Shown here: piece by piece, positions 1-64,000 of the stretch | Numbering within the stretch: position 1 is the first letter of the stretch | Layout of the letters: each line of letters opens with the position of its first letter | Assembly (NCBI GenBank): GCA_026874595.1 | Contig: CM049319.1 | Coordinates: 62,814,917 to 62,878,916 of the forward strand | Origin: Sipunculus nudus | Lineage: Eukaryota > Annelida > Sipuncula > Golfingiida > Sipunculidae | DNA: 64,000 nucleotides | Reading direction: 5' to 3' | Made by a program: the position numbers and the translations under genes | Notes under the pieces: model-generated | What the model was told of the DNA's origin: nothing | Databases searched by the model: none | Seen by the model: the letters and a program-made list of their open reading frames with translations, nothing else

Positions 1-3000
1 CGCATTCACAAAAATATCTCTGAGCATGTGACCAGAATAGATTCCCGCGTTCAGAGGACACTAGGTGCAAATAATTCGGTCAACTAAATAGATAATATTT
101 AATTTATAGTACATTCACTATAAGATGATTCAAAAGTTTTTTTTCAAGAGAATCTGTATTTCATGCAGCAGCTGACGTCTTCAAAATTGTTAAATGAAAT
201 CTAACCTTACAAAATATACCCTAAAAAGAAATACAACTGAACTTGTTGATAACTAATAGGTCAGCGTGTGACCGTGGGCGGTGGCCTATATTTACTATTC
301 ATTCATAGATAATAATGCAGGCCAAATGTGCAGTTTCCCTTTGAGACCAATCCCATAGAATATAATCCTTTCTGTCAATCAAAATTTAAGCCCCACCTAC
401 TTCCTTTTCTTAGTCATGGGGAAATATTCCACTACATGTAGGCTTATATTAAATAATCTAGATCACTCTCATATAGACATAGTTTAAGTTCATATTTCTG
501 TAAAAACTGGATCACTATTTTCCACTGGCAAAGTCTAGCATTTTATTTATTTTAAACTGGGTCATTTTGGGTTACTGTGTTACTATGTCATTTTTTTCTC
601 ATATATGTGTTTAAGTTTTTTGTATTCTTTATTTTTAAGGATTTCATGTTCTGTATTAATACTGTCAAGGTGTATTTGAGCTTATACAATATTATATTCC
701 TAACTTAAACACATGAATTAAAATGTGAAATGGTACACATTTCAGATATTTATTTTGAATATATTTAAATCAAATAAGGTAATGAAAAGCAAAAGATAAT
801 GCTAAATTTAAAATCTTGCAAAGATTTCTGACATGTAGGTGATTGGGCAATGATTTTCAAGTTTCATAGGCTTAAGTTTTCCATTAAAGCGCAAGCCAAG
901 GTGGACTTGTTTTAGATGCAATCTTGTAAGAAAAGTCTACTGATTGGTAATTTTGTTTGTAAAAAGCATCAACCAAATGGCACCAGGCAAAGGGCTCAAG
1001 TATGTTAACCTCTGCTTTGTGTTACAAGATCTCGATTCACAACAAAAATGTGATTCCTAAATATATTTATCACCACCTGGACGGCATTTTTTTACTGACA
1101 AACTCAATCCCAGGATCATGTATTTTAGCCAGGACTCTTATGGCAGATAATGTGAGGAGCAAACAGAAGAAAAAGAAAAATAGTGAAAAAGCTAGGTGTT
1201 CCAGACACCACAGATGACTGGGTATTCACCTAAGGGTCAAATTTGTGGAGCTGCCTGGCAACAGGTGGTATTTTTTGCAGTTTTCCAGTCTTGCTCTGTC
1301 TGGACAAAGATTTCTGGTTTCACGTACTGCAATGCTTATGATGACATGTTCCATGGCTAAAGAACCAGAGACAGAAAATCAAATATTCTGACTCGCCATG
1401 CCCTCCAGAGGACAAAGCCAGGATTTTTGTTCAATATGACGTGGAATATACAATTTTAGTTTGTTAAACACTATGGTGATAATAATGAAGGAGCTAGGTC
1501 CACTCCACTTGTTAATGCATTACACAATTGTATTTTTCTTGTACTGAACAGGGCAACCAATCTATTTTTGTTGCTAGCAAAAATAAGACAGTCTCTTCCT
1601 CTAGTTAAACTAAGAACCAGTCTATTCCTCTCTTTAAAGATAAGCAAATCTATCCTCTTGTAAAAGATAATGCAAATAAATTTTTTTGTAAAAATAATAG
1701 GCTTTTAACATATCAAGATATATATCTTATTGTGAAGCCAAGATAATCTTTAAGAATCAAGTTCTCGTGCTTCTGGTGATTTATGAATCATTATACAGCA
1801 GCATAAAATTAATTTAAAAACTAACTTTATGCACGTCTAATTGTAATAACTGTTGCCAGTGTTGGTACAGCATTAAAAAGCTTTCAGGGAAAAAATATAA
1901 ACCTCACTCCTTCTGGTGAAAGATACAAGCAATAATGAGCAAAGAATACAACCCTGGAATGTTCAGAAAAAAAAAAAAGATTTCTAATCCTGATATCACT
2001 TTAGATTTCTAATAATGGTATCATTATCTGCTGGCAGTGAACATCTTGTTCCAAAGCTCCCAACTGACTCACGCAGCTCGTAAAGATCCAAGAATATTTT
2101 ATGCCTCCCTTCAGGATAAAAATAGCTCCATCCTCTGGCCATTCACTTAAGCCACCAGCTCTCAGAAAATCTGGAATGTAATCTCTTGAACGGAAGGCAC
2201 TCTTTCCTCCCTGTTACAAACCTAACATAATAACCCTTTTTAGTCATTTTTCATGGCTCATTATGGAACGTTGGAAATGAATCACTGGAGCAAATAAGTG
2301 TATTACAGTAACATGTATGCTTAAGCTTGCTTAAATTCTCATGGTATCTTAAATTTCCCAGGTTTCAATATAAAATGGACAAAAAACACAAGAACAAAAT
2401 ATAAGCAAACAAAATGGTAACAATCAGAATGAATTATGTACATATGTTTCATGCATGTTCAAGGGATGATAAATCTTCCTGTTCATGAAAGATATAAAAT
2501 ACAAGATATAGCGGAACCAAAGACGTGGAGACTGATTGTTTTAATTTAATAATTTAATTTAATAATTTATTATTTGTCATTGAACAGATTATCATTGGTA
2601 ATCACTCATCAGTTGATTTTACATAATTTCATTGGATATTGGATGATTCAAATTTATTTAATTCCATAATTAGCACTAGTCTTTTTAAAGGTGTCTTATA
2701 TAATCACTGTGTTAATATATAATCATATATAAACTGTTTTATTTATTATATATATAATATATCAAATTATTTAAAGATGATAAAAAAAATTCTGAACAAT
2801 ATACTTAAGCAGATAACAATGTATACACTACACAAGTTAACAACTAACTTAAAAAAAATATAAATTTGCTTTAAAATAGTACATTATTTCCAGCAAACAC
2901 CTGTTAACCTTTGAAGACAGACTGAGACCTCACGAAGACGGTGTGAAAAGGTGGTTTGCTAAATGATGCCATCCTGTCAACAGTTAACGATTTATCCTGA

Positions 3001-6000
3001 ATGACCCAATATTTACAAACATAGCAGAGCGTGGGCTGGGTGTAACAAATAGCGTGGCGTTTGCTTTATATAGCTTCCCTGCTGCCAGACAAAATGTGCT
3101 TTCTCAAGAGATAATCAATACAGATCTTGCGACTTATTATCTTTCTGACGTGAATCTGCGCAGGTCTGTGCAGCCAAAGCACTTCCAGTAAGACTTCTTG
3201 GCATTATGCCAAACCCTGTGGTTTCATTGTCTGCCACTCGTTTAAATTAAAGCTACGGAAAGAAGCCTAAGAGCACATTTCACCTGGTAAACATCTGATA
3301 ATCAATATATTAAGGCTTGGGAAGCGGCTGTCATATTAGACTGCCTGTCTGCCACTCCAAACCTTGTAGCAATATACAATCTGGTTCTTTACCAAGTCTG
3401 TTTTAACTTCTATTTGTTTTCTTTTTTACCTGTTTGTTTACCTGTGCACAAAACTATCTCACATAAAAATTTTAATTTAAATGAAATTTCCAGTCTGGTC
3501 CATATGTAAGAAAGTGATCATCAAACATTGGAAGATGCTGATCTATATGATGATGCAGTATTCACCTTTCATCAGTAAAACCACAAATGTCTTTCGTAGT
3601 GTATAATATATATAATATAAAAGCTAATTCATAATGGGTATTGATGAAATATTGACCTGATATTGGTTCCGAAGCAAGGATGACCTGATCAAAATTTTGT
3701 ATATAATCAATTTTCAGTTTTCTTTTCAAATCATAAATTTTCCTCAGTGATGGAGAGACTATATATATCATTGATGTTGAGAAATTTTTTGTTGTTGTAA
3801 AAATAGGTATTCTATTTACATGAAGAACAGTAACTATTAAGATTTAAGAGCAAATATTTGTGATTGTGGTTCATTATGTCAAATGCTCTATTACCGCAAA
3901 AGCCCCTTTCTTAAGCAACTGTGGCACAACTGGACCTACAGGCATTTGGCAGCATGCCTTATAGATCAAGTGGTCGGTCCATCAGTATTGATGTGTCTGT
4001 GCTTTCTGGCCTACTAATCTAATTACTCCCTTCACCAGCTCAGCTCTGTCTGTAAACAATCGTTCTCAAGGTGACTCGGTTTGTTCCGGTCGTAACGTCA
4101 ATGTTATGTAGTATGGCAACCTGCCATGGCGGGGTTGCTCTAACGATAACCACAAAAGACTATTCGCTATTTTTTTCACACTGAACTATTTGCTTTTGGC
4201 AACAAGTACGTAAATGCTGCAAAGTATCCATTCCTACCTCGGTAAGGAACCTGTTTTTTCTACGTAACAAAGTATATTCATCAGTCATATGGTTCTTTCA
4301 ACATATGAAAAAGAAATGATCGGGATAGATTTAGTTATAAATTTGATTCTCTGGTAAATCCAAATCCATTCATTATTGAGCTAGTCTTAGCCAAAAATTT
4401 ATTCATTAAAAATCCAAACAAAATTTCACTCATACAGAGGTTAACCTTATACGCAAGTGAAAACAGCACTTCTCCAAATAGATTTGGTAGGATTTATTTT
4501 TGAATTAGCCATAATGAAACAAGCAATTACTATAGCTAACATCATCAAGTTCAATAAACTGGTTACATTAAAGGAAGCCAAGATCAGTCACTCCAAATAA
4601 TTTACACACATCAAAACCACTCTCAGGCAGACACTCCTTTGATTTATTTAATGTGCTTCTACTTCCCACTAAGCTGATGCAGGAAGCTAATATTTCACTA
4701 ATTTGCAGTGTTATTGGACAGTCCCCCCCCCTCCCCATTTACTCTCCAGCATAATCAAGAAAACAAGGAAGTTCTGCTTTTAGTTACTATTGACACAGAA
4801 AGTCAGTTTTTTTAAATTGGTCCAATTGTCTACTGACTGAGGTACTGTGTTTTTACAGATATACAATTAAAAGTATTTTTTAAATAACAATGAGACTAGT
4901 AAATTATTTACTTTTTCTTGCACGGACACAATATACAGTTTTTCTCTATGAGGGCAATTTTCCTGTTTCAGTTGTTAACACAATTTTTTGTTGGTCAAAA
5001 GAATGCAAATGATTTGGTCAAATTATAATATGATGATATAATGTATTGAATTAATTAATATATTTGTTCAGCCTTTACAAACTGCAGAAATAAATCAACC
5101 TCTGGTTCTCACAAAAATAAGAAGAGAGATCAGTACAGACAGCACTTGTGTTTACAAAACAGTCAAATACAAACTTTGTAGTATAGGTTGATGTTGTGAT
5201 CTGTTGTACAACCTGATGAGTTTTGTACATGTATTAATTATAAACCCCTATTCTACTTTCTCTTGTCCTACTCATGGACTTTTTGGAATTACAAAGCAGC
5301 TCCTGCAGGACCCAGACCATGTATTTTTATTACATTCACAAGGTGCTATATGCCAGTTACAGGGCCCCAATGTAAGTCTATCTGATTCAAGCGCCTACTA
5401 TCCTAGTTTCTTAGAAAAAGTGGATGTCTAATCTCTGAATCACCAAGGAAACACCAGCTATTTGTGCCTCCACTTTAGCACTTGCATAAATAAGTTTATA
5501 TATGAACACAGAATGTAAGACTTTACCCTTACTGACAGAATCAACAATCTATGATATCCGAAAAAGAAAGTGGAATACAGCATGAAGGTAGACTTACAAA
5601 TCGTTTTTTTTTTTCAGTTTTTCAGTTTCAGTTTCTCCTGAAAGAAACCTGATCAGGACATATTTGATTTACTGGTCACAGAGCTAGGTGAACTGACTTT
5701 ATTATGCCCCCCCCCCCCCCCAAAAAAAAAAATTTACACTAAGATTTCAGTAACGAAGATCATGAGAATAATCAATAGTGAAACCCTTTTTTTGAACAGT
5801 AACATTATTAAAATGTTGTCTCTCTTGGGCTAAAGAGATGAGAAAATAATTATTAACTGTTCAGGTTACCTATAAAGAAGTTATTATGAATGATGGGGTT
5901 ATGGCAGCCTGCCAGTGCAGCACGGTCACAGACTTACGACCCTGACAGGTGCTTCAAAGTTGGGGGTACTTATAAGTGTAGAGGGGTCATAGACTAAAGG

Positions 6001-7428
6001 CTGGACACAGGTAGCAATAACTGATTCATGTTAAACCTGCAACAAGAACAACACGCAGGTCCACTGCTATTCTTAATTAAATTTTAGCTCTTATTTTTAT
6101 CACAAGATGATTCTGCTTAATTTAATCTTGCGATGAATGTACCTGTAGCAGAAAAGTGGCAGTTACATGGTACTGAATCAGTCCACTGCTTGTTGAATCA
6201 TGACAGCTACTACTTTTAACTCATGAATGCTTGAGGATCACTCGATTTCTGCAAAGCTGAAATAGAGACTTCAAACTTCTTTTATTAAACTTTGTACAAA
6301 AATATGAAAGGTTTTAATCATTAAACCCTCAGCAGACATGTGATGGGGCGTCTAAATAAGCTGGAAAAACTGACTTATTCTGAAATTCTTCATAAATTTG
6401 TGAATTTTGTACCTCCTTTTCATTTGTGTATAAAACAAGGGACCTATGGGTCACTGTGCTCAGCTGACGTTAACCTTGAAGGTAAAAATCTAAAATAATA
6501 TCAAATGGAGATAAAGTGTATGAGGAAGAGGTAATAAAGGCCATGGTTGGTTTATATGATTGGTTTGTATTGATGAGCAAGAAATTGTTGCAAATTATAT
6601 TTTGTGACCTGACCATGTGTTTCCTAATGTTGAAACTGAAGCATGTGAGCAGTTTGTGAACAAATGATCTGTACAATTACCATGATCATTAGTTGGCTTT
6701 TCGATTAACTGTTGACATTTCAGTAGTTTACACATTTGTTCAATCAAATCTTTTTTTGTATAATATATATTATTAAATATATGTTTTTTTATGAAATGTA
6801 TACAGTTGAAATATAACTAATTAACAACATAAAACATGGCAAACAAAGCCTGATCTCAAATTCTGCTGATGCAGGAAAATAATGAACAAATGTTTGTAAT
6901 AAATCCTCATTTTTTTATCACATCAATTTTTTTTTAATTTTAGTTTATATTTCTATACATTTTCAATATAACATATATATCTGAATATAAAAGTTGATTC
7001 ATAATTCTCATTTGCATCATCATAAATCTCAATCTTTTCAGATAACACCACATCATGCATACAAATGTTTATTTATTTTTTACCACAAAAATATATCTTT
7101 TAAATCTGCAAAACAATAAATATCTAAAAAAAAATACTTGATTTAGATTTCACAATGTTTAATTGTGTCTTTATTTATCCATAATGTGCTTCATATTTTA
7201 TCATAATTTAAGCATACTGATGGGTTCCATTATGATTGGTAAAATCATTTAAAAGAAAATTGATTTCTTTAAAAATGCTACATTACACAACATTGCATCT
7301 TCTGGATTACACCTTGAATTACTTTTTCAAGGAAAGTTTTTGCATATCAGAGTGGAAACAGCATTACAATTAAGGAGATACAGTGAAAACAATAACAATA
7401 CTGCATAACACTTGGTGGGTTGGGTTTG

Positions 7429-7461
<33 letters not shown>

Positions 7462-8214
7462 GATTGGGGTGGTGATATGAGAATAACTGTACACCTGTCA
7501 CAGCAGGGGATCTCCCCCAGTGACTGTAACAAATCAGAAACCCTGGCATAGCTGACTTCCAGTGACCTGGAGTGGGACCCTGCATCTGTAATCAAAGCAA
7601 ATGACTACAATAGAGCCTCAAGAAAAAAATCAATAACTAGCTTAATTTTCAAGCTTTTACTTCCAAATTTCAGATTTAAACAAATTAAATATTTATGTTT
7701 ACATGCTGTGAAAATTAAATCAATGGTACTTACAGGAAAAAAACGTGCCATGGTCAAAGTTGGGCAAAATTTAAGGTACTGATTTTATTTTTATGCTAAT
7801 TACTTAAAAAATTTACAAAATTCAGATCTAATTTTGGGTAAACAATTGAATCTTAATTAAACATAGTTATATACTTGGGAAAATAGACTCTAGTTTCAAA
7901 ATTGTTCATGTTAAGTGAGTAAATATTTTTCCTGATTTTTTACAAAGTCCATTATGTTTGGGCCCATAACTTAAAAGAATTTATACTTAACAGACTTTAT
8001 TTCTGGCATGTACATAAGAACTATATAGAAGAATATTTATGGTAAATATGAGGAAAAACAGATGAGTGGTTTTGTTATTAGGCAGTCCTGAAGTGTGAAA
8101 ATAGGATTTTAATAAAAAAAATGAGGTTTTTCCTTAATTTCTCAAAGGAATGAAGTCGCAAAGACCCAGTTTTCGGCTTGGTAGGAGATCTTGGGGACAT
8201 CTAATATTATGCTG
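1..8214. other. AT-rich non-coding DNA
   Basis: No open frame here has coding character; the short frames are AT-driven or low-complexity. If the minus-strand gene whose first exon lies at 10598-10837 is real, this stretch is its intron(s) or beyond. Two GC-richer islands stand out: about 2890-3260, with a minus-strand TATATAAAG at about 3065-3073, and about 3900-4260, with an imperfect palindrome at 4116-4138. I could not turn either into exons. A 31-base G run lies at 7430-7460. Confidence 0.6.
7430..7460 (+). repeat. Uninterrupted G31 homopolymer
   Basis: Thirty-one consecutive G residues on the plus strand, flanked by further G-rich sequence. It creates poly-proline frames on the minus strand that are not genes. 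A tract like this can form quadruplex or triplex structures and is prone to length error in sequencing. Confidence 0.9.
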
Positions 8215-8341
8215 AATTTTGGATTCCTAGGTCTTGCGGTTTCAAAACGTTCCACATCTACGGACGGACGGACAGACGGACGGACGGACAATGGACCACG
8301 ACTACAGCTCAGATCACTTATAGTCAGCTGAGCTAAAAAAT
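8215..8341 (+). mobile_element. Helentron/pearl-like 3' end fragment
   Basis: A 'tctaggt...' style core remnant is followed by a GGAC/GACGG microsatellite (about 8259-8290) and a terminal hairpin AGCTCAG...CTGAGCT at 8306-8334 that runs directly into CTAAAAA. The same order (core repeat, ACGG-like microsatellite, hairpin, CTAA) recurs near 13.8 and 17.0 kb and, inverted, near 26.8, 28.9 and 31.9 kb. This fits the family description of bivalve pearl elements and non-autonomous Helentrons. The 5' part of this copy is not recognisable. Confidence 0.6.
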
Positions 8342-8475
8342 ATAGTATGATGTTCAAAACTGCATGTTTATGTGACTGAGGGTGTGTGGGGTGTGGTGAG
8401 GGGGTAACAAAATAATCACATTCTATGCTGAAAGCCATCCTTGTGCAACACTCGTAATCAAGTTAGCTCACTTAG

Positions 8476-8627
8476 GTTATCAGGGGCCTGTTGCAATAAC
8501 ATTTTACTGGACTTAAGCCCAGTTGGGGGCCTAAATACCATGATTACAATTGTGACGTCATAATGGTTACCATGGTGACACACAGATGCCCCTGGGCTTA
8601 AGTCACCTTATTGCAACACACCCCAGG
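8476..8627. mobile_element. MITE with ~40-bp imperfect terminal inverted repeats
   Basis: The left arm contains CTGTTGCAATAA ... GACTTAAGCCCAG; the right arm is its complement, CTGGGCTTAAGTCACC ... TTATTGCAACA. The roughly 150-bp unit has no coding capacity, so it is a miniature inverted-repeat element or fold-back. The centre contains a full CRE palindrome, TGACGTCA, at 8553-8560 and a second small palindrome around ACCATGGT. I could not fix the target-site duplication by eye. Confidence 0.65.
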
Positions 8628-10597
8628 TATGGTATTATCTTCAAACATTGTTGTAAATTTCAGGATCTTCAGAATGGCCCATTTTGTGATGTAATATAAC
8701 AACAAATGCTTCACTAAAACACCAAGACCACCTGACCTATGACTGCACAAATGATGTTACTGAATACAACCCATCACTGTATGGAAGTGATCAGGTTTGT
8801 TTGAGAGCAATTTTAAGTCACTTATGTTGTAACAGTGACATGCACCCTGTGTGTGAGCTTTGGTCTTGAATAATTACTCAGGCATTATGCACTTGTTACC
8901 CTCTGGGGCTAATTACCAGGTGAGAAAGGTCATTTACAAAATTACATGGTGTGTTGATTTGAAATTCAAAGGAGGGACAGAAACATGTGGTAAATTAAGC
9001 CACTAGCACAGCCTTTGAAATTTAAGAGTACCTGGTTTTAATCTCACCTTTAGAAACCCCAGGACAATGGCAGAGCTTTCTAAAGTGGTTCAATATTTCC
9101 CTTCAATTGGTTAACCTTCTCCAAGGGTGGGAATTATAGCCTCCCATAGTGTAAAACCTTTCTTGCAAATTTAGGTTGAAATGGTGGAATCAAGATTTTT
9201 TTACAAGCATAATTATGCAAAACCTGGGTTTGGGATCTATTTTTCATATTGTTTTTGGTTGAGGGAGTGTGACCCTCCCCCCATCCTCCCTAAATCCATC
9301 CCTATTCTGGGCTAGCTGAAGTAGTGAATAAAGTTGTTTTTATAAAGCCAATGTTAACTAACATGAAAAGAAGGAAACCTACTGAGCAAATAACTGACAG
9401 AGTAAAAACATGATTCATTATAATCACTTAATTAAGCATGAAATTTATTTACATGACACTCTTCACAGTTACTTGAAAGTGTGACTTGTACAGGATTTCT
9501 TCAAAGGGTAAATTACTGATATCTCTGTCTGTATACTGCCATAATTCAGAGACAACTGACCATACGTGTCTAAACAAAGCATTTTGATGTCATTGGGTAC
9601 TGTAACCTAGTTGTGTCTGAAACCAGGATGTCAGCACCACATAGCACATAATAACTCAAAATAATCTTTTCAAATTGCAACTAAGAGAAAATCTGTTACA
9701 ACACAGTTTTTTCACATATTCTTTAATAAACAATGTTTAACTGGATCAGGGATAGGGCCCTATGACTCCAGTCTTGTTTGTATATATAAATGCATGATAT
9801 TGTAAAGTAAATGAATGTGGAAATGATCAGTGTAATAAGGTTAAAATAAGCTGTGCCTGTGGGCAGATCTATTCAAAATATCTGAAATTATACGAAATAA
9901 TATAAAAACTCCCTAAATTTATCGCCCATCTTACCTGATGGGTGGGGTATTGTGTACAGTTAGGTACCACAATAATGTTTTATTCATGTGAAAGTCGTGT
10001 GTCTCGAGTGTCATAAATACTGGAGCTTTGTTAATGTAATTTGGTTCTCTTAATGGTGCATTACCACGTGGTTTCCACGTGAACCCGTACCATTACTCCC
10101 CGCGAACCAATTAACAACAGACCCGCATGTTTTACGCGGAAACAGCGTGCTCATTTCCAAGTAATACGGAGATGGCGCCAAAAATCTCAACCGTTCTCGA
10201 TAGCTTTAGCTCACATGGCGGGGCTTGTAACCGAATGAGTAATATCACGACATTAAACCTAGCTCTTAGTAACCTTAGCGGTGATATTCATATGATAAAT
10301 ATCAATATTATTGTACCGTCTGCAGTGACGTGTCGCCCACAGAAACACGATTCGAACGGTCTTGTTTACGTCAACCACAATATTCTGGACGGTCTGGCTT
10401 GGATATCTCCAATTAAGGTCATGATAATAAAGGTCGTGATTATCATATAGTTTGATCTTAGAAGTTTCATCTAAATTATACATAAACCTAATGAAATATT
10501 GACCAGGAATTTGATCAAATGGTCAAAAAAAGTGACCTGAATTGCAGACACTGTATAAAAAATCAAGACAAATAAGTTTTTAATAAGATCGACTTAC
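8628..10597. other. Non-coding DNA, probably first intron of the minus-strand gene
   Basis: It directly follows the splice donor at 10597-10596 in the direction of minus-strand transcription. The portion 10030-10420 is richer in GC and CpG than its surroundings and holds two CACGTG E-boxes (10065-10070 and 10076-10081). A plus-strand open frame at 10127-10450 has no recognisable domain and an isoleucine-rich tail, so I do not call it a gene. Confidence 0.45.
10065..10081. promoter_or_regulatory. Paired CACGTG E-boxes
   Basis: Two perfect CACGTG hexamers separated by five bases in a CpG-richer patch about 520 bases inside the presumed first intron. CACGTG is bound by bHLH factors such as USF, MITF/TFE, MYC/MAX and CLOCK/BMAL. 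Function here is inference. Confidence 0.35.
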
Positions 10598-10837
10598 CCT
10601 AACAGAAACAAGGCCTTGTTCCAAATCGAGATCAAGAGATGTATCGGAGAAATTCACTCTTTTGTCGATTAGAGATCGCGGTCTCTCTGCCGGTTTGTTC
10701 AGTTTGTCAGACACAACACCGGTGTCTGGAGAATTGGAAAGGTCTGATGCTTTCTTCGCCTTGTTCTCGATCAGTGGAGTCACCGCGCTTTCTGTGGCCG
10801 TGAGTTCATTTTGAAAATCTTGCTTCTTATCACTCAT
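10598..10837 (-). CDS. First coding exon (80 aa) of an unidentified gene
   Basis: The ATG at 10837 has A at -3 (ATAATGA). The frame runs 80 codons and then meets AGG|GTAAGT, a near-consensus 5' splice site with GT at 10597-10596, so the exon ends in phase 0. Read through, the frame would stop five codons later, which supports splicing. The encoded N-terminus is hydrophilic and probably disordered: Lys/Glu/Ser-rich, beginning MSDKKQDFQNELTATESA and ending DLDLEQGLVSVR. It has no signal peptide or membrane segment. Such tails are common on cytosolic N-termini of multi-exon transporters, channels and scaffold proteins, but I cannot name the family. GC- and CpG-richer sequence just upstream fits a promoter. 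The following exons should lie below 10.6 kb or outside the window; I did not find them. Confidence 0.5.
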
Positions 10838-11811
10838 TATAAATGCGACTCCGTTTGATATGGTGTAAATAGTGTAGCAGTTCTAAACGTATGCTCAGTT
10901 GTAGTTCATGTATCCGCGACGGCGGTTTTAATGTATGCTCTCTGCTGCTCAATATGTCTTTGTTTGTAAACACACGATGCAGACGGTTTTTGCTTCCTCC
11001 ATTTCATGAATATTCATAACGCATCTGACGCATGTGTGGATGAGTGTGCAGGAATGTGTAGGGAGAAGCTTAGGCAAAATAGGTTGGTATATTAGTTGTG
11101 TATTATCTATCAGATTACACTATTATATTACAAAAGAGTAATTTTTATTACTTGCTGTATTATATTGTTAAATACTCTAATGGAATAGAGTCCCACAAAA
11201 TAGAGCATAACACATGAAGACGTGAAAATAATTGTCCCTAGGCTCTCCCTAAATTTTTTCTGTTTTCACTCATAATTGCAGGATCAATGCGTCACGTTGG
11301 TGCACGATGCGTGACGTCAGTTGTCGTTATTCTTGAATGAATGACAAGGCTTGTGTCGTGGAGTAAACAATATTTACGTTGAAATATGCTAGATCAGGAA
11401 TTTTCCAATGGCCCACAGTACTAGTAGGGCGTCGAAGGCCACCGTTGTTTGACCATGGTCAATGATCAATGTTTGGTCAGCAAGCTAGCCTTTCGGGACG
11501 GCCAGAGGCTGTTCTTTGCGCTCCCCAAATAAGGAAAGGCAGTTTCCGGCAGTTGTACTCTCTGTAGCTACTGCCCATGCCTGGTAGTTTGCCGTTCCAC
11601 GTGACGGAAACGTGCAACTTGACATAGATTATTCATAAAGATCAGTTCAGTACGTAAGGTATTGTTTGTACGTACCAAATTAATGTCCACACAATCGTTA
11701 TGATAAATAATCCACCAACGAAAATGTTATCGGTTACTATAGTTAGTTGTTTTGCTCATTCTGCCAGAACGCACATATGTTCATAAATGTATATTGATCA
11801 GTCCGATCGTC
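10838..11811. promoter_or_regulatory. Probable promoter and upstream region of the 10598-10837 gene
   Basis: This is the upstream side of the minus-strand start codon. It is more CpG-rich than the window average, notably around 10910-10930, 11290-11330 and 11400-11610. It contains the palindrome ATGAATATTCAT near 11006-11017, a TGACGTCA-type CRE near 11310 and a CACGTG E-box at 11599-11604. No clear TATA box is visible, consistent with a dispersed CpG-type promoter. No gene is seen on the plus strand. Confidence 0.35.
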
Positions 11812-12042
11812 CAGAGGCGGATCCAAGGGGGGGGGGGGGGTGGTCCAGTTTTCAGTCGACGCATTTTTTTTTGGGGGGGGGGGGGGGTTTGACGGGTTTG
11901 AGACCAAAATTTTGCGGCCAGTACCCCCCCCCCCCCCCCCTTCCCCGTTTCCGGACCTTGGGGACCCCTTTATAGGTCTTTCATTAGTCCGTCTTGGGTT
12001 GGACCCCACCCCCGTTTTTTCTAAATCCTGGATCCGCCCCTG
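11812..12042. mobile_element. MITE with GGCGGATCC terminal inverted repeats and G/C tracts
   Basis: The left end CAGAGGCGGATCCA is matched at the right end by TGGATCCGCCCCTG in inverse orientation, giving a 231-bp unit. The interior carries three long dG or dC runs (about 11828-11841, 11873-11888 and 11924-11941). Related right ends without a clear left partner are seen near 48041-48055 (CTCTGGATCCGCCAC) and perhaps 20230-20245. Terminal GGCGGATCC repeats of this type are widespread in invertebrate genomes. I cannot assign the superfamily. Confidence 0.6.
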
Positions 12043-12544
12043 TAGTCCACTTACAAGTTCGGAGATAATAAATTATTTTAAACCAATTTTTAGACAAAAA
12101 TTAAAGCAGGGACCATAACTGTAATTGTTTACAAGTAATATAATTTGGCGCGTGTAATATATAACTGAGGCAGGCAATTGATACATTGATTAGTCTAAAA
12201 TGCCTTTTTATAATGTTTCGATATTTAAATTTTCTCATTATCAATCATAAAGATATTATTTATAGACAACATGTACTTATATATATATTTGTTTATTTTG
12301 ATTTTTGTAATACATTGTATCCCCAGGTGAACTGATGGAGTAGAGTCAACGTCTGATTCATATGAAGTTAGGGCTTGACTCATTCCATTATAATTAATTG
12401 GTTAATTGTGTTTCTGCAAGTTTTTGCAAGAATACCAAATATGTACACAGAATCAATTGCCCGCGGGTCAATGCATGTGTACGCAGTGACCTGTCTCGGC
12501 TATTTTCGCCTACGTAGTGATTCACTGGGTTCGGCATGAAAACA
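12043..12544. other. AT-rich intergenic DNA, no gene seen
   Basis: No coding-like frame, splice pair or repeat terminus was found. A GC-richer segment begins about 12460 and leads into the tandem duplication that follows. Confidence 0.6.
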
Positions 12545-12719
12545 CTGCCGTTTATTCCATTCACTCATTTCTCTATTCGCAGTCAGAATTGCCGAGTATT
12601 TGTGGATTGGCGCACCCCCCCCCCCCCCCCCCTGCCGTTTATTCCATTCACTCATTTCTCTATTCGCAGTCAGAATTGCCGAGTATTTGTGGATTGGCGC
12701 ACCCCCCCCCCCCCCCCCC
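12545..12719 (+). repeat. 87-bp head-to-tail duplication, each copy ending in C18
   Basis: The segment beginning CTGCCGTTTATTCC at 12545 recurs from 12632 with an 87-base offset and no difference that I can see. Each copy ends in 18 consecutive C residues (12615-12632 and 12702-12719). The apparent identity implies a very recent event or an assembly artefact. Overlapping poly-proline frames here are not genes. Confidence 0.85.
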
Positions 12720-12888
12720 GGCTGTACGTGGGCGGAAACCAGTTGGAATCAATCCTACAGACAGAAACAAAGAATGTTTACAATGCTGTAGCAGTCGTGT
12801 TTTGACTGTAGGGAATGGCTTAGTACACATAAAATATATTCCAACTACATGTGCATGAATGAAATGCATTCCTTACAGAAATTAACGG

Positions 12889-12891
<3 letters not shown>

Positions 12892-12937
<46 letters not shown>
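12892..12937. repeat. (TA)n microsatellite
   Basis: About 23 TA units. It abuts a perfect 22-bp inverted repeat at 12943-12964. Confidence 0.95.
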
Positions 12938-12940
<3 letters not shown>

Positions 12941-12942
12941 GA

Positions 12943-12979
12943 GGGCCAGATTAGAATCTGGCCCAATTTAAAACTGGGC
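12943..12979. repeat. Perfect inverted repeat, cruciform-prone
   Basis: GGGCCAGATT AG AATCTGGCCC (12943-12964) is a perfect palindrome with a 2-base centre. A further GGGCC copy at about 12976-12980 allows an alternative stem. It may be the end of a small fold-back element next to the TA repeat. Confidence 0.7.
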
Positions 12980-13605
12980 CAGTCAAAATTTTGATTTGGA
13001 CCGATGATCGATTATAAATTAATCATTTTATGTTCCTTCGATATTTCTTTGAATTGTGCTGTATAGAATTGTAGCTAACTACTGAGTGTCTATAAAGGCA
13101 CACTTTTACCCGGGTCATATTTTTGTACATAATATTACAAATTTATATAAAGTAAGGTGGCGGGCGTTGGCCTTCCGGAAGGGGGAGGGGGGTGGATCCA
13201 GGGAATATATATATAATTACATATATTTTCATATATATTAGGTATAAGGTACTGGTAGAGTTACCCTCCGTTGTAAACAAGGCTCTAAATTAGAAATCTG
13301 CATTCTGAGAAATGCAAGCCTCCTCCAAATTGGGGGAGGGGGCCTTTTTGTGGGATACTCCCAAAAACCGTGTTTGCATTTACTAATTCGGTCCAAATTC
13401 CCAGGTTTATTCGTGCATAAGGGAATCTACATTTTTAATGTTCCTTGATGACGTTTCTGAAACCGGACCATGATCCGGATCTACAAAAAAAAAATCACAG
13501 TCGATTGACCCGTTCCCGAAATGCCCTGAGACTGTTCATGATTGCATGGCAATCAATGCATTAGTTATTCAGATATTGGAGCTTTTGTACCACATTTTTA
13601 ATTAT
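12980..13605. other. Intergenic DNA with a dispersed repeat fragment
   Basis: No gene was seen. The segment at about 13255-13277 (GTAGAGTTACCCTCCGTTGT) recurs inverted at about 48643-48672, in both cases close to TA-rich sequence, so it is part of a dispersed element. Confidence 0.5.
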
Positions 13606-13858
13606 TCGGGGGCGGGGGGGGGGGTTACTTAAGAGCCCTATAGCTCGGAGGATATAGGCCACAGTGACCTAATTTCAGGTTTCTAAAGAGATTTTTATGG
13701 ACCTCAATGGGTTTTTCAGTTAGAAGTTTCTAGGTTCAGCTGTTACGATTTGTTTCCCGTTAACGGACAGGTGGACGGACGGACCGACAGACGGACGGAC
13801 GACGGACAAAGAGTGATCGCTATAGCTCAGACGACTTTCAGGCAGCTGAGCTAAAAAC
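13606..13858 (+). mobile_element. Truncated Helentron/pearl-like element, 3' half
   Basis: It holds one core-repeat copy: the dispersed 'tagctcggaggatataggccacagtgacct' block, then 'tttctaaagagattttta' and 'tagaagtttctaggttcagctg'. A GGAC/GACGG microsatellite follows at about 13768-13805, then the terminal hairpin at 13824-13852 ending CTAAAAA. The core contains AGGCCACAGTGACCT (13656-13670), one base off the ERE consensus. It begins in a G run, so the 5' end is lost. Confidence 0.65.
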
Positions 13859-14140
13859 AGGGGGATACATTACTTATAATTTTTTATACGAGAACCTACT
13901 AGTTTAGAAGTTCAGTCTGAGGCAAACAAAAAGTAATGGCCCGTAAAAACTTACACGTGCACGTGCAGACGATCTCTTTTATGCGAGGAGACAGACAGTC
14001 AGACGTTATTATTATATTCACAGGAGAACAGTTGAACTAAAGAGGTCATATTTTGTCTCGGACCTGGCCTGGCGGGCACGTGACATGGAGGAAGGAAGGG
14101 ATTGGGGCAATAATTGTATATTAGTATATGTATAAAGGTA

Positions 14141-14141
14141 C

Positions 14142-14182
<41 letters not shown>

Positions 14183-14190
14183 CAACAACA
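14141..14190 (+). repeat. (TAA)n/(CAA)n microsatellite
   Basis: TAA units change to AAC units immediately before the 5' end of the large Helentron-like element. Confidence 0.9.
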
Positions 14191-17036
14191 AGTCGCCCAC
14201 GGGCCATGACGCTCTTCTAATTTTGACTGGGTCCTCATGTTTTTTTTTTATTTATGTTATATATTGTCTGTGGGAATAGCCTAACGATAAAGTTACAGTG
14301 TTGAAAAAATGGTCAGAAAATAAAAATTTCAGGATTCATAGGAGACCTGCCCTGGATTTCACAATAGAGGGGTCCAAGGATAATGGATACAATTTATGCC
14401 CTGTCTGTCTGGGTGATCAAAATCATGTTTCTGGTCCATAGCTAGCAGAATATAGGTCTCTATGATCCAAATTCAGGTTTCTAAGGAGAATTGCCAAGGA
14501 ATTCCCTGAATGTCATGTTAGGAAAGTCCAGGGCTAATGGATACAATTTGTGCCTTGTATGTATGGGTGCGCAAAACCATTTTTCAGCCCATAGGTCACA
14601 CAATATAGGTCACCATGACCTAATTTCAGGTTCGTAAGTACACTCAACTAGGTACTCCGTGAAATTTAAGTTAAAAGGTTCTACGCCCAATGTATACAAT
14701 TTGTGCCCTGTCTGACTGTATGGGTGCTTTTATGACATATTTTCCTAAAGGTCGCAAAATATAGGTCATGGTGACATAGTTTCAGTTTCCAAGGACACTG
14801 GCCAAGGACGTCTCAGAAGGTTACATTAGAAGATTCTAGGCCTTACCGATACAATGTGTGCCCTGACTGACTGTCTGGGTGTTTATTTGACTTCTTTTTC
14901 TAAAGGTCGCAAAATATAGGTCATGGTGACCCAATTTCAGTTTTCCACAGACATTTGCCCAGGACGTCTCAGAATGTTTTATTAGAAGATTCTAGGCCTA
15001 ACAAATACAAAGTGTGCCCTGCCTGATTTTCTAGTTGCTCAAAATCCTGTTTTCGGCTTGTAGGTCACAAAATGTAGGTCACCATGACCATATTTCAGAA
15101 TTCCGAGGAGATTTGCCAAGGACCTTCCAGTGTGTCGCATTAGAAGATTCTAGGCCTAACAGATATGATTTGTGCAAATCTGAAAATCAGGAGGCTCAAA
15201 ATCATGTTTTCGGCCCGTTGGTGACAAATATAGGTCATCATGACCTAATTTCAGGTTTCCACCGAGATTCGCTTGGAGCCTCCCAGGAAATTGTGTAATA
15301 AGATTCTAGGCCTAACAGATACGATTTGTCACCATCTGACATTCAGGGTGTTCATACGAAATCTTTTTCCTATAGGTGGCAGAATATAGGTCACAGTGAC
15401 CTAATTTCAGGTTCTCAAGTACACTCAACTTGGACCTTCGTGAATTTTATGTTAAAAGATTCTACGCCCATTGGATAGAATTTGTACCCTGTCTGACTGT
15501 ATGGGTGCTTATATGACATCTTTTCCTAAAGGTCCCAAAATATAGGTCATGATGACCTAGTTTCAGTTTCCAAGGACACTTGCCAAGGACGTCTCAGAAG
15601 GTTACATTAGAAGATTCTAGGCCTTACCGATACAATGTGTGCCCTGACTGACTGTCTGGGTGCTTATTTGACTTCTTTTCCTTAAGGTCGCAAAATATAG
15701 GTCATGGTGACCTAATTCCAGTTTTCCACAGACAATTGCCGAGGACGTCTCAGAATGTTTTATTAGAAGATTCTAGGCCTAACAAATACAAAGTGTGCCC
15801 TGCCTGATTTTCTAGGTGCTCAAAATCCTGTTTTCGGCTTGTAGGTCACAAAATGTAGGTCACCATGACCTAATTTCAGGTTTCTGAGGAGATTTGCTTA
15901 GGACCTCCCTAAATGTCACATTGGAGGATTCTAGGCCTTATTGATTCAATTTTTGCCCCATCTGACTGTCTGGATGCTAAAAAACCTTGCATTCGGCCTG
16001 TAGGACATACGATTTAGGTCAACATGACCTAATTTCAGTTTTCAAAAGAGATTTGCCCAGAAACTCCAAGGATATTGTGTAAGAAGATTCTAGGCCTCAC
16101 AGATACAATTTGTCCCCATCTGACATTCAGGGTGCTCATATGACATCTTTTCTTTATAGGTGGCAGAATATAGGCCACAGTGACCTAGTTTCATGTTTCC
16201 AAGGACATTTGCCTAAGATCTCCCAAAATATTATAGGTTAAAGGTTTTTAGGCCTAATGGATACAATTTGGGCCCCTCCTGACTGTCTTGCAGCTCAAAA
16301 TTATGTTTTCGGCCCGTTGGTGACAAATAAAAGTCACCGTGACCTAATTTCGGGTTTCCAGGGAGATTTGCCCAGGACCTCCCTGGATGTATAGTTAGAA
16401 GTTTCTAGGTCTAACGGTTACGATTCGTGCCCTGTTAACGCCCGGACGGCGGACGGGGGGGTACTTTGGGGCCCCATAGCTCAAAGGATATGGATAACAG
16501 AGACCTAATTTCTGGTTTCCAAGGAGATTTTTCATGGACCTCTCAGTGTGTCAAGAATTAAGATTCCAGATCCAGTATTTACGATTTGTGTCTTGTTAAG
16601 AGATGTTCACATTTTTAAAGGTCTCAAAAATAGAGAAAAAAAATCTTAAAAAATCGAAAAATACAGGTGGCGCCACCAGTCCGCAGGACGTGATTGAAAA
16701 TCTCATGATCAATATGTATGCCAAAAATCATGACCATCAGTCAAGTAGTTAATGAGATATTGAAGATTTTGTATGGAATGTTTGACTTTTCTGGGGGTAC
16801 TTTGGGGCCCCATAGTTCAAAGGATATGGGTAACAGAGACCGAATTTCTGGTTTCCAAGGAGATTTTTCATGGACCTCTCAGAATCCCAAGTTACAAGGT
16901 TCTAGGTCCAGCGGTTATGATTTGTGCCTGGTTAACGGACGGACAGACGGATAGACGAACAGACGGACAGATAGACGGACGACGGACAAAGAGTGATCGC
17001 TATAGCTCAGATGACTTTCAGTCAGCTGACCTCAAA
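14191..17036 (+). mobile_element. Full-length non-autonomous Helentron/pearl-like element
   Basis: The 5' end contains CGCCCACGGGCCATGACGCTC, which recurs at 63581 (GGCCCACGGGCCATAACGCTC) followed by the same TTTGACTGGGT sequence. The body is about 14 tandem ~156-bp core repeats (14330-16430), then one longer unit with the GGTGGCGCCACC palindrome (16667-16678), an ACGG-type microsatellite (about 16936-16988) and the terminal hairpin at 17004-17032. The 5' GCTC(AGCTGA) motif and the 3' TCAGCTGA motif are inverted relative to each other, as expected for Helentron subterminal inverted repeats. There is no Rep-helicase frame, so the element is non-autonomous. Short open frames inside (15035, 16718, 16773) are repeat-derived and not genes. 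Confidence 0.65.
14330..16430 (+). repeat. Tandem ~156-bp repeat array with five-monomer higher-order structure
   Basis: The landmark TTCTAGGCCT and its variants recur at about 14367, 14522, 14678, 14833, 14990, 15146, 15303, 15458, 15613, 15770, 15927, 16085, 16242 and 16400, a spacing of 155-158 bases. Neighbouring monomers are diverged, but monomers about 780 bases apart (five units) are much closer; for example the segment near 14676-15030 matches the one near 15456-15810 almost word for word. Seven monomers contain a perfect AGGTCAnnnTGACCT palindrome and others are one base off. Confidence 0.85.
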
Positions 17037-20000
17037 AACTAACCAGAATAATGGTTTCATATTTTGTCTAAATCTAGCTTTTCGTGTTCATGGATCAATT
17101 AAAAGAAATGCATGGTTCATGCTTTGGGTTAAAAAAAAGCGAAACGTTTTCTTCAGTATCGCCATTGCAAAACCATGAAAAGTAGTCAACATGATGTCTT
17201 CTTTCTAGTTCTAGTTAAAAGGTATTCCGGAATATTGGCATGATTCTAATATTTTAGGAAAAAAGAGGATAAATTACCTAAAATGTCAGAATAGATAATA
17301 ATACAGGAGTTCCGTAATTCTTGAAAACTCATATTTTCATTCCTTGTCTTGATAATATATAATATACGTCCCTTTCAAGTGAACTTTAATTTGACCCTTC
17401 GTGTGGAGATGTTATTCACAAGTTACTGTCCATCCATTAAATTGTGGGGAAAAGGAAGTACGATATTAGATACCAGAAAGACAAGTCTTAGTTTTGAACA
17501 ATATATTCCGGAAATCTGTAGTGTGAACTCAGTTCGCTTATCGTGCAGACATGTTAGACAGAGAGAAGTATACTACATCACGCAGCCATGCAGACAAAAA
17601 CCGAAAGCATACCGAGAAAGGGGATATCAATTTAAATTTTGACATAGAATATTGTAACGTGGATTGTATATGCATGGTGCTGTTTGAGACAGCAGGAGTA
17701 TAAACTGATATAAAATGTGCAAAGTATCGACTTATACTTCAGATGCGGGCTTTCTCACAAATATGTATAGCACACGGTGAAGAAAAAGTGATTTAACATT
17801 TATGGTGTACCAAATTTAACTAGGTCAAAAGCGATCATCGACTGAATTTAAAATGAGAAAGATATTTTTTACATACACGGCGACCCTTATATGCATATTA
17901 AAAACTGAAAACACTACAAACCCTTGTTAAAAATATTTGGGATTATCTTTGACGATGACAATCTGGGTTTGATATAAGATTTGACCAATTTTCATGGCCA
18001 GTTGCATGTCACAAAAATAGAAAATTTAAATTGATTTAAAAATGCTGCTGATATGCTTTAAATTTAATCTTTGACCATAAAAACAATGGTCTTAAAAGGG
18101 GCCCAATCACCTATAAAGCATGTTGCACTGACACGAAAAATGACTTCTTCCCTTTAAGATAAATTTGTACCTGCCAAAATATTGCTCTGAAACCGTTTGC
18201 TTATTCCTGTAAAAGAGTGTTAAAAACAGTGGACCGGGCGCGATGTCAGGTGTCAACATAAACACAGAGTGTATCGTCCGGTCACAACACGTGTCAATCA
18301 TGAAATGACCTAACTTTGCCCCAAAATGTAATACATGTTCCTGATGGCTGAAACATGGCGTCTTGTGGCACACAATCGGACCTCCGGTCACGCGGCCTTG
18401 TCATGGTAAACAGACACACGTGGACTGTGCTTACCAACACGCAGAGTCATAACAAGGTCTTAAACAGCCGTGTAAGAGGTACTGAGACTGTGTGCTAGGA
18501 TGGTTTTGCTGGGAAACGTTTGTATAAAGCAAAACTGAATTGAGAGTGTGAAAGGATAGGCATAATATTGCTCCTGAATATGTCCCTTTAATACTATATT
18601 TGACCAATCATCATTGTCAGTTCTTGTGATAATGGAAAAAAATAACCCAGGATAACCGGGTATAAGCTCCTGTCACGTAGTCCATGACCGAAATAGAACT
18701 CTACAGATATACATAGTAATAGTTAAGCAAGAATAAAAAAAATAAAGGCGGTTACCTACACCCCCCCCCCCCCCAAAAAAAAATAATCAGAAATATGAAT
18801 ATTTGCCTGTCCAAGCCTGTTAAACATAAAGTTAGAAGACTTTTTTCTGATATTTGCATATATATTTGGAGACACACTTGCAAAATACTCGCCCATTAGG
18901 GTATAGATTTGAAGAATAACAGACACAAGAAGGTAGCAGTTACTATATATCGCCAATAATGCTAGAATGTGATTTATGATTGAACATATACTTAAATATC
19001 AGAGCATTCCAATGTACGAAGCCTGCAGGGTGAAAGGTTGATATTTTCTTAATTATTATCAATGTTGTTACAGTTAATATATCTTTATGAGTGTGTTTTA
19101 TTTCATTTTTGATACTTGGGATTATTATGGTTATCTGTTGCATTTCCCTTACAAACAAAAGTCGAATGACCAATTGTCGATACTTTATCGATATTTAAAC
19201 ATAGAGAAATTCATTTTTTAAAGGTGAATATGTTAAAACATATTTGTTATTTTCACGTAACAATGTTCCTCATTAAAAGTAAGTCAACAGATGTATACCT
19301 ATCAAACTTAAAAAAAATGCTTCGATTTGACATAAAATATCTGATGTTAGTGAACAAAACCCTCCATTATGAAAATGTGACTTGTTGTAGGTGGTACAAG
19401 ATCTGTGGACAGACGTGCACAGCTTAGCCTATATATTGGTAACAGATAATTCCTATGCTATCCGAATGATACTGTCACAAAAAGTATGCTATTTCCAATT
19501 TTTGGTAAACCCATAAGACATTGCAAAATATTTCTAGTAAAGAGATTTTTCACATGACTTCCACACATTATCTAAGAAATCTCATTAGAAAACCCATTTG
19601 AAATATGGGGTTAATGTTAGCTATTCAGTTTATTAATTCATTCTTCCAGTTCCAGCAGATAAATATTAACAAAAGGAGGATGGTATACATTGAGTCATTT
19701 TTTAATTTGTTGAATACTTATCTTAGGAAGAAATATGCTACGCTTATTAAGTAAGCAGATTTTCTCAACTTATGATCTTGTCAAGCATGTGATATTTTAT
19801 GTTTGCTTATTAGATGATGGGTTTACAATTTGTCCATGATAATGATCATCGGCATAAAAAGGTTTTAAAGATTTACAAAATAATTGGTTTCGTTTTATTT
19901 AGATCAAGCATATGCGCTGTTAAGCCAAAGGTGACCAACCCTGGTTGACTAATGTGGTCACTTACTGATTCATGTTTCTATCAGCATATTTATGGGGTTT

Positions 20001-23000
20001 CCTCTTCTACTTTTTTAAATTCAAGCATTTTGGTAGCAAACACTGAAGACATATTTTAATTATGATTTCTGTGGCAGAGGTTTAAAGTGAGAAAATCCCA
20101 ATTTTATCCCGCACACAGTCAAAACATTTGGGGGTGGGGGGGGGGGGGTGGGGGGTATAATGCAATGGGCCATACCCCCCTTGTCAAATATGGGGGGGGG
20201 GGGAGATATATAAATTCCCTATCCTCCTCGGGATCTACGCCTATTGATAGCGTTATGACATAGAACATACATAAATCAGTATCAATTCTCCGTAAACCTT
20301 AATTTGTCCATATTAAGAATTCATAATTTTTAAATATGCCAATATTTGCAAACGCCACCGCTTTACTCGTTTACCCAACTTTTTTAACGTTTTCATTGAT
20401 GATCTTCCCAAAAAGTAGGTCTGGTTTAGGTTTCTGAGATGATACTCTTTGTAGGTTCTCAGCCTACATGATCTATATAATAGCCCGGTGTCCATTGCAC
20501 CAAAAGACATGACAATAAATATCCTTTAGGCCAATGCCAATTTTTGTTATCTTTTTTATTATAAGTTTTCTATAAAAAATTCATTTGACCTGCATGTGGA
20601 AATTTTATATAATTTTATCTTCTTGAAAGAAATCTGCTGGAACTCAATATCTATCGGTAAATAGATATTGAAAAAAAAAATATTTTTGTTGTCCGGGGGG
20701 GGGGGGGGGGGAGGGGGCAAACTAAGTGTGCTGGAGGAATGTTGTAAGACCACTGACAGCGTGAATAAGGAGTGTATATACTTTGGGCCCGGCACCTTTC
20801 AGAATGTCCGCTGCACCTTGCATGGGCCGGACCTGTGAAACGTATTAAGGTTTTTCATGGAAATGTTCGTCCGTGTGTGTGTGTGTGTGTGTGTGTGTAT
20901 TTGTGAACTACAAACGTATAAAACATGCAGAAAAATGCAATATAAATGATCAGCTAGCTGTGACATTAAATATTCGGGGGGGGGGGGGGATGGTGTGTTA
21001 GTCCAAAGGGTGAAAAAGAGTAGGCAAGAATATGATTAATTTCGCAAGCATCCTCAGACGAATAATACAGAGAAAACACTCCCGGCATCGACATCAACAG
21101 TCAAAGTGATTCCGGGTCGATAATTGATGCTAAATCTCTATTGAAACAATAAAGAAAATGTCGTCAAGTGCGAGGACAAATCTGGACGGGAGTTACTCCA
21201 TATATAAAGGCATATATACAGAAAAATTAATCCGTTAAGGGAACATTATTGAAAAAAAAAAAAAAATTTAAAATATGACATATAAGACCTTCAAAACTAG
21301 CAAACGCTGTTGTTGATAAGGGTATTTCTCTTTACTGACTGAGAAGATTCAAGATCGAAAGATTAAAGGTACGCAGCACAAGCTATATATAATAGACTTA
21401 AACTATTATCGTTTAATCAAGTCGTCATCGCATCCAACAGACTAAAAATTATTGGCTTTTGATGCAGATTGTAATAGAATTATCAATAGCCTTCCAAGCG
21501 GTGACTTCATGATCCTGATAAACAAATAAGAAAATTCATTATAACTAAAAATACATAACCAGACCAAAACATTGTTGTCTCAACTATTCCATGCGAATCA
21601 GGATGGACCTACTAAGACTTATATTAACAAACGCATCAGTATCAATTCCATTAACAAAGGGCTATCCGAGTATTTTCTCCAGTAATTAATAATCATATTT
21701 TGGAGTGATCTTTGTGCAGCGGATTTTCAAAAGACGGAATTCATATTTCTAATAGTGCATCAGGAGCAACCTGATAGCTAAAAACAAAACTAAGAAGAAT
21801 ATGATATTAATATTTTTTACCGCAAGGAGAAAGTGGTATGCAAAAACGTGATGTGGCAAATTTTCATAAGAGCTATATTTAATACAGGTGACCAATAACG
21901 GATCTAACAGTGATTATTCTACGCCATCCTTAATTTAATCATCTGACAAAACCACTATATGTATCTCTTTCTGAGGGTCGGTCTATGTGCATGTAAAACA
22001 TCAGAAATTCTATGTATGCAGTTGAAACAAATAATGAGTGGAAAGCATACAACAATGAAAAGCATTATTTATATTTGGTTACTTAATCAAAACACCTATC
22101 TGACATTTATAAACTAAGAGCTTTTATAAAATTAGAAAACGTGCATATTATAGAACACAGACTGTTTTTTGTTGTTGTTGTTTATATCAACGTGTTTGTA
22201 ATATGTGGTGGCCAGCTAAATTAATCAAAACAAATTCAACAAGTGCATCTGCTAGCAAGTCAGATAAGCCAGAGCTTTGACAATGGCGTTTTGCAACAAG
22301 TGATTTTTCTACTCCCGCATATATATGCAACCTACCGCCTTAGGTTGCATATTTTCCCATTTGTCAACATTGCTGTGTTTACAAACATGTTCTTTATTAA
22401 CAAAATCATGCATACATCCTCACAAAGGCGTTGTAAGAACATTTCACTACCAAAATTACCCTTATATCATTAATATATACAAAGAGGAAGAAGCCAGAAA
22501 TCACATAAATTATTTATTAAAGGGTAGGTGATTGGGCACCTTTGTGTATCAGAAGGAGCTTTAATAAATATGACCAGATCTTAAAAACCTTTTCTTATTC
22601 CAAGAACTCATGTGCATCTTTAAATGAAACAAACGCACCAGATTATCGTAATTTGCCTGGTGTCAATCCACAGATCATAAGTGACCATTATATATGAACG
22701 ATCAAAGTTCCAACAAAACCATGTAAAACTACAGCGAATAGATAAAAAAACATGAACCGTATGTCTTCAAATAAAATTAAAAGCAAGAAGAATATGTGGA
22801 TTACGCATTGTGTTTTGAAACTGATATGATTACGTAATAAACCACATGAAGAACCTTGTAAAACAACTCTATAAGAAACATTTTAAATAATAAAATTAGA
22901 AATGAAAAAAGGTTATTTTCAAACCAATGTAGACAGAAAAATAAGTTACTCAAAAGGAATGTGGACATCACTCAACATGCTTTACCCAGAACAATAGCAA

Positions 23001-26000
23001 TGGAAGCTGCATGGGATTCAGACTTTACACTTTATAAATTTAATTACTGCTTAGTTAAAGTGGAGGAAATACTAGAAGTCAATTTTCTATTTCTCCCCTA
23101 TTATAGTTTTATATTGCTGAAGCCTGATTAACTGAGGTTAACAATGCAAAGATCTCATTAAAATGAGTTTCTTCTTTAGGTATATTATTTACAATTCGTA
23201 ATGCAACAGGTATATAATGGCTTTATTTGGGATGCGTATATGTAATATTAGGCAATTGTCATTGGATTCTCATCATGTGATTAGAAAATAGCTATCACGT
23301 GCACTCATGATCCGTCGAAAGGTTTCGATACTATCAATCATTCATTACTATTAAGTAAACTTTATCAACTATATTTCCTACTCTGCAGCCTCACCTAAAT
23401 AGTTCAATGCATTATTTTTTATAATATTTAATGAAAATATTTAAAATAATTTAAAATAATAATAAGCTTAATGTATTAGTTGGTAATATATATGTGTTGG
23501 TATACATGGAAATGACACATCATATATATAGAGGTTGATGTCCTTAGCAAAACATTCCCAAGCCTATATACATGTATATACAGCGTTTACCCTGGCAGTG
23601 CATGTTGTTCACCAAATATGAATGCTCAGAAGTTCCTATGTTAATTTCGGTATAATTTTTCACGCACGAGAGTACGACAGACAAAGAAGATGACGTCATA
23701 GCACCACCAGCTGCGTCTCCCATGCCAGTGCCTGCGCGGGTCAGTAGTTATGGATATTTCATTTGCTGTACACATCTGTTACCGACTGTCGTATATTGTA
23801 ATATATTGCTCGGTCATCTCACGTGCCTTCACACCTGAATATACTTGTGTACAGCCAGGCCATTGTGTATACCGCACCCATATATTTACCACTTATACAA
23901 TAAAGGTCTTGTCTTCTTTCTAGGTTGCGTTGTAAGGTCGATAAACGTATTATAATTTACGTATTATAATTTACATATAATCATATATAAAGATAAATGT
24001 ACAAATTATATTTAACTGTACATTCTGCATATTGTATACAAACAATATCTCCCAGAACGCTGTTTATGTTGTTGTTATTGTTGTTCTTGTTCTTATTGTT
24101 ATTATTATTGCTATCATTATTGTTATTATTATTGTTATTATAATGAAAATTATTCCTGCTACTTGTTGGTCCGTATATACTGAGAGAGCGAATTGATATA
24201 AATGAAGACAACACCAAGATCATACTTTTGCCATGACAGACATGCTATTTATAATATATAATATATATGTTATATATATTGAAGGTATATAACATATATC
24301 GGTCATTCGTCAGTGGGATTTACATACTTTTAGAAATATGCATTTTCTGGTTTTGGAAAATCAAGTGATTTCAAAGCAGTGATATCAAGGAAAAAACATG
24401 GCGGACGCATGCACAAAACATCTTTTACAATATATATATATATATATAATTAAATAATATGTATGCTTTAATTGCCTTTGCCAAATATCTCGTTTTCGTA
24501 TATATCGTTTTATATATTGTCATTTATGTATATTTTGGTACGCTCAATGTGAATTCCATATATGTAAACATATTCCACACACATTATAGGTTATATACAA
24601 TGTGTGCGGGAGCTAAAATACGCATGATCCACTAAGACTGTATGTATACTAATATTGTAACCGCGTCCCATGTTTGTAAACATACAGCCGCTTGACCTTC
24701 CCTGACTCAGACGAACGGAGTCAATCAGCCCTGATGGTTCTGTTTACAGAGTATGTACATGTAAACAGATCAATCAAGGCTGATTGACTACCGTTGTCCA
24801 GGTAAAGGTACGTGTTGAGAATTCCACCGCTCCAGCCCACAGAGCTTATATCTATGCTCTCTGTACAAAAGTGAGATAAAAGCAATCATCTGGACAATGT
24901 TATTACTATTGTTGCAAAATATCACGTTCTGTTATAATATTATATTCCTTATAGTACAATTGATAGATCTAGTAAGCAGTTCTCCGGGGCAGTGAGAGGA
25001 ATCCCTGGAAGAGAGACAACTTGAAACCTTGGTACCATGTGATCCAATGGTATAAATACAGGCTAGATGAAAGACCCCCTGTCTAGAGTAAGCTCAAAGT
25101 GCATAGAACACTTTCAGAGTTCAGTGCTGTGCAGAGACAGTGCGGAAACGGAAATGTGCAGAGACTCGGTACCAGTGCATCTGCTATCTTCATGCTGTTA
25201 AATCATAATAACCATTTAACTTTTAAAATCCTGTGTATTTTCGATTGATTCACACTATGCCATATTTAACATAACAAAACCGGATTTTTATAAATTAGAA
25301 TCATGATAATGTGTCTTATGTGTATGCTTATTACATTCTAGCATCTATAGGCTATACATGATCCGAGTTCATTTACGAGATCCTGCACGAGATCCTGCTT
25401 TCATCCTTTCTCGTGACAAACTTAGGAAATCGGAAACATGATATATTAAAATTAATATCTTGGTTGCCCAAGAAATATTTCAGCCTTTCATGCAGTTTCT
25501 CAGAACAAAAAGGGAAAGTGAAAATTGTAGGATTCACAGTCTTAACGTGACTGTTTTGATGAATGTAAATGTGTTTTATTTATAGTTGGCATGTATATGT
25601 ACATTTGGAATCCTCCTCGCTCATGTCACCACAACATCAGGCTTACTGCACATCAACAGAATTATGCGCTTATTTTTACCGAGACACGATGAAATTACAC
25701 ATGGTCTCAATGTTATTTAAAATTCAAACATGATACAAATACATAAAATTCAACCATCCACTTCCTCTATCCGAAAAGGGTATTTATAAGTGTATATATT
25801 GTATCCCCTTATAAAAGTATATATGTAGAAGTGGGGCCTGCATGGTTTCAAGTTATACGTCCAGGTCTTGCATGTCCTTTCCTTTGCTGCGCTTTTTATT
25901 CCTTACACAGATGCCTCATTACATTCATACCAATAATACCTAACGGATAGTTTTGAAGTTACATCCAAGTTGGACTTGACCCAGTTAGAAGGTCCCATCT

Positions 26001-26845
26001 GGACGTATCCAAGATAAATGGGCCGTCGTTGGAACGGTCCCAATAAGACGCTATGTTATATTTGGGGAAACGTCGGACATGGAACCCGTCAGAAGGGATA
26101 GGGAAAAATATCAAACCCGTCCAATTGAGCCCGTCCATCTGGGATGACACCATTAAGTTCATTCAACCACGGTTTACAAGAGGAGCATTTGCCGTAAGGG
26201 GAGCATCGTATATTGGCGACTTGTTAAGCATGATTACAGCGGTTGATGTCTAGACGATAACTGATAGCTCATAACAGGGTATATCTTAAGAAAATCTTAG
26301 AACTGCACAAACCTCTTATTAAAATTAAGCGTTCCCCGTCAGGGTAAAATGTACTAAATAGTTCCCAACTATTATATAAAGTTGTTTAAGGCCAAGAAAC
26401 CAGGGTCATTAGAGACGGAAGCCTCTTACCTTTAAGACTGAAACATTTCCGTTAATCTAATGTTTGTATGTAAAATATGAATATTATGAGTGAACGAGAA
26501 TATAGACAGATGACAAGCGACTACGGGTATCCGCCATATCATAAGTAAGGCATGGGATGTTCCCGACATCACATGACTCCATATGTGTGGCATCAGTGAT
26601 GACAAATAAACCCCTCATATATGGGCAATTTTCACCCCAAAAAATGATCTACAGATGGATAACCCCTACAAAATTTCAGGCCGAGACGCCAATCCAGAGA
26701 AAAAAAGAGCATCAATGTATTCTATAAAAACAGAACAGCAGGTGGCTCCACCGGCCTGGGCTACAACAAAGCTATCCAAGACGGATAAACATTCCAAAAT
26801 TTCAGACCGATACATCTGTTAACTCCTGAGACATGAGCGATTTTT
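17037..26845. other. AT-rich intergenic DNA with microsatellites
   Basis: I found no supportable gene. It contains dC/dG tracts (about 18762-18775, 20130-20210, 20697-20714 and 20977-20990), a GT repeat at about 20874-20898, a TTG/TTA trinucleotide tract at about 24068-24147 and short TA repeats. A GC-richer patch at 18200-18420 holds an open minus-strand frame (18107-18391) with no recognisable features. A CRE palindrome TGACGTCA lies at 23691-23698 and an AATAAA near 23897. A TATA-bearing segment near 25055 is listed separately. About 26560-26845 holds two degenerate copies of a dispersed repeat with 'aaaatttcagaccga'-type sequence that also appears inverted near 47690. Confidence 0.5.
24950..25260 (+). 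promoter_or_regulatory. TATA-containing promoter-like segment, possible solo LTR
   Basis: TATAAATA at about 25051-25058 sits in a locally GC-richer block, with an initiation site expected near 25080. No open frame follows, and the block fades into AT-rich DNA after about 25200. This layout would fit the U3/R part of a solo LTR or a lost promoter. I could not find matching ends or a second copy in the window. Confidence 0.2.
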
Positions 26846-29385
26846 AGCTCAGTTGACTGAAAGTCATCTGAGCTATAGCGATCACTCTTTGTCCGTCGTC
26901 CGTCTGTCCGTCTGTCCGTCCGTTAACCAGGCACAAATCGTAACCGCTGGAACTAGAACCTTGTAACTTGGCATTCTGAGAGGTCCATGAAAAATCTCCT
27001 TGGAAACCAGAAATTAGGTCTCTGTTACCCATATCCTTCGAGCTATGGGGCCCCAAAGTACCCCCCAGAAAAGTCTAAAATTTCATACAAAAACATCAAT
27101 ATCTCATTAACTACATCACTGATGGTCATGATTTTTTGCATACATATTGATCATGAGATGTTCCATCAGTTCCTGCAGACTGGTGGCGCCACCTGTATTT
27201 TTCGATTTTTTTTACGAATTTTTTTCTCTATTTTTGAGACCTTTAAAAATGTGAACATCTGTTAACAAGGCACAAATTGTAAAGACTGGACCTAGAATCT
27301 TCATTCTTGAGACATTGAGAGGTCAATGAAAAAATGTCCATGGAAACCAGAAATTAGGTCTCTGTTACCCATATCCTTCGAGCTATGGGGCCCCGAAGTA
27401 CCCCCCAGAATAGTCAAAAATTTCATACAAAAACTTCAATATCTCATTAACTACATTACTGATGGTCATGATTTTTTGCATGGATATTGATCATGGAGTG
27501 TTTCATCAGTTCTGCAGACTGGTGGCGCCACCTGTATTTTTTCAATTTTTACGAATTTTTTTCTCTATTTTTGAGACCTCTGAAGATGCAGTCATCTGTT
27601 TACAGGGCACAAATCGTAACGACTGGACCTAGAATCTTCTCTCTTGACATGCAGAGAGGCCCATAAAAAGTCTCCTTGGAAACCTGAAATTAGGTCTCTG
27701 TTACCCATAACCTCTGAGCTATGGGGCTCCGAAGTACCCCCCAGAATAATGGAAAATTTGATACAAAGGTTCAAGTAACTGATCAACTATTGCATTGATC
27801 ACCATGATTCTTTGCATTGATTTTGATCATGGGGTGTTTCATCAGTTTCTGCAGACTGGTGGTGCCACCTGTATTTTTTCGATTTTTACGTGTTTTTTTT
27901 TCTCTATTTTTGAGACATTAAAAGATGCGGTCATCGGTTAACAGGGCACAAATCCTAATGACTGGACCTAGAATCGTCTCTCTTGACATGCAGGGAGGCC
28001 CATGAAAAGTCTCCTTGGAAACCTGAAACTAGGTCTCTGTTACCCATAACCTCTGAGCTATGGGGCTCAGAAGTACCCCCCAGAATAATGGAAAATTTGA
28101 TACAAAAGCTCAAATATCTGAACAACTATTGCATTGATCACCATGATTCTTTGTATGGATATTGATCATGGGATGTTTTATCAGTTTCTGCAGTCTGGTG
28201 GCGCCACCTGTATTTTTTCGATTTTTACGAATTATTTTCTCTATTTATGAGACCTTAAGATGGGGTCATCTGTTAACAGGGCACAAATCGTAACGCCTGG
28301 ACCTAGAATCTTCTCTCTTGACATGCAGAGAGGCCCATTAAAATTCTCCTTAGAAACTTAGAAAAAGGTCTCTGTTACCCATTTTCTTCGAGCTATGGGG
28401 CTACCAAGTACCCCCCAGAATGATGGAAAATTTGATACAAAAGCTCAAGTATCTGAAAAACTATTGCAATGATCACCATAATTCTTTGCACGGATATTGA
28501 TCTTGGAATGTTTCATCAGTTTCTGCAGTCTGATGGCGCCACTGGTATTTTTTCGATTTTTACGAATTTTACAGGGCACAAATCGTAATGCCTAGACCTA
28601 GAATCTTCTGTCTTGACATGCAGAGAAGCCTATAAAAAGTTTCCTTGGAAACCTCAAATTAGGTCTCTGTTACCCATATTCTTCGAGCTATTGGGCTCAG
28701 AAGTACCCCCCAGAATAATGGAAAATTTGATACAAAAGCTCAAGTATCTGAACAACCAATGCATTGATCACCATGATTCTTAGCATTGATATTGATCATG
28801 GGGTGTTTCATCAGTTTCTGCAGTCTGGTGGCGCCATCTGTATTTTTTTCAATTTTTAGCTCAGCTGACTGAAAGTCATCTGAGCTATAGCGATCACTCT
28901 TTGTCCGTCGTCCGTCTGTCCGTCCTTTAACCAGGCACAAATCGTAACCACTGGACCTAGAACCTTGTAACTTGGCATTCTGAGAGGTCCATGAAAAATC
29001 TCCTTGGAAACCAGAAATTAGGTCTCTGTTACCCATTCGAGCTATGGGGCCCCAAAGTACCCCCCAGAAAAGTAAAAAATTTCATACAAAAACTTCAATA
29101 TCTCATTAACTACATCACTGATGGTCATGATTTTTTGCATACATATTGATCATGAGATGTTCCATCAGTTCCTACAGACTGGTGGCGCCACCTGTATTTT
29201 TTATTTTTTACGAATTTTTTTCTGTATTTTGAGACCTTTAAAAATACAGACACAATTTTGCCCTGTTGGTTAATCTGTTTGATGCTTCAGTTGAATGGGT
29301 ATATACTACCATTCAGATGAAAAAATTTCCTTTTGCGAATCTCTTCCCAGTCAGCTGAGCGTCATGACCCATGGGTCACTTGTTA
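26846..29385 (-). mobile_element. Helentron/pearl-like element(s), inverted, two 3' ends
   Basis: In minus orientation the 5' end is at about 29385, with the palindrome TGACCCATGGGTCA and then TGACGCTCAGCTGA. The body is ~337-bp tandem repeats. There are two terminal hairpins preceded by the ACGG-type microsatellite, at 28858-28886 and 26846-26874. The copy is therefore either two head-to-tail elements or one element duplicated through its end. Flanking fragments at 29570-29720 carry the GGTGGCGCCA motif in other sequence. The open frames at 26844, 27592 and 28740 are repeat-derived. Confidence 0.6.
26931..29200 (-). repeat. ~337-bp tandem core repeats with GGTGGCGCCACC palindrome
   Basis: The landmark GGCACAAATCGTAA recurs at about 26931, 27267, 27607, 27945, 28280, 28575 and 28935, spacing 335-340 except for one shortened unit of 295 and one of 360 that includes a terminal hairpin. 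Each unit holds a conserved ~100-bp core shared with the 156-bp repeat at 14-16 kb, plus about 180 bases of its own. A perfect 12-bp palindrome GGTGGCGCCACC is present at 27182-27193, 27521-27532, 28197-28208 and 29181-29192, with one-base variants in other units. The ERE-like palindrome of the 156-bp repeat is degraded here to GGTAACAGAGACC. Confidence 0.8.
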
Positions 29386-31912
29386 CCCAGAGCAAACAGA
29401 CGGATAGAAGCCACGCGAAACCAATTGCAGATTGCGCTACCGATCTTGAATACAAGATGGAGGCATACAAGATCTTAGGACATGCACAATTTCAGCCCAA
29501 TACGTTGAACCCATAACTAAGACGAACAGATAACAAACACATGGATGGACGCCACGCAAACACCATTGTAGGTGGCGCCATCAGTCTCAAGTAAGAGATG
29601 GAGAGATCTAAGATCTATGGACGTGCAAGATATGCATGGGCTCATGAGATATAGGCTGTTATCAAAAATAAATCCAGATTCAAACGGTACAGCAAGAAAA
29701 GCAGGTGGCGCCACTAGTCTTTTTTACCCACAACTACATAGGTGAGCGAATAACTATGCCGGGTTTCGCAAAGATCAGTCCAAGGGTCTCATATAGGAGT
29801 TCTCCGGATACGAACGCGGCGGCGGAACCCGCGTGAAAACATGGTATCTGCAAAACTCTGTTTTGGCGGATACAATTATGAATGAAACTATTGTAAAATA
29901 TATATAATTAATACATTAATATAACAGAATTATGCAAATTATATAAAGGTTTATAGAATTGAAATGAGTAGCCGATGAAATGTTATTATTTACTCGACCA
30001 TAAGCATAAAAATGGTTATTCCGTCTGTGATTGTAGCAAAAGTTTAATTTCAAGAAAAAGCACAAATCCGGAATTACTGCTGCACAATTCCATCTGTAAA
30101 TGCACAAATGTGGTTTAACTATACGTCAAAATAGATATGTAACCTGATTTATAACCCCGCTGACCTTGTCCGGACCTTTTTTGGACCAGTTTTAGTTTAA
30201 ACGAAACCGTGTGATGAATTTGCTTTACACCATAACAATTAATTATATTCACACCAAACCATGTGCATATAATAAAGGAGAATGGTTTTCGTGGATAATG
30301 ATTAATTGTAGATTTAAAAAATAATATTCTCCTTTTGATGTATGTAGCGATTCAAGTTTATATGAGAAATATACATAAGTACATATATACAACATTAGAT
30401 AAAAGCCAGTGTTTGTTGACATCCGGGAATTTCTCGATAACATCATGCGCCGGATGCGGTTTACCAATGCTACTACAACTACCAAGACTTACTACTAATT
30501 ATATATATATATACGTCTACAAAGCCTATGATATCGGGCCTTGTGAAAACTCGCTGTATAGAGCCCAGGGCTTTCGATTGAGGTTGATTATAGCTATATA
30601 TATATTAAAAAATAATTTTATCATCTTAATATAGTATAATGAAAATATAAAATAATATAACTAGATATAACATTTATATATAAAATATCATGATTTAACA
30701 GAAAATAATATATTACAATACGCTATAACATCATTTACATACAAATATGTCACATGACAACATCATACCATAAAGGCCTACAGGTATTCTTAGGTTTTCA
30801 TGCACAGGTGTCAATTAATTAAGACTCACTAATCTCTATGCCTTTCGCGGGATTTCAAATTTGCGAAATTTGCGAAAGGGGAATTATCGCGAAAATTAAC
30901 CCTCGTGACTAAGAAGCCCCATCATCAAGAGCAAGCCTAAAAGATTGGTATAAATAATAATTGTGCTTGTATGTCCACATACTTCTCATAAAAATTATAT
31001 CAGATATTTCAAATTATATACCATTGAATGAACAATAATTTCAATACGTTCCAATTATAATGATTTTGCGCATATTATGTTTGATGTATTCAATTAATTC
31101 ATATGTTTTGCTTTGTGCGTATATTTAGTATGGTGAGATCGCGAAAATGAAACCTTCCCAAAACAATGAAAATGTAGATATCGCGAAATTCTAACCCTGC
31201 GAATATTAAGCAAACCACAATAACCTCAGAGGTTATATTGAAAATCACTTTTTAACACCTTATTAATACGACACAGCCTTAAGGAAGGTTCGGAGGCGAT
31301 ATGAAAAAAAGTTGGATCGACTTGTTATGCCCCAGGGAGTTAAAATGACATACATATTTTCATCCTGCCCTTAAAAGTGAACTCGTATGAAAAGCAACAA
31401 GTATTTTTTCAGAGCACTTCAGGACATATCCCTATAAGAGGTGGAATGTATATAACGAAAGATTTCCCTCGGAGCAACAACTTAGGTATACAGGCATGCA
31501 GCCCCCCCCCCCCCCCTTCCGGATTCTGCACCTGTAAAATTCATGCACATGTTATTAGTAAGATATACGGACATATTTAATGGCCAATATGTGTTGACAT
31601 TTCCCGGGAAGTAGGTAGTCGTAAACAGAGGGGCATTTTACGACAACGTGACCCCACATGTACCGGATCTCGACAATGTTGACAAACATTATGTTAATTG
31701 CGAGTATTTATTGCTCAATAAGTGCAAAAGCTTTGACCTATAATTCTGGCTGTCAAGTGAAATATTTAGAAAATTTCACACTAAGAGCAATCATTGACAG
31801 ATATACATGTCTGATGTGGTCACAGGGGTTAATAATACAAGCATATGGAATTTTTGAACATATAGTATAGTCCTTTTGGTCATTTCCTTCACATAAGGTC
31901 CCATAAGTTCTT
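29386..31912. other. AT-rich intergenic DNA with repeat fragments
   Basis: No gene was seen. Two direct occurrences of an ATCGCGAAA...TTCTAACCCT/TTAACCCT motif at about 30885-30905 and 31180-31200 suggest a dispersed repeat. A C15 tract lies at about 31502-31516. The short frames have no coding character. Confidence 0.5.
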
Positions 31913-33777
31913 ATTTTAGCTCAGCTGACTGTAAGTCAACTGAGGTATGGGGATGGCGCTTTGTCCGTCGTCCGCCCGGGCGTCCGGCCGTACGTTAGCA
32001 GGGCACAAATCGTAACTGCTGGCCCTAGAAACTTATAAGTGAAATCCAGGGAGGTCAATAAAAAATCTCCTTGGAAACCTGAAATTAGGTCACTGCGACC
32101 TATAACCCCGAGCTATGGGGCTTGAAAGTACCCCCCAGAATAATCAAAAATTTGATACAAAACCTCCAGTATCTTGATAATTAATGCATGGATTGTCATG
32201 AATCTTGCCTTGAATATTGACCATGACTAGTTTTGTCAGTTCCCGAAAAGTGGTATTTTTTTATATTTTAACGAATATTTTGTATTTTTTTAACTATAAA
32301 AAACAACAATTATGTCAGTTTCTCAGCTGTGATTACATCTAGTGTCCCAAAACCTGGTGTGTTTACTGATCACAAGTGGATGCCCCATAGTAATAATCAC
32401 CCTGTCTGTCTGTCTGTCTGTTTTTCTGTCTTTCTGTCTGTCTGTCTGTCCATCCGTCCATCAACACAAATTTTTTTCCAGATGATAACTCAAGGTTGGA
32501 TTGACATATGGATTTCAAACTTGAATTACATATGGCCCACCACTAAAGCAAGAACATATATGATTTTGGGGTCACAAGGTCAAAGGTCAAGGTCACAGGA
32601 CTCCTCACCTAATTAAAAAGATTATGGCTGCATTTTAAGCCAAGCTTTTCACTCAAACTTCCAATCATGCGCATTTAGCTGACTTGCCAGTATGGGGAGA
32701 GCGTAAATGAATTTGGGGTCACATGGGCAAAGGTCAAGGTCACAGGGGCCATCTGTTCACGAATAAGTTTCTAGATGATAACTCCAGTTAAGTTCGACAT
32801 ATTAGTTTCAAACTTAACTTATATATGGCTCACCACTAAAGTAAGAAGCGTGTCGATTTTAGGGTCCAACGGTCAAAGGTCAAGGTCACAGGACTCATTT
32901 CTTTAAAAAGAATGCATATGCATTTGAAGCCAAACTTTTCATCCCAAACCTTCCATCTTGCACATATAGCTGAGCTGCCAATAGGGGAAGAACCTGATTG
33001 ATTTGGGGGTCACAAAATCAAAGGTCATGGTCACAGGGGCCCATCTGTCCACATATTTGTATCTGGGTGATAAATCCTGTTTGGATTGACATAATGGTTT
33101 CAATTTTGACCTACATATGACCCACCAATAATGTAAGAATCCTTTTGATTTTTGGGTCATAAGGCCAAAGGTCAAGGTCACAGTACCCACTTCTTTAAAA
33201 AGATTGTTGATGTACTTTTATCCAAACTTTCTGTCCCAAACCTTCAATCTTCCAGGTGTTGCTCACCTGCCAATAGTGGAAGTAACTTATAGATTTTCGG
33301 GTCACAAGGTCAAAGGTCAAGGTCATGGAGGCCATTTGTCCACATATTAGTTTCCAGATGATAACACCAGTTTGGTTTGAAATATTGATTTCAAACTTGA
33401 CTTATATATAGCCCACAACTAAAGTAAGAACTGTTGATTCTGGGGTCATGAGATCAAAGGTCAAGGTCACAGGACCCACTACTTTAGAAAGATTGTGGAT
33501 GCATTTTAAGCCAAACTTTTCATCTCAATCCTTCCATCATTGACATGTGGTGCATCTGCCAATAGGGGAAGTTTCCTTTTGATTTTGGGGTCACTAGGTC
33601 AAAGGTTACGGTCACAGGGCCCATCCATATACAAATTACTTTATTGATGATAACTCCAGTTTGGGTAGACAGGTTGGCTTCAAACTGATCATAGGACCAA
33701 TATTTTGGAAAACCTCATAAACATATATCCTTATAAACAAATGCTGCTGAGCGTCGAGACCCATGGGTCCCTAGTTT
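31913..33777 (-). mobile_element. Helentron/pearl-like element with nuclear-receptor-type core repeats
   Basis: In minus orientation the 5' end lies at about 33777, with GACCCATGGGTC and then TCGACGCTCAGC. The 3' end is a hairpin at 31918-31946 preceded by an ACGG/CCGG-rich microsatellite and one copy of the common ~100-bp core (31995-32280) that contains AGGTCACTGCGACCT. Between them lie eight ~145-bp repeats unrelated in sequence to the arrays in the other elements, and a CTGT microsatellite (32401-32462). No Rep-helicase frame is present. Confidence 0.6.
32560..33640 (+). repeat. Eight ~145-bp tandem repeats (290-bp dimers) with AGGTCA direct repeats
   Basis: The block GGTCAAAGGTCAAGGTCAC recurs near 32577, 32723, 32865, 33013, 33161, 33303, 33449 and 33593. 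Alternate units resemble each other best: one type continues into ACAGGACTC and 'gcattttaagcca', the other into ACAGGGGCC and 'gatgataactcc'. The array is therefore about four 290-bp dimers. The best copies hold three AGGTCA hexamers, the first two spaced by one base and the third abutting. Confidence 0.8.
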
Positions 33778-35221
33778 GCGGATTTCACTCAGATGGTCGG
33801 TCAAAACGTCAGAGAAGGGTGTCATATGTGTCTCATTAAGAAGTCGATTGCGCAGTCGGGACCTTCAAACCTCCACCAGAAATCATCTCATAAGAAATTT
33901 ATGCGAAGTGCACAGTGTCCACTTCGGTAACATGGTTAAAACTGGTGCATGAGTGGCAGAACTAATACCTATGAATGGGTTACTTCAACCCTGGAAAAAG
34001 AATTGTGTTATAATAGTATATGATTTAAAAAAAAAACATATTATGGTTATCCAAATTACCTCCGGAATTAAATGTATTGTCCCTTGTCTGTTATTCATTA
34101 ACAATCCACAAAATTACCAAAATCTACTCCAATCTTTTTGCATAAAGTTGTAAACAGACAAACAAACCTACCAAAACCCAAGGGGGGTAATAATATCGAC
34201 GCCTCCCATGGAAGGTTAAAAAAGAGCATGTGCCGATTCTTTTTAATAAAATTTCCACAATTTTTTTATAACTGTATGTAATAAGGTTTTTCTATACAGT
34301 GTTAAATCATTCAAAACCAGGATATAAACGGTACTCGGCGGAAATTAGGGGTAAAAAAGCAGACGACAGGACAAACAAAGAATTATTTGTGCAACGGTAG
34401 CGTGTTACTGGAACCCAAAATGAAAATACAAAACAGAGTGGAAATAGAAAAACAGGGCAACGGGTCACTGTGTTCACATTTTTACGTGCGGTTTTTATAA
34501 ACCTCAACAGGTCATTGTAAATCAAGTTGGCATTCCGCTGTTATAAAGGAGTGTAATTGTAACCACGCGATCCGGATTCTATTGAACTTCACAATATAAA
34601 TTGAGACATTGTTTAATGAAATCATTAATCGATGGAAGAACAACAAGAATAAAATTTAAAAAAATACACCAGAAACTTACTAAATTTACTCTGTAATTTC
34701 CAATTGTCATTGATTACATCCTGGAACAGGCCCACTTGGTCAAACAAACACAAACATGGGGGGAACCCCTTTTATTTATAAACACTCGTGAATATATAAT
34801 AACATACACAATAGGATATAATGATCGTGATGGTAATCTCTTTTAACAGCACATTCACATATTATCATTCACACTTTCCTTTTTTGGTTTGATAAATAAA
34901 ATGAGATGTCTTTATGTTGCATATATTTATTTTTTTCCGCGATCCCCCGATACCAATGGATAAAACATATCCTGATGCACCTAATGCTGTTTTCTGCCAT
35001 GCATGACATAAACCTCGGAATAAACTCGTCGTCACGCTATGTGATCACTGAGCCATATCTTGCTTTCACTTTGTGGATTATTCATGCATGTCACGGCATG
35101 TCTTAGTGACGTCACATCACGAATCGTGTTTCATGGTTGGCTGTACGATGATACAGCTGATAACCTGTTTAGTTAAATAATAGGTACTGCATATACATAT
35201 AATTAAATAATTAGCACTGCC

Positions 35222-35271
<50 letters not shown>

Positions 35272-38200
35272 AATAATTAGTTCTGCCCATACAATAAACG
35301 CAACTTTCATCCTGAAATATTTATACAGAGTAACTTACACTCAAATTTGATCTCTTTGAGATTTTGACATTCCTCGCCTTTGATGATATTATACATATAC
35401 ATGTACGAATGTATATGAAACCCTTCTTCCGATATACTGTGGGCACAAATTCATGGAAGACTGTTGTATATATACATGTATGTGTGTTTGTGTGTATTAT
35501 TATCTTATATTATATCATTTCAATTTTACTGCGAGGACTGCTATGTGTACTTAATTCTATAAGAGGGAACCGGAAGGAAAGAAAAAGAGATTTGTTGACC
35601 AGCCATTTTGCAGGTGTATGTGTTGTTTTCCCCGCCTTTCCCCGCATCCGGGTACGCCCACTAATGAACACATATTAAATAAAAAGAATCCATTGTAACC
35701 CTATACCCCGATAAGGCCACTATGTGTACCGTCGAAACCAACACAACGGTCGCTCGTCTGTGTTTGTGTGCATGATCGTGTTTGTTTGTGTTTAGGGTGC
35801 TATGGTATGTGTGTGATCGCAAATAAATACAAATAAAAGTAAAGGAAGGGCTTGCCCTCTAAACAGGTACATGGATCTCTCTGTATATATGGTAGGAAAG
35901 AGGGGTAATGCGTCAGGTATTTTCAGAACCTGCAGGGGAAAGTGAAACACGCTTGGCAAAACTTTCCATTATACGATGTCAGAAGATCGAGTGCTGTAAG
36001 AGCCATACAAACGTCAAGAGTATAAACCGATATCCTGGTTCAAGTGATTGTTATGATAATACACGAGCTTTAACAGGGTGTTCGGAGGTTTACTACAGGG
36101 GACACCACGTTTAAATAAACACACCTTGAGGAATATGATTGAACCATGTATTGATATACTTGAGGTTTGTGAATGGGTAAACGGAGTTATAGTACTCCTT
36201 GACCCTAATTAAGTGAACTATCTCTTTATTGTTACATACCAGAGAGATAAGGTTACATATCAGTGTCTAGTAGAACTATATACATAACATGGTCCTTTAT
36301 ATAAATAGTGCGACGGACAATAGTTTTAAGATACCAGAGGTTCGCCAGATGACAGAGACCTCTAGCGGAAATGTAATAACAAGTTTCAATTTACGTACAT
36401 TAATGCTCCATATAATAATGTTATAAGGAGGTCCAGAATAGAACACTTAAAACAAAGGGCCCTGTTTATGTAAATAAATGTCAATCATAAATGAACTTGC
36501 CCATAACAGTAACATTTGTTGGTTAAAATGGTTATTAAAGTCATGATAATTTGAACATTAAACAGACAGATTAAATAAACGATACGGTCTAGCAAACGGT
36601 CTGCAAACATGACTTCTTGCATATGTTAATTAGGACAGCTTTCAGATGACAGAGCACGTACAGCTTGCCAATATGACAAGATGTCTCATTTCTCACTGTC
36701 AGTCGGGGGGGGGGGGGGGGGCTTGGCTGCCAATGATCATCTAGTTTAGGACCCTCTTGCATTGATAAAGTTGGCCAAACGTTAAATATATGAAGTGTTG
36801 GACATATATAACTTAAAATGTATATATCCGGCGTAAAAGTAATATGGAAAAAAGTACATGCATGTTATCTACAGAAGTACTTTGGGAGGGGCATTGAGGT
36901 TGTTGCTCAAAGATCTTAAGATTCTTAATTATGTCGAATGCAAAGCAAAAGCAAAACTCTATCCATTTTACTTACCGAGGTCTTGAGTACGGTAATTAAC
37001 ACTCGAATAGTCAATTTAAATAGCTTAAAACTGCATTCAGGTGACCATAGTTCATTGGATAGGGATGATAATACCCAAATCGGTCTTCTCCAGGATGTTC
37101 GGAGAGTATTAGTGTCGAACATTTTGTTTAAGTAAACATGCTTGAAGGATTCTGTTTGATCACAATATTGATGTTCTTGTGGTTCGATATTTGGTAAAAA
37201 AATAGTCAAAAGTATTCCATGACCGAGATCATGCGGTTTCTTCTTAAAGTTTCCATGTTTACCCACCAGAGGAGTGAAGCCATATATTCACGTGTTCCAT
37301 CAGAGATAAACTACCGATAGCAGAGCACTCTAGCTGGAACAATTTAAACAAGTTTCTGATATATATTAATGATTAGTGTATTAATGAATGAACGATTTAT
37401 ATTTAATACAAGTATCGTAAGATCCATATTTATATTTTGACTGAAGATTGAGCCCTATGAGCGCTCTAGTTGGTAGGATCTGAGAATCTTGCCCTAGGCG
37501 TGAATATTGATTGAGCCATTTTTTACGAAGATGCCACCAAGCCAAACAGAGAGTCGGTCCAGCAACCAGCGTGCCACGGAGACTTTGAAAAGTCGTTGGA
37601 GGAGTCCAGATTACCATAGCCCCACTGGACAGTTCTGCCGTCTATTTCATGAATTATGAACAAGTGACTCGCTTACATTTGTTCTACGCGTACGTCTGGT
37701 GTGATGTTACGATCAAACGTTCAGCAATGCTGGGAAGACATCCAGAATCTTACCAATCTTGTCCAGATGACGCGTGTACAGTTTTTACATCTGGTTCATT
37801 GGATTTGATTGACACATATTATTTCTGTCGGAACACTTGCAGGCTTGTGCATTAGTCATAGAATAGGTGTCAGGGCGGCTTGATGAATCAAGGTCTCTGA
37901 AAGTGTAGCTTCCATGAGAATATTGGAAATATATCAAGCAAGAATTTTAAGTTTAAGACACTGTTTTTAAAACAATTTTTGGCGGCTTTGTTTAAAAAAC
38001 TGTTCAGTTGTCCCTGGTTTGATATAACTGTAATATATACAGACATTGCAAGGTGAAGATATATATGGAATATAAGACTGCGACCGAAACTAGCATAACA
38101 CAAATATCTGCCTTTACAGTAGTTTGTCCCTGGCACCAGTGGTGACATTGTTATAAGTAACATGTAACTGTAGCTCTGCCATATGGTATTACAATTCTAT

Positions 38201-38860
38201 CGTTAAAACTTAAAAGATATCTTAAGTATGTCCCTCGATACAATATGAAGTCATAATTTTCGATAAAAAAAGTCTCATGCTTTTGTATAGAAATTAGAAA
38301 AAGGAATCGGTTAAAAATCATATTCGATGATTTACAGATAGAAAACGAACGATGATAGATTAATAATCGATTATTGCATGTAGCATCTATATAACCGTGA
38401 AATATATTGTAAAGAACTATACATAAAATATAGACTGAGTAAATTTAATCCGACTTTACATCACGATGAAAGGTAATGACCGAGTTGTTGACACTTTTTC
38501 GTAACACTAAGTTAAATTTTAATGCTGTTCGCAGTTTTATGATCCGTCTTTATTTTATTTCTAATAGAATAAGAATATTTTATCGGGATAAAATGACTAG
38601 ATACATTATCTTTCTTATCTGTATTCAATATCGTTTGATCGATTATGCAAAATGCAATCAATTTAAACGATTATGAAAGAAAAAGACCAGTTATCGATTT
38701 AATCGATTAATTAGCACACCACTAACAGAAGGTTATTATATTTGTCACTGAATCATGTAAAATAAAAGGTGACAGACGCTGGATAGACGCCTTTGAAATA
38801 AATATTCCTTTACCATGTTGGTTCACAATTTGGAATGATGAGCGGGTGCAGTAGTAGGTG
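33778..38860. other. AT-rich intergenic DNA with an old tandem duplication
   Basis: No gene can be supported. A diverged direct duplication links about 35930-36380 and 36945-37375. A (TA)n tract occupies about 35225-35267, and a CRE palindrome TGACGTCA lies at 35107-35114. A G run of about 16 lies at 36706-36721. The small frames at 35364, 35908, 36925 and 37649 show no family resemblance that I recognise. Confidence 0.5.
35930..37375 (+). repeat. Diverged ~450-bp direct duplication, ~1.0 kb apart
   Basis: Collinear matches by eye: GCAAAACTTTCCATT with GCAAAACTCTATCCATT; 'tatgataatacac' with 'gatgataatacc'; 'ggtgttcggag' with 'gatgttcggag'; 'gtttaaataaacacaccttga' with 'gtttaagtaaacatgcttga'; and 'aacaagtttcaatttacgtacattaatg' with 'aacaagtttctgatatatattaatg'. 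In both copies an open plus-strand frame ends at the same 'gtttaa/gtttaag-taa' point (36114 and 37135), so this may be a duplicated terminal exon that has decayed. Confidence 0.45.
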
Positions 38861-38868
38861 CTGCCATC

Positions 38869-38881
38869 TTGCGGCAATTCT
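38869..38881 (-). promoter_or_regulatory. YY1-like site near a candidate transcription start
   Basis: CTGCCATCTTGCGGC, whose complement GCCGCAAGATGGCAG matches the YY1 core AAGATGGC. It lies about 60 bases before a strong-context ATG at 38934. YY1 sites at this place are typical of metazoan TATA-less starts. Confidence 0.3.
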
Positions 38882-38933
38882 TTATAACTATTTCGTCGGT
38901 TTGGAGCCGTTAATTAACTCTTCACTGGACACC

Positions 38934-38981
38934 ATGGATCACTTCAACTTGATACTCCTTCATTTGGCTACATTATTTGAG
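38934..38981 (+). CDS. Candidate first coding exon, signal-peptide-like N-terminus
   Basis: ACCATGG is an optimal translation-start context. Sixteen codons, MDHFNLILLHLATLFE, end at GAG|GTAAAA, an acceptable 5' splice site; read-through would stop seven codons later. The run NLILLHLATLF is hydrophobic enough to be the core of a signal peptide. A YY1-like site lies about 60 bases upstream and the 5' flank (38820-38930) is GC-richer than its surroundings. No second exon was found within the next 2 kb. It may be the start of a secreted or membrane protein gene running right, or chance. Confidence 0.3.
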
Positions 38982-40504
38982 GTAAAACATGGTGCATATT
39001 AATATGATTTATTTTCATTTCTAACATTTTCTATACATCTATCTACCCAACTCCCCTTGTTGTAAATGTTGAAAATATTTGAAAACTGCAATGGCCATGT
39101 CCTAAGGTAGTGTTTAACGTACAATCGAGTGCGTTTGGTAATATAACTCCGAAATGGGGACAGTTATCCAGCCCACAAAGGTGCGGTAGTCTGTAGGCCT
39201 GGTCAATGTAGTACAGTTGGGGAAAAAAAACCTGCATACCTAAAATCAATCAAAACGTTATTTTAAATTATTTATAGACCCCTGATTGGATAAATTATTT
39301 TAAACCTGGCACCGTGTTCTTTCGGATGGTATATATATTTATGAACTTTTCATTCATTTTAACATTATTTTGTAACATTAAAAAATCTAAAAAGATTCAC
39401 TATTTTAAGCACCCTGTGACAGCGAGTCACATTTTGTTAGACTAATATTAAAATACCTGACAATATCTCAACAGTTTTTTTCTTTACTCTGTGTCTTTTC
39501 TACTCAGAAATTTTATACTTTTTATTGTATCAAAATTTATAATTTCAGTTTTGAAAAAAACTGTAGATAGATTTTACCAATTGTGCTACCTAAACACCGG
39601 GATATAAGTGAAAGGAAACGTGTGCTATCGCCCTGTCACGTAATCCGAATGCGGTTTGGAATTCCGAAGATGTACATACAAAGTTATAACATTAAAACAA
39701 GGGCTGTTACCTCCACATAAATATTTTTAAAAACATTTAGACTAGGCTGGTCTACCTTTGTTTACATGGAGTACTTGGTAGGAGACCCGGGTAACTGAAG
39801 ACCCTGAGTATGGTGGTTCGGGGGGGGGGGGTGTTATATCACATTAAACCGTAGTCACAATTTAATTAATAATGGTATGTTGCAGAGCAGAGCATGCTTA
39901 TATAATAGGATTGACAATTAATGCCAAAGTAATGAAGAAACCCATCTTTTAAGGAATTTTGGTGTAACTTTTGTCTACTGAGGTAAAAAATATTTTTTTG
40001 TTGACATAAGAGGCCCGAACACTCATTGTCATGTATCGCCAGCAGATGTCGCTAGTCTGATGGAAAAAGTTAATTGAATATCTTTTGCAGACATGAATAT
40101 TCTCTAATAATGATAAACATACCTGAAAGAATACCTACCCCCCCCCCCAAAAAAAAAAGAAGAAAACACAAACAGAGGAAGTACGCCTATACCTTCACTG
40201 TCAGAACACCCAAAATAACCCCCCCCCCCCCACACACACACATACATGCACCTACACACACATCACCAGGCCCCAACAAACGCACTCAGGAAATTGGCTG
40301 CCTGTGAAGTGTCAGAACACACACTTCTCACACACACACACCCTCACCAACACACACACTCACACCCACGTACCGGTAAGACATACCTGGCATCGGGGAG
40401 AACATGAACATACACAGGTGCACTTAAACGGATCTTAACGTATAAATCGTATTCAAGAACCAATCATGGCTATAGCACACAGACGGTAACAATCATATAT
40501 AAAT
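38982..40504. other. Intergenic or intronic DNA, no gene seen
   Basis: AT-rich. It includes C-rich and (CA)n tracts at about 40139-40360 and a G11 run near 39819-39829. If the exon at 38934-38981 is real, this is its first intron. Confidence 0.5.
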
Positions 40505-41080
40505 AAACTTTAATGTATAAATTTATTAATTTGTTCTATGGTTACACCTATACTGGTACTCAGTGCACAGTATTTCATTGGTAAACCGGCTGCATTCCAG
40601 TTCTTGTTCCCTATATGCACATGTACAAAATTGTAAAATTGCTGGTATAGGACCTAGAGGGAGCCGGTGGCTTGCATTTCAATTACTTTCGCTCTTTGTT
40701 ACTGTTAACACTAACATCGGCCATCACTGCTGTTAAGATGTATAGCAAAGACTTCTTCTTTTACAAGTGAATTATTCTAAAATGTTGGTGTTCTACATTA
40801 AAAAAAATAAATTACTACTGTCAGAATTAATTACATGGTATTCAAATGTCTTTCACTTTTCCTCCACCTAATGCTCAGGTTAAACAAAACTATAACGCGC
40901 TCGGTATTAGGGAGACTTTCAATCTGTTTAAAATAATGCGCTTGTGTCCTTCCACCGATTTTCACATAGTATAACTGGTGCCCCTTTCACTTGATGGTCT
41001 TCCCACGTGTGTGAAGATATCTCCATAGCGAACACCTTTCCCTCTTGATCCCGGGTGACGATGGTTCACTACTGGTTCAC
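40505..41080 (-). other. Predicted 3'UTR terminal exon of the 664-aa coiled-coil gene
   Basis: A good splice acceptor, ATTTTATTATACAG|GTGAAC, ends at 41081 on the minus strand, downstream of the donor at 41888-41887 that follows the stop codon of the 41910-43904 gene. A minus-strand AATAAA lies at 40522-40527, giving a terminal exon of about 570 bases. An alternative acceptor, TTCACATTTCTCAG, ends near 41462. No sequence similarity to the terminal exon of the paralogue is obvious. Confidence 0.4.
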
Positions 41081-41239
41081 CTGTATAATAAAATGATATA
41101 TGTAGATTATAGTAGAGAAAATTATTTAAATAAATATTTATTCCATCACAATATCACTAGCATCATAAGTGGAATTATTTAACACTTGCGGCATACCGAC
41201 ATGCGACTTTTAACATCCGGGTTTTAGTATATACGCAAA

Positions 41240-41490
41240 ATGGCAGCTCCTGTGAGCGGTTTCGATATTTTTGCGAAGTCATGGTTTGAATATATAAGCA
41301 CACGGAAATATAAGAGGGAATTTCTCCGGAGATCGTCTGAATGTGGAAATCTATCTTCGTAGAGAGTTTGGAATCACTACATCCGTATCTGCCGAGTAGA
41401 ATCCTGAGGAGCGCTCTGCTGGTGACCTCGCCCTCAACCGCAAATAATAGAAGGATTTTGTCTGAGAAATGTGAACCATGCAGCAACTGA
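41240..41490 (+). other. GC-richer island with overlapping open frames inside the 3'UTR intron
   Basis: A plus-strand ATG at 41240 in optimal context (AAAATGG) opens 40 codons, MAAPVSGFDIFAKSWF..., stopping at 41360-41362. An overlapping frame from ATG 41341 runs 49 codons to 41490. The minus strand is also open here (41175-41486). The composition is coding-like compared with the surrounding intron. It could be a short plus-strand gene, a decayed exon or an alternative 3'UTR exon of the coiled-coil gene. No family was recognised. Confidence 0.25.
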
Positions 41491-41909
41491 TTTTAAACAT
41501 TATGGCGTGTAAAGGTATAAAAACCTTTCTTCTTCTGAAATCTGTTTAATTTCGGGAAACACATTAGCATTAAATATTCTTACACAGAAATATAAAAGCC
41601 TAATAAAACAAATTTGAACTGACATCCCATAAAAATGAAATCCTTGAATGACAAAAATGTTGTTTATCTTAGATCGTTTTTGTTGCCAAATGCCCAGGTT
41701 TCTGCAATCAAAAGCTGCACACGTGTGTCATCATGTAGAAGAATACAGATGCATGAAATTACTGAACCGCAAACAGATACCTATGATTATAGTTATATTC
41801 TAAGTAACCTAAGCCAAATCATAAGAAAAATTATTGTGTATGATCTTCTCTCCGAAGGTAATAATAACATAATCATAACAACACTCACCGTGAGGATGGA
41901 TATTCCACT

Positions 41910-43904
41910 TCAGGACACCGGAAGTTTCTCCACACTGACCAAGGTCGGCTGGATGTTATCCAGTTTCTTCTTCGTAGCATCAAGCTGTTTATCTCTGTTT
42001 GCCAGTTCTGTCTTTAAGGTGCGAATTTCAAAATTTTTGCGTTTTAATTTTTCGTTCGTCTCTCTTTTCTTCAGGACGTTTGGACTCTTAGGAGCATCGG
42101 GACAACAGCTGTGCTTCCTCCAAGCGGCTACGTCTCTATCAGGGATCTTCTTCAGTTTGATCACAGCCGCTCTGCGCTTTTCGTCATCCAGTTGCTGTCT
42201 GGCCCGATTCAGAGATTCTCTCAGATACTCCGCCTCCTCTGTTTTGTTTCTGATTTCAGTGCCCAGATGCTCTATTTGTGACTTCTGGTGCTCTACCAGT
42301 TGCTCTGCTTGACGTAGCTTGGCTAAATCCCTTTCGTAGTCTTTCAGACGCTCATCTCTCCTCGCGATTCGTTCTTTTAGGATTTTGATTCTACTTTTAA
42401 TTTGTTCACACGCGTGCTCTCTTTCGCTGAACAAATCAGCGCGCTCTCCTTTTGTGATAGTCCCCATGGAACGTAAACCTCCAATTTTCTCCATCTCAAG
42501 GACGTTAGATATCGATCTTAACAGCTCGAGGAAGGAATTTTCACTTAGCTCTAAAGATTCCGTAGTCTCCCGGTGTGCACTGCGTTCAACTTCTGCTTCC
42601 GCTTGACTCTGTGGATCTAATCCCCGAGCTTTGTTCACTTGATGCTCCAATATTGACTGCGAAATATCGTTCTTATCATTCAGAGCCTGACTGGCTTTCA
42701 TTTCAGCGAGTTGCTTTTTAAGCAATACCACCTCATAAACAGAGGAATCCTTGCCTGATGCACCGCTGTGCGTTTGTTCCATGTTTCGGATCTTGTTTCT
42801 CAGCTCAGACAGCGCCTCTCTTTGACGTACAATAATTTGCTCATGCCGATCTCCCCGACACTGGGCTCCCAGTGACGTCAGCTCTGACGTAATACGATCT
42901 CCTTCTTGTAACATATTCAGCTGTTTCTTTGCTTGTTCTTGCTCACCACGAAGTTCTTCCTCAAGAGTTTTTATCTTTGCATCTCTGTCGGCAGCCAATG
43001 ACTTGTATTTAGTCAAGGCGGTTTTATGTTTAGTAAGATCCCTATTCAAATCCTTCACCTCGGTGACTCGCTTTTCTACAGCTTGTGCCATTTTAGATAA
43101 TCGTTGTCTCAATTCCGCCACTTCTTTCTTTTGATCTTGAACAAGCTTCTTATTTTTCTCATACTGTCGTTTTTGGTGTTCCGACAACTCATGTTTTCTG
43201 TCACTCAGCTGGGCGGTAGTTCCTGATAAGTCCTTTCTCAGAATCGTGACCACATCTTGTAAAGTTTGTACTTGCTCCTTATAACCCTTATTCTCCGTTT
43301 TCAGCTGCACGTTTACATGTTCCAATTCCACAATATCAGGAGCTGGGGCCTGGATAATCATCTTTGGCATTGGAGGGCCTTCAAATTTAGGTTGGCTGCT
43401 CAGTTCTGTGACAGTTTTCTTCAATGCACCGACCTCAGCTTGGTAGTCCTTGTTCTTCTTAAGAAGTTTGTCCAGGCGTTCTTCAAGGGCACAGATAGTC
43501 ACCGCGTGCTGCTTGATTTGAGTTTTATACACAGCAATATGTTGTTCTTCTTTCTTACGTATCTCCTCACGTTTTTCACCAATCTCCGATTGATGCTTTG
43601 TCTCAGGTACAGATGTCACTACTGGCGTATTACCAATGGATTCTGGCTGCATCTTCGTTTCACTATTAGTTACAGATGCCTTCACGGTCGTATCATCATC
43701 TGATATTGCAGGTGGCTCCCTCTCGAGCTCAGGCGGTTCCCTATCTTCCATCGTTGCTTCTACCTGTGTCTCGGGTGCAGATTGTATTTTAACCACACCT
43801 ACCGTTGGTTCGGTTTCCTGTTTTTCAACCTCACACTCTTTAACATCCATCTGTTCCTGCTTTGGAGATTCAGGCACCTTATCTGTAGAATCCACCTGTG
43901 ACAT
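41910..43904 (-). CDS. FHAD1-like coiled-coil protein, 664 aa (paralogue 1)
   Basis: The coding region is a single uninterrupted frame from ATG 43904 to TGA 41912-41910. Residues 1-125 are acidic, Pro/Glu/Thr/Val-rich and probably disordered. From about residue 126 to 650 nearly everything is heptad-like coiled coil, with a Pro-rich break near 171-191. Two signature blocks stand out: 339-369 (TSELTSLGAQCRGDRHEQII ... REALSELR), which I associate with FHAD1 family proteins, and 518-585 (RDLAKLRQAEQLVEHQKSQI ... LRESLNRARQQL). A Cys-containing AWRKHSC motif lies near 594-600. There is no FHA domain, unlike full-length FHAD1. A donor CACG|GTGAGT lies about 21 nt after the stop, so a 3'UTR intron is likely; that distance is too short to trigger decay by the usual 50-nt rule. 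The paralogue at 49866-51569 lies upstream in the same orientation. The likely role is structural, possibly cytoskeletal or ciliary, by family analogy only. FHAD1 naming is moderate confidence; the gene itself is secure. Confidence 0.85.
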   Translation of the reverse strand: MSQVDSTDKVPESPKQEQMDVKECEVEKQETEPTVGVVKIQSAPETQVEATMEDREPPELEREPPAISDDDTTVKASVTNSETKMQPESIGNTPVVTSVPETKHQSEIGEKREEIRKKEEQHIAVYKTQIKQHAVTICALEERLDKLLKKNKDYQAEVGALKKTVTELSSQPKFEGPPMPKMIIQAPAPDIVELEHVNVQLKTENKGYKEQVQTLQDVVTILRKDLSGTTAQLSDRKHELSEHQKRQYEKNKKLVQDQKKEVAELRQRLSKMAQAVEKRVTEVKDLNRDLTKHKTALTKYKSLAADRDAKIKTLEEELRGEQEQAKKQLNMLQEGDRITSELTSLGAQCRGDRHEQIIVRQREALSELRNKIRNMEQTHSGASGKDSSVYEVVLLKKQLAEMKASQALNDKNDISQSILEHQVNKARGLDPQSQAEAEVERSAHRETTESLELSENSFLELLRSISNVLEMEKIGGLRSMGTITKGERADLFSEREHACEQIKSRIKILKERIARRDERLKDYERDLAKLRQAEQLVEHQKSQIEHLGTEIRNKTEEAEYLRESLNRARQQLDDEKRRAAVIKLKKIPDRDVAAWRKHSCCPDAPKSPNVLKKRETNEKLKRKNFEIRTLKTELANRDKQLDATKKKLDNIQPTLVSVEKLPVS

Positions 43905-43992
43905 GATGTTCTAATGTTAGTTTTAATTACTCTTGGCATAAACGCCCCTTGACACTCTGGGTGGTAACTGTGGTGTGACAAACTGTTTGTAG

Positions 43993-44003
43993 CATATATA
44001 TTA
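43993..44003 (-). promoter_or_regulatory. TATA-like box of paralogue 1
   Basis: TAATATATATG on the minus strand about 90-100 nt upstream of the ATG at 43904, which would place transcription start near 43965 and a 5'UTR of about 60 nt. The equivalent position in paralogue 2 carries a clear TATATAAA. Confidence 0.4.
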
Positions 44004-44108
44004 GTACAGGTATGGTTGCAGGTATGTTTACCTGTATGGCATCACCTAGTTACTTAATCACCAAGGCTACAACACATACTTTGCTGCAGTGGGTCCCTTC
44101 TACCTTCA

Positions 44109-44170
44109 AACTCGCCGTAACTAGCTTGATTAATCATCCAGGCTAGGTACACCTGGACTAATTGGTCTGC
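44109..44170 (-). promoter_or_regulatory. Upstream block conserved with paralogue 2
   Basis: About 60 nt starting with AACTCGCCGTAACTAGCTTG (plus strand) that matches 51768-51833 with scattered substitutions. It includes the palindromic TGATTAATCA (homeodomain-type core) and a GTACACCTGG/GTATACCTGG segment. It lies 206 nt from the ATG; the partner block lies 200 nt from its ATG. Confidence 0.6.
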
Positions 44171-44634
44171 ATGTTGGATCAAGTCAGGGCAACCCGCTCC
44201 ACTGGTCAAACGTGACCGAAACTTAATTAATTCCGGTCTATTGATTGATCACATGACATAGCTAGGTAATCCTATTAAAACTATTTAAAGGTACCCTCGA
44301 TATGATGACGATTCACGATTTCAACAACAACAAAAAAAGAAATATTTGTTATATTTAATAAGTTATTCACAAATGTTAGACAATTTATTTTCAAACCATA
44401 TAAACTTACGATTTATGGTGTTTTCCAGTTTGAGGCTGATATCCTTTCTTGTTTTTGGGCAAAGGTTTGAGCGTGTCCCTTTGTTATCAATTAAGCATTG
44501 CCTCCCACGTGCAAACTAAATGAAAAGTCACATTGCCCGCGTTTATCTCATTTACTTCCACTTCCTCTGTCTCTCTTTATTGTATAAATTTTATTCTATT
44601 ATGTATATTATGTGACTATTAATAAAAATACTTG

Positions 44635-44638
<4 letters not shown>

Positions 44639-44695
<57 letters not shown>

Positions 44696-44701
44696 TTTTT
44701 A

Positions 44702-44778
<77 letters not shown>
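44639..44778. repeat. Compound (TC)n-(TA)n microsatellite
   Basis: About 22 TC units (44639-44682), a short TA run, TTTTTTAATG, then about 37 TA units (44705-44778). It immediately precedes a MITE, suggesting that the TA run marks or grew from its TA target site. Confidence 0.95.
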
Positions 44779-44783
<5 letters not shown>

Positions 44784-44963
44784 CAACCTCTCTTTGTGGG
44801 GTAAGCACCTTCATAAAATGAGCACCTCTATAAAGTGGGCAGTTTTTCCATTCATTCCCTCAGTTTTATTTGTATTGCTGTTTTCACCCCCATAAAATGG
44901 GCACCTCTATATAATGCGCAGTTTGGACCAGTCCAAAGGGTGCCCACACCATAGAGGTTTCTC
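44779..44963. mobile_element. pogo/Tigger-like MITE
   Basis: The left end CAGAACAACCTCTCTTTGTG and the right end CCATAGAGGTTTCTCT are inverted relative to each other (ACCTCT.../AGAGGT). The interior holds degenerate repeats of ATAAAATGGGCACCTCTATA. Terminal CAG-AACCTC sequences with adjacent TA targets are typical of pogo-related MITEs in invertebrates. There is no coding capacity. Confidence 0.45.
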
Positions 44964-45485
44964 TCTTTCTATAAATATATCCCTTCAAATATGATAGCAT
45001 GCAAGTCAAATTTTGTTTCAATTTTGTAACTTAATAGAAAATAAAATACATATACAAAAATGTGCTTGTTTCTTAGATCGGGCACAGTTTCCCTTAGTTC
45101 ACTGGAATATCTTTTATTTTTCTGGAGAAAAAAATTTGCGTTTTGTTTGAAAAAAATTACTTGACAATTAATCTTTTGAGTAAAGCAGGATATAAAAATA
45201 AGAAAATGTAGAGCGAGATAATGGATCCGTTATTTAACAATACACTCATGCTGAAATTGCTGTGTCATTTTCAATTTCAGCTGTTATTTCACATTTAAAA
45301 AATTTGAAAAGACAGGAATTTACATTCAAGAAATTAGCAGTGTTATATTATTAAGAAATCTACCCTTATCAAAACAATCAGACTATGGGAAGTTGTTTTA
45401 ATAACAGCTACACGATGGCGCCACTGAACGGCATTGTCAAAGAGGGCCTCTAATTTTATGTTTGCCAGATCCTGATGTTCTGTGC

Positions 45486-45739
45486 AAAACTTATAGATAA
45501 GATAAGATGAGATGAGCTAAGGTTAGATAAGATACTTAAAGATAAGATACTTAAAGAAAAGATACTTAAAGATAAGATACTTAAAGATAATTAAAGATAC
45601 TTAAAGATAATTAAAGATACTTAAAGATAATTAAAGATAATTAAAGAAAATTAAAGAAAATTAAAGAAAATTAAAGATAATTAAAGATAATTAAAGATAA
45701 GATAAGATAAGATAAGATAAGATAAGATAACATAAGATA

Positions 45740-45770
<31 letters not shown>
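45486..45770 (+). repeat. GATAA-based satellite with graded unit change
   Basis: Units change along the tract from GATAAGATACTTAAA to GATAATTAAA to pure AGATAAGATAAG, and then into (GACA)n and GATA/GACA near 45771-45800 and (GA)n at 45832-45860. It contains more than 20 GATAA pentamers on one strand. Confidence 0.9.
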
Positions 45771-45825
45771 ACAGACAGACAGACAAGCAGATAGATAGAC
45801 ATGGACGGCCCGAAGAACTGACGGC

Positions 45826-45868
<43 letters not shown>

Positions 45869-48429
45869 CAATCGGCTTAGAATTAGCACGGGAAGGTTAC
45901 TGGTAGCGTAACGTGACTTACATGTTATTGTATTGGGGTACAGACATGTCTATCATGCTTGCATTCTTGTATTCTTATTTTCCTAATTTGTTACCTGACT
46001 TGCTGAACTTACCGCCTGTGAAATAAATAAGTATGTGGTGTTTATGCAGTAGAAACATAAAACCAAACATGTTTGTCACCGTTATCCCACTCACCAGTGT
46101 TGGGGTACAACATAATACATTCTGTTCCGTTTTTGATATTCAGTCAATCAGGAGTATAATAACGCAATGATATAAACTAAGACATTCAGATCCGATTATC
46201 CCATTACTTGAGACATGTTACTAATAATAATGATTTGCAACTCATGTCTGCACATACGTTAAAGCCTCATATTTAATGTCTCTTAAGCTTTCGGATTTTT
46301 AATAAATTGCGACTCAAGAGAGATACAAATCAAAACGCACTCTGCGCCGCACTTAAAATTAATATTATATCACTCTGCGGTTTAGGAATTGTAGGCACAA
46401 TAATAATTTTCCCACAAATCTGTGGGGATTCTTAATAAAAAAAGCGTGTGCGTGTCGTGAAGAGAGTTGATCTATATTGGCTTTTAATTACGATTAACTA
46501 TAGGATTGTTTCAATGTAAATTACATGCACATAATTATATATGCTTGCTGTATAGATAAGCTACACTTGTTTAGCATGCGTATATGGAGTTAAAAAAGAA
46601 GCCATTTTCCCTGAATTTTAACAAATTTGTAATTCTAAGTTAGTTTGAAGGTAAAACAAGTAGGAAAAGTAAAGGCAATCCCACAATTCCTAACTTGAAG
46701 AGTTCAATTGTTACGAGTAGAAATGAGATCTGGCGGGTGATCCAACAATCTGTCTTAAACGACACAGAGGTGCAATTTGTACCTTAAAGTTATATATTAT
46801 TAAAATACGTTTTAAATGTATGTGTTCTTTGTATTATGTATATATATATATATATGGGTATTGAGGAAACAATAACACTGTCATTAAAAAATTTTGTTGT
46901 ATAGAATATGTATATTTTCAATGCATGGTTTCATATACTTTAATAACACTACTATTATTTTACTTGTATAATACTATATTAATTTTGATTGTATGTAATC
47001 GTGTCTGTGTAAAAATGTAATATTATATATATACATATATAAATCATATATAAATATATATATAGTGTTTGCTATATATATATGATTATATATCTTGATT
47101 TTAAGAACACCACTGACTTCCCTTATTGTGTGATATATTCATGAACCCTAGCCTGTCGTGAGATCCGGTGCTAATTAAACCTCAACCACGTGTCTGTGTG
47201 TGTGTGTGTGTGTGTGTGGGGGGGGTTATAGTATACATCGCTTTGCCTGTCAGCAAATTTAGGCAAAAAGTATACTGACCAGAATTTGTTGAAATCTCAT
47301 TGCTGTTGATAACAAATATTTAACGCTTTATTCTGGAGGTGGCTTGGGATAGGGTTGTGGGACGGTGATAGCCATGTACAGGTTACAGTATTTTGTGATT
47401 TGGGTCTATGTCTCCGACGTCTTGTTATCAATGCGGTACAATTTGTGAATTTAGAAAACAAGGATCATTTCATCATATTTAAACACTATGGAAATCTGGT
47501 ATATTTGTTAATTATGTATTATCAGTGATATCCGGAACTATGTTTTCAGCCGGATTCCGCCGCCGACCATATATATGGACGCTTGTGGACTGATTCCTAA
47601 CAAACTTTTGGCGCAGCTACAATAGTTTTCATGTGGCAACCATCCGTGAGTCTTTGTCCAAATATAAGGAGTGGTTTCATGTATCGGTCTGAAATTTTGC
47701 ATGTCCATCCATTTTAGATAGCTTTATCTCGTACATATGAGTGGTGAGGGATCGATCGATCTATTAGATCGATCAATGTGTTTCTGGATACTTTGGGGGA
47801 GGGTACATTTGTGCAAATTCTAATATGTTCCCCAAACATAGTTTACAACTGAAAAATGCATGGACAAAGCTGAAAATAACGCTTATAGGTATTATATTTA
47901 GATAAACATAAGACTTTAGAACAAGGTTATATAAATAAAAAGGAAATATGGGAATCTATATATATGTTTCTCTGATCAAGAATTATATCCATGGTTCAAG
48001 ATAGGGGGTTACGCGGTCTTAAGCCCCCCCCCCCCCACCCCTCTGGATCCGCCACAAGTAAAGCATTTTATCAGATTTGTGAAATGCTCAGCTGATAATA
48101 TAACATTTATACGTTAACTTAAGAACTGCTAAACAGGAGTTCACGAGGTATTTGTGGTATTTTAAAGGACATAATTGAAACTTATCCCAGATATTTCCAC
48201 GAGAAGAAACCGTATAAATTTAATTTTGACATACCCCTCAATGTAACATACCCAGTTTTGTAGAGAATGTTTGGGTGTCTCTCCAAAAATATAATTGATT
48301 AAATATTGAATAATACCCTAAACCAAAGAATAAAGAGGAGGCTCCCCCCCTCTCTCTCTCACACACACGCACACACATGCAGACACCCCTCTTTAATTTC
48401 GTACACACACACACACACACACTGATGCG

Positions 48430-48681
48430 TGCTTTATTAACAGTGATATTTTATTTCTGAAAACCTTGGCAAAACCATTGAAAATCTTAATATAAGCATT
48501 ATCTGGTGTATAAACTATTTACACATCAAGCATTAAAAAAGTTAACATCAATGCCCAAAAATATATTTATATGTATATAACACTGATGAAAAACAACACT
48601 GTAAATTCACTATATCGCTCTGTCCTAGTCTGTAGGCCATAGAGCATTTTACAACGGAGGGTAACTCTACCTTCTATATAC

Positions 48682-48736
<55 letters not shown>

Positions 48737-49273
48737 CACTATATGAACTTGCATACATGCTGGAAATTGGGAACATGAAAAAGTTAGTCTTTCAGAGTAT
48801 TGAAGACTCTGTCTCTTTGTTTTTTCTTGTTATCTTTGTATTGCTCAATTTTGCACCCTGTTTTCAAGTGAATGCTGGAAAACGGCTTGGTATATTCTTG
48901 TATCTCATTAACGAAATTGGCTAAATTCGTAAGATTTTCCCCGACAGGGAGAAATAAGTTCAAGCATCAGTTTGTTAACAGTAAGCACATTAAAATATAT
49001 GAACTTGCGCCGCGTGGCGCTGATAAGCAATCGAGGCATTAAAACAAATATTAACCACCACCAATTTAAACTACCACATCAAAACTGAGGCTAATTCACT
49101 AATTGCCTTCCACTTTTAAATAATTCTCAGCAGCATGTGACGTGCATATACAAATTTTTTCTAATAGATGATTTGTAGCGTGAGTCTTGGTTTTCCCTTT
49201 ATGAAATAAGAAAATCTGCGGTGGTATGGAAACTGCTTGGCATGATGAGGCATTTTCCCCTGGTGGGCTCGAT
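48430..49273 (-). other. Predicted 3'UTR terminal exon of the 567-aa coiled-coil gene
   Basis: A strong acceptor, TTTGTTTATATTTTCAG|ATCGAG, ends at 49274 on the minus strand, matching the donor at 49847-49846 that follows the stop of the 49866-51569 gene. Minus-strand AATAAA signals occur at 48450-48455 and 48433-48438, giving about 840 bases. This exon would contain a (TA)26 tract (48683-48734) and part of a dispersed repeat, so the true 3' end could be earlier at a variant signal. Confidence 0.4.
48683..48734. repeat. (TA)26 microsatellite
   Basis: Uninterrupted TA units. Adjacent 48643-48672 matches, in inverse orientation, the dispersed sequence at about 13255-13277. Confidence 0.95.
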
Positions 49274-49865
49274 CTGAAAATATAAACAAATCATATAATT
49301 AATCTGAAACGCAACTGCTTTTGCAGTTTCCTTGAAGTACTCATAAGAGACGTAAAGAGTACAGTCATCAAACAGAATGAAAATGAGAATGATAAAAAAA
49401 ATTGATCAACAATAACAGTCAGTACAGTAAATAAATACATCTATTGTCCAGACTGTGACGGTAGACAAATAGGATCATCTTAAGGAAACAATTGTAATCA
49501 TTGATCAATGTGTGACAACCACTCCTGGCGAAGCCGCAGGCAAAATCATTATGGTTTCATAAGCAACCAATTTAATGGATACCCGAAGCAGAAAACTAAC
49601 CTTACATCAAGGAGTTTACAGATTGTAAACTCCTTGCTTACATTTATATTTTCTATGATAAATGAGATATGGATTTTGAAAATAACTTTCTTTTTACAAA
49701 GTAATACCCTTAAACAGAAAAACTAACATTAAAATGTCCTGCTTGCTGTAAAATGAATTTGCATACTAAATATAAAAGAAAAATAATATTTACAACAGAA
49801 AGAATTAAAGGTAGTTAAAATATATGATATGACAAAATATTACTTACAGATGTTAAAATTGGCTA

Positions 49866-51569
49866 CTATGTTACTGGAACAATTGGAAGTTTCTCCACAG
49901 TAACCAATTCAGGCTGTATAATGTCCAGCTTTTTCCTGGTGGCGTCAAGCTGCTTATCCCTGTTTGCTAGCTCTGTTTTTAAGCTGATGATTTCAAAATT
50001 CTTTCGCTTCATCTTCTCTTTTGATTCTTTCTTCCTTATGCAATTAAAACCCATGGGGTCATTAAGTACACAGTTGTGTTTTCTCCAGCCTGTTACGTCC
50101 CCATTTGGAATCTTTTTTAGTTTAATTGCAGCCGCAGTGCGCTTTTCCTCATCTAGCTGCTGCCTCACGCGGTTGAGAGATTCTCTCAAATACTCCGTTT
50201 CTTCGGTTTTGTTTCTAACTTCAGTGCCCAGATGCTCTATTTGTGACTTCTGATGCTCTACCAGTTGCTCCGCTTGGCGCAGCTTGGCCAAATCCCTTTC
50301 ATGATTTTTAAGTCGTTCTTCTCTGTTTGCGATTGACTCTTTTAGGATTCTGAGCTTTCTTTTGATGAGTTCACAGGCCTTCTCCCGTTCACTGTACAGA
50401 CGTGCACGCTCATTTTTCGGGACATGTGCCATTGAACGCAAACCTCCATTTTGATCCATCTCTAAGATACCGGAAACAGCTCTGAGCATTGAGAGGAAGG
50501 AGTTCTCAGTAAGTTCTAAAGATTCTTGAGTTTCCCTGTGCGCAGCGCGCTCGGTCTGGGCCTCCCCTGGTTCTAAACCACGGGCTATGTTCACCTGTTG
50601 TTCTAAAGTGGATATTGATATGGAGTCGTCATTTATTGCATGGTTGGCCCTCAATTCCGCGAGCTCTTTCTTCAGCAGGATCACCATCGCGGAGTCTTGT
50701 TTTGATTGAGGACTAAGGTTCTGTTCCAGTGAGCGGATCTTTGTCCGCAGCTCCGACAGAGCCTCTCTTTGGTTAGAAATTATTTGCTCATGTCTCTCCC
50801 CGCGACACTGAGCACCCAGTGATGTCAACTCTGACGTAATGCGGCCTTCCTCTTGTAAAACTCCAAGCTGTTTCTTCGCGTCTTCTTGTTCAACTTTCAA
50901 CTGCTCCTCCAGTTGCTTAACTTTCGCTTCTCTATCAGCAGCCAATGACTTGTACTTGTTAAAAGCACTTTTATACTTGCCGAGGTCGTCAGTTAGTCCT
51001 TTTGCTTCAGTTTCCCTTTTATCTGCAATTTGGGCCAATTTAGACAACCTCTGCCGGAGTGCCAGCACTTCTTCTTTCTGATCCCGAATAAGCCTTTTAT
51101 TTTTCTCCATCTTCTTTTTCTGACCTTCGTCCATCTCTTTCTTAGCGTCATTGAGTCGGCTGCTGAGACTAGTGATCACATCCTGGAGGCTCTGGACTTG
51201 CTGCTTATAATCCTTATTTTCTGATTTCAGCTGCACGTTAGCTTGTTCCAAATCTAAGGCATCTTGTGCTGGTGATTGTTTAATCGTCTTTGGTTTTGGA
51301 GGAGCTTCGGGTTTGGGTTGTCTGGTAAGTTCTACTACAGCTTTTTTCAACGTACCAACCTCGGCGTGGTAGTCTTTGTTCTTCTGCAGCAGTTTATCGA
51401 GACGTTCTTCCAAGACACAGATAGTAACTACATGTTGCTTGATCTGTTGTTTGTATGATTTTATGTCTCCACCTTCCTTCTGCTGTTTCTTCTCGCTTGG
51501 GTCCCCTTGTTTCTCCATGTGTTCCTTAGTCTGCTCCGACAGATGATCTGTCTTGTCAATATTCGACAT
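49866..51569 (-). CDS. FHAD1-like coiled-coil protein, 567 aa (paralogue 2)
   Basis: One open frame from ATG 51569 to TAG 49868-49866. From residue about 38 it is collinear with paralogue 1: coiled coil at 38-85, a Pro/Lys-rich hinge at 85-101 and coiled coil to about 330. The signature TSELTSLGAQCRGERHEQII...REALSELR lies at 246-275, a second coiled coil at 400-480, WRKHNC at 495-500 and a C-terminal coiled coil at 512-553. The stretch ERDLAKLRQAEQLVEHQKSQ and the following residues to 449 are identical in both paralogues. It lacks the ~90-residue acidic N-terminal extension of paralogue 1 and any FHA domain. A donor ATCT|GTAAGT sits 18 nt past the stop, as in paralogue 1. The naming rests on remembered FHAD1-type motifs and is moderate; generic coiled-coil is the fallback. 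Confidence 0.85.
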   Translation of the reverse strand: MSNIDKTDHLSEQTKEHMEKQGDPSEKKQQKEGGDIKSYKQQIKQHVVTICVLEERLDKLLQKNKDYHAEVGTLKKAVVELTRQPKPEAPPKPKTIKQSPAQDALDLEQANVQLKSENKDYKQQVQSLQDVITSLSSRLNDAKKEMDEGQKKKMEKNKRLIRDQKEEVLALRQRLSKLAQIADKRETEAKGLTDDLGKYKSAFNKYKSLAADREAKVKQLEEQLKVEQEDAKKQLGVLQEEGRITSELTSLGAQCRGERHEQIISNQREALSELRTKIRSLEQNLSPQSKQDSAMVILLKKELAELRANHAINDDSISISTLEQQVNIARGLEPGEAQTERAAHRETQESLELTENSFLSMLRAVSGILEMDQNGGLRSMAHVPKNERARLYSEREKACELIKRKLRILKESIANREERLKNHERDLAKLRQAEQLVEHQKSQIEHLGTEVRNKTEETEYLRESLNRVRQQLDEEKRTAAAIKLKKIPNGDVTGWRKHNCVLNDPMGFNCIRKKESKEKMKRKNFEIISLKTELANRDKQLDATRKKLDIIQPELVTVEKLPIVPVT

Positions 51570-51664
51570 TATTCTGCTTCTGTTTATATAAATCTATAAA
51601 CATAAGCCGATGTATCTGAACTGATTGCTACAGGTAACACTTGGAATGTATGCCAGACTGATGT

Positions 51665-51674
51665 GTTTATATAC
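51665..51674 (-). promoter_or_regulatory. TATA box of paralogue 2
   Basis: GTATATAAAC on the minus strand, about 100 nt upstream of the ATG at 51569. Transcription should begin near 51638, giving a 5'UTR of about 70 nt with no need for an intron. Confidence 0.55.
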
Positions 51675-51767
51675 CTCAGGCCCTGATCTGTGTGTATCGC
51701 CTTAATTACCATAGATGCTTAATTACCTTATATGCTAACAAGCGGCATCATGACAACCCATCACCTG

Positions 51768-51833
51768 AACTCGCCGTGACTGGCCTGATTAATTATCAGG
51801 TGTGGTATACCTGGCTAAATTAATCTACAGCTA
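51768..51833 (-). promoter_or_regulatory. Upstream block conserved with paralogue 1
   Basis: AACTCGCCGTGACTGGCCTG and the following ~45 bases, including GATTAATTATC and GTATACCTGG, match 44109-44170. This is the only strong similarity I see outside the coding region between the two 5' flanks, and it sits at the same distance from both start codons. Confidence 0.6.
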
Positions 51834-53255
51834 ATTTCGCACTGTTGGAAGACTGATACCCCTTGATGCTGTTTGATCATTAATTAAGATATTTAGTATG
51901 AATGATATTCTTATGTCTTAATTAATCATGACAACTATACTGAATATCCTGAAAAAATGTGTCAATTTTATATTTTTATAGAATATCTCTACTGAACTGA
52001 AGATAGTGATAAATAATCAGGCCAGACTTATTAATCTTTATGTTTGCGAATTTGCCGACCTCCGATTTCCTAAAATCAGAAAAAAATAAATTGGCATTTT
52101 GTTTTTTATTTTCTTTTACATTGCGCCGCTGAGTCCGTAACTGTTGTTATTGTATAAAAAAAGTCTTGTTGATTATGAATCAGTAATAAGCGTCAGTGTC
52201 AGGACTCTTTTGATTGGCTGATAAGTTAGCTTTTCTGTTTGCAAATGGAGTTTTAAGCAAATCACCATAGCGTATTCGTCGGCATTAAAGGCAAATGGAT
52301 GGAGTGTCTAAAAGGTACGAAGAAATGGAGAATTCACTGAGATTTTACTTGAGAGGTTTATTATGAATCTTTCAATTTAATAATATTTATAAAATAGATA
52401 ACATAATAAAAAATGCTAGATCAAATTATAACCTGTCGAAAGTTTGTAAAAGTTTTAAATAGAATAGATGAAAAGCGTTTCATGCATTTGATAAAATCGT
52501 AATTTAATGAGGAAACTCTCCGATAAATCTCCTGCGTCGCTAATTCTCCTTCATTTAGAAGTATCACCCATGGCGCGACTGAATAGCTGTTTTCAAGACC
52601 CCTGGAACCTACGACTGAATTATTTAAATACCTTAAACGGACACGATGGATAAGAATACCTATGTTTGCATAAATATCAAGACAGAATGCCGAAATATAG
52701 GTCGAGAGATAATCAAAGTGCGCTGTGATGCGACTGTTGGATGTGGAGCTCGATGCGAACCTTCGACTCCGTAAATTCAGGTCAAGCAAACGTATTCCAA
52801 ATCTCATTATATTATCGTATAACATATTTGGTTATGAAAAAAATATCAATATAGATTTTACATAAAATGAGCCCGATTCCTGGAGGAATAACATTTTTTC
52901 TATATATTTTTCCACTAAAAACATGGGGTAGTGTGACTTGTTCAAACAGTTGAAAAACTAATGAGCACTGTCATCTCGGCAGTGACGCCACACACTGGGA
53001 AATCCCCTGTGACTAAAAATTCTAGATCTCAGTTAAAGCACAGTATTTCTGCCATTGGCAGTCCCAAATTTTCAGCAGAGAATAAAAACAACATGCATTA
53101 TTAGATCTGAGTTGTAAATATAATTTAGTCCATGATGTCACGTGTACCAGCCAATCAAATCAGGGCAAAGTCTTGGATCTGCATGAAATTCTCTATTCAC
53201 ACTACAATCGCACGTGGAATAGGTTTTCTTAGCCTAAAATAGTTGGTCATTGAAA
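51834..53255. other. Intergenic DNA with one unassigned open frame
   Basis: A minus-strand frame at 52421-52825 (134 codons, ATG with A at -3) has near-average composition for coding DNA in this window, and a minus-strand AATAAA follows near 52360. It has no signal peptide, clear membrane segment or motif that I recognise. It could be a small gene or a repeat-derived frame. The rest shows nothing recognisable. Confidence 0.35.
52421..52825 (-). CDS. Unidentified 134-aa open frame
   Basis: It opens with ATG at 52825 and closes at 52421. The predicted protein is Arg/Ser/Leu-rich with segments such as RSRRFASSSTSNSRI and APWVILLNEGELATQEIYRR, the latter more protein-like than the AT-driven frames elsewhere. 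It lies about 850 bases upstream of coiled-coil paralogue 2 on the same strand. I do not recognise it and keep it only as a candidate. Confidence 0.2.
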   Translation of the reverse strand: MLYDNIMRFGIRLLDLNLRSRRFASSSTSNSRITAHFDYLSTYISAFCLDIYANIGILIHRVRLRYLNNSVVGSRGLENSYSVAPWVILLNEGELATQEIYRRVSSLNYDFIKCMKRFSSILFKTFTNFRQVII

Positions 53256-56200
53256 TAGTCCAGCGGTTAAGCTCCCATATTTGGAGGTATTGTGCAAAAA
53301 ATGAAAGAAGCATGAAAGTTTCCAAAACTGCTCTTTGCAGCTTAATGGTGAATTTCAGATATAGGGCCAAGCTGAAAATAAATCTTGGCCAAAATCCTAA
53401 ATGGCGGCCAAGATGGCCGCCGGATTAAAAAATGTCAATACCTCGAGTTATAATGTCGCTAGAAGCATTGTAAGTACTCCATTTTTATGTTTTTTTGGCC
53501 AAGAATTTTAATTTTTTAGATTCAAAACCTCTCCAGGTAATCATTTTTTCGGTAATATTCCCATTAGGTCAGCGGTTAAGCTGCATACATTAAAGAATTG
53601 TGTAAAAGATAAAAGAAGAATAAAACTTGGAATAATAGTAGTCCAGACCATACTCAGTATTTCCATATATGAGGCCAAGCGGAATTCAGAATATCTTGGT
53701 CAAAATCCAAGATGGCGAACAAGATGGCCGCCGGATTATGAAATAACAATATATGCGGTGTTATTTGTCCTAGAATGTATTGCAAGTGCACTATTTCTAT
53801 GTTTATGCGGTCGAGAAATTCATTTATATTGGTTTCAAGTCAGTATAATGACTCTGTGAATGAAATCTGGTTTTATTTGGTATTATAATTGTGCTTAATT
53901 GACTTTTTCATGCACATGGAACGGAAAACTTATTTGTTGAATCCTGTGCTGAAATTTAATATATATGATTATTTCAAATATTTGAACACTGTGTCTCTTT
54001 CTGTGTATTGAATGGTATAAAACGCTCGGCTCTCTCCACTGGCGACGATGGTTCAATAATCGATGTTGCTATGGGAGTGGGTTGTAGTAGTTCTCCTTGA
54101 CTTCTGATCCTAACCATCCCTTTACTAAACGGGGTTCGAAGTGGGGACCTACAACTGCGATGTCCAAAGCCATACCCACTAGGCGACGTCCTACCCCTTG
54201 ATATGCTATATTTGTAATGTGGTGATTGTGCATGCGGAATCAGCAAACTTGCAGATACTTGTGCAGCTTGTAATTTACCCGCTACTTTGGTGATATGGTA
54301 AGATTATCCTTACCAATTGGATGACTTTGCTTAAAATACTTCATTTGTTTACATAATGCACACATTTTATATTACTTACATGTATTTATAAATATAATTA
54401 CAAAAAATATTTACTACATTTATTTGAAAAAATAACATAACACCATGTGCACATGATGCAAAATTGTAGATCGCACTGAGCCTTGAACCTAAGATAAACA
54501 GAACCGATAGTTAGTAAATTGGAATTGTGTGTGATTTACCAGAAGAAAACACTATTGTCCTGTCAGATCTAAAAGAAAATATTCTGTCATAAGTGAAAAA
54601 AGTTGATGGCAATATTACAAAATTTTATGAAATAAACTATTCTCCTCAGCAGTAATACTATTCGGGAATAATATTCAGAATTAGTAAATGAAGCATGTGG
54701 TATGAAATAAAAGTTTCCCAAACATTCTGCATATGGGCATAAAGCTGACCTAAAGAGAAAATTCTTAGCACAGCAGCTTAAAGCACAGAACCGTTACATT
54801 CCCCAATCAAGTCAATGAAAACTCAAACCGAACTTTGTACTGAACAGATATAATCTAGGTGATGAAGACAAAATGTATGTCTGGAACCTAAGGGTTTATT
54901 TTATTTTTCAACCTTGTGGTGTGAATTCGAAATTCTATCTCGCTTTTTCATTCCCTCATCATACATCCCTGAAACTTCAACGATAGCTGGCTTGAACACT
55001 GGCAGCACTGACCCCTAAAGTTTGATTCATGTGGTAAATATTTTAATAATACATGTATGAACTACATGAATCTATATGTATGCATACCGTTAGCAAATGA
55101 AAGTATTTTGTTGACACGAACACATCATGCAAAATGAATTCCAACTCGTTAAATTCGAAAAATGTTTATATCACGAAAATGGCATCACAGCTAAACGTAG
55201 TGATATTTTACTGATACATGTTTATTTTTTGTACGAGCATCATCATAACATCACAGTATTAGCAATCTGCAAAGGTATCTGCATGTATGTTGAGTATATC
55301 ATGCATTCATCACCATAGCACAAAGGTAGCATACAGCAACATGTTATGCTCCTCTAAAAGTGTGCTGTTTCTGTCTTCATGCCAGCATGCAGTGTGAAAG
55401 CCATCACCTTATGGCAAAAGAAGCAAAGAATCTGTACATCAAACACGTGTGAGCTTCTACATATGTGCGTATCCTGTCGTGCATGCATGTAGCCTAAATG
55501 ATTTATGGATACGATTTTCCTTGGAAACACGCATGGTGTTCAAATACATGTAACCAGTACATGTATTTTAAATTTCAGCAATGCAATCTGATATTTCCAA
55601 ACTTCATTAACAAAGGTTAATATGAATGTGGATTTGATCGTAAAATTTACCAAATTTGATACCAGACATAATAGCTAAATTTCTTTCATCCATCATCTCT
55701 ATAGGGAAATCAAACAGAAGAAAGCAGAAAAATTAATATAATAAAACATAGCTCAGCAAATAACACTTTCATTTGAAAATGCAGTATTAACCAAATTTTA
55801 CAGGATTTTAACATCGGAAGTGCTAATGAAAAGACACTTTTAGCAAAATTTCAAATTTTTCAATACGTACACAGTAGGCATATAGAATCTAACAGGCGTG
55901 AGCTTCTTATATATGTCTTTATCCTGCCACGTAAGCATTTTAAGCTATTGCATTATCAGCAATATAATTTTATTTGTATATATATTTTATATGGATTGTA
56001 CAATTAGTTATAACAACTATAACAAGCCCCTCTCCATGGCTCGAATTGTTGCGTTCGGTAGGATATAGGGTTTGAGGAAATCGGAGAACACGGAGAGAAT
56101 AAACGTCCTTGGAAGGACCACTACAACCCACTCTTAAAGGAACGATGTTGATCAAATCTGGGGCTTTTGAGATAGACGAGCGTCTCACCACTCGACTGTC

Positions 56201-57007
56201 CACATCATTACATTGAAACAGATATAGGGCTGAAATACTTAAAAATAATATATATTTCAAATGACAGCACAGTTTTATTAATCCATGTGATTTTCCCAAT
56301 TGCACTTAAAATTTTTGCATGAAAGTTACGTTGATCGCAGAATCTAATTACATGTATGTTGGTTTCAAATATCCTAATGATTAATGTTTATGGACATATC
56401 AAGTTCTTCATTTTATTTTAGATTTTGACACAGAAGTTTCTTGCGCCATCACCTTTTCAAAGCAATTACATTTATCAGCATGCAAATAAAGGAAAATTTA
56501 AAGGAAGAAATATGAAATATTGCAATCGAATCTGTTCTACAATTCAAGCATGAAAATACATGACAAGACAGACAAATCTAGCCCAGGAAATAACACTTTC
56601 ATTTGAGAACAATCACAAAGTATGCAACTGCTCAGCAGAACTCAGCAAATAATGTTTGCTGTTCGATGTGCTAGACAAAGGCAAATTTAGCATAATTTCA
56701 AAGTCAACAAAACCAGAATTCAACCATAGAATCATAATACATACTTGAAACCCTTATAAATGAATTTCTTGACCCCGAAAACATAGAAATAGTGCACTTG
56801 CAATGCATTCTTGGACAAATATAACCGGATATATTGATATTTCATGATCCGGCGGCCATCTTGGCCGCCATTTTTTATTTTGACCAAGATAGAGTGAATT
56901 CCACTTGGCCCTATATCTGAAAATATTGAGTATGGTTTGGACAACTGTTATGCCAAGTTTCATGCTTCTTTCATTTTTGCACAATTCTTCTCTTAACAGC
57001 TGGACTA
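53256..57007. mobile_element. 3.7-kb fold-back element with long inverted arms
   Basis: The left end TAGTCCAGCGGTTAAG is mirrored at the right by CTTAACAGCTGGACTA. The arms share, in order, 'gcatgaaa.ttt', 'tttcagatatagggccaagc', 'cttggtcaaaat', AAGATGGCCGCCGGAT, 'gcaagtgcactatttctatg', 'gagaaattcatttat' and 'gagtgggttgtagt'. The left side holds two arm copies (from 53256 and from 53567). The second copy pairs best with the right arm and extends inwards to at least 54240, with the right arm from about 55990. The middle contains internal direct repeats (about 55440-55510 with 55896-55960; 55745-55850 with 56575-56700). No transposase frame is visible, so it is a non-autonomous TIR or fold-back element. 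Confidence 0.6.
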
Positions 57008-59133
57008 AAAGGGACCCTAAAGTTGGGAGAAAGGAATGGCCTTAGACCAATCAATCAACTGGGAGATCTGGTGGGAGCCGTGGGAGCCGCAGAGTCCAAA
57101 TGTTTTAAAAGTTTCACCTCTACTTTTTTATTTTGGATAATGTTAAGGGATAAATGATAGTGTTCAAGATGAGCATAGTTCTTGGTGCAAACTAAAGGGC
57201 ATTTTTTGTTAAAAAAATAATTGATTAGATGGCGAAAAAAGGTGTCTTATCATTAAGCTTGGTGTGTTCTCTATTACTCTAAGATTTTATTTCAAATTCA
57301 TGCCCTGGTATCACATACACTGACTTAATGCAAAACATTGCAGAATTCTATAAACATTTCATCATATTTGTTTATAATGTGATTTTAATATGTTAAACAA
57401 TAATCACGCTGATTACAGGATATGCTACATGCTTCAAATATTTCATCCTGACTACTTAATGGTTAGTGCTAAAGAAAGATCATACTGACTAGTTAAATCA
57501 TAAGGACATTGTGAGGCTATTTTTTATAGTATTAACTATAGTATAACGTTGTAAAAATAAGTAATAGCAGGGTAAAAATGGACATATTTTCATGGATCTT
57601 AGTGTGTTCTAAACTGTTCTGAGATAAGATTTAGAAATATAGACCTAGTTCATATTCTGGATGCAAAATATGCCAGCATTCCACCATGTATATTTTAATT
57701 ATTTTTTGTTTGTGTTTATAATGATCATACTGAATGGTTCAAATTGGAGCTAATGCGATAATACTTTAGTAATATATATACAATTGAGTAATAGCCTGAA
57801 GCAATAGATATTTATATTATGATAATTTATGCTTATTTTTCTAAAGAAAAAGTACATTTTGATGTGTTTCTTAGACTGCAATACCAATGTGTTACTCCAT
57901 TTTTAATTTAATATGACCATAATTTATCATAGGAATATGTAAACCAGCTTGCCATTTTTGTCTGGGTATTCTATTATTTGATACAGCCAAAAGTATTTTA
58001 CAGATAGCAGTATTAATAAAGCTAACGATGGACAAGTTCATATATATTAGATGCAGGTATTTATATGTTTAGTAAACACTGGTAATGATATGGAACATTT
58101 TTTTTGTATGGTGGAGAAGTATTTGTTTAGTTTTTGTGCCATTTTAAGAATGAAATGTTGTAACCTGTTTGAATGATACAGCATTGCCAGCACCCATATA
58201 CATGCAGGTGTATTAAGCGGAAAGTTTTTTTTCTCCTACCTCCTACCTACGACTCTTTTCAGAAATGTTCGTAAACCAAAATTTAAAAAAGTCTAGCCTC
58301 ACTTTCACTTCATTTTTCAATATAAATAAAAATAAATAAAACATTCATTTGACATTGATTGCACAAATAGTTATGATAATTAAGGCTAGAGCCTTTCCCT
58401 GGTATAGATGGGCGTTAAGTAGTCGCCACAGGGGACGGAAATCAGATGACTTTGAAAAGTTATGTTATAATTATTAAATTTACTGATATTCTTCACGTCC
58501 TCCAGCATTTATAATTGACATCGGCACACATTTGAACACATATGTACACAAATCATAATAAAACTAAATTGTGGTGTCTAACAAAATTAAAAATAACAAC
58601 ATGCTAATATTTGGTGAGTAAATTGGTGTATTTTTAATTTTAGTGCATTTATCATCAGAAGTTTAAAAATAAAGAACACCAATATTGAATCTTGAGCATA
58701 ACTGATGATGTTTACTTTATCTCTTGTTCACTGTCCCTCATCGCCCCCACCCCCCCCCCCCCCGCTACCCGACTTTGCATGCCCAAAAGATGATAAAGTT
58801 ATACCAAATTCTAACAGAAAATATCTATCAGTGAAAATAACAGAAAATATCTATCAGTGAAAATTATCGGAAAATGCATTTATCATCGCGTTTTTTTTTC
58901 TTCAAATTTTAACAAGTTAGAGAGACAGATATCTATCACTCAATTGTCATGAGAGAGAAATTGGATATAATGATGAGTTGAATAGTTTGCAGTAATTTCA
59001 AAATATGCCGGCACTTTGGTACAATTGTTTATCCTGTTTTGGATAATAAAAATGTTATTCGGTTTCTAAATTGATTCTCGACAGAGTTTAGAACTCAATT
59101 TCAATCTCGACTGTCACACCCTATTTTATATAG

Positions 59134-59195
<62 letters not shown>

Positions 59196-61198
59196 TTATA
59201 TATATATATATTCTATATATATATATATATTCTATATATATATATATATATTTATGTGTGTATGTATGTGTCTAGCAGCAGAGCGCCGCATTGTATACAC
59301 GCAGATGTATTTATTTTATTTCCGGAAGTATTGGCTTCTATGGGACAACTTAACAAATAAATTCTTATTTTCCTCTCCTGGTAGTGTCGTTTCCACAATT
59401 TAACATGTGGGAGTAATAAAATGAGGAGTTGTGTGTCTCCTAGAACCCTTAACCAACAATCCAGGCTCAAATGCAGTAAAAATAAAAACACCCTTGATCC
59501 AAGTAGTTACGAAACTGTATTTGAACACCATATATTTGATAGGCAATGCATTATATGGATATTTTAATTGTCAAACACTATCATTTTTAGCCGGGGGGGG
59601 GGGGCGATCTTATAATACAATTAGATCTATAATCAACGCTGCATAATCTGTGACACTTTTTCAACCCACCTCAAGAAAACGTGGATAAAATCATATTTTT
59701 CAAAGCTAAGAAAATGATCTTATGGCACAAGTTGTTGAAAGTATCTGGCAAAATTTTGAGTATTGAAAAAAATATCATTTTTTAAGAGATTGAGTTATGC
59801 TATGCCTCCCACGGAAGTAAGCATATTTTTCGTCAACTCATATTTGATAACATTCAAATACCTACGGACTTATATGTGTATCTATTTAAAATATTTGAGA
59901 CACAAATTGTTACCTGAAATTAAAAATAACTAATAACTTCTTTCACATTGTAGTTAAATAAAATAGGTTAAAGTGCTTTCTGAAAAAGATCTTACTTTGC
60001 GTCAAATTTGAAATTATTCAATTCATTAAGTTAATGAAAATTATCGGTTTGAAAAGGAGCTCGAATAGACACAATATTATGTCGCACTTATATGTACTCT
60101 CGATTAAGTTATTACCACTTTGTGTAACAGTTATACATAGGGACATTGGGGGAATATAGCGCTTCCAGACATGCTATTGAAGCATAGTCAAATATATAAA
60201 GTCATTTTCTCATGCTGTATTTGCGCTATCCGAGTACTTTGCGTGACAAAACCCGTAAATTATAGTAATATTTTAACCTTGACCCAGTTTATAGGGATCC
60301 AAACACCGGCTCGGTGTGCAGGTAGCTATGGTAGTAATAACTGCAATGTAAGGAGCATTTAAAGACCTGTTTCAAAACCAACTGACCAGTTGGAACTTTG
60401 CTTGCACCAGTTCAGTCGGGTGCTATTATGTGGTCAGTTAAACAAGGCTGTCTTCATTCTCCACACTTTGGATCTAACCTTAACGGCCTAGGGTAGATCT
60501 CATGCACGTATTCATTCGCACTGTACGCTTTTAGGCCGAAATCAAGCAATTGCGCCTAAAAAGTGTAAATTACAAAAGTTAAGTAAATGGAGCAAATATA
60601 GAATATGCGTCGAGAGCATCCAAGCCAAATATAACCAACAAAAGGCTTTTTGTCTGTGAAACAATTTATATATTGATAAACCTGTGGATCTTTTTTTGCG
60701 GTGTAATATCCGTTATTTGGTGTAGTAAATATAAAAGGAACTTACGCACGTGCTTCCTCAGATAGTTTACGTGATACCACTTGTTCTAAAATTGTTGACA
60801 ATGAAAATGCAAGGTGAAAGTGCAGGGACACCTGATAAATTTGGGATTAACCATTCTTGCATGCTGACATAAGACATGAGTGCACCATGGATCGAGAGAC
60901 ACATGTTGTTTACATTTATTGATCATCCAAGTGAGTCGGTGACTGGGTCAAATGTCAGGTCAAACATGCCCAACTCCGTTACTGCCTGTTACTACAGGGT
61001 TTACTACAGGGTTTATTCATATGCACGATAGACTTCAACCCTGCGCCGAGGTTGGGTTGTATTGTTTAACTGCTGTGCATTATACGCGACAGATGTCGCT
61101 ACTGGTTTAGTCTTGTTCGGTGAGGTTCTTACCTGGCAGGCCAATATGGGCGAAATCCAAAATATCAGTGATTCACATGAGTATGCAGAAAAATCTGA
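57008..61198. other. AT-rich intergenic DNA, no gene seen
   Basis: It contains a 26-bp direct duplication (about 58813-58866, AACAGAAAATATCTATCAGT twice), a C14 tract near 58750, compound TA repeats at 59140-59260 and a G11 run near 59594. From about 60960 the GC content rises. GTTCG|GTGAGG at about 61120 could be the donor of a short 5'UTR intron for the ORF at 61313, with TTTTTGTCGCTAG at 61235 as acceptor. Confidence 0.5.
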
Positions 61199-61312
61199 GG
61201 CACATTAAGATTCATATTAGTGTTTTTGTCGCTAGATTCAAGAAAACTGAATTCCAGCGGTACAACTGAAAACGAGCTTTTTCAAAGTTCTTATGTCAAC
61301 ACGATAGATAAT

Positions 61313-61618
61313 ATGGAGCCACACCAGGCCACAGACCCCCAGACTGCAGTAATGGGGCAGCTCGGTCCCGAGCAAGCTCAAGCTTCTCTCGCAGCCGAGT
61401 TGAAGGATTTTCATGAGCAATACAGTGTCATCAATGACTTCCTACCAATTAAAAGGTTGAAGTCCCTCCTTCTTGTCGGACTCATCAAGGGCATCATTCT
61501 CCGCAGACACCAGCCCGCGTCCAACAATATTGTCACACCAGCCCGTTATGTTTTGATGACTAATAAACAACTCGTCTCGATATATCAAAATGCTCGAGCT
61601 GTTATCACGGAGGACTAG
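61313..61618 (+). CDS. Unidentified 101-aa protein or terminal exon
   Basis: ATAATATGG at 61313 is a strong start context (A at -3, G at +4). The frame is open from 61199, so this could also be the last exon of a gene spliced at the acceptor near 61235. The 101 residues are Ala/Gln-rich at first (MEPHQATDPQTAVMGQLGPE), then include DFHEQYSVINDFLPIKRLKS and a hydrophobic LLLVGLIKGIILRR that is short for a membrane helix, and end AVITED. GC is clearly above the flanks, supporting coding. I do not recognise the family. The glycine N-acyltransferase-like gene starts 255 bases downstream on the same strand, but its own TATA box argues for separate transcription. Confidence 0.45.
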   Translation: MEPHQATDPQTAVMGQLGPEQAQASLAAELKDFHEQYSVINDFLPIKRLKSLLLVGLIKGIILRRHQPASNNIVTPARYVLMTNKQLVSIYQNARAVITED

Positions 61619-61782
61619 GGTAAATTTAACTATCCAAATCGTTCAAATGTTATTTATAGGGACCTAATGGTGCTGTGTGTGATAAAAAATCTACAAAATC
61701 ATACGTTTTATGATTTATCAGTGATTAGAGTGATTTAATTATCGGTAAAAAACATGGACAAGGTAACAACGGAGCCGGAAGA

Positions 61783-61789
61783 TATAAAA
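61783..61789 (+). promoter_or_regulatory. TATA box of the GLYAT-like gene
   Basis: TATAAAA preceded by CCGGAAG (ETS-type core, about 61775-61781), about 90 bases before the ATG at 61874. The expected start near 61815 gives a 5'UTR of about 60 nt. Confidence 0.5.
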
Positions 61790-61873
61790 TCAATGACCTA
61801 CTTGCGATGAACTACATCCGTCTATATCGGACCTGCTTATTGTTCAACGAAAAATGTGTATAGCTTTAGAAAA

Positions 61874-62713
61874 ATGGCGTTGTGTATATCTCAAGCTACA
61901 GATATCGAAAGGGTAATATCGGAGTTGATGGAGCTACAGAATCGGACCGGAACGCACATAATCACAGAGATCTTGAAACTTGTTCTTCAAGGATTTGAGG
62001 GTGTAGGTTTTCGGGTTCTTGTGGACTCGTGGCCAGAGTGGAACTTTGTTGGTGTTGAACATAATATAGCAGACGACACACACACTTCCGACACACAAAC
62101 AACCTTATCTATGTGGGCCAAAACAGGGGATGCGTTGTGCCATGCGCTGAAAAATAAGGGAAGTATGGCAATTTCTGGTCGTGTTATAACAATTGAGACT
62201 GAACAAGCAGAGTTTTTACGTGAAGGCGTCAGCCATTGGGGTAAAACAGTTAATTTTTTAATTCCTGTTGTTGTTTTCGAAATAGAGAAAGTTCCCCAGG
62301 AAATAAATGTCTCGCTCCCTCAAGGTTTCACTATGGATACCCTTCGAGCAGACGATGTTGACCACATTTATGGCCACTGGGGCATGGCGGGAACTTATCC
62401 TAAATCCCTGCTACTGGAGGCAGTAAAACATTTACCCAGTGCATGCGTAAGAACCCCGTCAGGACGCTGTGTATCATGGGGTCTGGTTTTCTTTAAAGGA
62501 CAGATCGGACATTTATTTACACTACCAGAACACAGGTTAAAGGGCTTCGCCAGGGCGGTGCTAATCACGATCGGTAAAGCTTGTTGTGTAAGAAGGATTC
62601 GAGCGTTGGTTCTTGTTCGAGAGGTGAACAAACCTTCCATGAAAGTCTTTCGAAGTATTGTCGGTGTCACTCGACTACCTGGAACAATGATAAGTGGAAT
62701 AGTCTCTTCTTGA
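61874..62713 (+). CDS. Glycine N-acyltransferase-like protein (GLYAT family)
   Basis: 279 residues, start AAAATGG at 61874; the frame extends six codons upstream but without an ATG. The length matches the family (about 280-300). The N-terminal GLYAT domain includes VDSWPEWNFVGV at 50-61, the typical 'DSWP' strand. The C-terminal GNAT-fold domain begins near 151 (GFTMDTLRADDVDHIYGHW) and holds PSGRCVSWGL at 195-204. The acyl-CoA-binding turn is at 219-228, where EHRLKGFARA fits the RxxGxG/A pattern. Such enzymes transfer an acyl group from acyl-CoA to glycine or related amino acids, in vertebrates in mitochondria; substrate and location here are inference. The coding region has no intron. A TATA box lies 90 bases upstream and AATAAA follows at 62808-62813. 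No disabling changes are visible. Confidence 0.8.
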   Translation: MALCISQATDIERVISELMELQNRTGTHIITEILKLVLQGFEGVGFRVLVDSWPEWNFVGVEHNIADDTHTSDTQTTLSMWAKTGDALCHALKNKGSMAISGRVITIETEQAEFLREGVSHWGKTVNFLIPVVVFEIEKVPQEINVSLPQGFTMDTLRADDVDHIYGHWGMAGTYPKSLLLEAVKHLPSACVRTPSGRCVSWGLVFFKGQIGHLFTLPEHRLKGFARAVLITIGKACCVRRIRALVLVREVNKPSMKVFRSIVGVTRLPGTMISGIVSS

Positions 62714-62807
62714 TTTACAAACTGCGCACATTTTAAAACTTGACCTAATTAACTAAACAGATACATATTTCAAAGAATGACAGATTCGCTCATGCATTTT
62801 ACGAAAT

Positions 62808-62813
62808 AATAAA
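62808..62813 (+). terminator. Polyadenylation signal of the GLYAT-like gene
   Basis: AATAAA about 95 bases after the stop codon, the first such hexamer downstream. Confidence 0.55.
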
Positions 62814-63580
62814 AAAGTCATGACGCGTAATGACTGAAATCTAGTGGTATTAATTATATAATTTGCCATGAGTGTTTTAAGCAGATAGTATAATAGCTTA
62901 TTCCAAGTAACTTGTGGTCTCTTTTGCAAAACAGTCAATTTACCTCGATACTGGTGAAGACTCATATTTATATATTGGTTTGAGGCTCAATGGTAAGTTG
63001 GTACACTTACCTTAGGTAATTAGTAGAAAATCTGGCTCGCAACTGAACGGCTCATAACTTGCTTGTTCCATCATTTTTACTTGTTATAATATATAAACTG
63101 ATCTTAACAGATCTGCATCAGCATCCAATACTGTATCATAGATAATGCAATTATTCAAGTGTACGACTAATCTATAAAGGGTTTTTGTTCATTTCTGTTT
63201 TGATGACAACTGGACTGCTGAATGATAATTAGTGGCGTGTTGCCTTTGTTTACTTTGTGGAAATGTTTAATTGGAACGGACTTAATTTTAGAGAAGATCT
63301 GTGTCAAATGTTCTTGATTTCAAGATGTGTTTGTTTTTAATCAATTGAGTAGTTAAAGGTTACCTCTCGGAATACTTGTTCAAAGTCCCGGTATGGAAGA
63401 AAACATGCATAATAAGAATTAATTCAGATATCACAATTTATTAAATTTAATTTATTAGAAATGAATATTTTCAGGAATATCCGTTGGTAAGATCATGAAA
63501 CGTTTGAGAAAAAAAATAAAATTCCTTGTCATCTTTTTTTCTTAATTAGTATACACTGCATGTGAAGCCTTGTCTTAAGC
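62814..63580. other. AT-rich intergenic DNA, no gene seen
   Basis: No coding-like frame, repeat terminus or splice pair was found. Confidence 0.6.
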
Positions 63581-64000
63581 AAGTGGCCCACGGGCCATAA
63601 CGCTCAGCTGAATTTGACTGGGTGCTCATTTCTTTTATTAATGTTATATATTTTCAGTGATAATAGCAGACATGGGGTATTCGTATTCAGTATTCGTATT
63701 CATTGTATTCGATAAAAGGTATTTTCAGTATTTGTATTCGTATTCGAATACATTTGTAAATTCAAATACATTGCAGAAGTATTCACATTCATGAATACTT
63801 TTCATGAATACATGCAGTATACATTAATGTTGTTTACTTTTTATCCTTTATTCATTTGGAAAAATGTGCCATTATTTCAACAGTGATTGATTTTGACCCA
63901 CTTAACACATTCACATTAACAATCTTATTTACACATTTTGACATTTTTTTTCATTTTCATATTAAATTAATATTGATGTGTTTATTTTGTCTTGTGTATG
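63581..64000 (+). mobile_element. 5' end of another Helentron/pearl-like element, cut by window edge
   Basis: AAGTGGCCCACGGGCCATAACG and the following GCTCAGCTGAATTTGACTGGG match the 5' end at 14191. From about 63676 the sequence is dominated by GTATTC/GAATAC units, including inverted copies, that may be this element's own core or a nested repeat. The 3' hairpin would lie beyond the window. Confidence 0.5.

Follow-up and report, generated by a model that had tools for sequence, protein, structure and literature searches.

An estrogen-response-element-type palindrome held in the central satellite of a putative non-autonomous Helentron of Sipunculus nudus

Described Helentron satellites and the element in the window

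The architecture of HINEs, the non-autonomous Helentrons, is described in the available parts of two papers (PMC4067079; PMC7492417). According to the available text of the second (PMC7492417), Cg_HINE of the Pacific oyster shares with the element characterized here a 5' subTIR, a complementary inverted repeat, a microsatellite, a 3' palindrome and, apparently, a 3' subTIR and a T-rich target, and its central satellite-like repeats are mostly 140-180 bp in length, compared to 155-159 bp here. The same text describes no estrogen response element (ERE) or palindrome in each monomer, and the two elements are likened by architecture and not by sequence (PMC7492417). In Helitron-N2_Cgi and N2C_Cgi, a shared 156-bp segment ('Box 3') lies between the microsatellite and the central repeats, like a module found here (PMC8268682, in the part available); in contrast to those elements, the module here has sequence in common with the core monomers and contains either the palindrome or a non-palindromic replacement. 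In the DTC84/pearl elements of clams and oysters, a conserved palindrome is situated close to the junction of the core repeats (PMC5139131, in the available text), and neither of the BIV160 satellite PCR primers taken from that text had a match with 3 or fewer mismatches in the window (the whole 64,000-nt stretch of DNA that was analysed). Literature searches returned no paper joining EREs, satellites and molluscs, no title on EREs in mollusc repeats and, for the box sequence itself, only five papers unrelated by title; one review among the papers listed (PMC12652119) contains the terms. Satovic and Plohl, in 2013, reportedly found ordered variants in DTC84/pearl elements and proposed a hotspot of array-length change. 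We know of no ERE claim for these elements. HINEs with central satellites are already known; the constrained, mass-dispersed ERE box is new.

Seven perfect copies of the IR3 palindrome AGGTCAnnnTGACCT are present in the window, where 0.01 are expected (none of 100 shuffles reached seven), and 14 sites match it with at most one mismatch, compared to a mean of 0.17 expected. A pattern search returned the same seven perfect copies as the original prediction, at 14607..14621 (spacer CCA), 15232..15246 (TCA), 15388..15402 (CAG), 15544..15558 (TGA), 15699..15713 (TGG), 15857..15871 (CCA) and 16016..16030 (ACA), and the monomer steps were measured in the same range of 155-159 bases; these and the following sites are listed without strand. 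The five one-mismatch sites that it had named, at 13656, 14918..14932, 15076..15090, 16172..16186 and 16331..16345, are all correct, but two others (14763..14777 and 32087) had been overlooked, and the 13656 site lies outside the array to which it had been assigned and belongs to an adjacent element, where it is part of a related module. A single repeat family contains all 14 sites. The 13 monomers of the array are mostly 60-75% identical to one another: seven have a perfect palindrome, five have one mismatch and one, the first full monomer, has three (14452..14466). The copy at 15388 reads AGGTCACAGTGACCT, which we take to be the vitellogenin-type ERE core, and its CAG spacer is the commonest among 100 genome places listed. 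The box here would be a constrained part of a transposon and is not known as an enhancer that responds to hormone.

Because the surrounding architecture (5' box, microsatellite, core and 3' palindrome) matches that of HINEs, the array is identified on sequence grounds as the central satellite of a putative HINE. This element lies on the minus strand at ~14189..17038 (5' end ~17038, 3' end ~14189) and consists, in minus-strand order, of a 5' box, the microsatellite TGTCCGTC, a pair of 339-bp-type modules, the array of 13 monomers and the 3' palindrome. T5, the subTIR, the nested inverted repeat CTGAGCT and the TGTCCGTC microsatellite make up its 5' box (16937..17038, minus strand). Similar boxes are found in the window at ~13857 (minus strand) and at 26841 and 28853 (plus strand), each with the subTIR and complementary inverted repeat as AGCTCAG...CTGAGCT; in the array-bearing copy, the first subTIR arm is mutated (GGTCAG). 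The interval from microsatellite to core (16456..16935, minus strand) is occupied by the two 339-bp-type modules, which have the non-palindromic sequences GGGTAACAGAGACCG and GGATAACAGAGACCT at the homologous place. The core array itself (14385..16440, plus strand) has 13 monomers of 155-159 bp in a 5-monomer higher-order pattern, with a partial copy at 14325-14363. At the 3' end (14189..14240, minus strand), the palindrome GCCCGTGGGC is followed by CTTG at a T-rich site; the 5' end of the element bears T5, and its 3' end is followed by TTGTTGTTATT. Relatives of this palindrome are ACCCATGGGT and GGCCCGTGGGCC, and HINE ends recur elsewhere in the window, including a related 3' end at 63580-63667. 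The 3' subTIR of the array-bearing element is decayed, its best match to the 5' subTIR (8/12) not being meaningful. In a relative with its 3' end at ~29382, the subTIR matches the 5' box at 26841 at 12/13 positions and, by eye, the box at 28853 at 13/13.

Approximately 100 bp of each ~156-bp monomer is homologous to the post-microsatellite module, and the palindrome is located inside the conserved box that the two share. In the window, 9/11 copies of this module carry GGGTAACAGAGACCT or a near variant and 2/11 a near-palindrome. Family modules outside the array include the 5' part of the neighbouring HINE (13545..13857, minus strand), with AGGCCACAGTGACCT at 13656, and a further module at 31914..32226 (plus strand), whose site at 32087 reads AGGTCGCAGTGACCT on the minus strand.

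Several other features of the window were recorded. The HINE relative at 26841-29382 carries a 339-bp tandem array built from the post-microsatellite module, with the second 5' box (28853) in the same stretch; this module thus gives tandem arrays of two unit lengths, 339 and 156 bp. An intact HINE 3' palindrome, TGACCCATGGGTCA (29365-29378), consists of two outward-facing GGTCA-type half-sites. A 292-bp tandem array at 32475-33686, a repeat of a different kind, is also rich in nuclear-receptor half-sites, with 16 copies of AGGTCA in one orientation and a single copy in the opposite one; they often form direct repeats (AGGTCAAGGTCA, AGGTCAAAGGTCA). Open frames of 664 and 567 aa, at 41910-43904 and 49866-51569 (minus strand), are apparent coiled-coil paralogues with no Pfam match, and an open frame at 61856-62713 matches the FR47-like acetyltransferase family PF08445 (E-value: 1.4e-07). 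A perfect two-copy 87-bp tandem duplication ending in a long C run (12545-12719) is either recent or an assembly artefact.

Genome-wide dispersal and the non-palindromic sister box

In the 1.4265 Gb assembly, 13,608 perfect palindromes were counted, compared to 93 matches for a reversed control pattern; the genome-wide repeat counts given here are lower bounds. ATAT directly precedes 9,233 of these matches and AATTTC directly follows 6,501 (AGGTCANNNTGACCTAATTTC). Of the first 50 palindromes listed (contig C1), 41 were found to have a family-type flank (right 26, left 36, both 21) and 9 to have neither, and capture-recapture, which assumes independent flanks, places ~45/50 in the family. One of the nine, at 2470743, is ~90 bases from a core anchor. 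Most perfect palindromes of the genome seem to be located in relatives of the array-bearing element. Pattern scans of viral and prokaryote contigs gave no match.

The right flank AATTTCAGGTTTCCAAGGAGA is present at 4,923 genome places. Among 77 distinct copies sampled with this flank, the palindrome is perfect in 7 and GGGTAACAGAGACCT is present in 16, so the ERE is a state of some lineages and not of the whole family. A sister box, GGTAACAGAGACCTAATTTC, has 30,387 exact genome copies, versus 6,501 for AGGTCANNNTGACCTAATTTC. The two forms were compared among LF-type modules, grouped by position 10 (a column therefore fixed by construction), with 29/472 tied modules and 5/164 LF modules having neither T nor A at that position left out. 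For the sister group (A at position 10, n = 87), conservation was 0.930 in the half-site columns, 0.969 in the spacer and 0.868 in the rest; for the IR3 group (T at position 10, n = 72), the corresponding values were 0.893, 0.662 and 0.790. With position 10 excluded, the half-site values were 0.924 and 0.884, respectively. The sister group conserves all 15 box positions, whereas the IR3 group leaves the spacer free. As both groups conserve the box, this site is of importance to each lineage, in a different form in each, and as the sister box is commoner and about equally conserved, the palindrome is dispensable for the family taken as a whole.

Half-site conservation and its timing

Array monomers were sampled using the anchor TTAGAAGATTCTAGGCCTAAC, which lies outside the palindrome and occurs at 492 places; 50 loci were taken and 45 gave monomers. 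The retention and distance tests used loci L079-L128, which are free of palindrome-based ascertainment. The 301 full monomers from the 45 loci include 136 with both half-sites intact and 90 with one mismatch. Modal-base retention was 0.926 in the half-sites, 0.657 in the spacer and 0.826 in the rest of the monomer, as anticipated by the original statement that the half-sites stay intact while the spacers vary, and the palindrome ranked first in retention of 140 test windows with 6+3+6 geometry. When the 13 monomers of the window were analyzed, the palindrome was first in conservation and first of 141 test windows in half-site versus spacer contrast; by estimated site rate it was first or second, tied with the test window one column to the left. 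A separate half-site rate gave an improvement of 5.9 lnL over a model in which the half-sites share a rate with the rest. The two half-sites are held to a similar degree and the spacer changes fastest; conservation reaches beyond the palindrome, into AATTTCAGG on one side. Equally fast decay of the palindrome and the adjoining repeat sequence had been named as the refuting outcome, but on the genome copies such an equal rate was not found, the half-sites decaying more slowly.

In a test that treated all windows alike, the half-site/rest ratio for the closest pairs was 1.03 at the palindrome, compared to a mean of 1.60 in 97 windows (1/97 lower), and at larger distances it was 0.75 and 0.49, compared to means of 1.26 and 1.00; the far-to-close contrast of the palindrome was not extreme (9/97 windows lower). 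Neutral decay after insertion was considered on the basis of close-pair ratios of 1.32, 0.90 and 0.91 (at <8%, 8-12% and 12-16% divergence) and rejected, as that test is biased because the pairs were picked for small divergence in the rest of the monomer. The three closest higher-order pairs in the window, which share this selection bias, differ at 3/36 half-site versus 29/424 other positions.

Trees of 279 modules were built with the tested window left out and compared with 27 control windows. This set includes loci found via the palindrome or its right flank (L001-L008 by the palindrome plus AATTTC, L009-L078 by the right flank), which are also in the LF and pairing sets. Half-site changes on internal branches numbered 11, compared to 65 ± 26 in the controls (none lower), and those on terminal branches 174, compared to 253 ± 50 (3/27 lower), a depletion of ~5-fold and 1.5-fold, respectively. 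When a second window was also removed, the counts (mean of 8) were 172 terminal and 13 internal. The 8 control windows with terminal counts of 163-215 had internal counts of 16-65. Depletion is milder in the right flank AATTTCAGG (206 terminal, 28 internal changes), and a block ~60 bp upstream (163 terminal, 16 internal) is nearly the same as the palindrome, which is the strongest case of internal-branch depletion and not the sole one. Altered half-sites occur in single copies and rarely found lineages, which suggests that the constraint acts on the spreading element. Because the depletion is far greater on internal than on terminal branches, a reading of retention for the host is not supported, and the pattern is that expected of constraint on a propagating element; the terminal branches, somewhat depleted too, may include time before insertion. 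The 'selection or biased maintenance' originally suggested is supported in so far as half-sites are kept and spacers vary. An appearance of constraint could also arise through gene conversion that favours the common form.

Among the 279 core modules, the commonest spacer class recorded is CCA (132), while TGG, its reverse complement, is third commonest (38) and differs from it at all three bases. Nearest pairs with different spacers were CCA/CTA (13), CAA/CCA (5), CCA/TGG (4), CCA/TCA (2), CCA/CCG (2) and ACA/CCA (2). Inversion of the palindrome centre (CCA to TGG) is possible.

Candidate readers of the box and significance

The explanation that we favour, with a probability of roughly 0.55, is that the array forms the central satellite of a HINE and that the IR3 box is kept because copies with altered half-sites seldom give rise to new lineages. 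By analogy, half-sites that are held around a free spacer form the pattern that would be left by a protein with two half-site contacts. The box would be a sequence-specific recognition site with two half-sites and an uncontacted spacer, used during amplification of the element or the array, and its reader could be a host or a Helentron protein. The host estrogen receptor (ER) would be one candidate reader and not the default. As exchange boundaries between monomers are compatible with a position in this box, it may also be a junction at which the array changes in length.

A second account, which we consider improbable, is neutral inheritance with homogenisation: an ancestral palindrome would be kept alike by unequal exchange or gene conversion, with exchange favouring the conserved box. 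The palindrome copies in the array are not all independent, as shown by the 5-monomer higher-order pattern (m3/m8 94%, m4/m9 96% and m5/m10 87% identical), with a recent block duplication from m2-m5 to m7-m10 and an older one from m6-m7 to m11-m12. When a common phase was imposed on the four exchange boundaries, the fit put them at +9 to +14 relative to the start of the palindrome (2-lnL set), inside the right half-site; fitted singly, they had wide intervals, the best fit of one lying 58 columns beyond that start, and no sharp phase was found in unit coherence (0.828-0.848, highest from the palindrome rightwards). Homogenisation is favoured by this higher-order duplication, with boundaries compatible with the box, and by the extension of the conserved block beyond the palindrome. 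However, an exchange tract should also cover the spacer, yet the spacer is the fastest part, and the LF-type IR3 modules (n = 72), which presumably lie outside arrays, show the same kind of contrast between half-sites and spacer. Boundaries in the right half-site fit the proposal for DTC84 that a junction palindrome drives change in array length (PMC5139131, in the available text). Identical boundaries would result if exchange prefers conserved sequence.

It also appears unlikely that the ER of this animal, or a different receptor, binds the IR3 boxes, aiding amplification in receptor-expressing cells (such as those of the gonad) and scattering EREs. The box is an exact consensus ERE with a free 3-bp spacer, the T at position 4 is the base of the half-site that changes least often (0.027 per half-site), and in gel shifts the ER of a gastropod bound GGTCAnnnTGACC with no ligand present (PMC3778743, in the part available). 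In the same part of this paper, the snail ERR is apparently without ERE binding, which argues against a receptor, and EREs in mollusc genomes are described as unknown (PMC3778743). The sister lineage, moreover, thrives without the palindrome. Receptors tolerate RGKTCA half-sites, but the half-site changes here are mostly transitions (124/219), and G3 changes to T in only 6/35 cases. The exact pattern that we take to be the ER P-box had no match in the genome, although an intron could split it, as receptor genes are often split near there (matches 2-25 and 24-70). A zf-C4 profile gave 67 genome matches, counted per exon; of six first-finger stretches inspected among these, one (CEACKAFFKRTIQG) is presumably ERR-like, and none of the six has an ER P-box.

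The original suggestion of a receptor sink or of spread regulatory sites is counted against by the commoner sister box, by the 7/77 share of perfect copies and by the conservation reaching into AATTTCAGG. We regard it as quite unlikely that an ER-type protein binds the IR3 boxes in amplification, spread being limited in this way to lineages whose half-sites are intact, and that the genome thus came to have >13,000 perfect EREs. If this were true, the EREs of this genome would act as a receptor sink and would also supply potential regulatory sites that are independent of hormone. On sequence, the box is of ERE type, and an estrogen receptor is only a candidate reader of it.

Among 1,655 base-pair cells, 198 had changed on one side and 8 on both, with 5 of the latter still complementary compared to 2.7 by chance, and 4 of 12 two-sided changes in a second set (301 monomers) were complementary. 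With no clear excess of compensated pairs, it is base identity that is held and not a hairpin. Although the palindrome is an inverted repeat whose 3-nt loop is free to vary, and the clam element DTC84 has a conserved palindrome near the repeat junction (PMC5139131, in the available text), a hairpin or cruciform kept for rolling-circle replication or recombination is very improbable given the lack of a clear compensatory excess, the two-sided counts being small.

Under the favoured reading, that of a box kept because altered copies seldom found new lineages, this element is a test case for constraint on a non-coding satellite: the box is kept in spreading lineages, and the non-palindromic sister is a natural control. 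Most perfect EREs of this genome appear to be in one transposon family, and any ERE census or ER ChIP must account for that.
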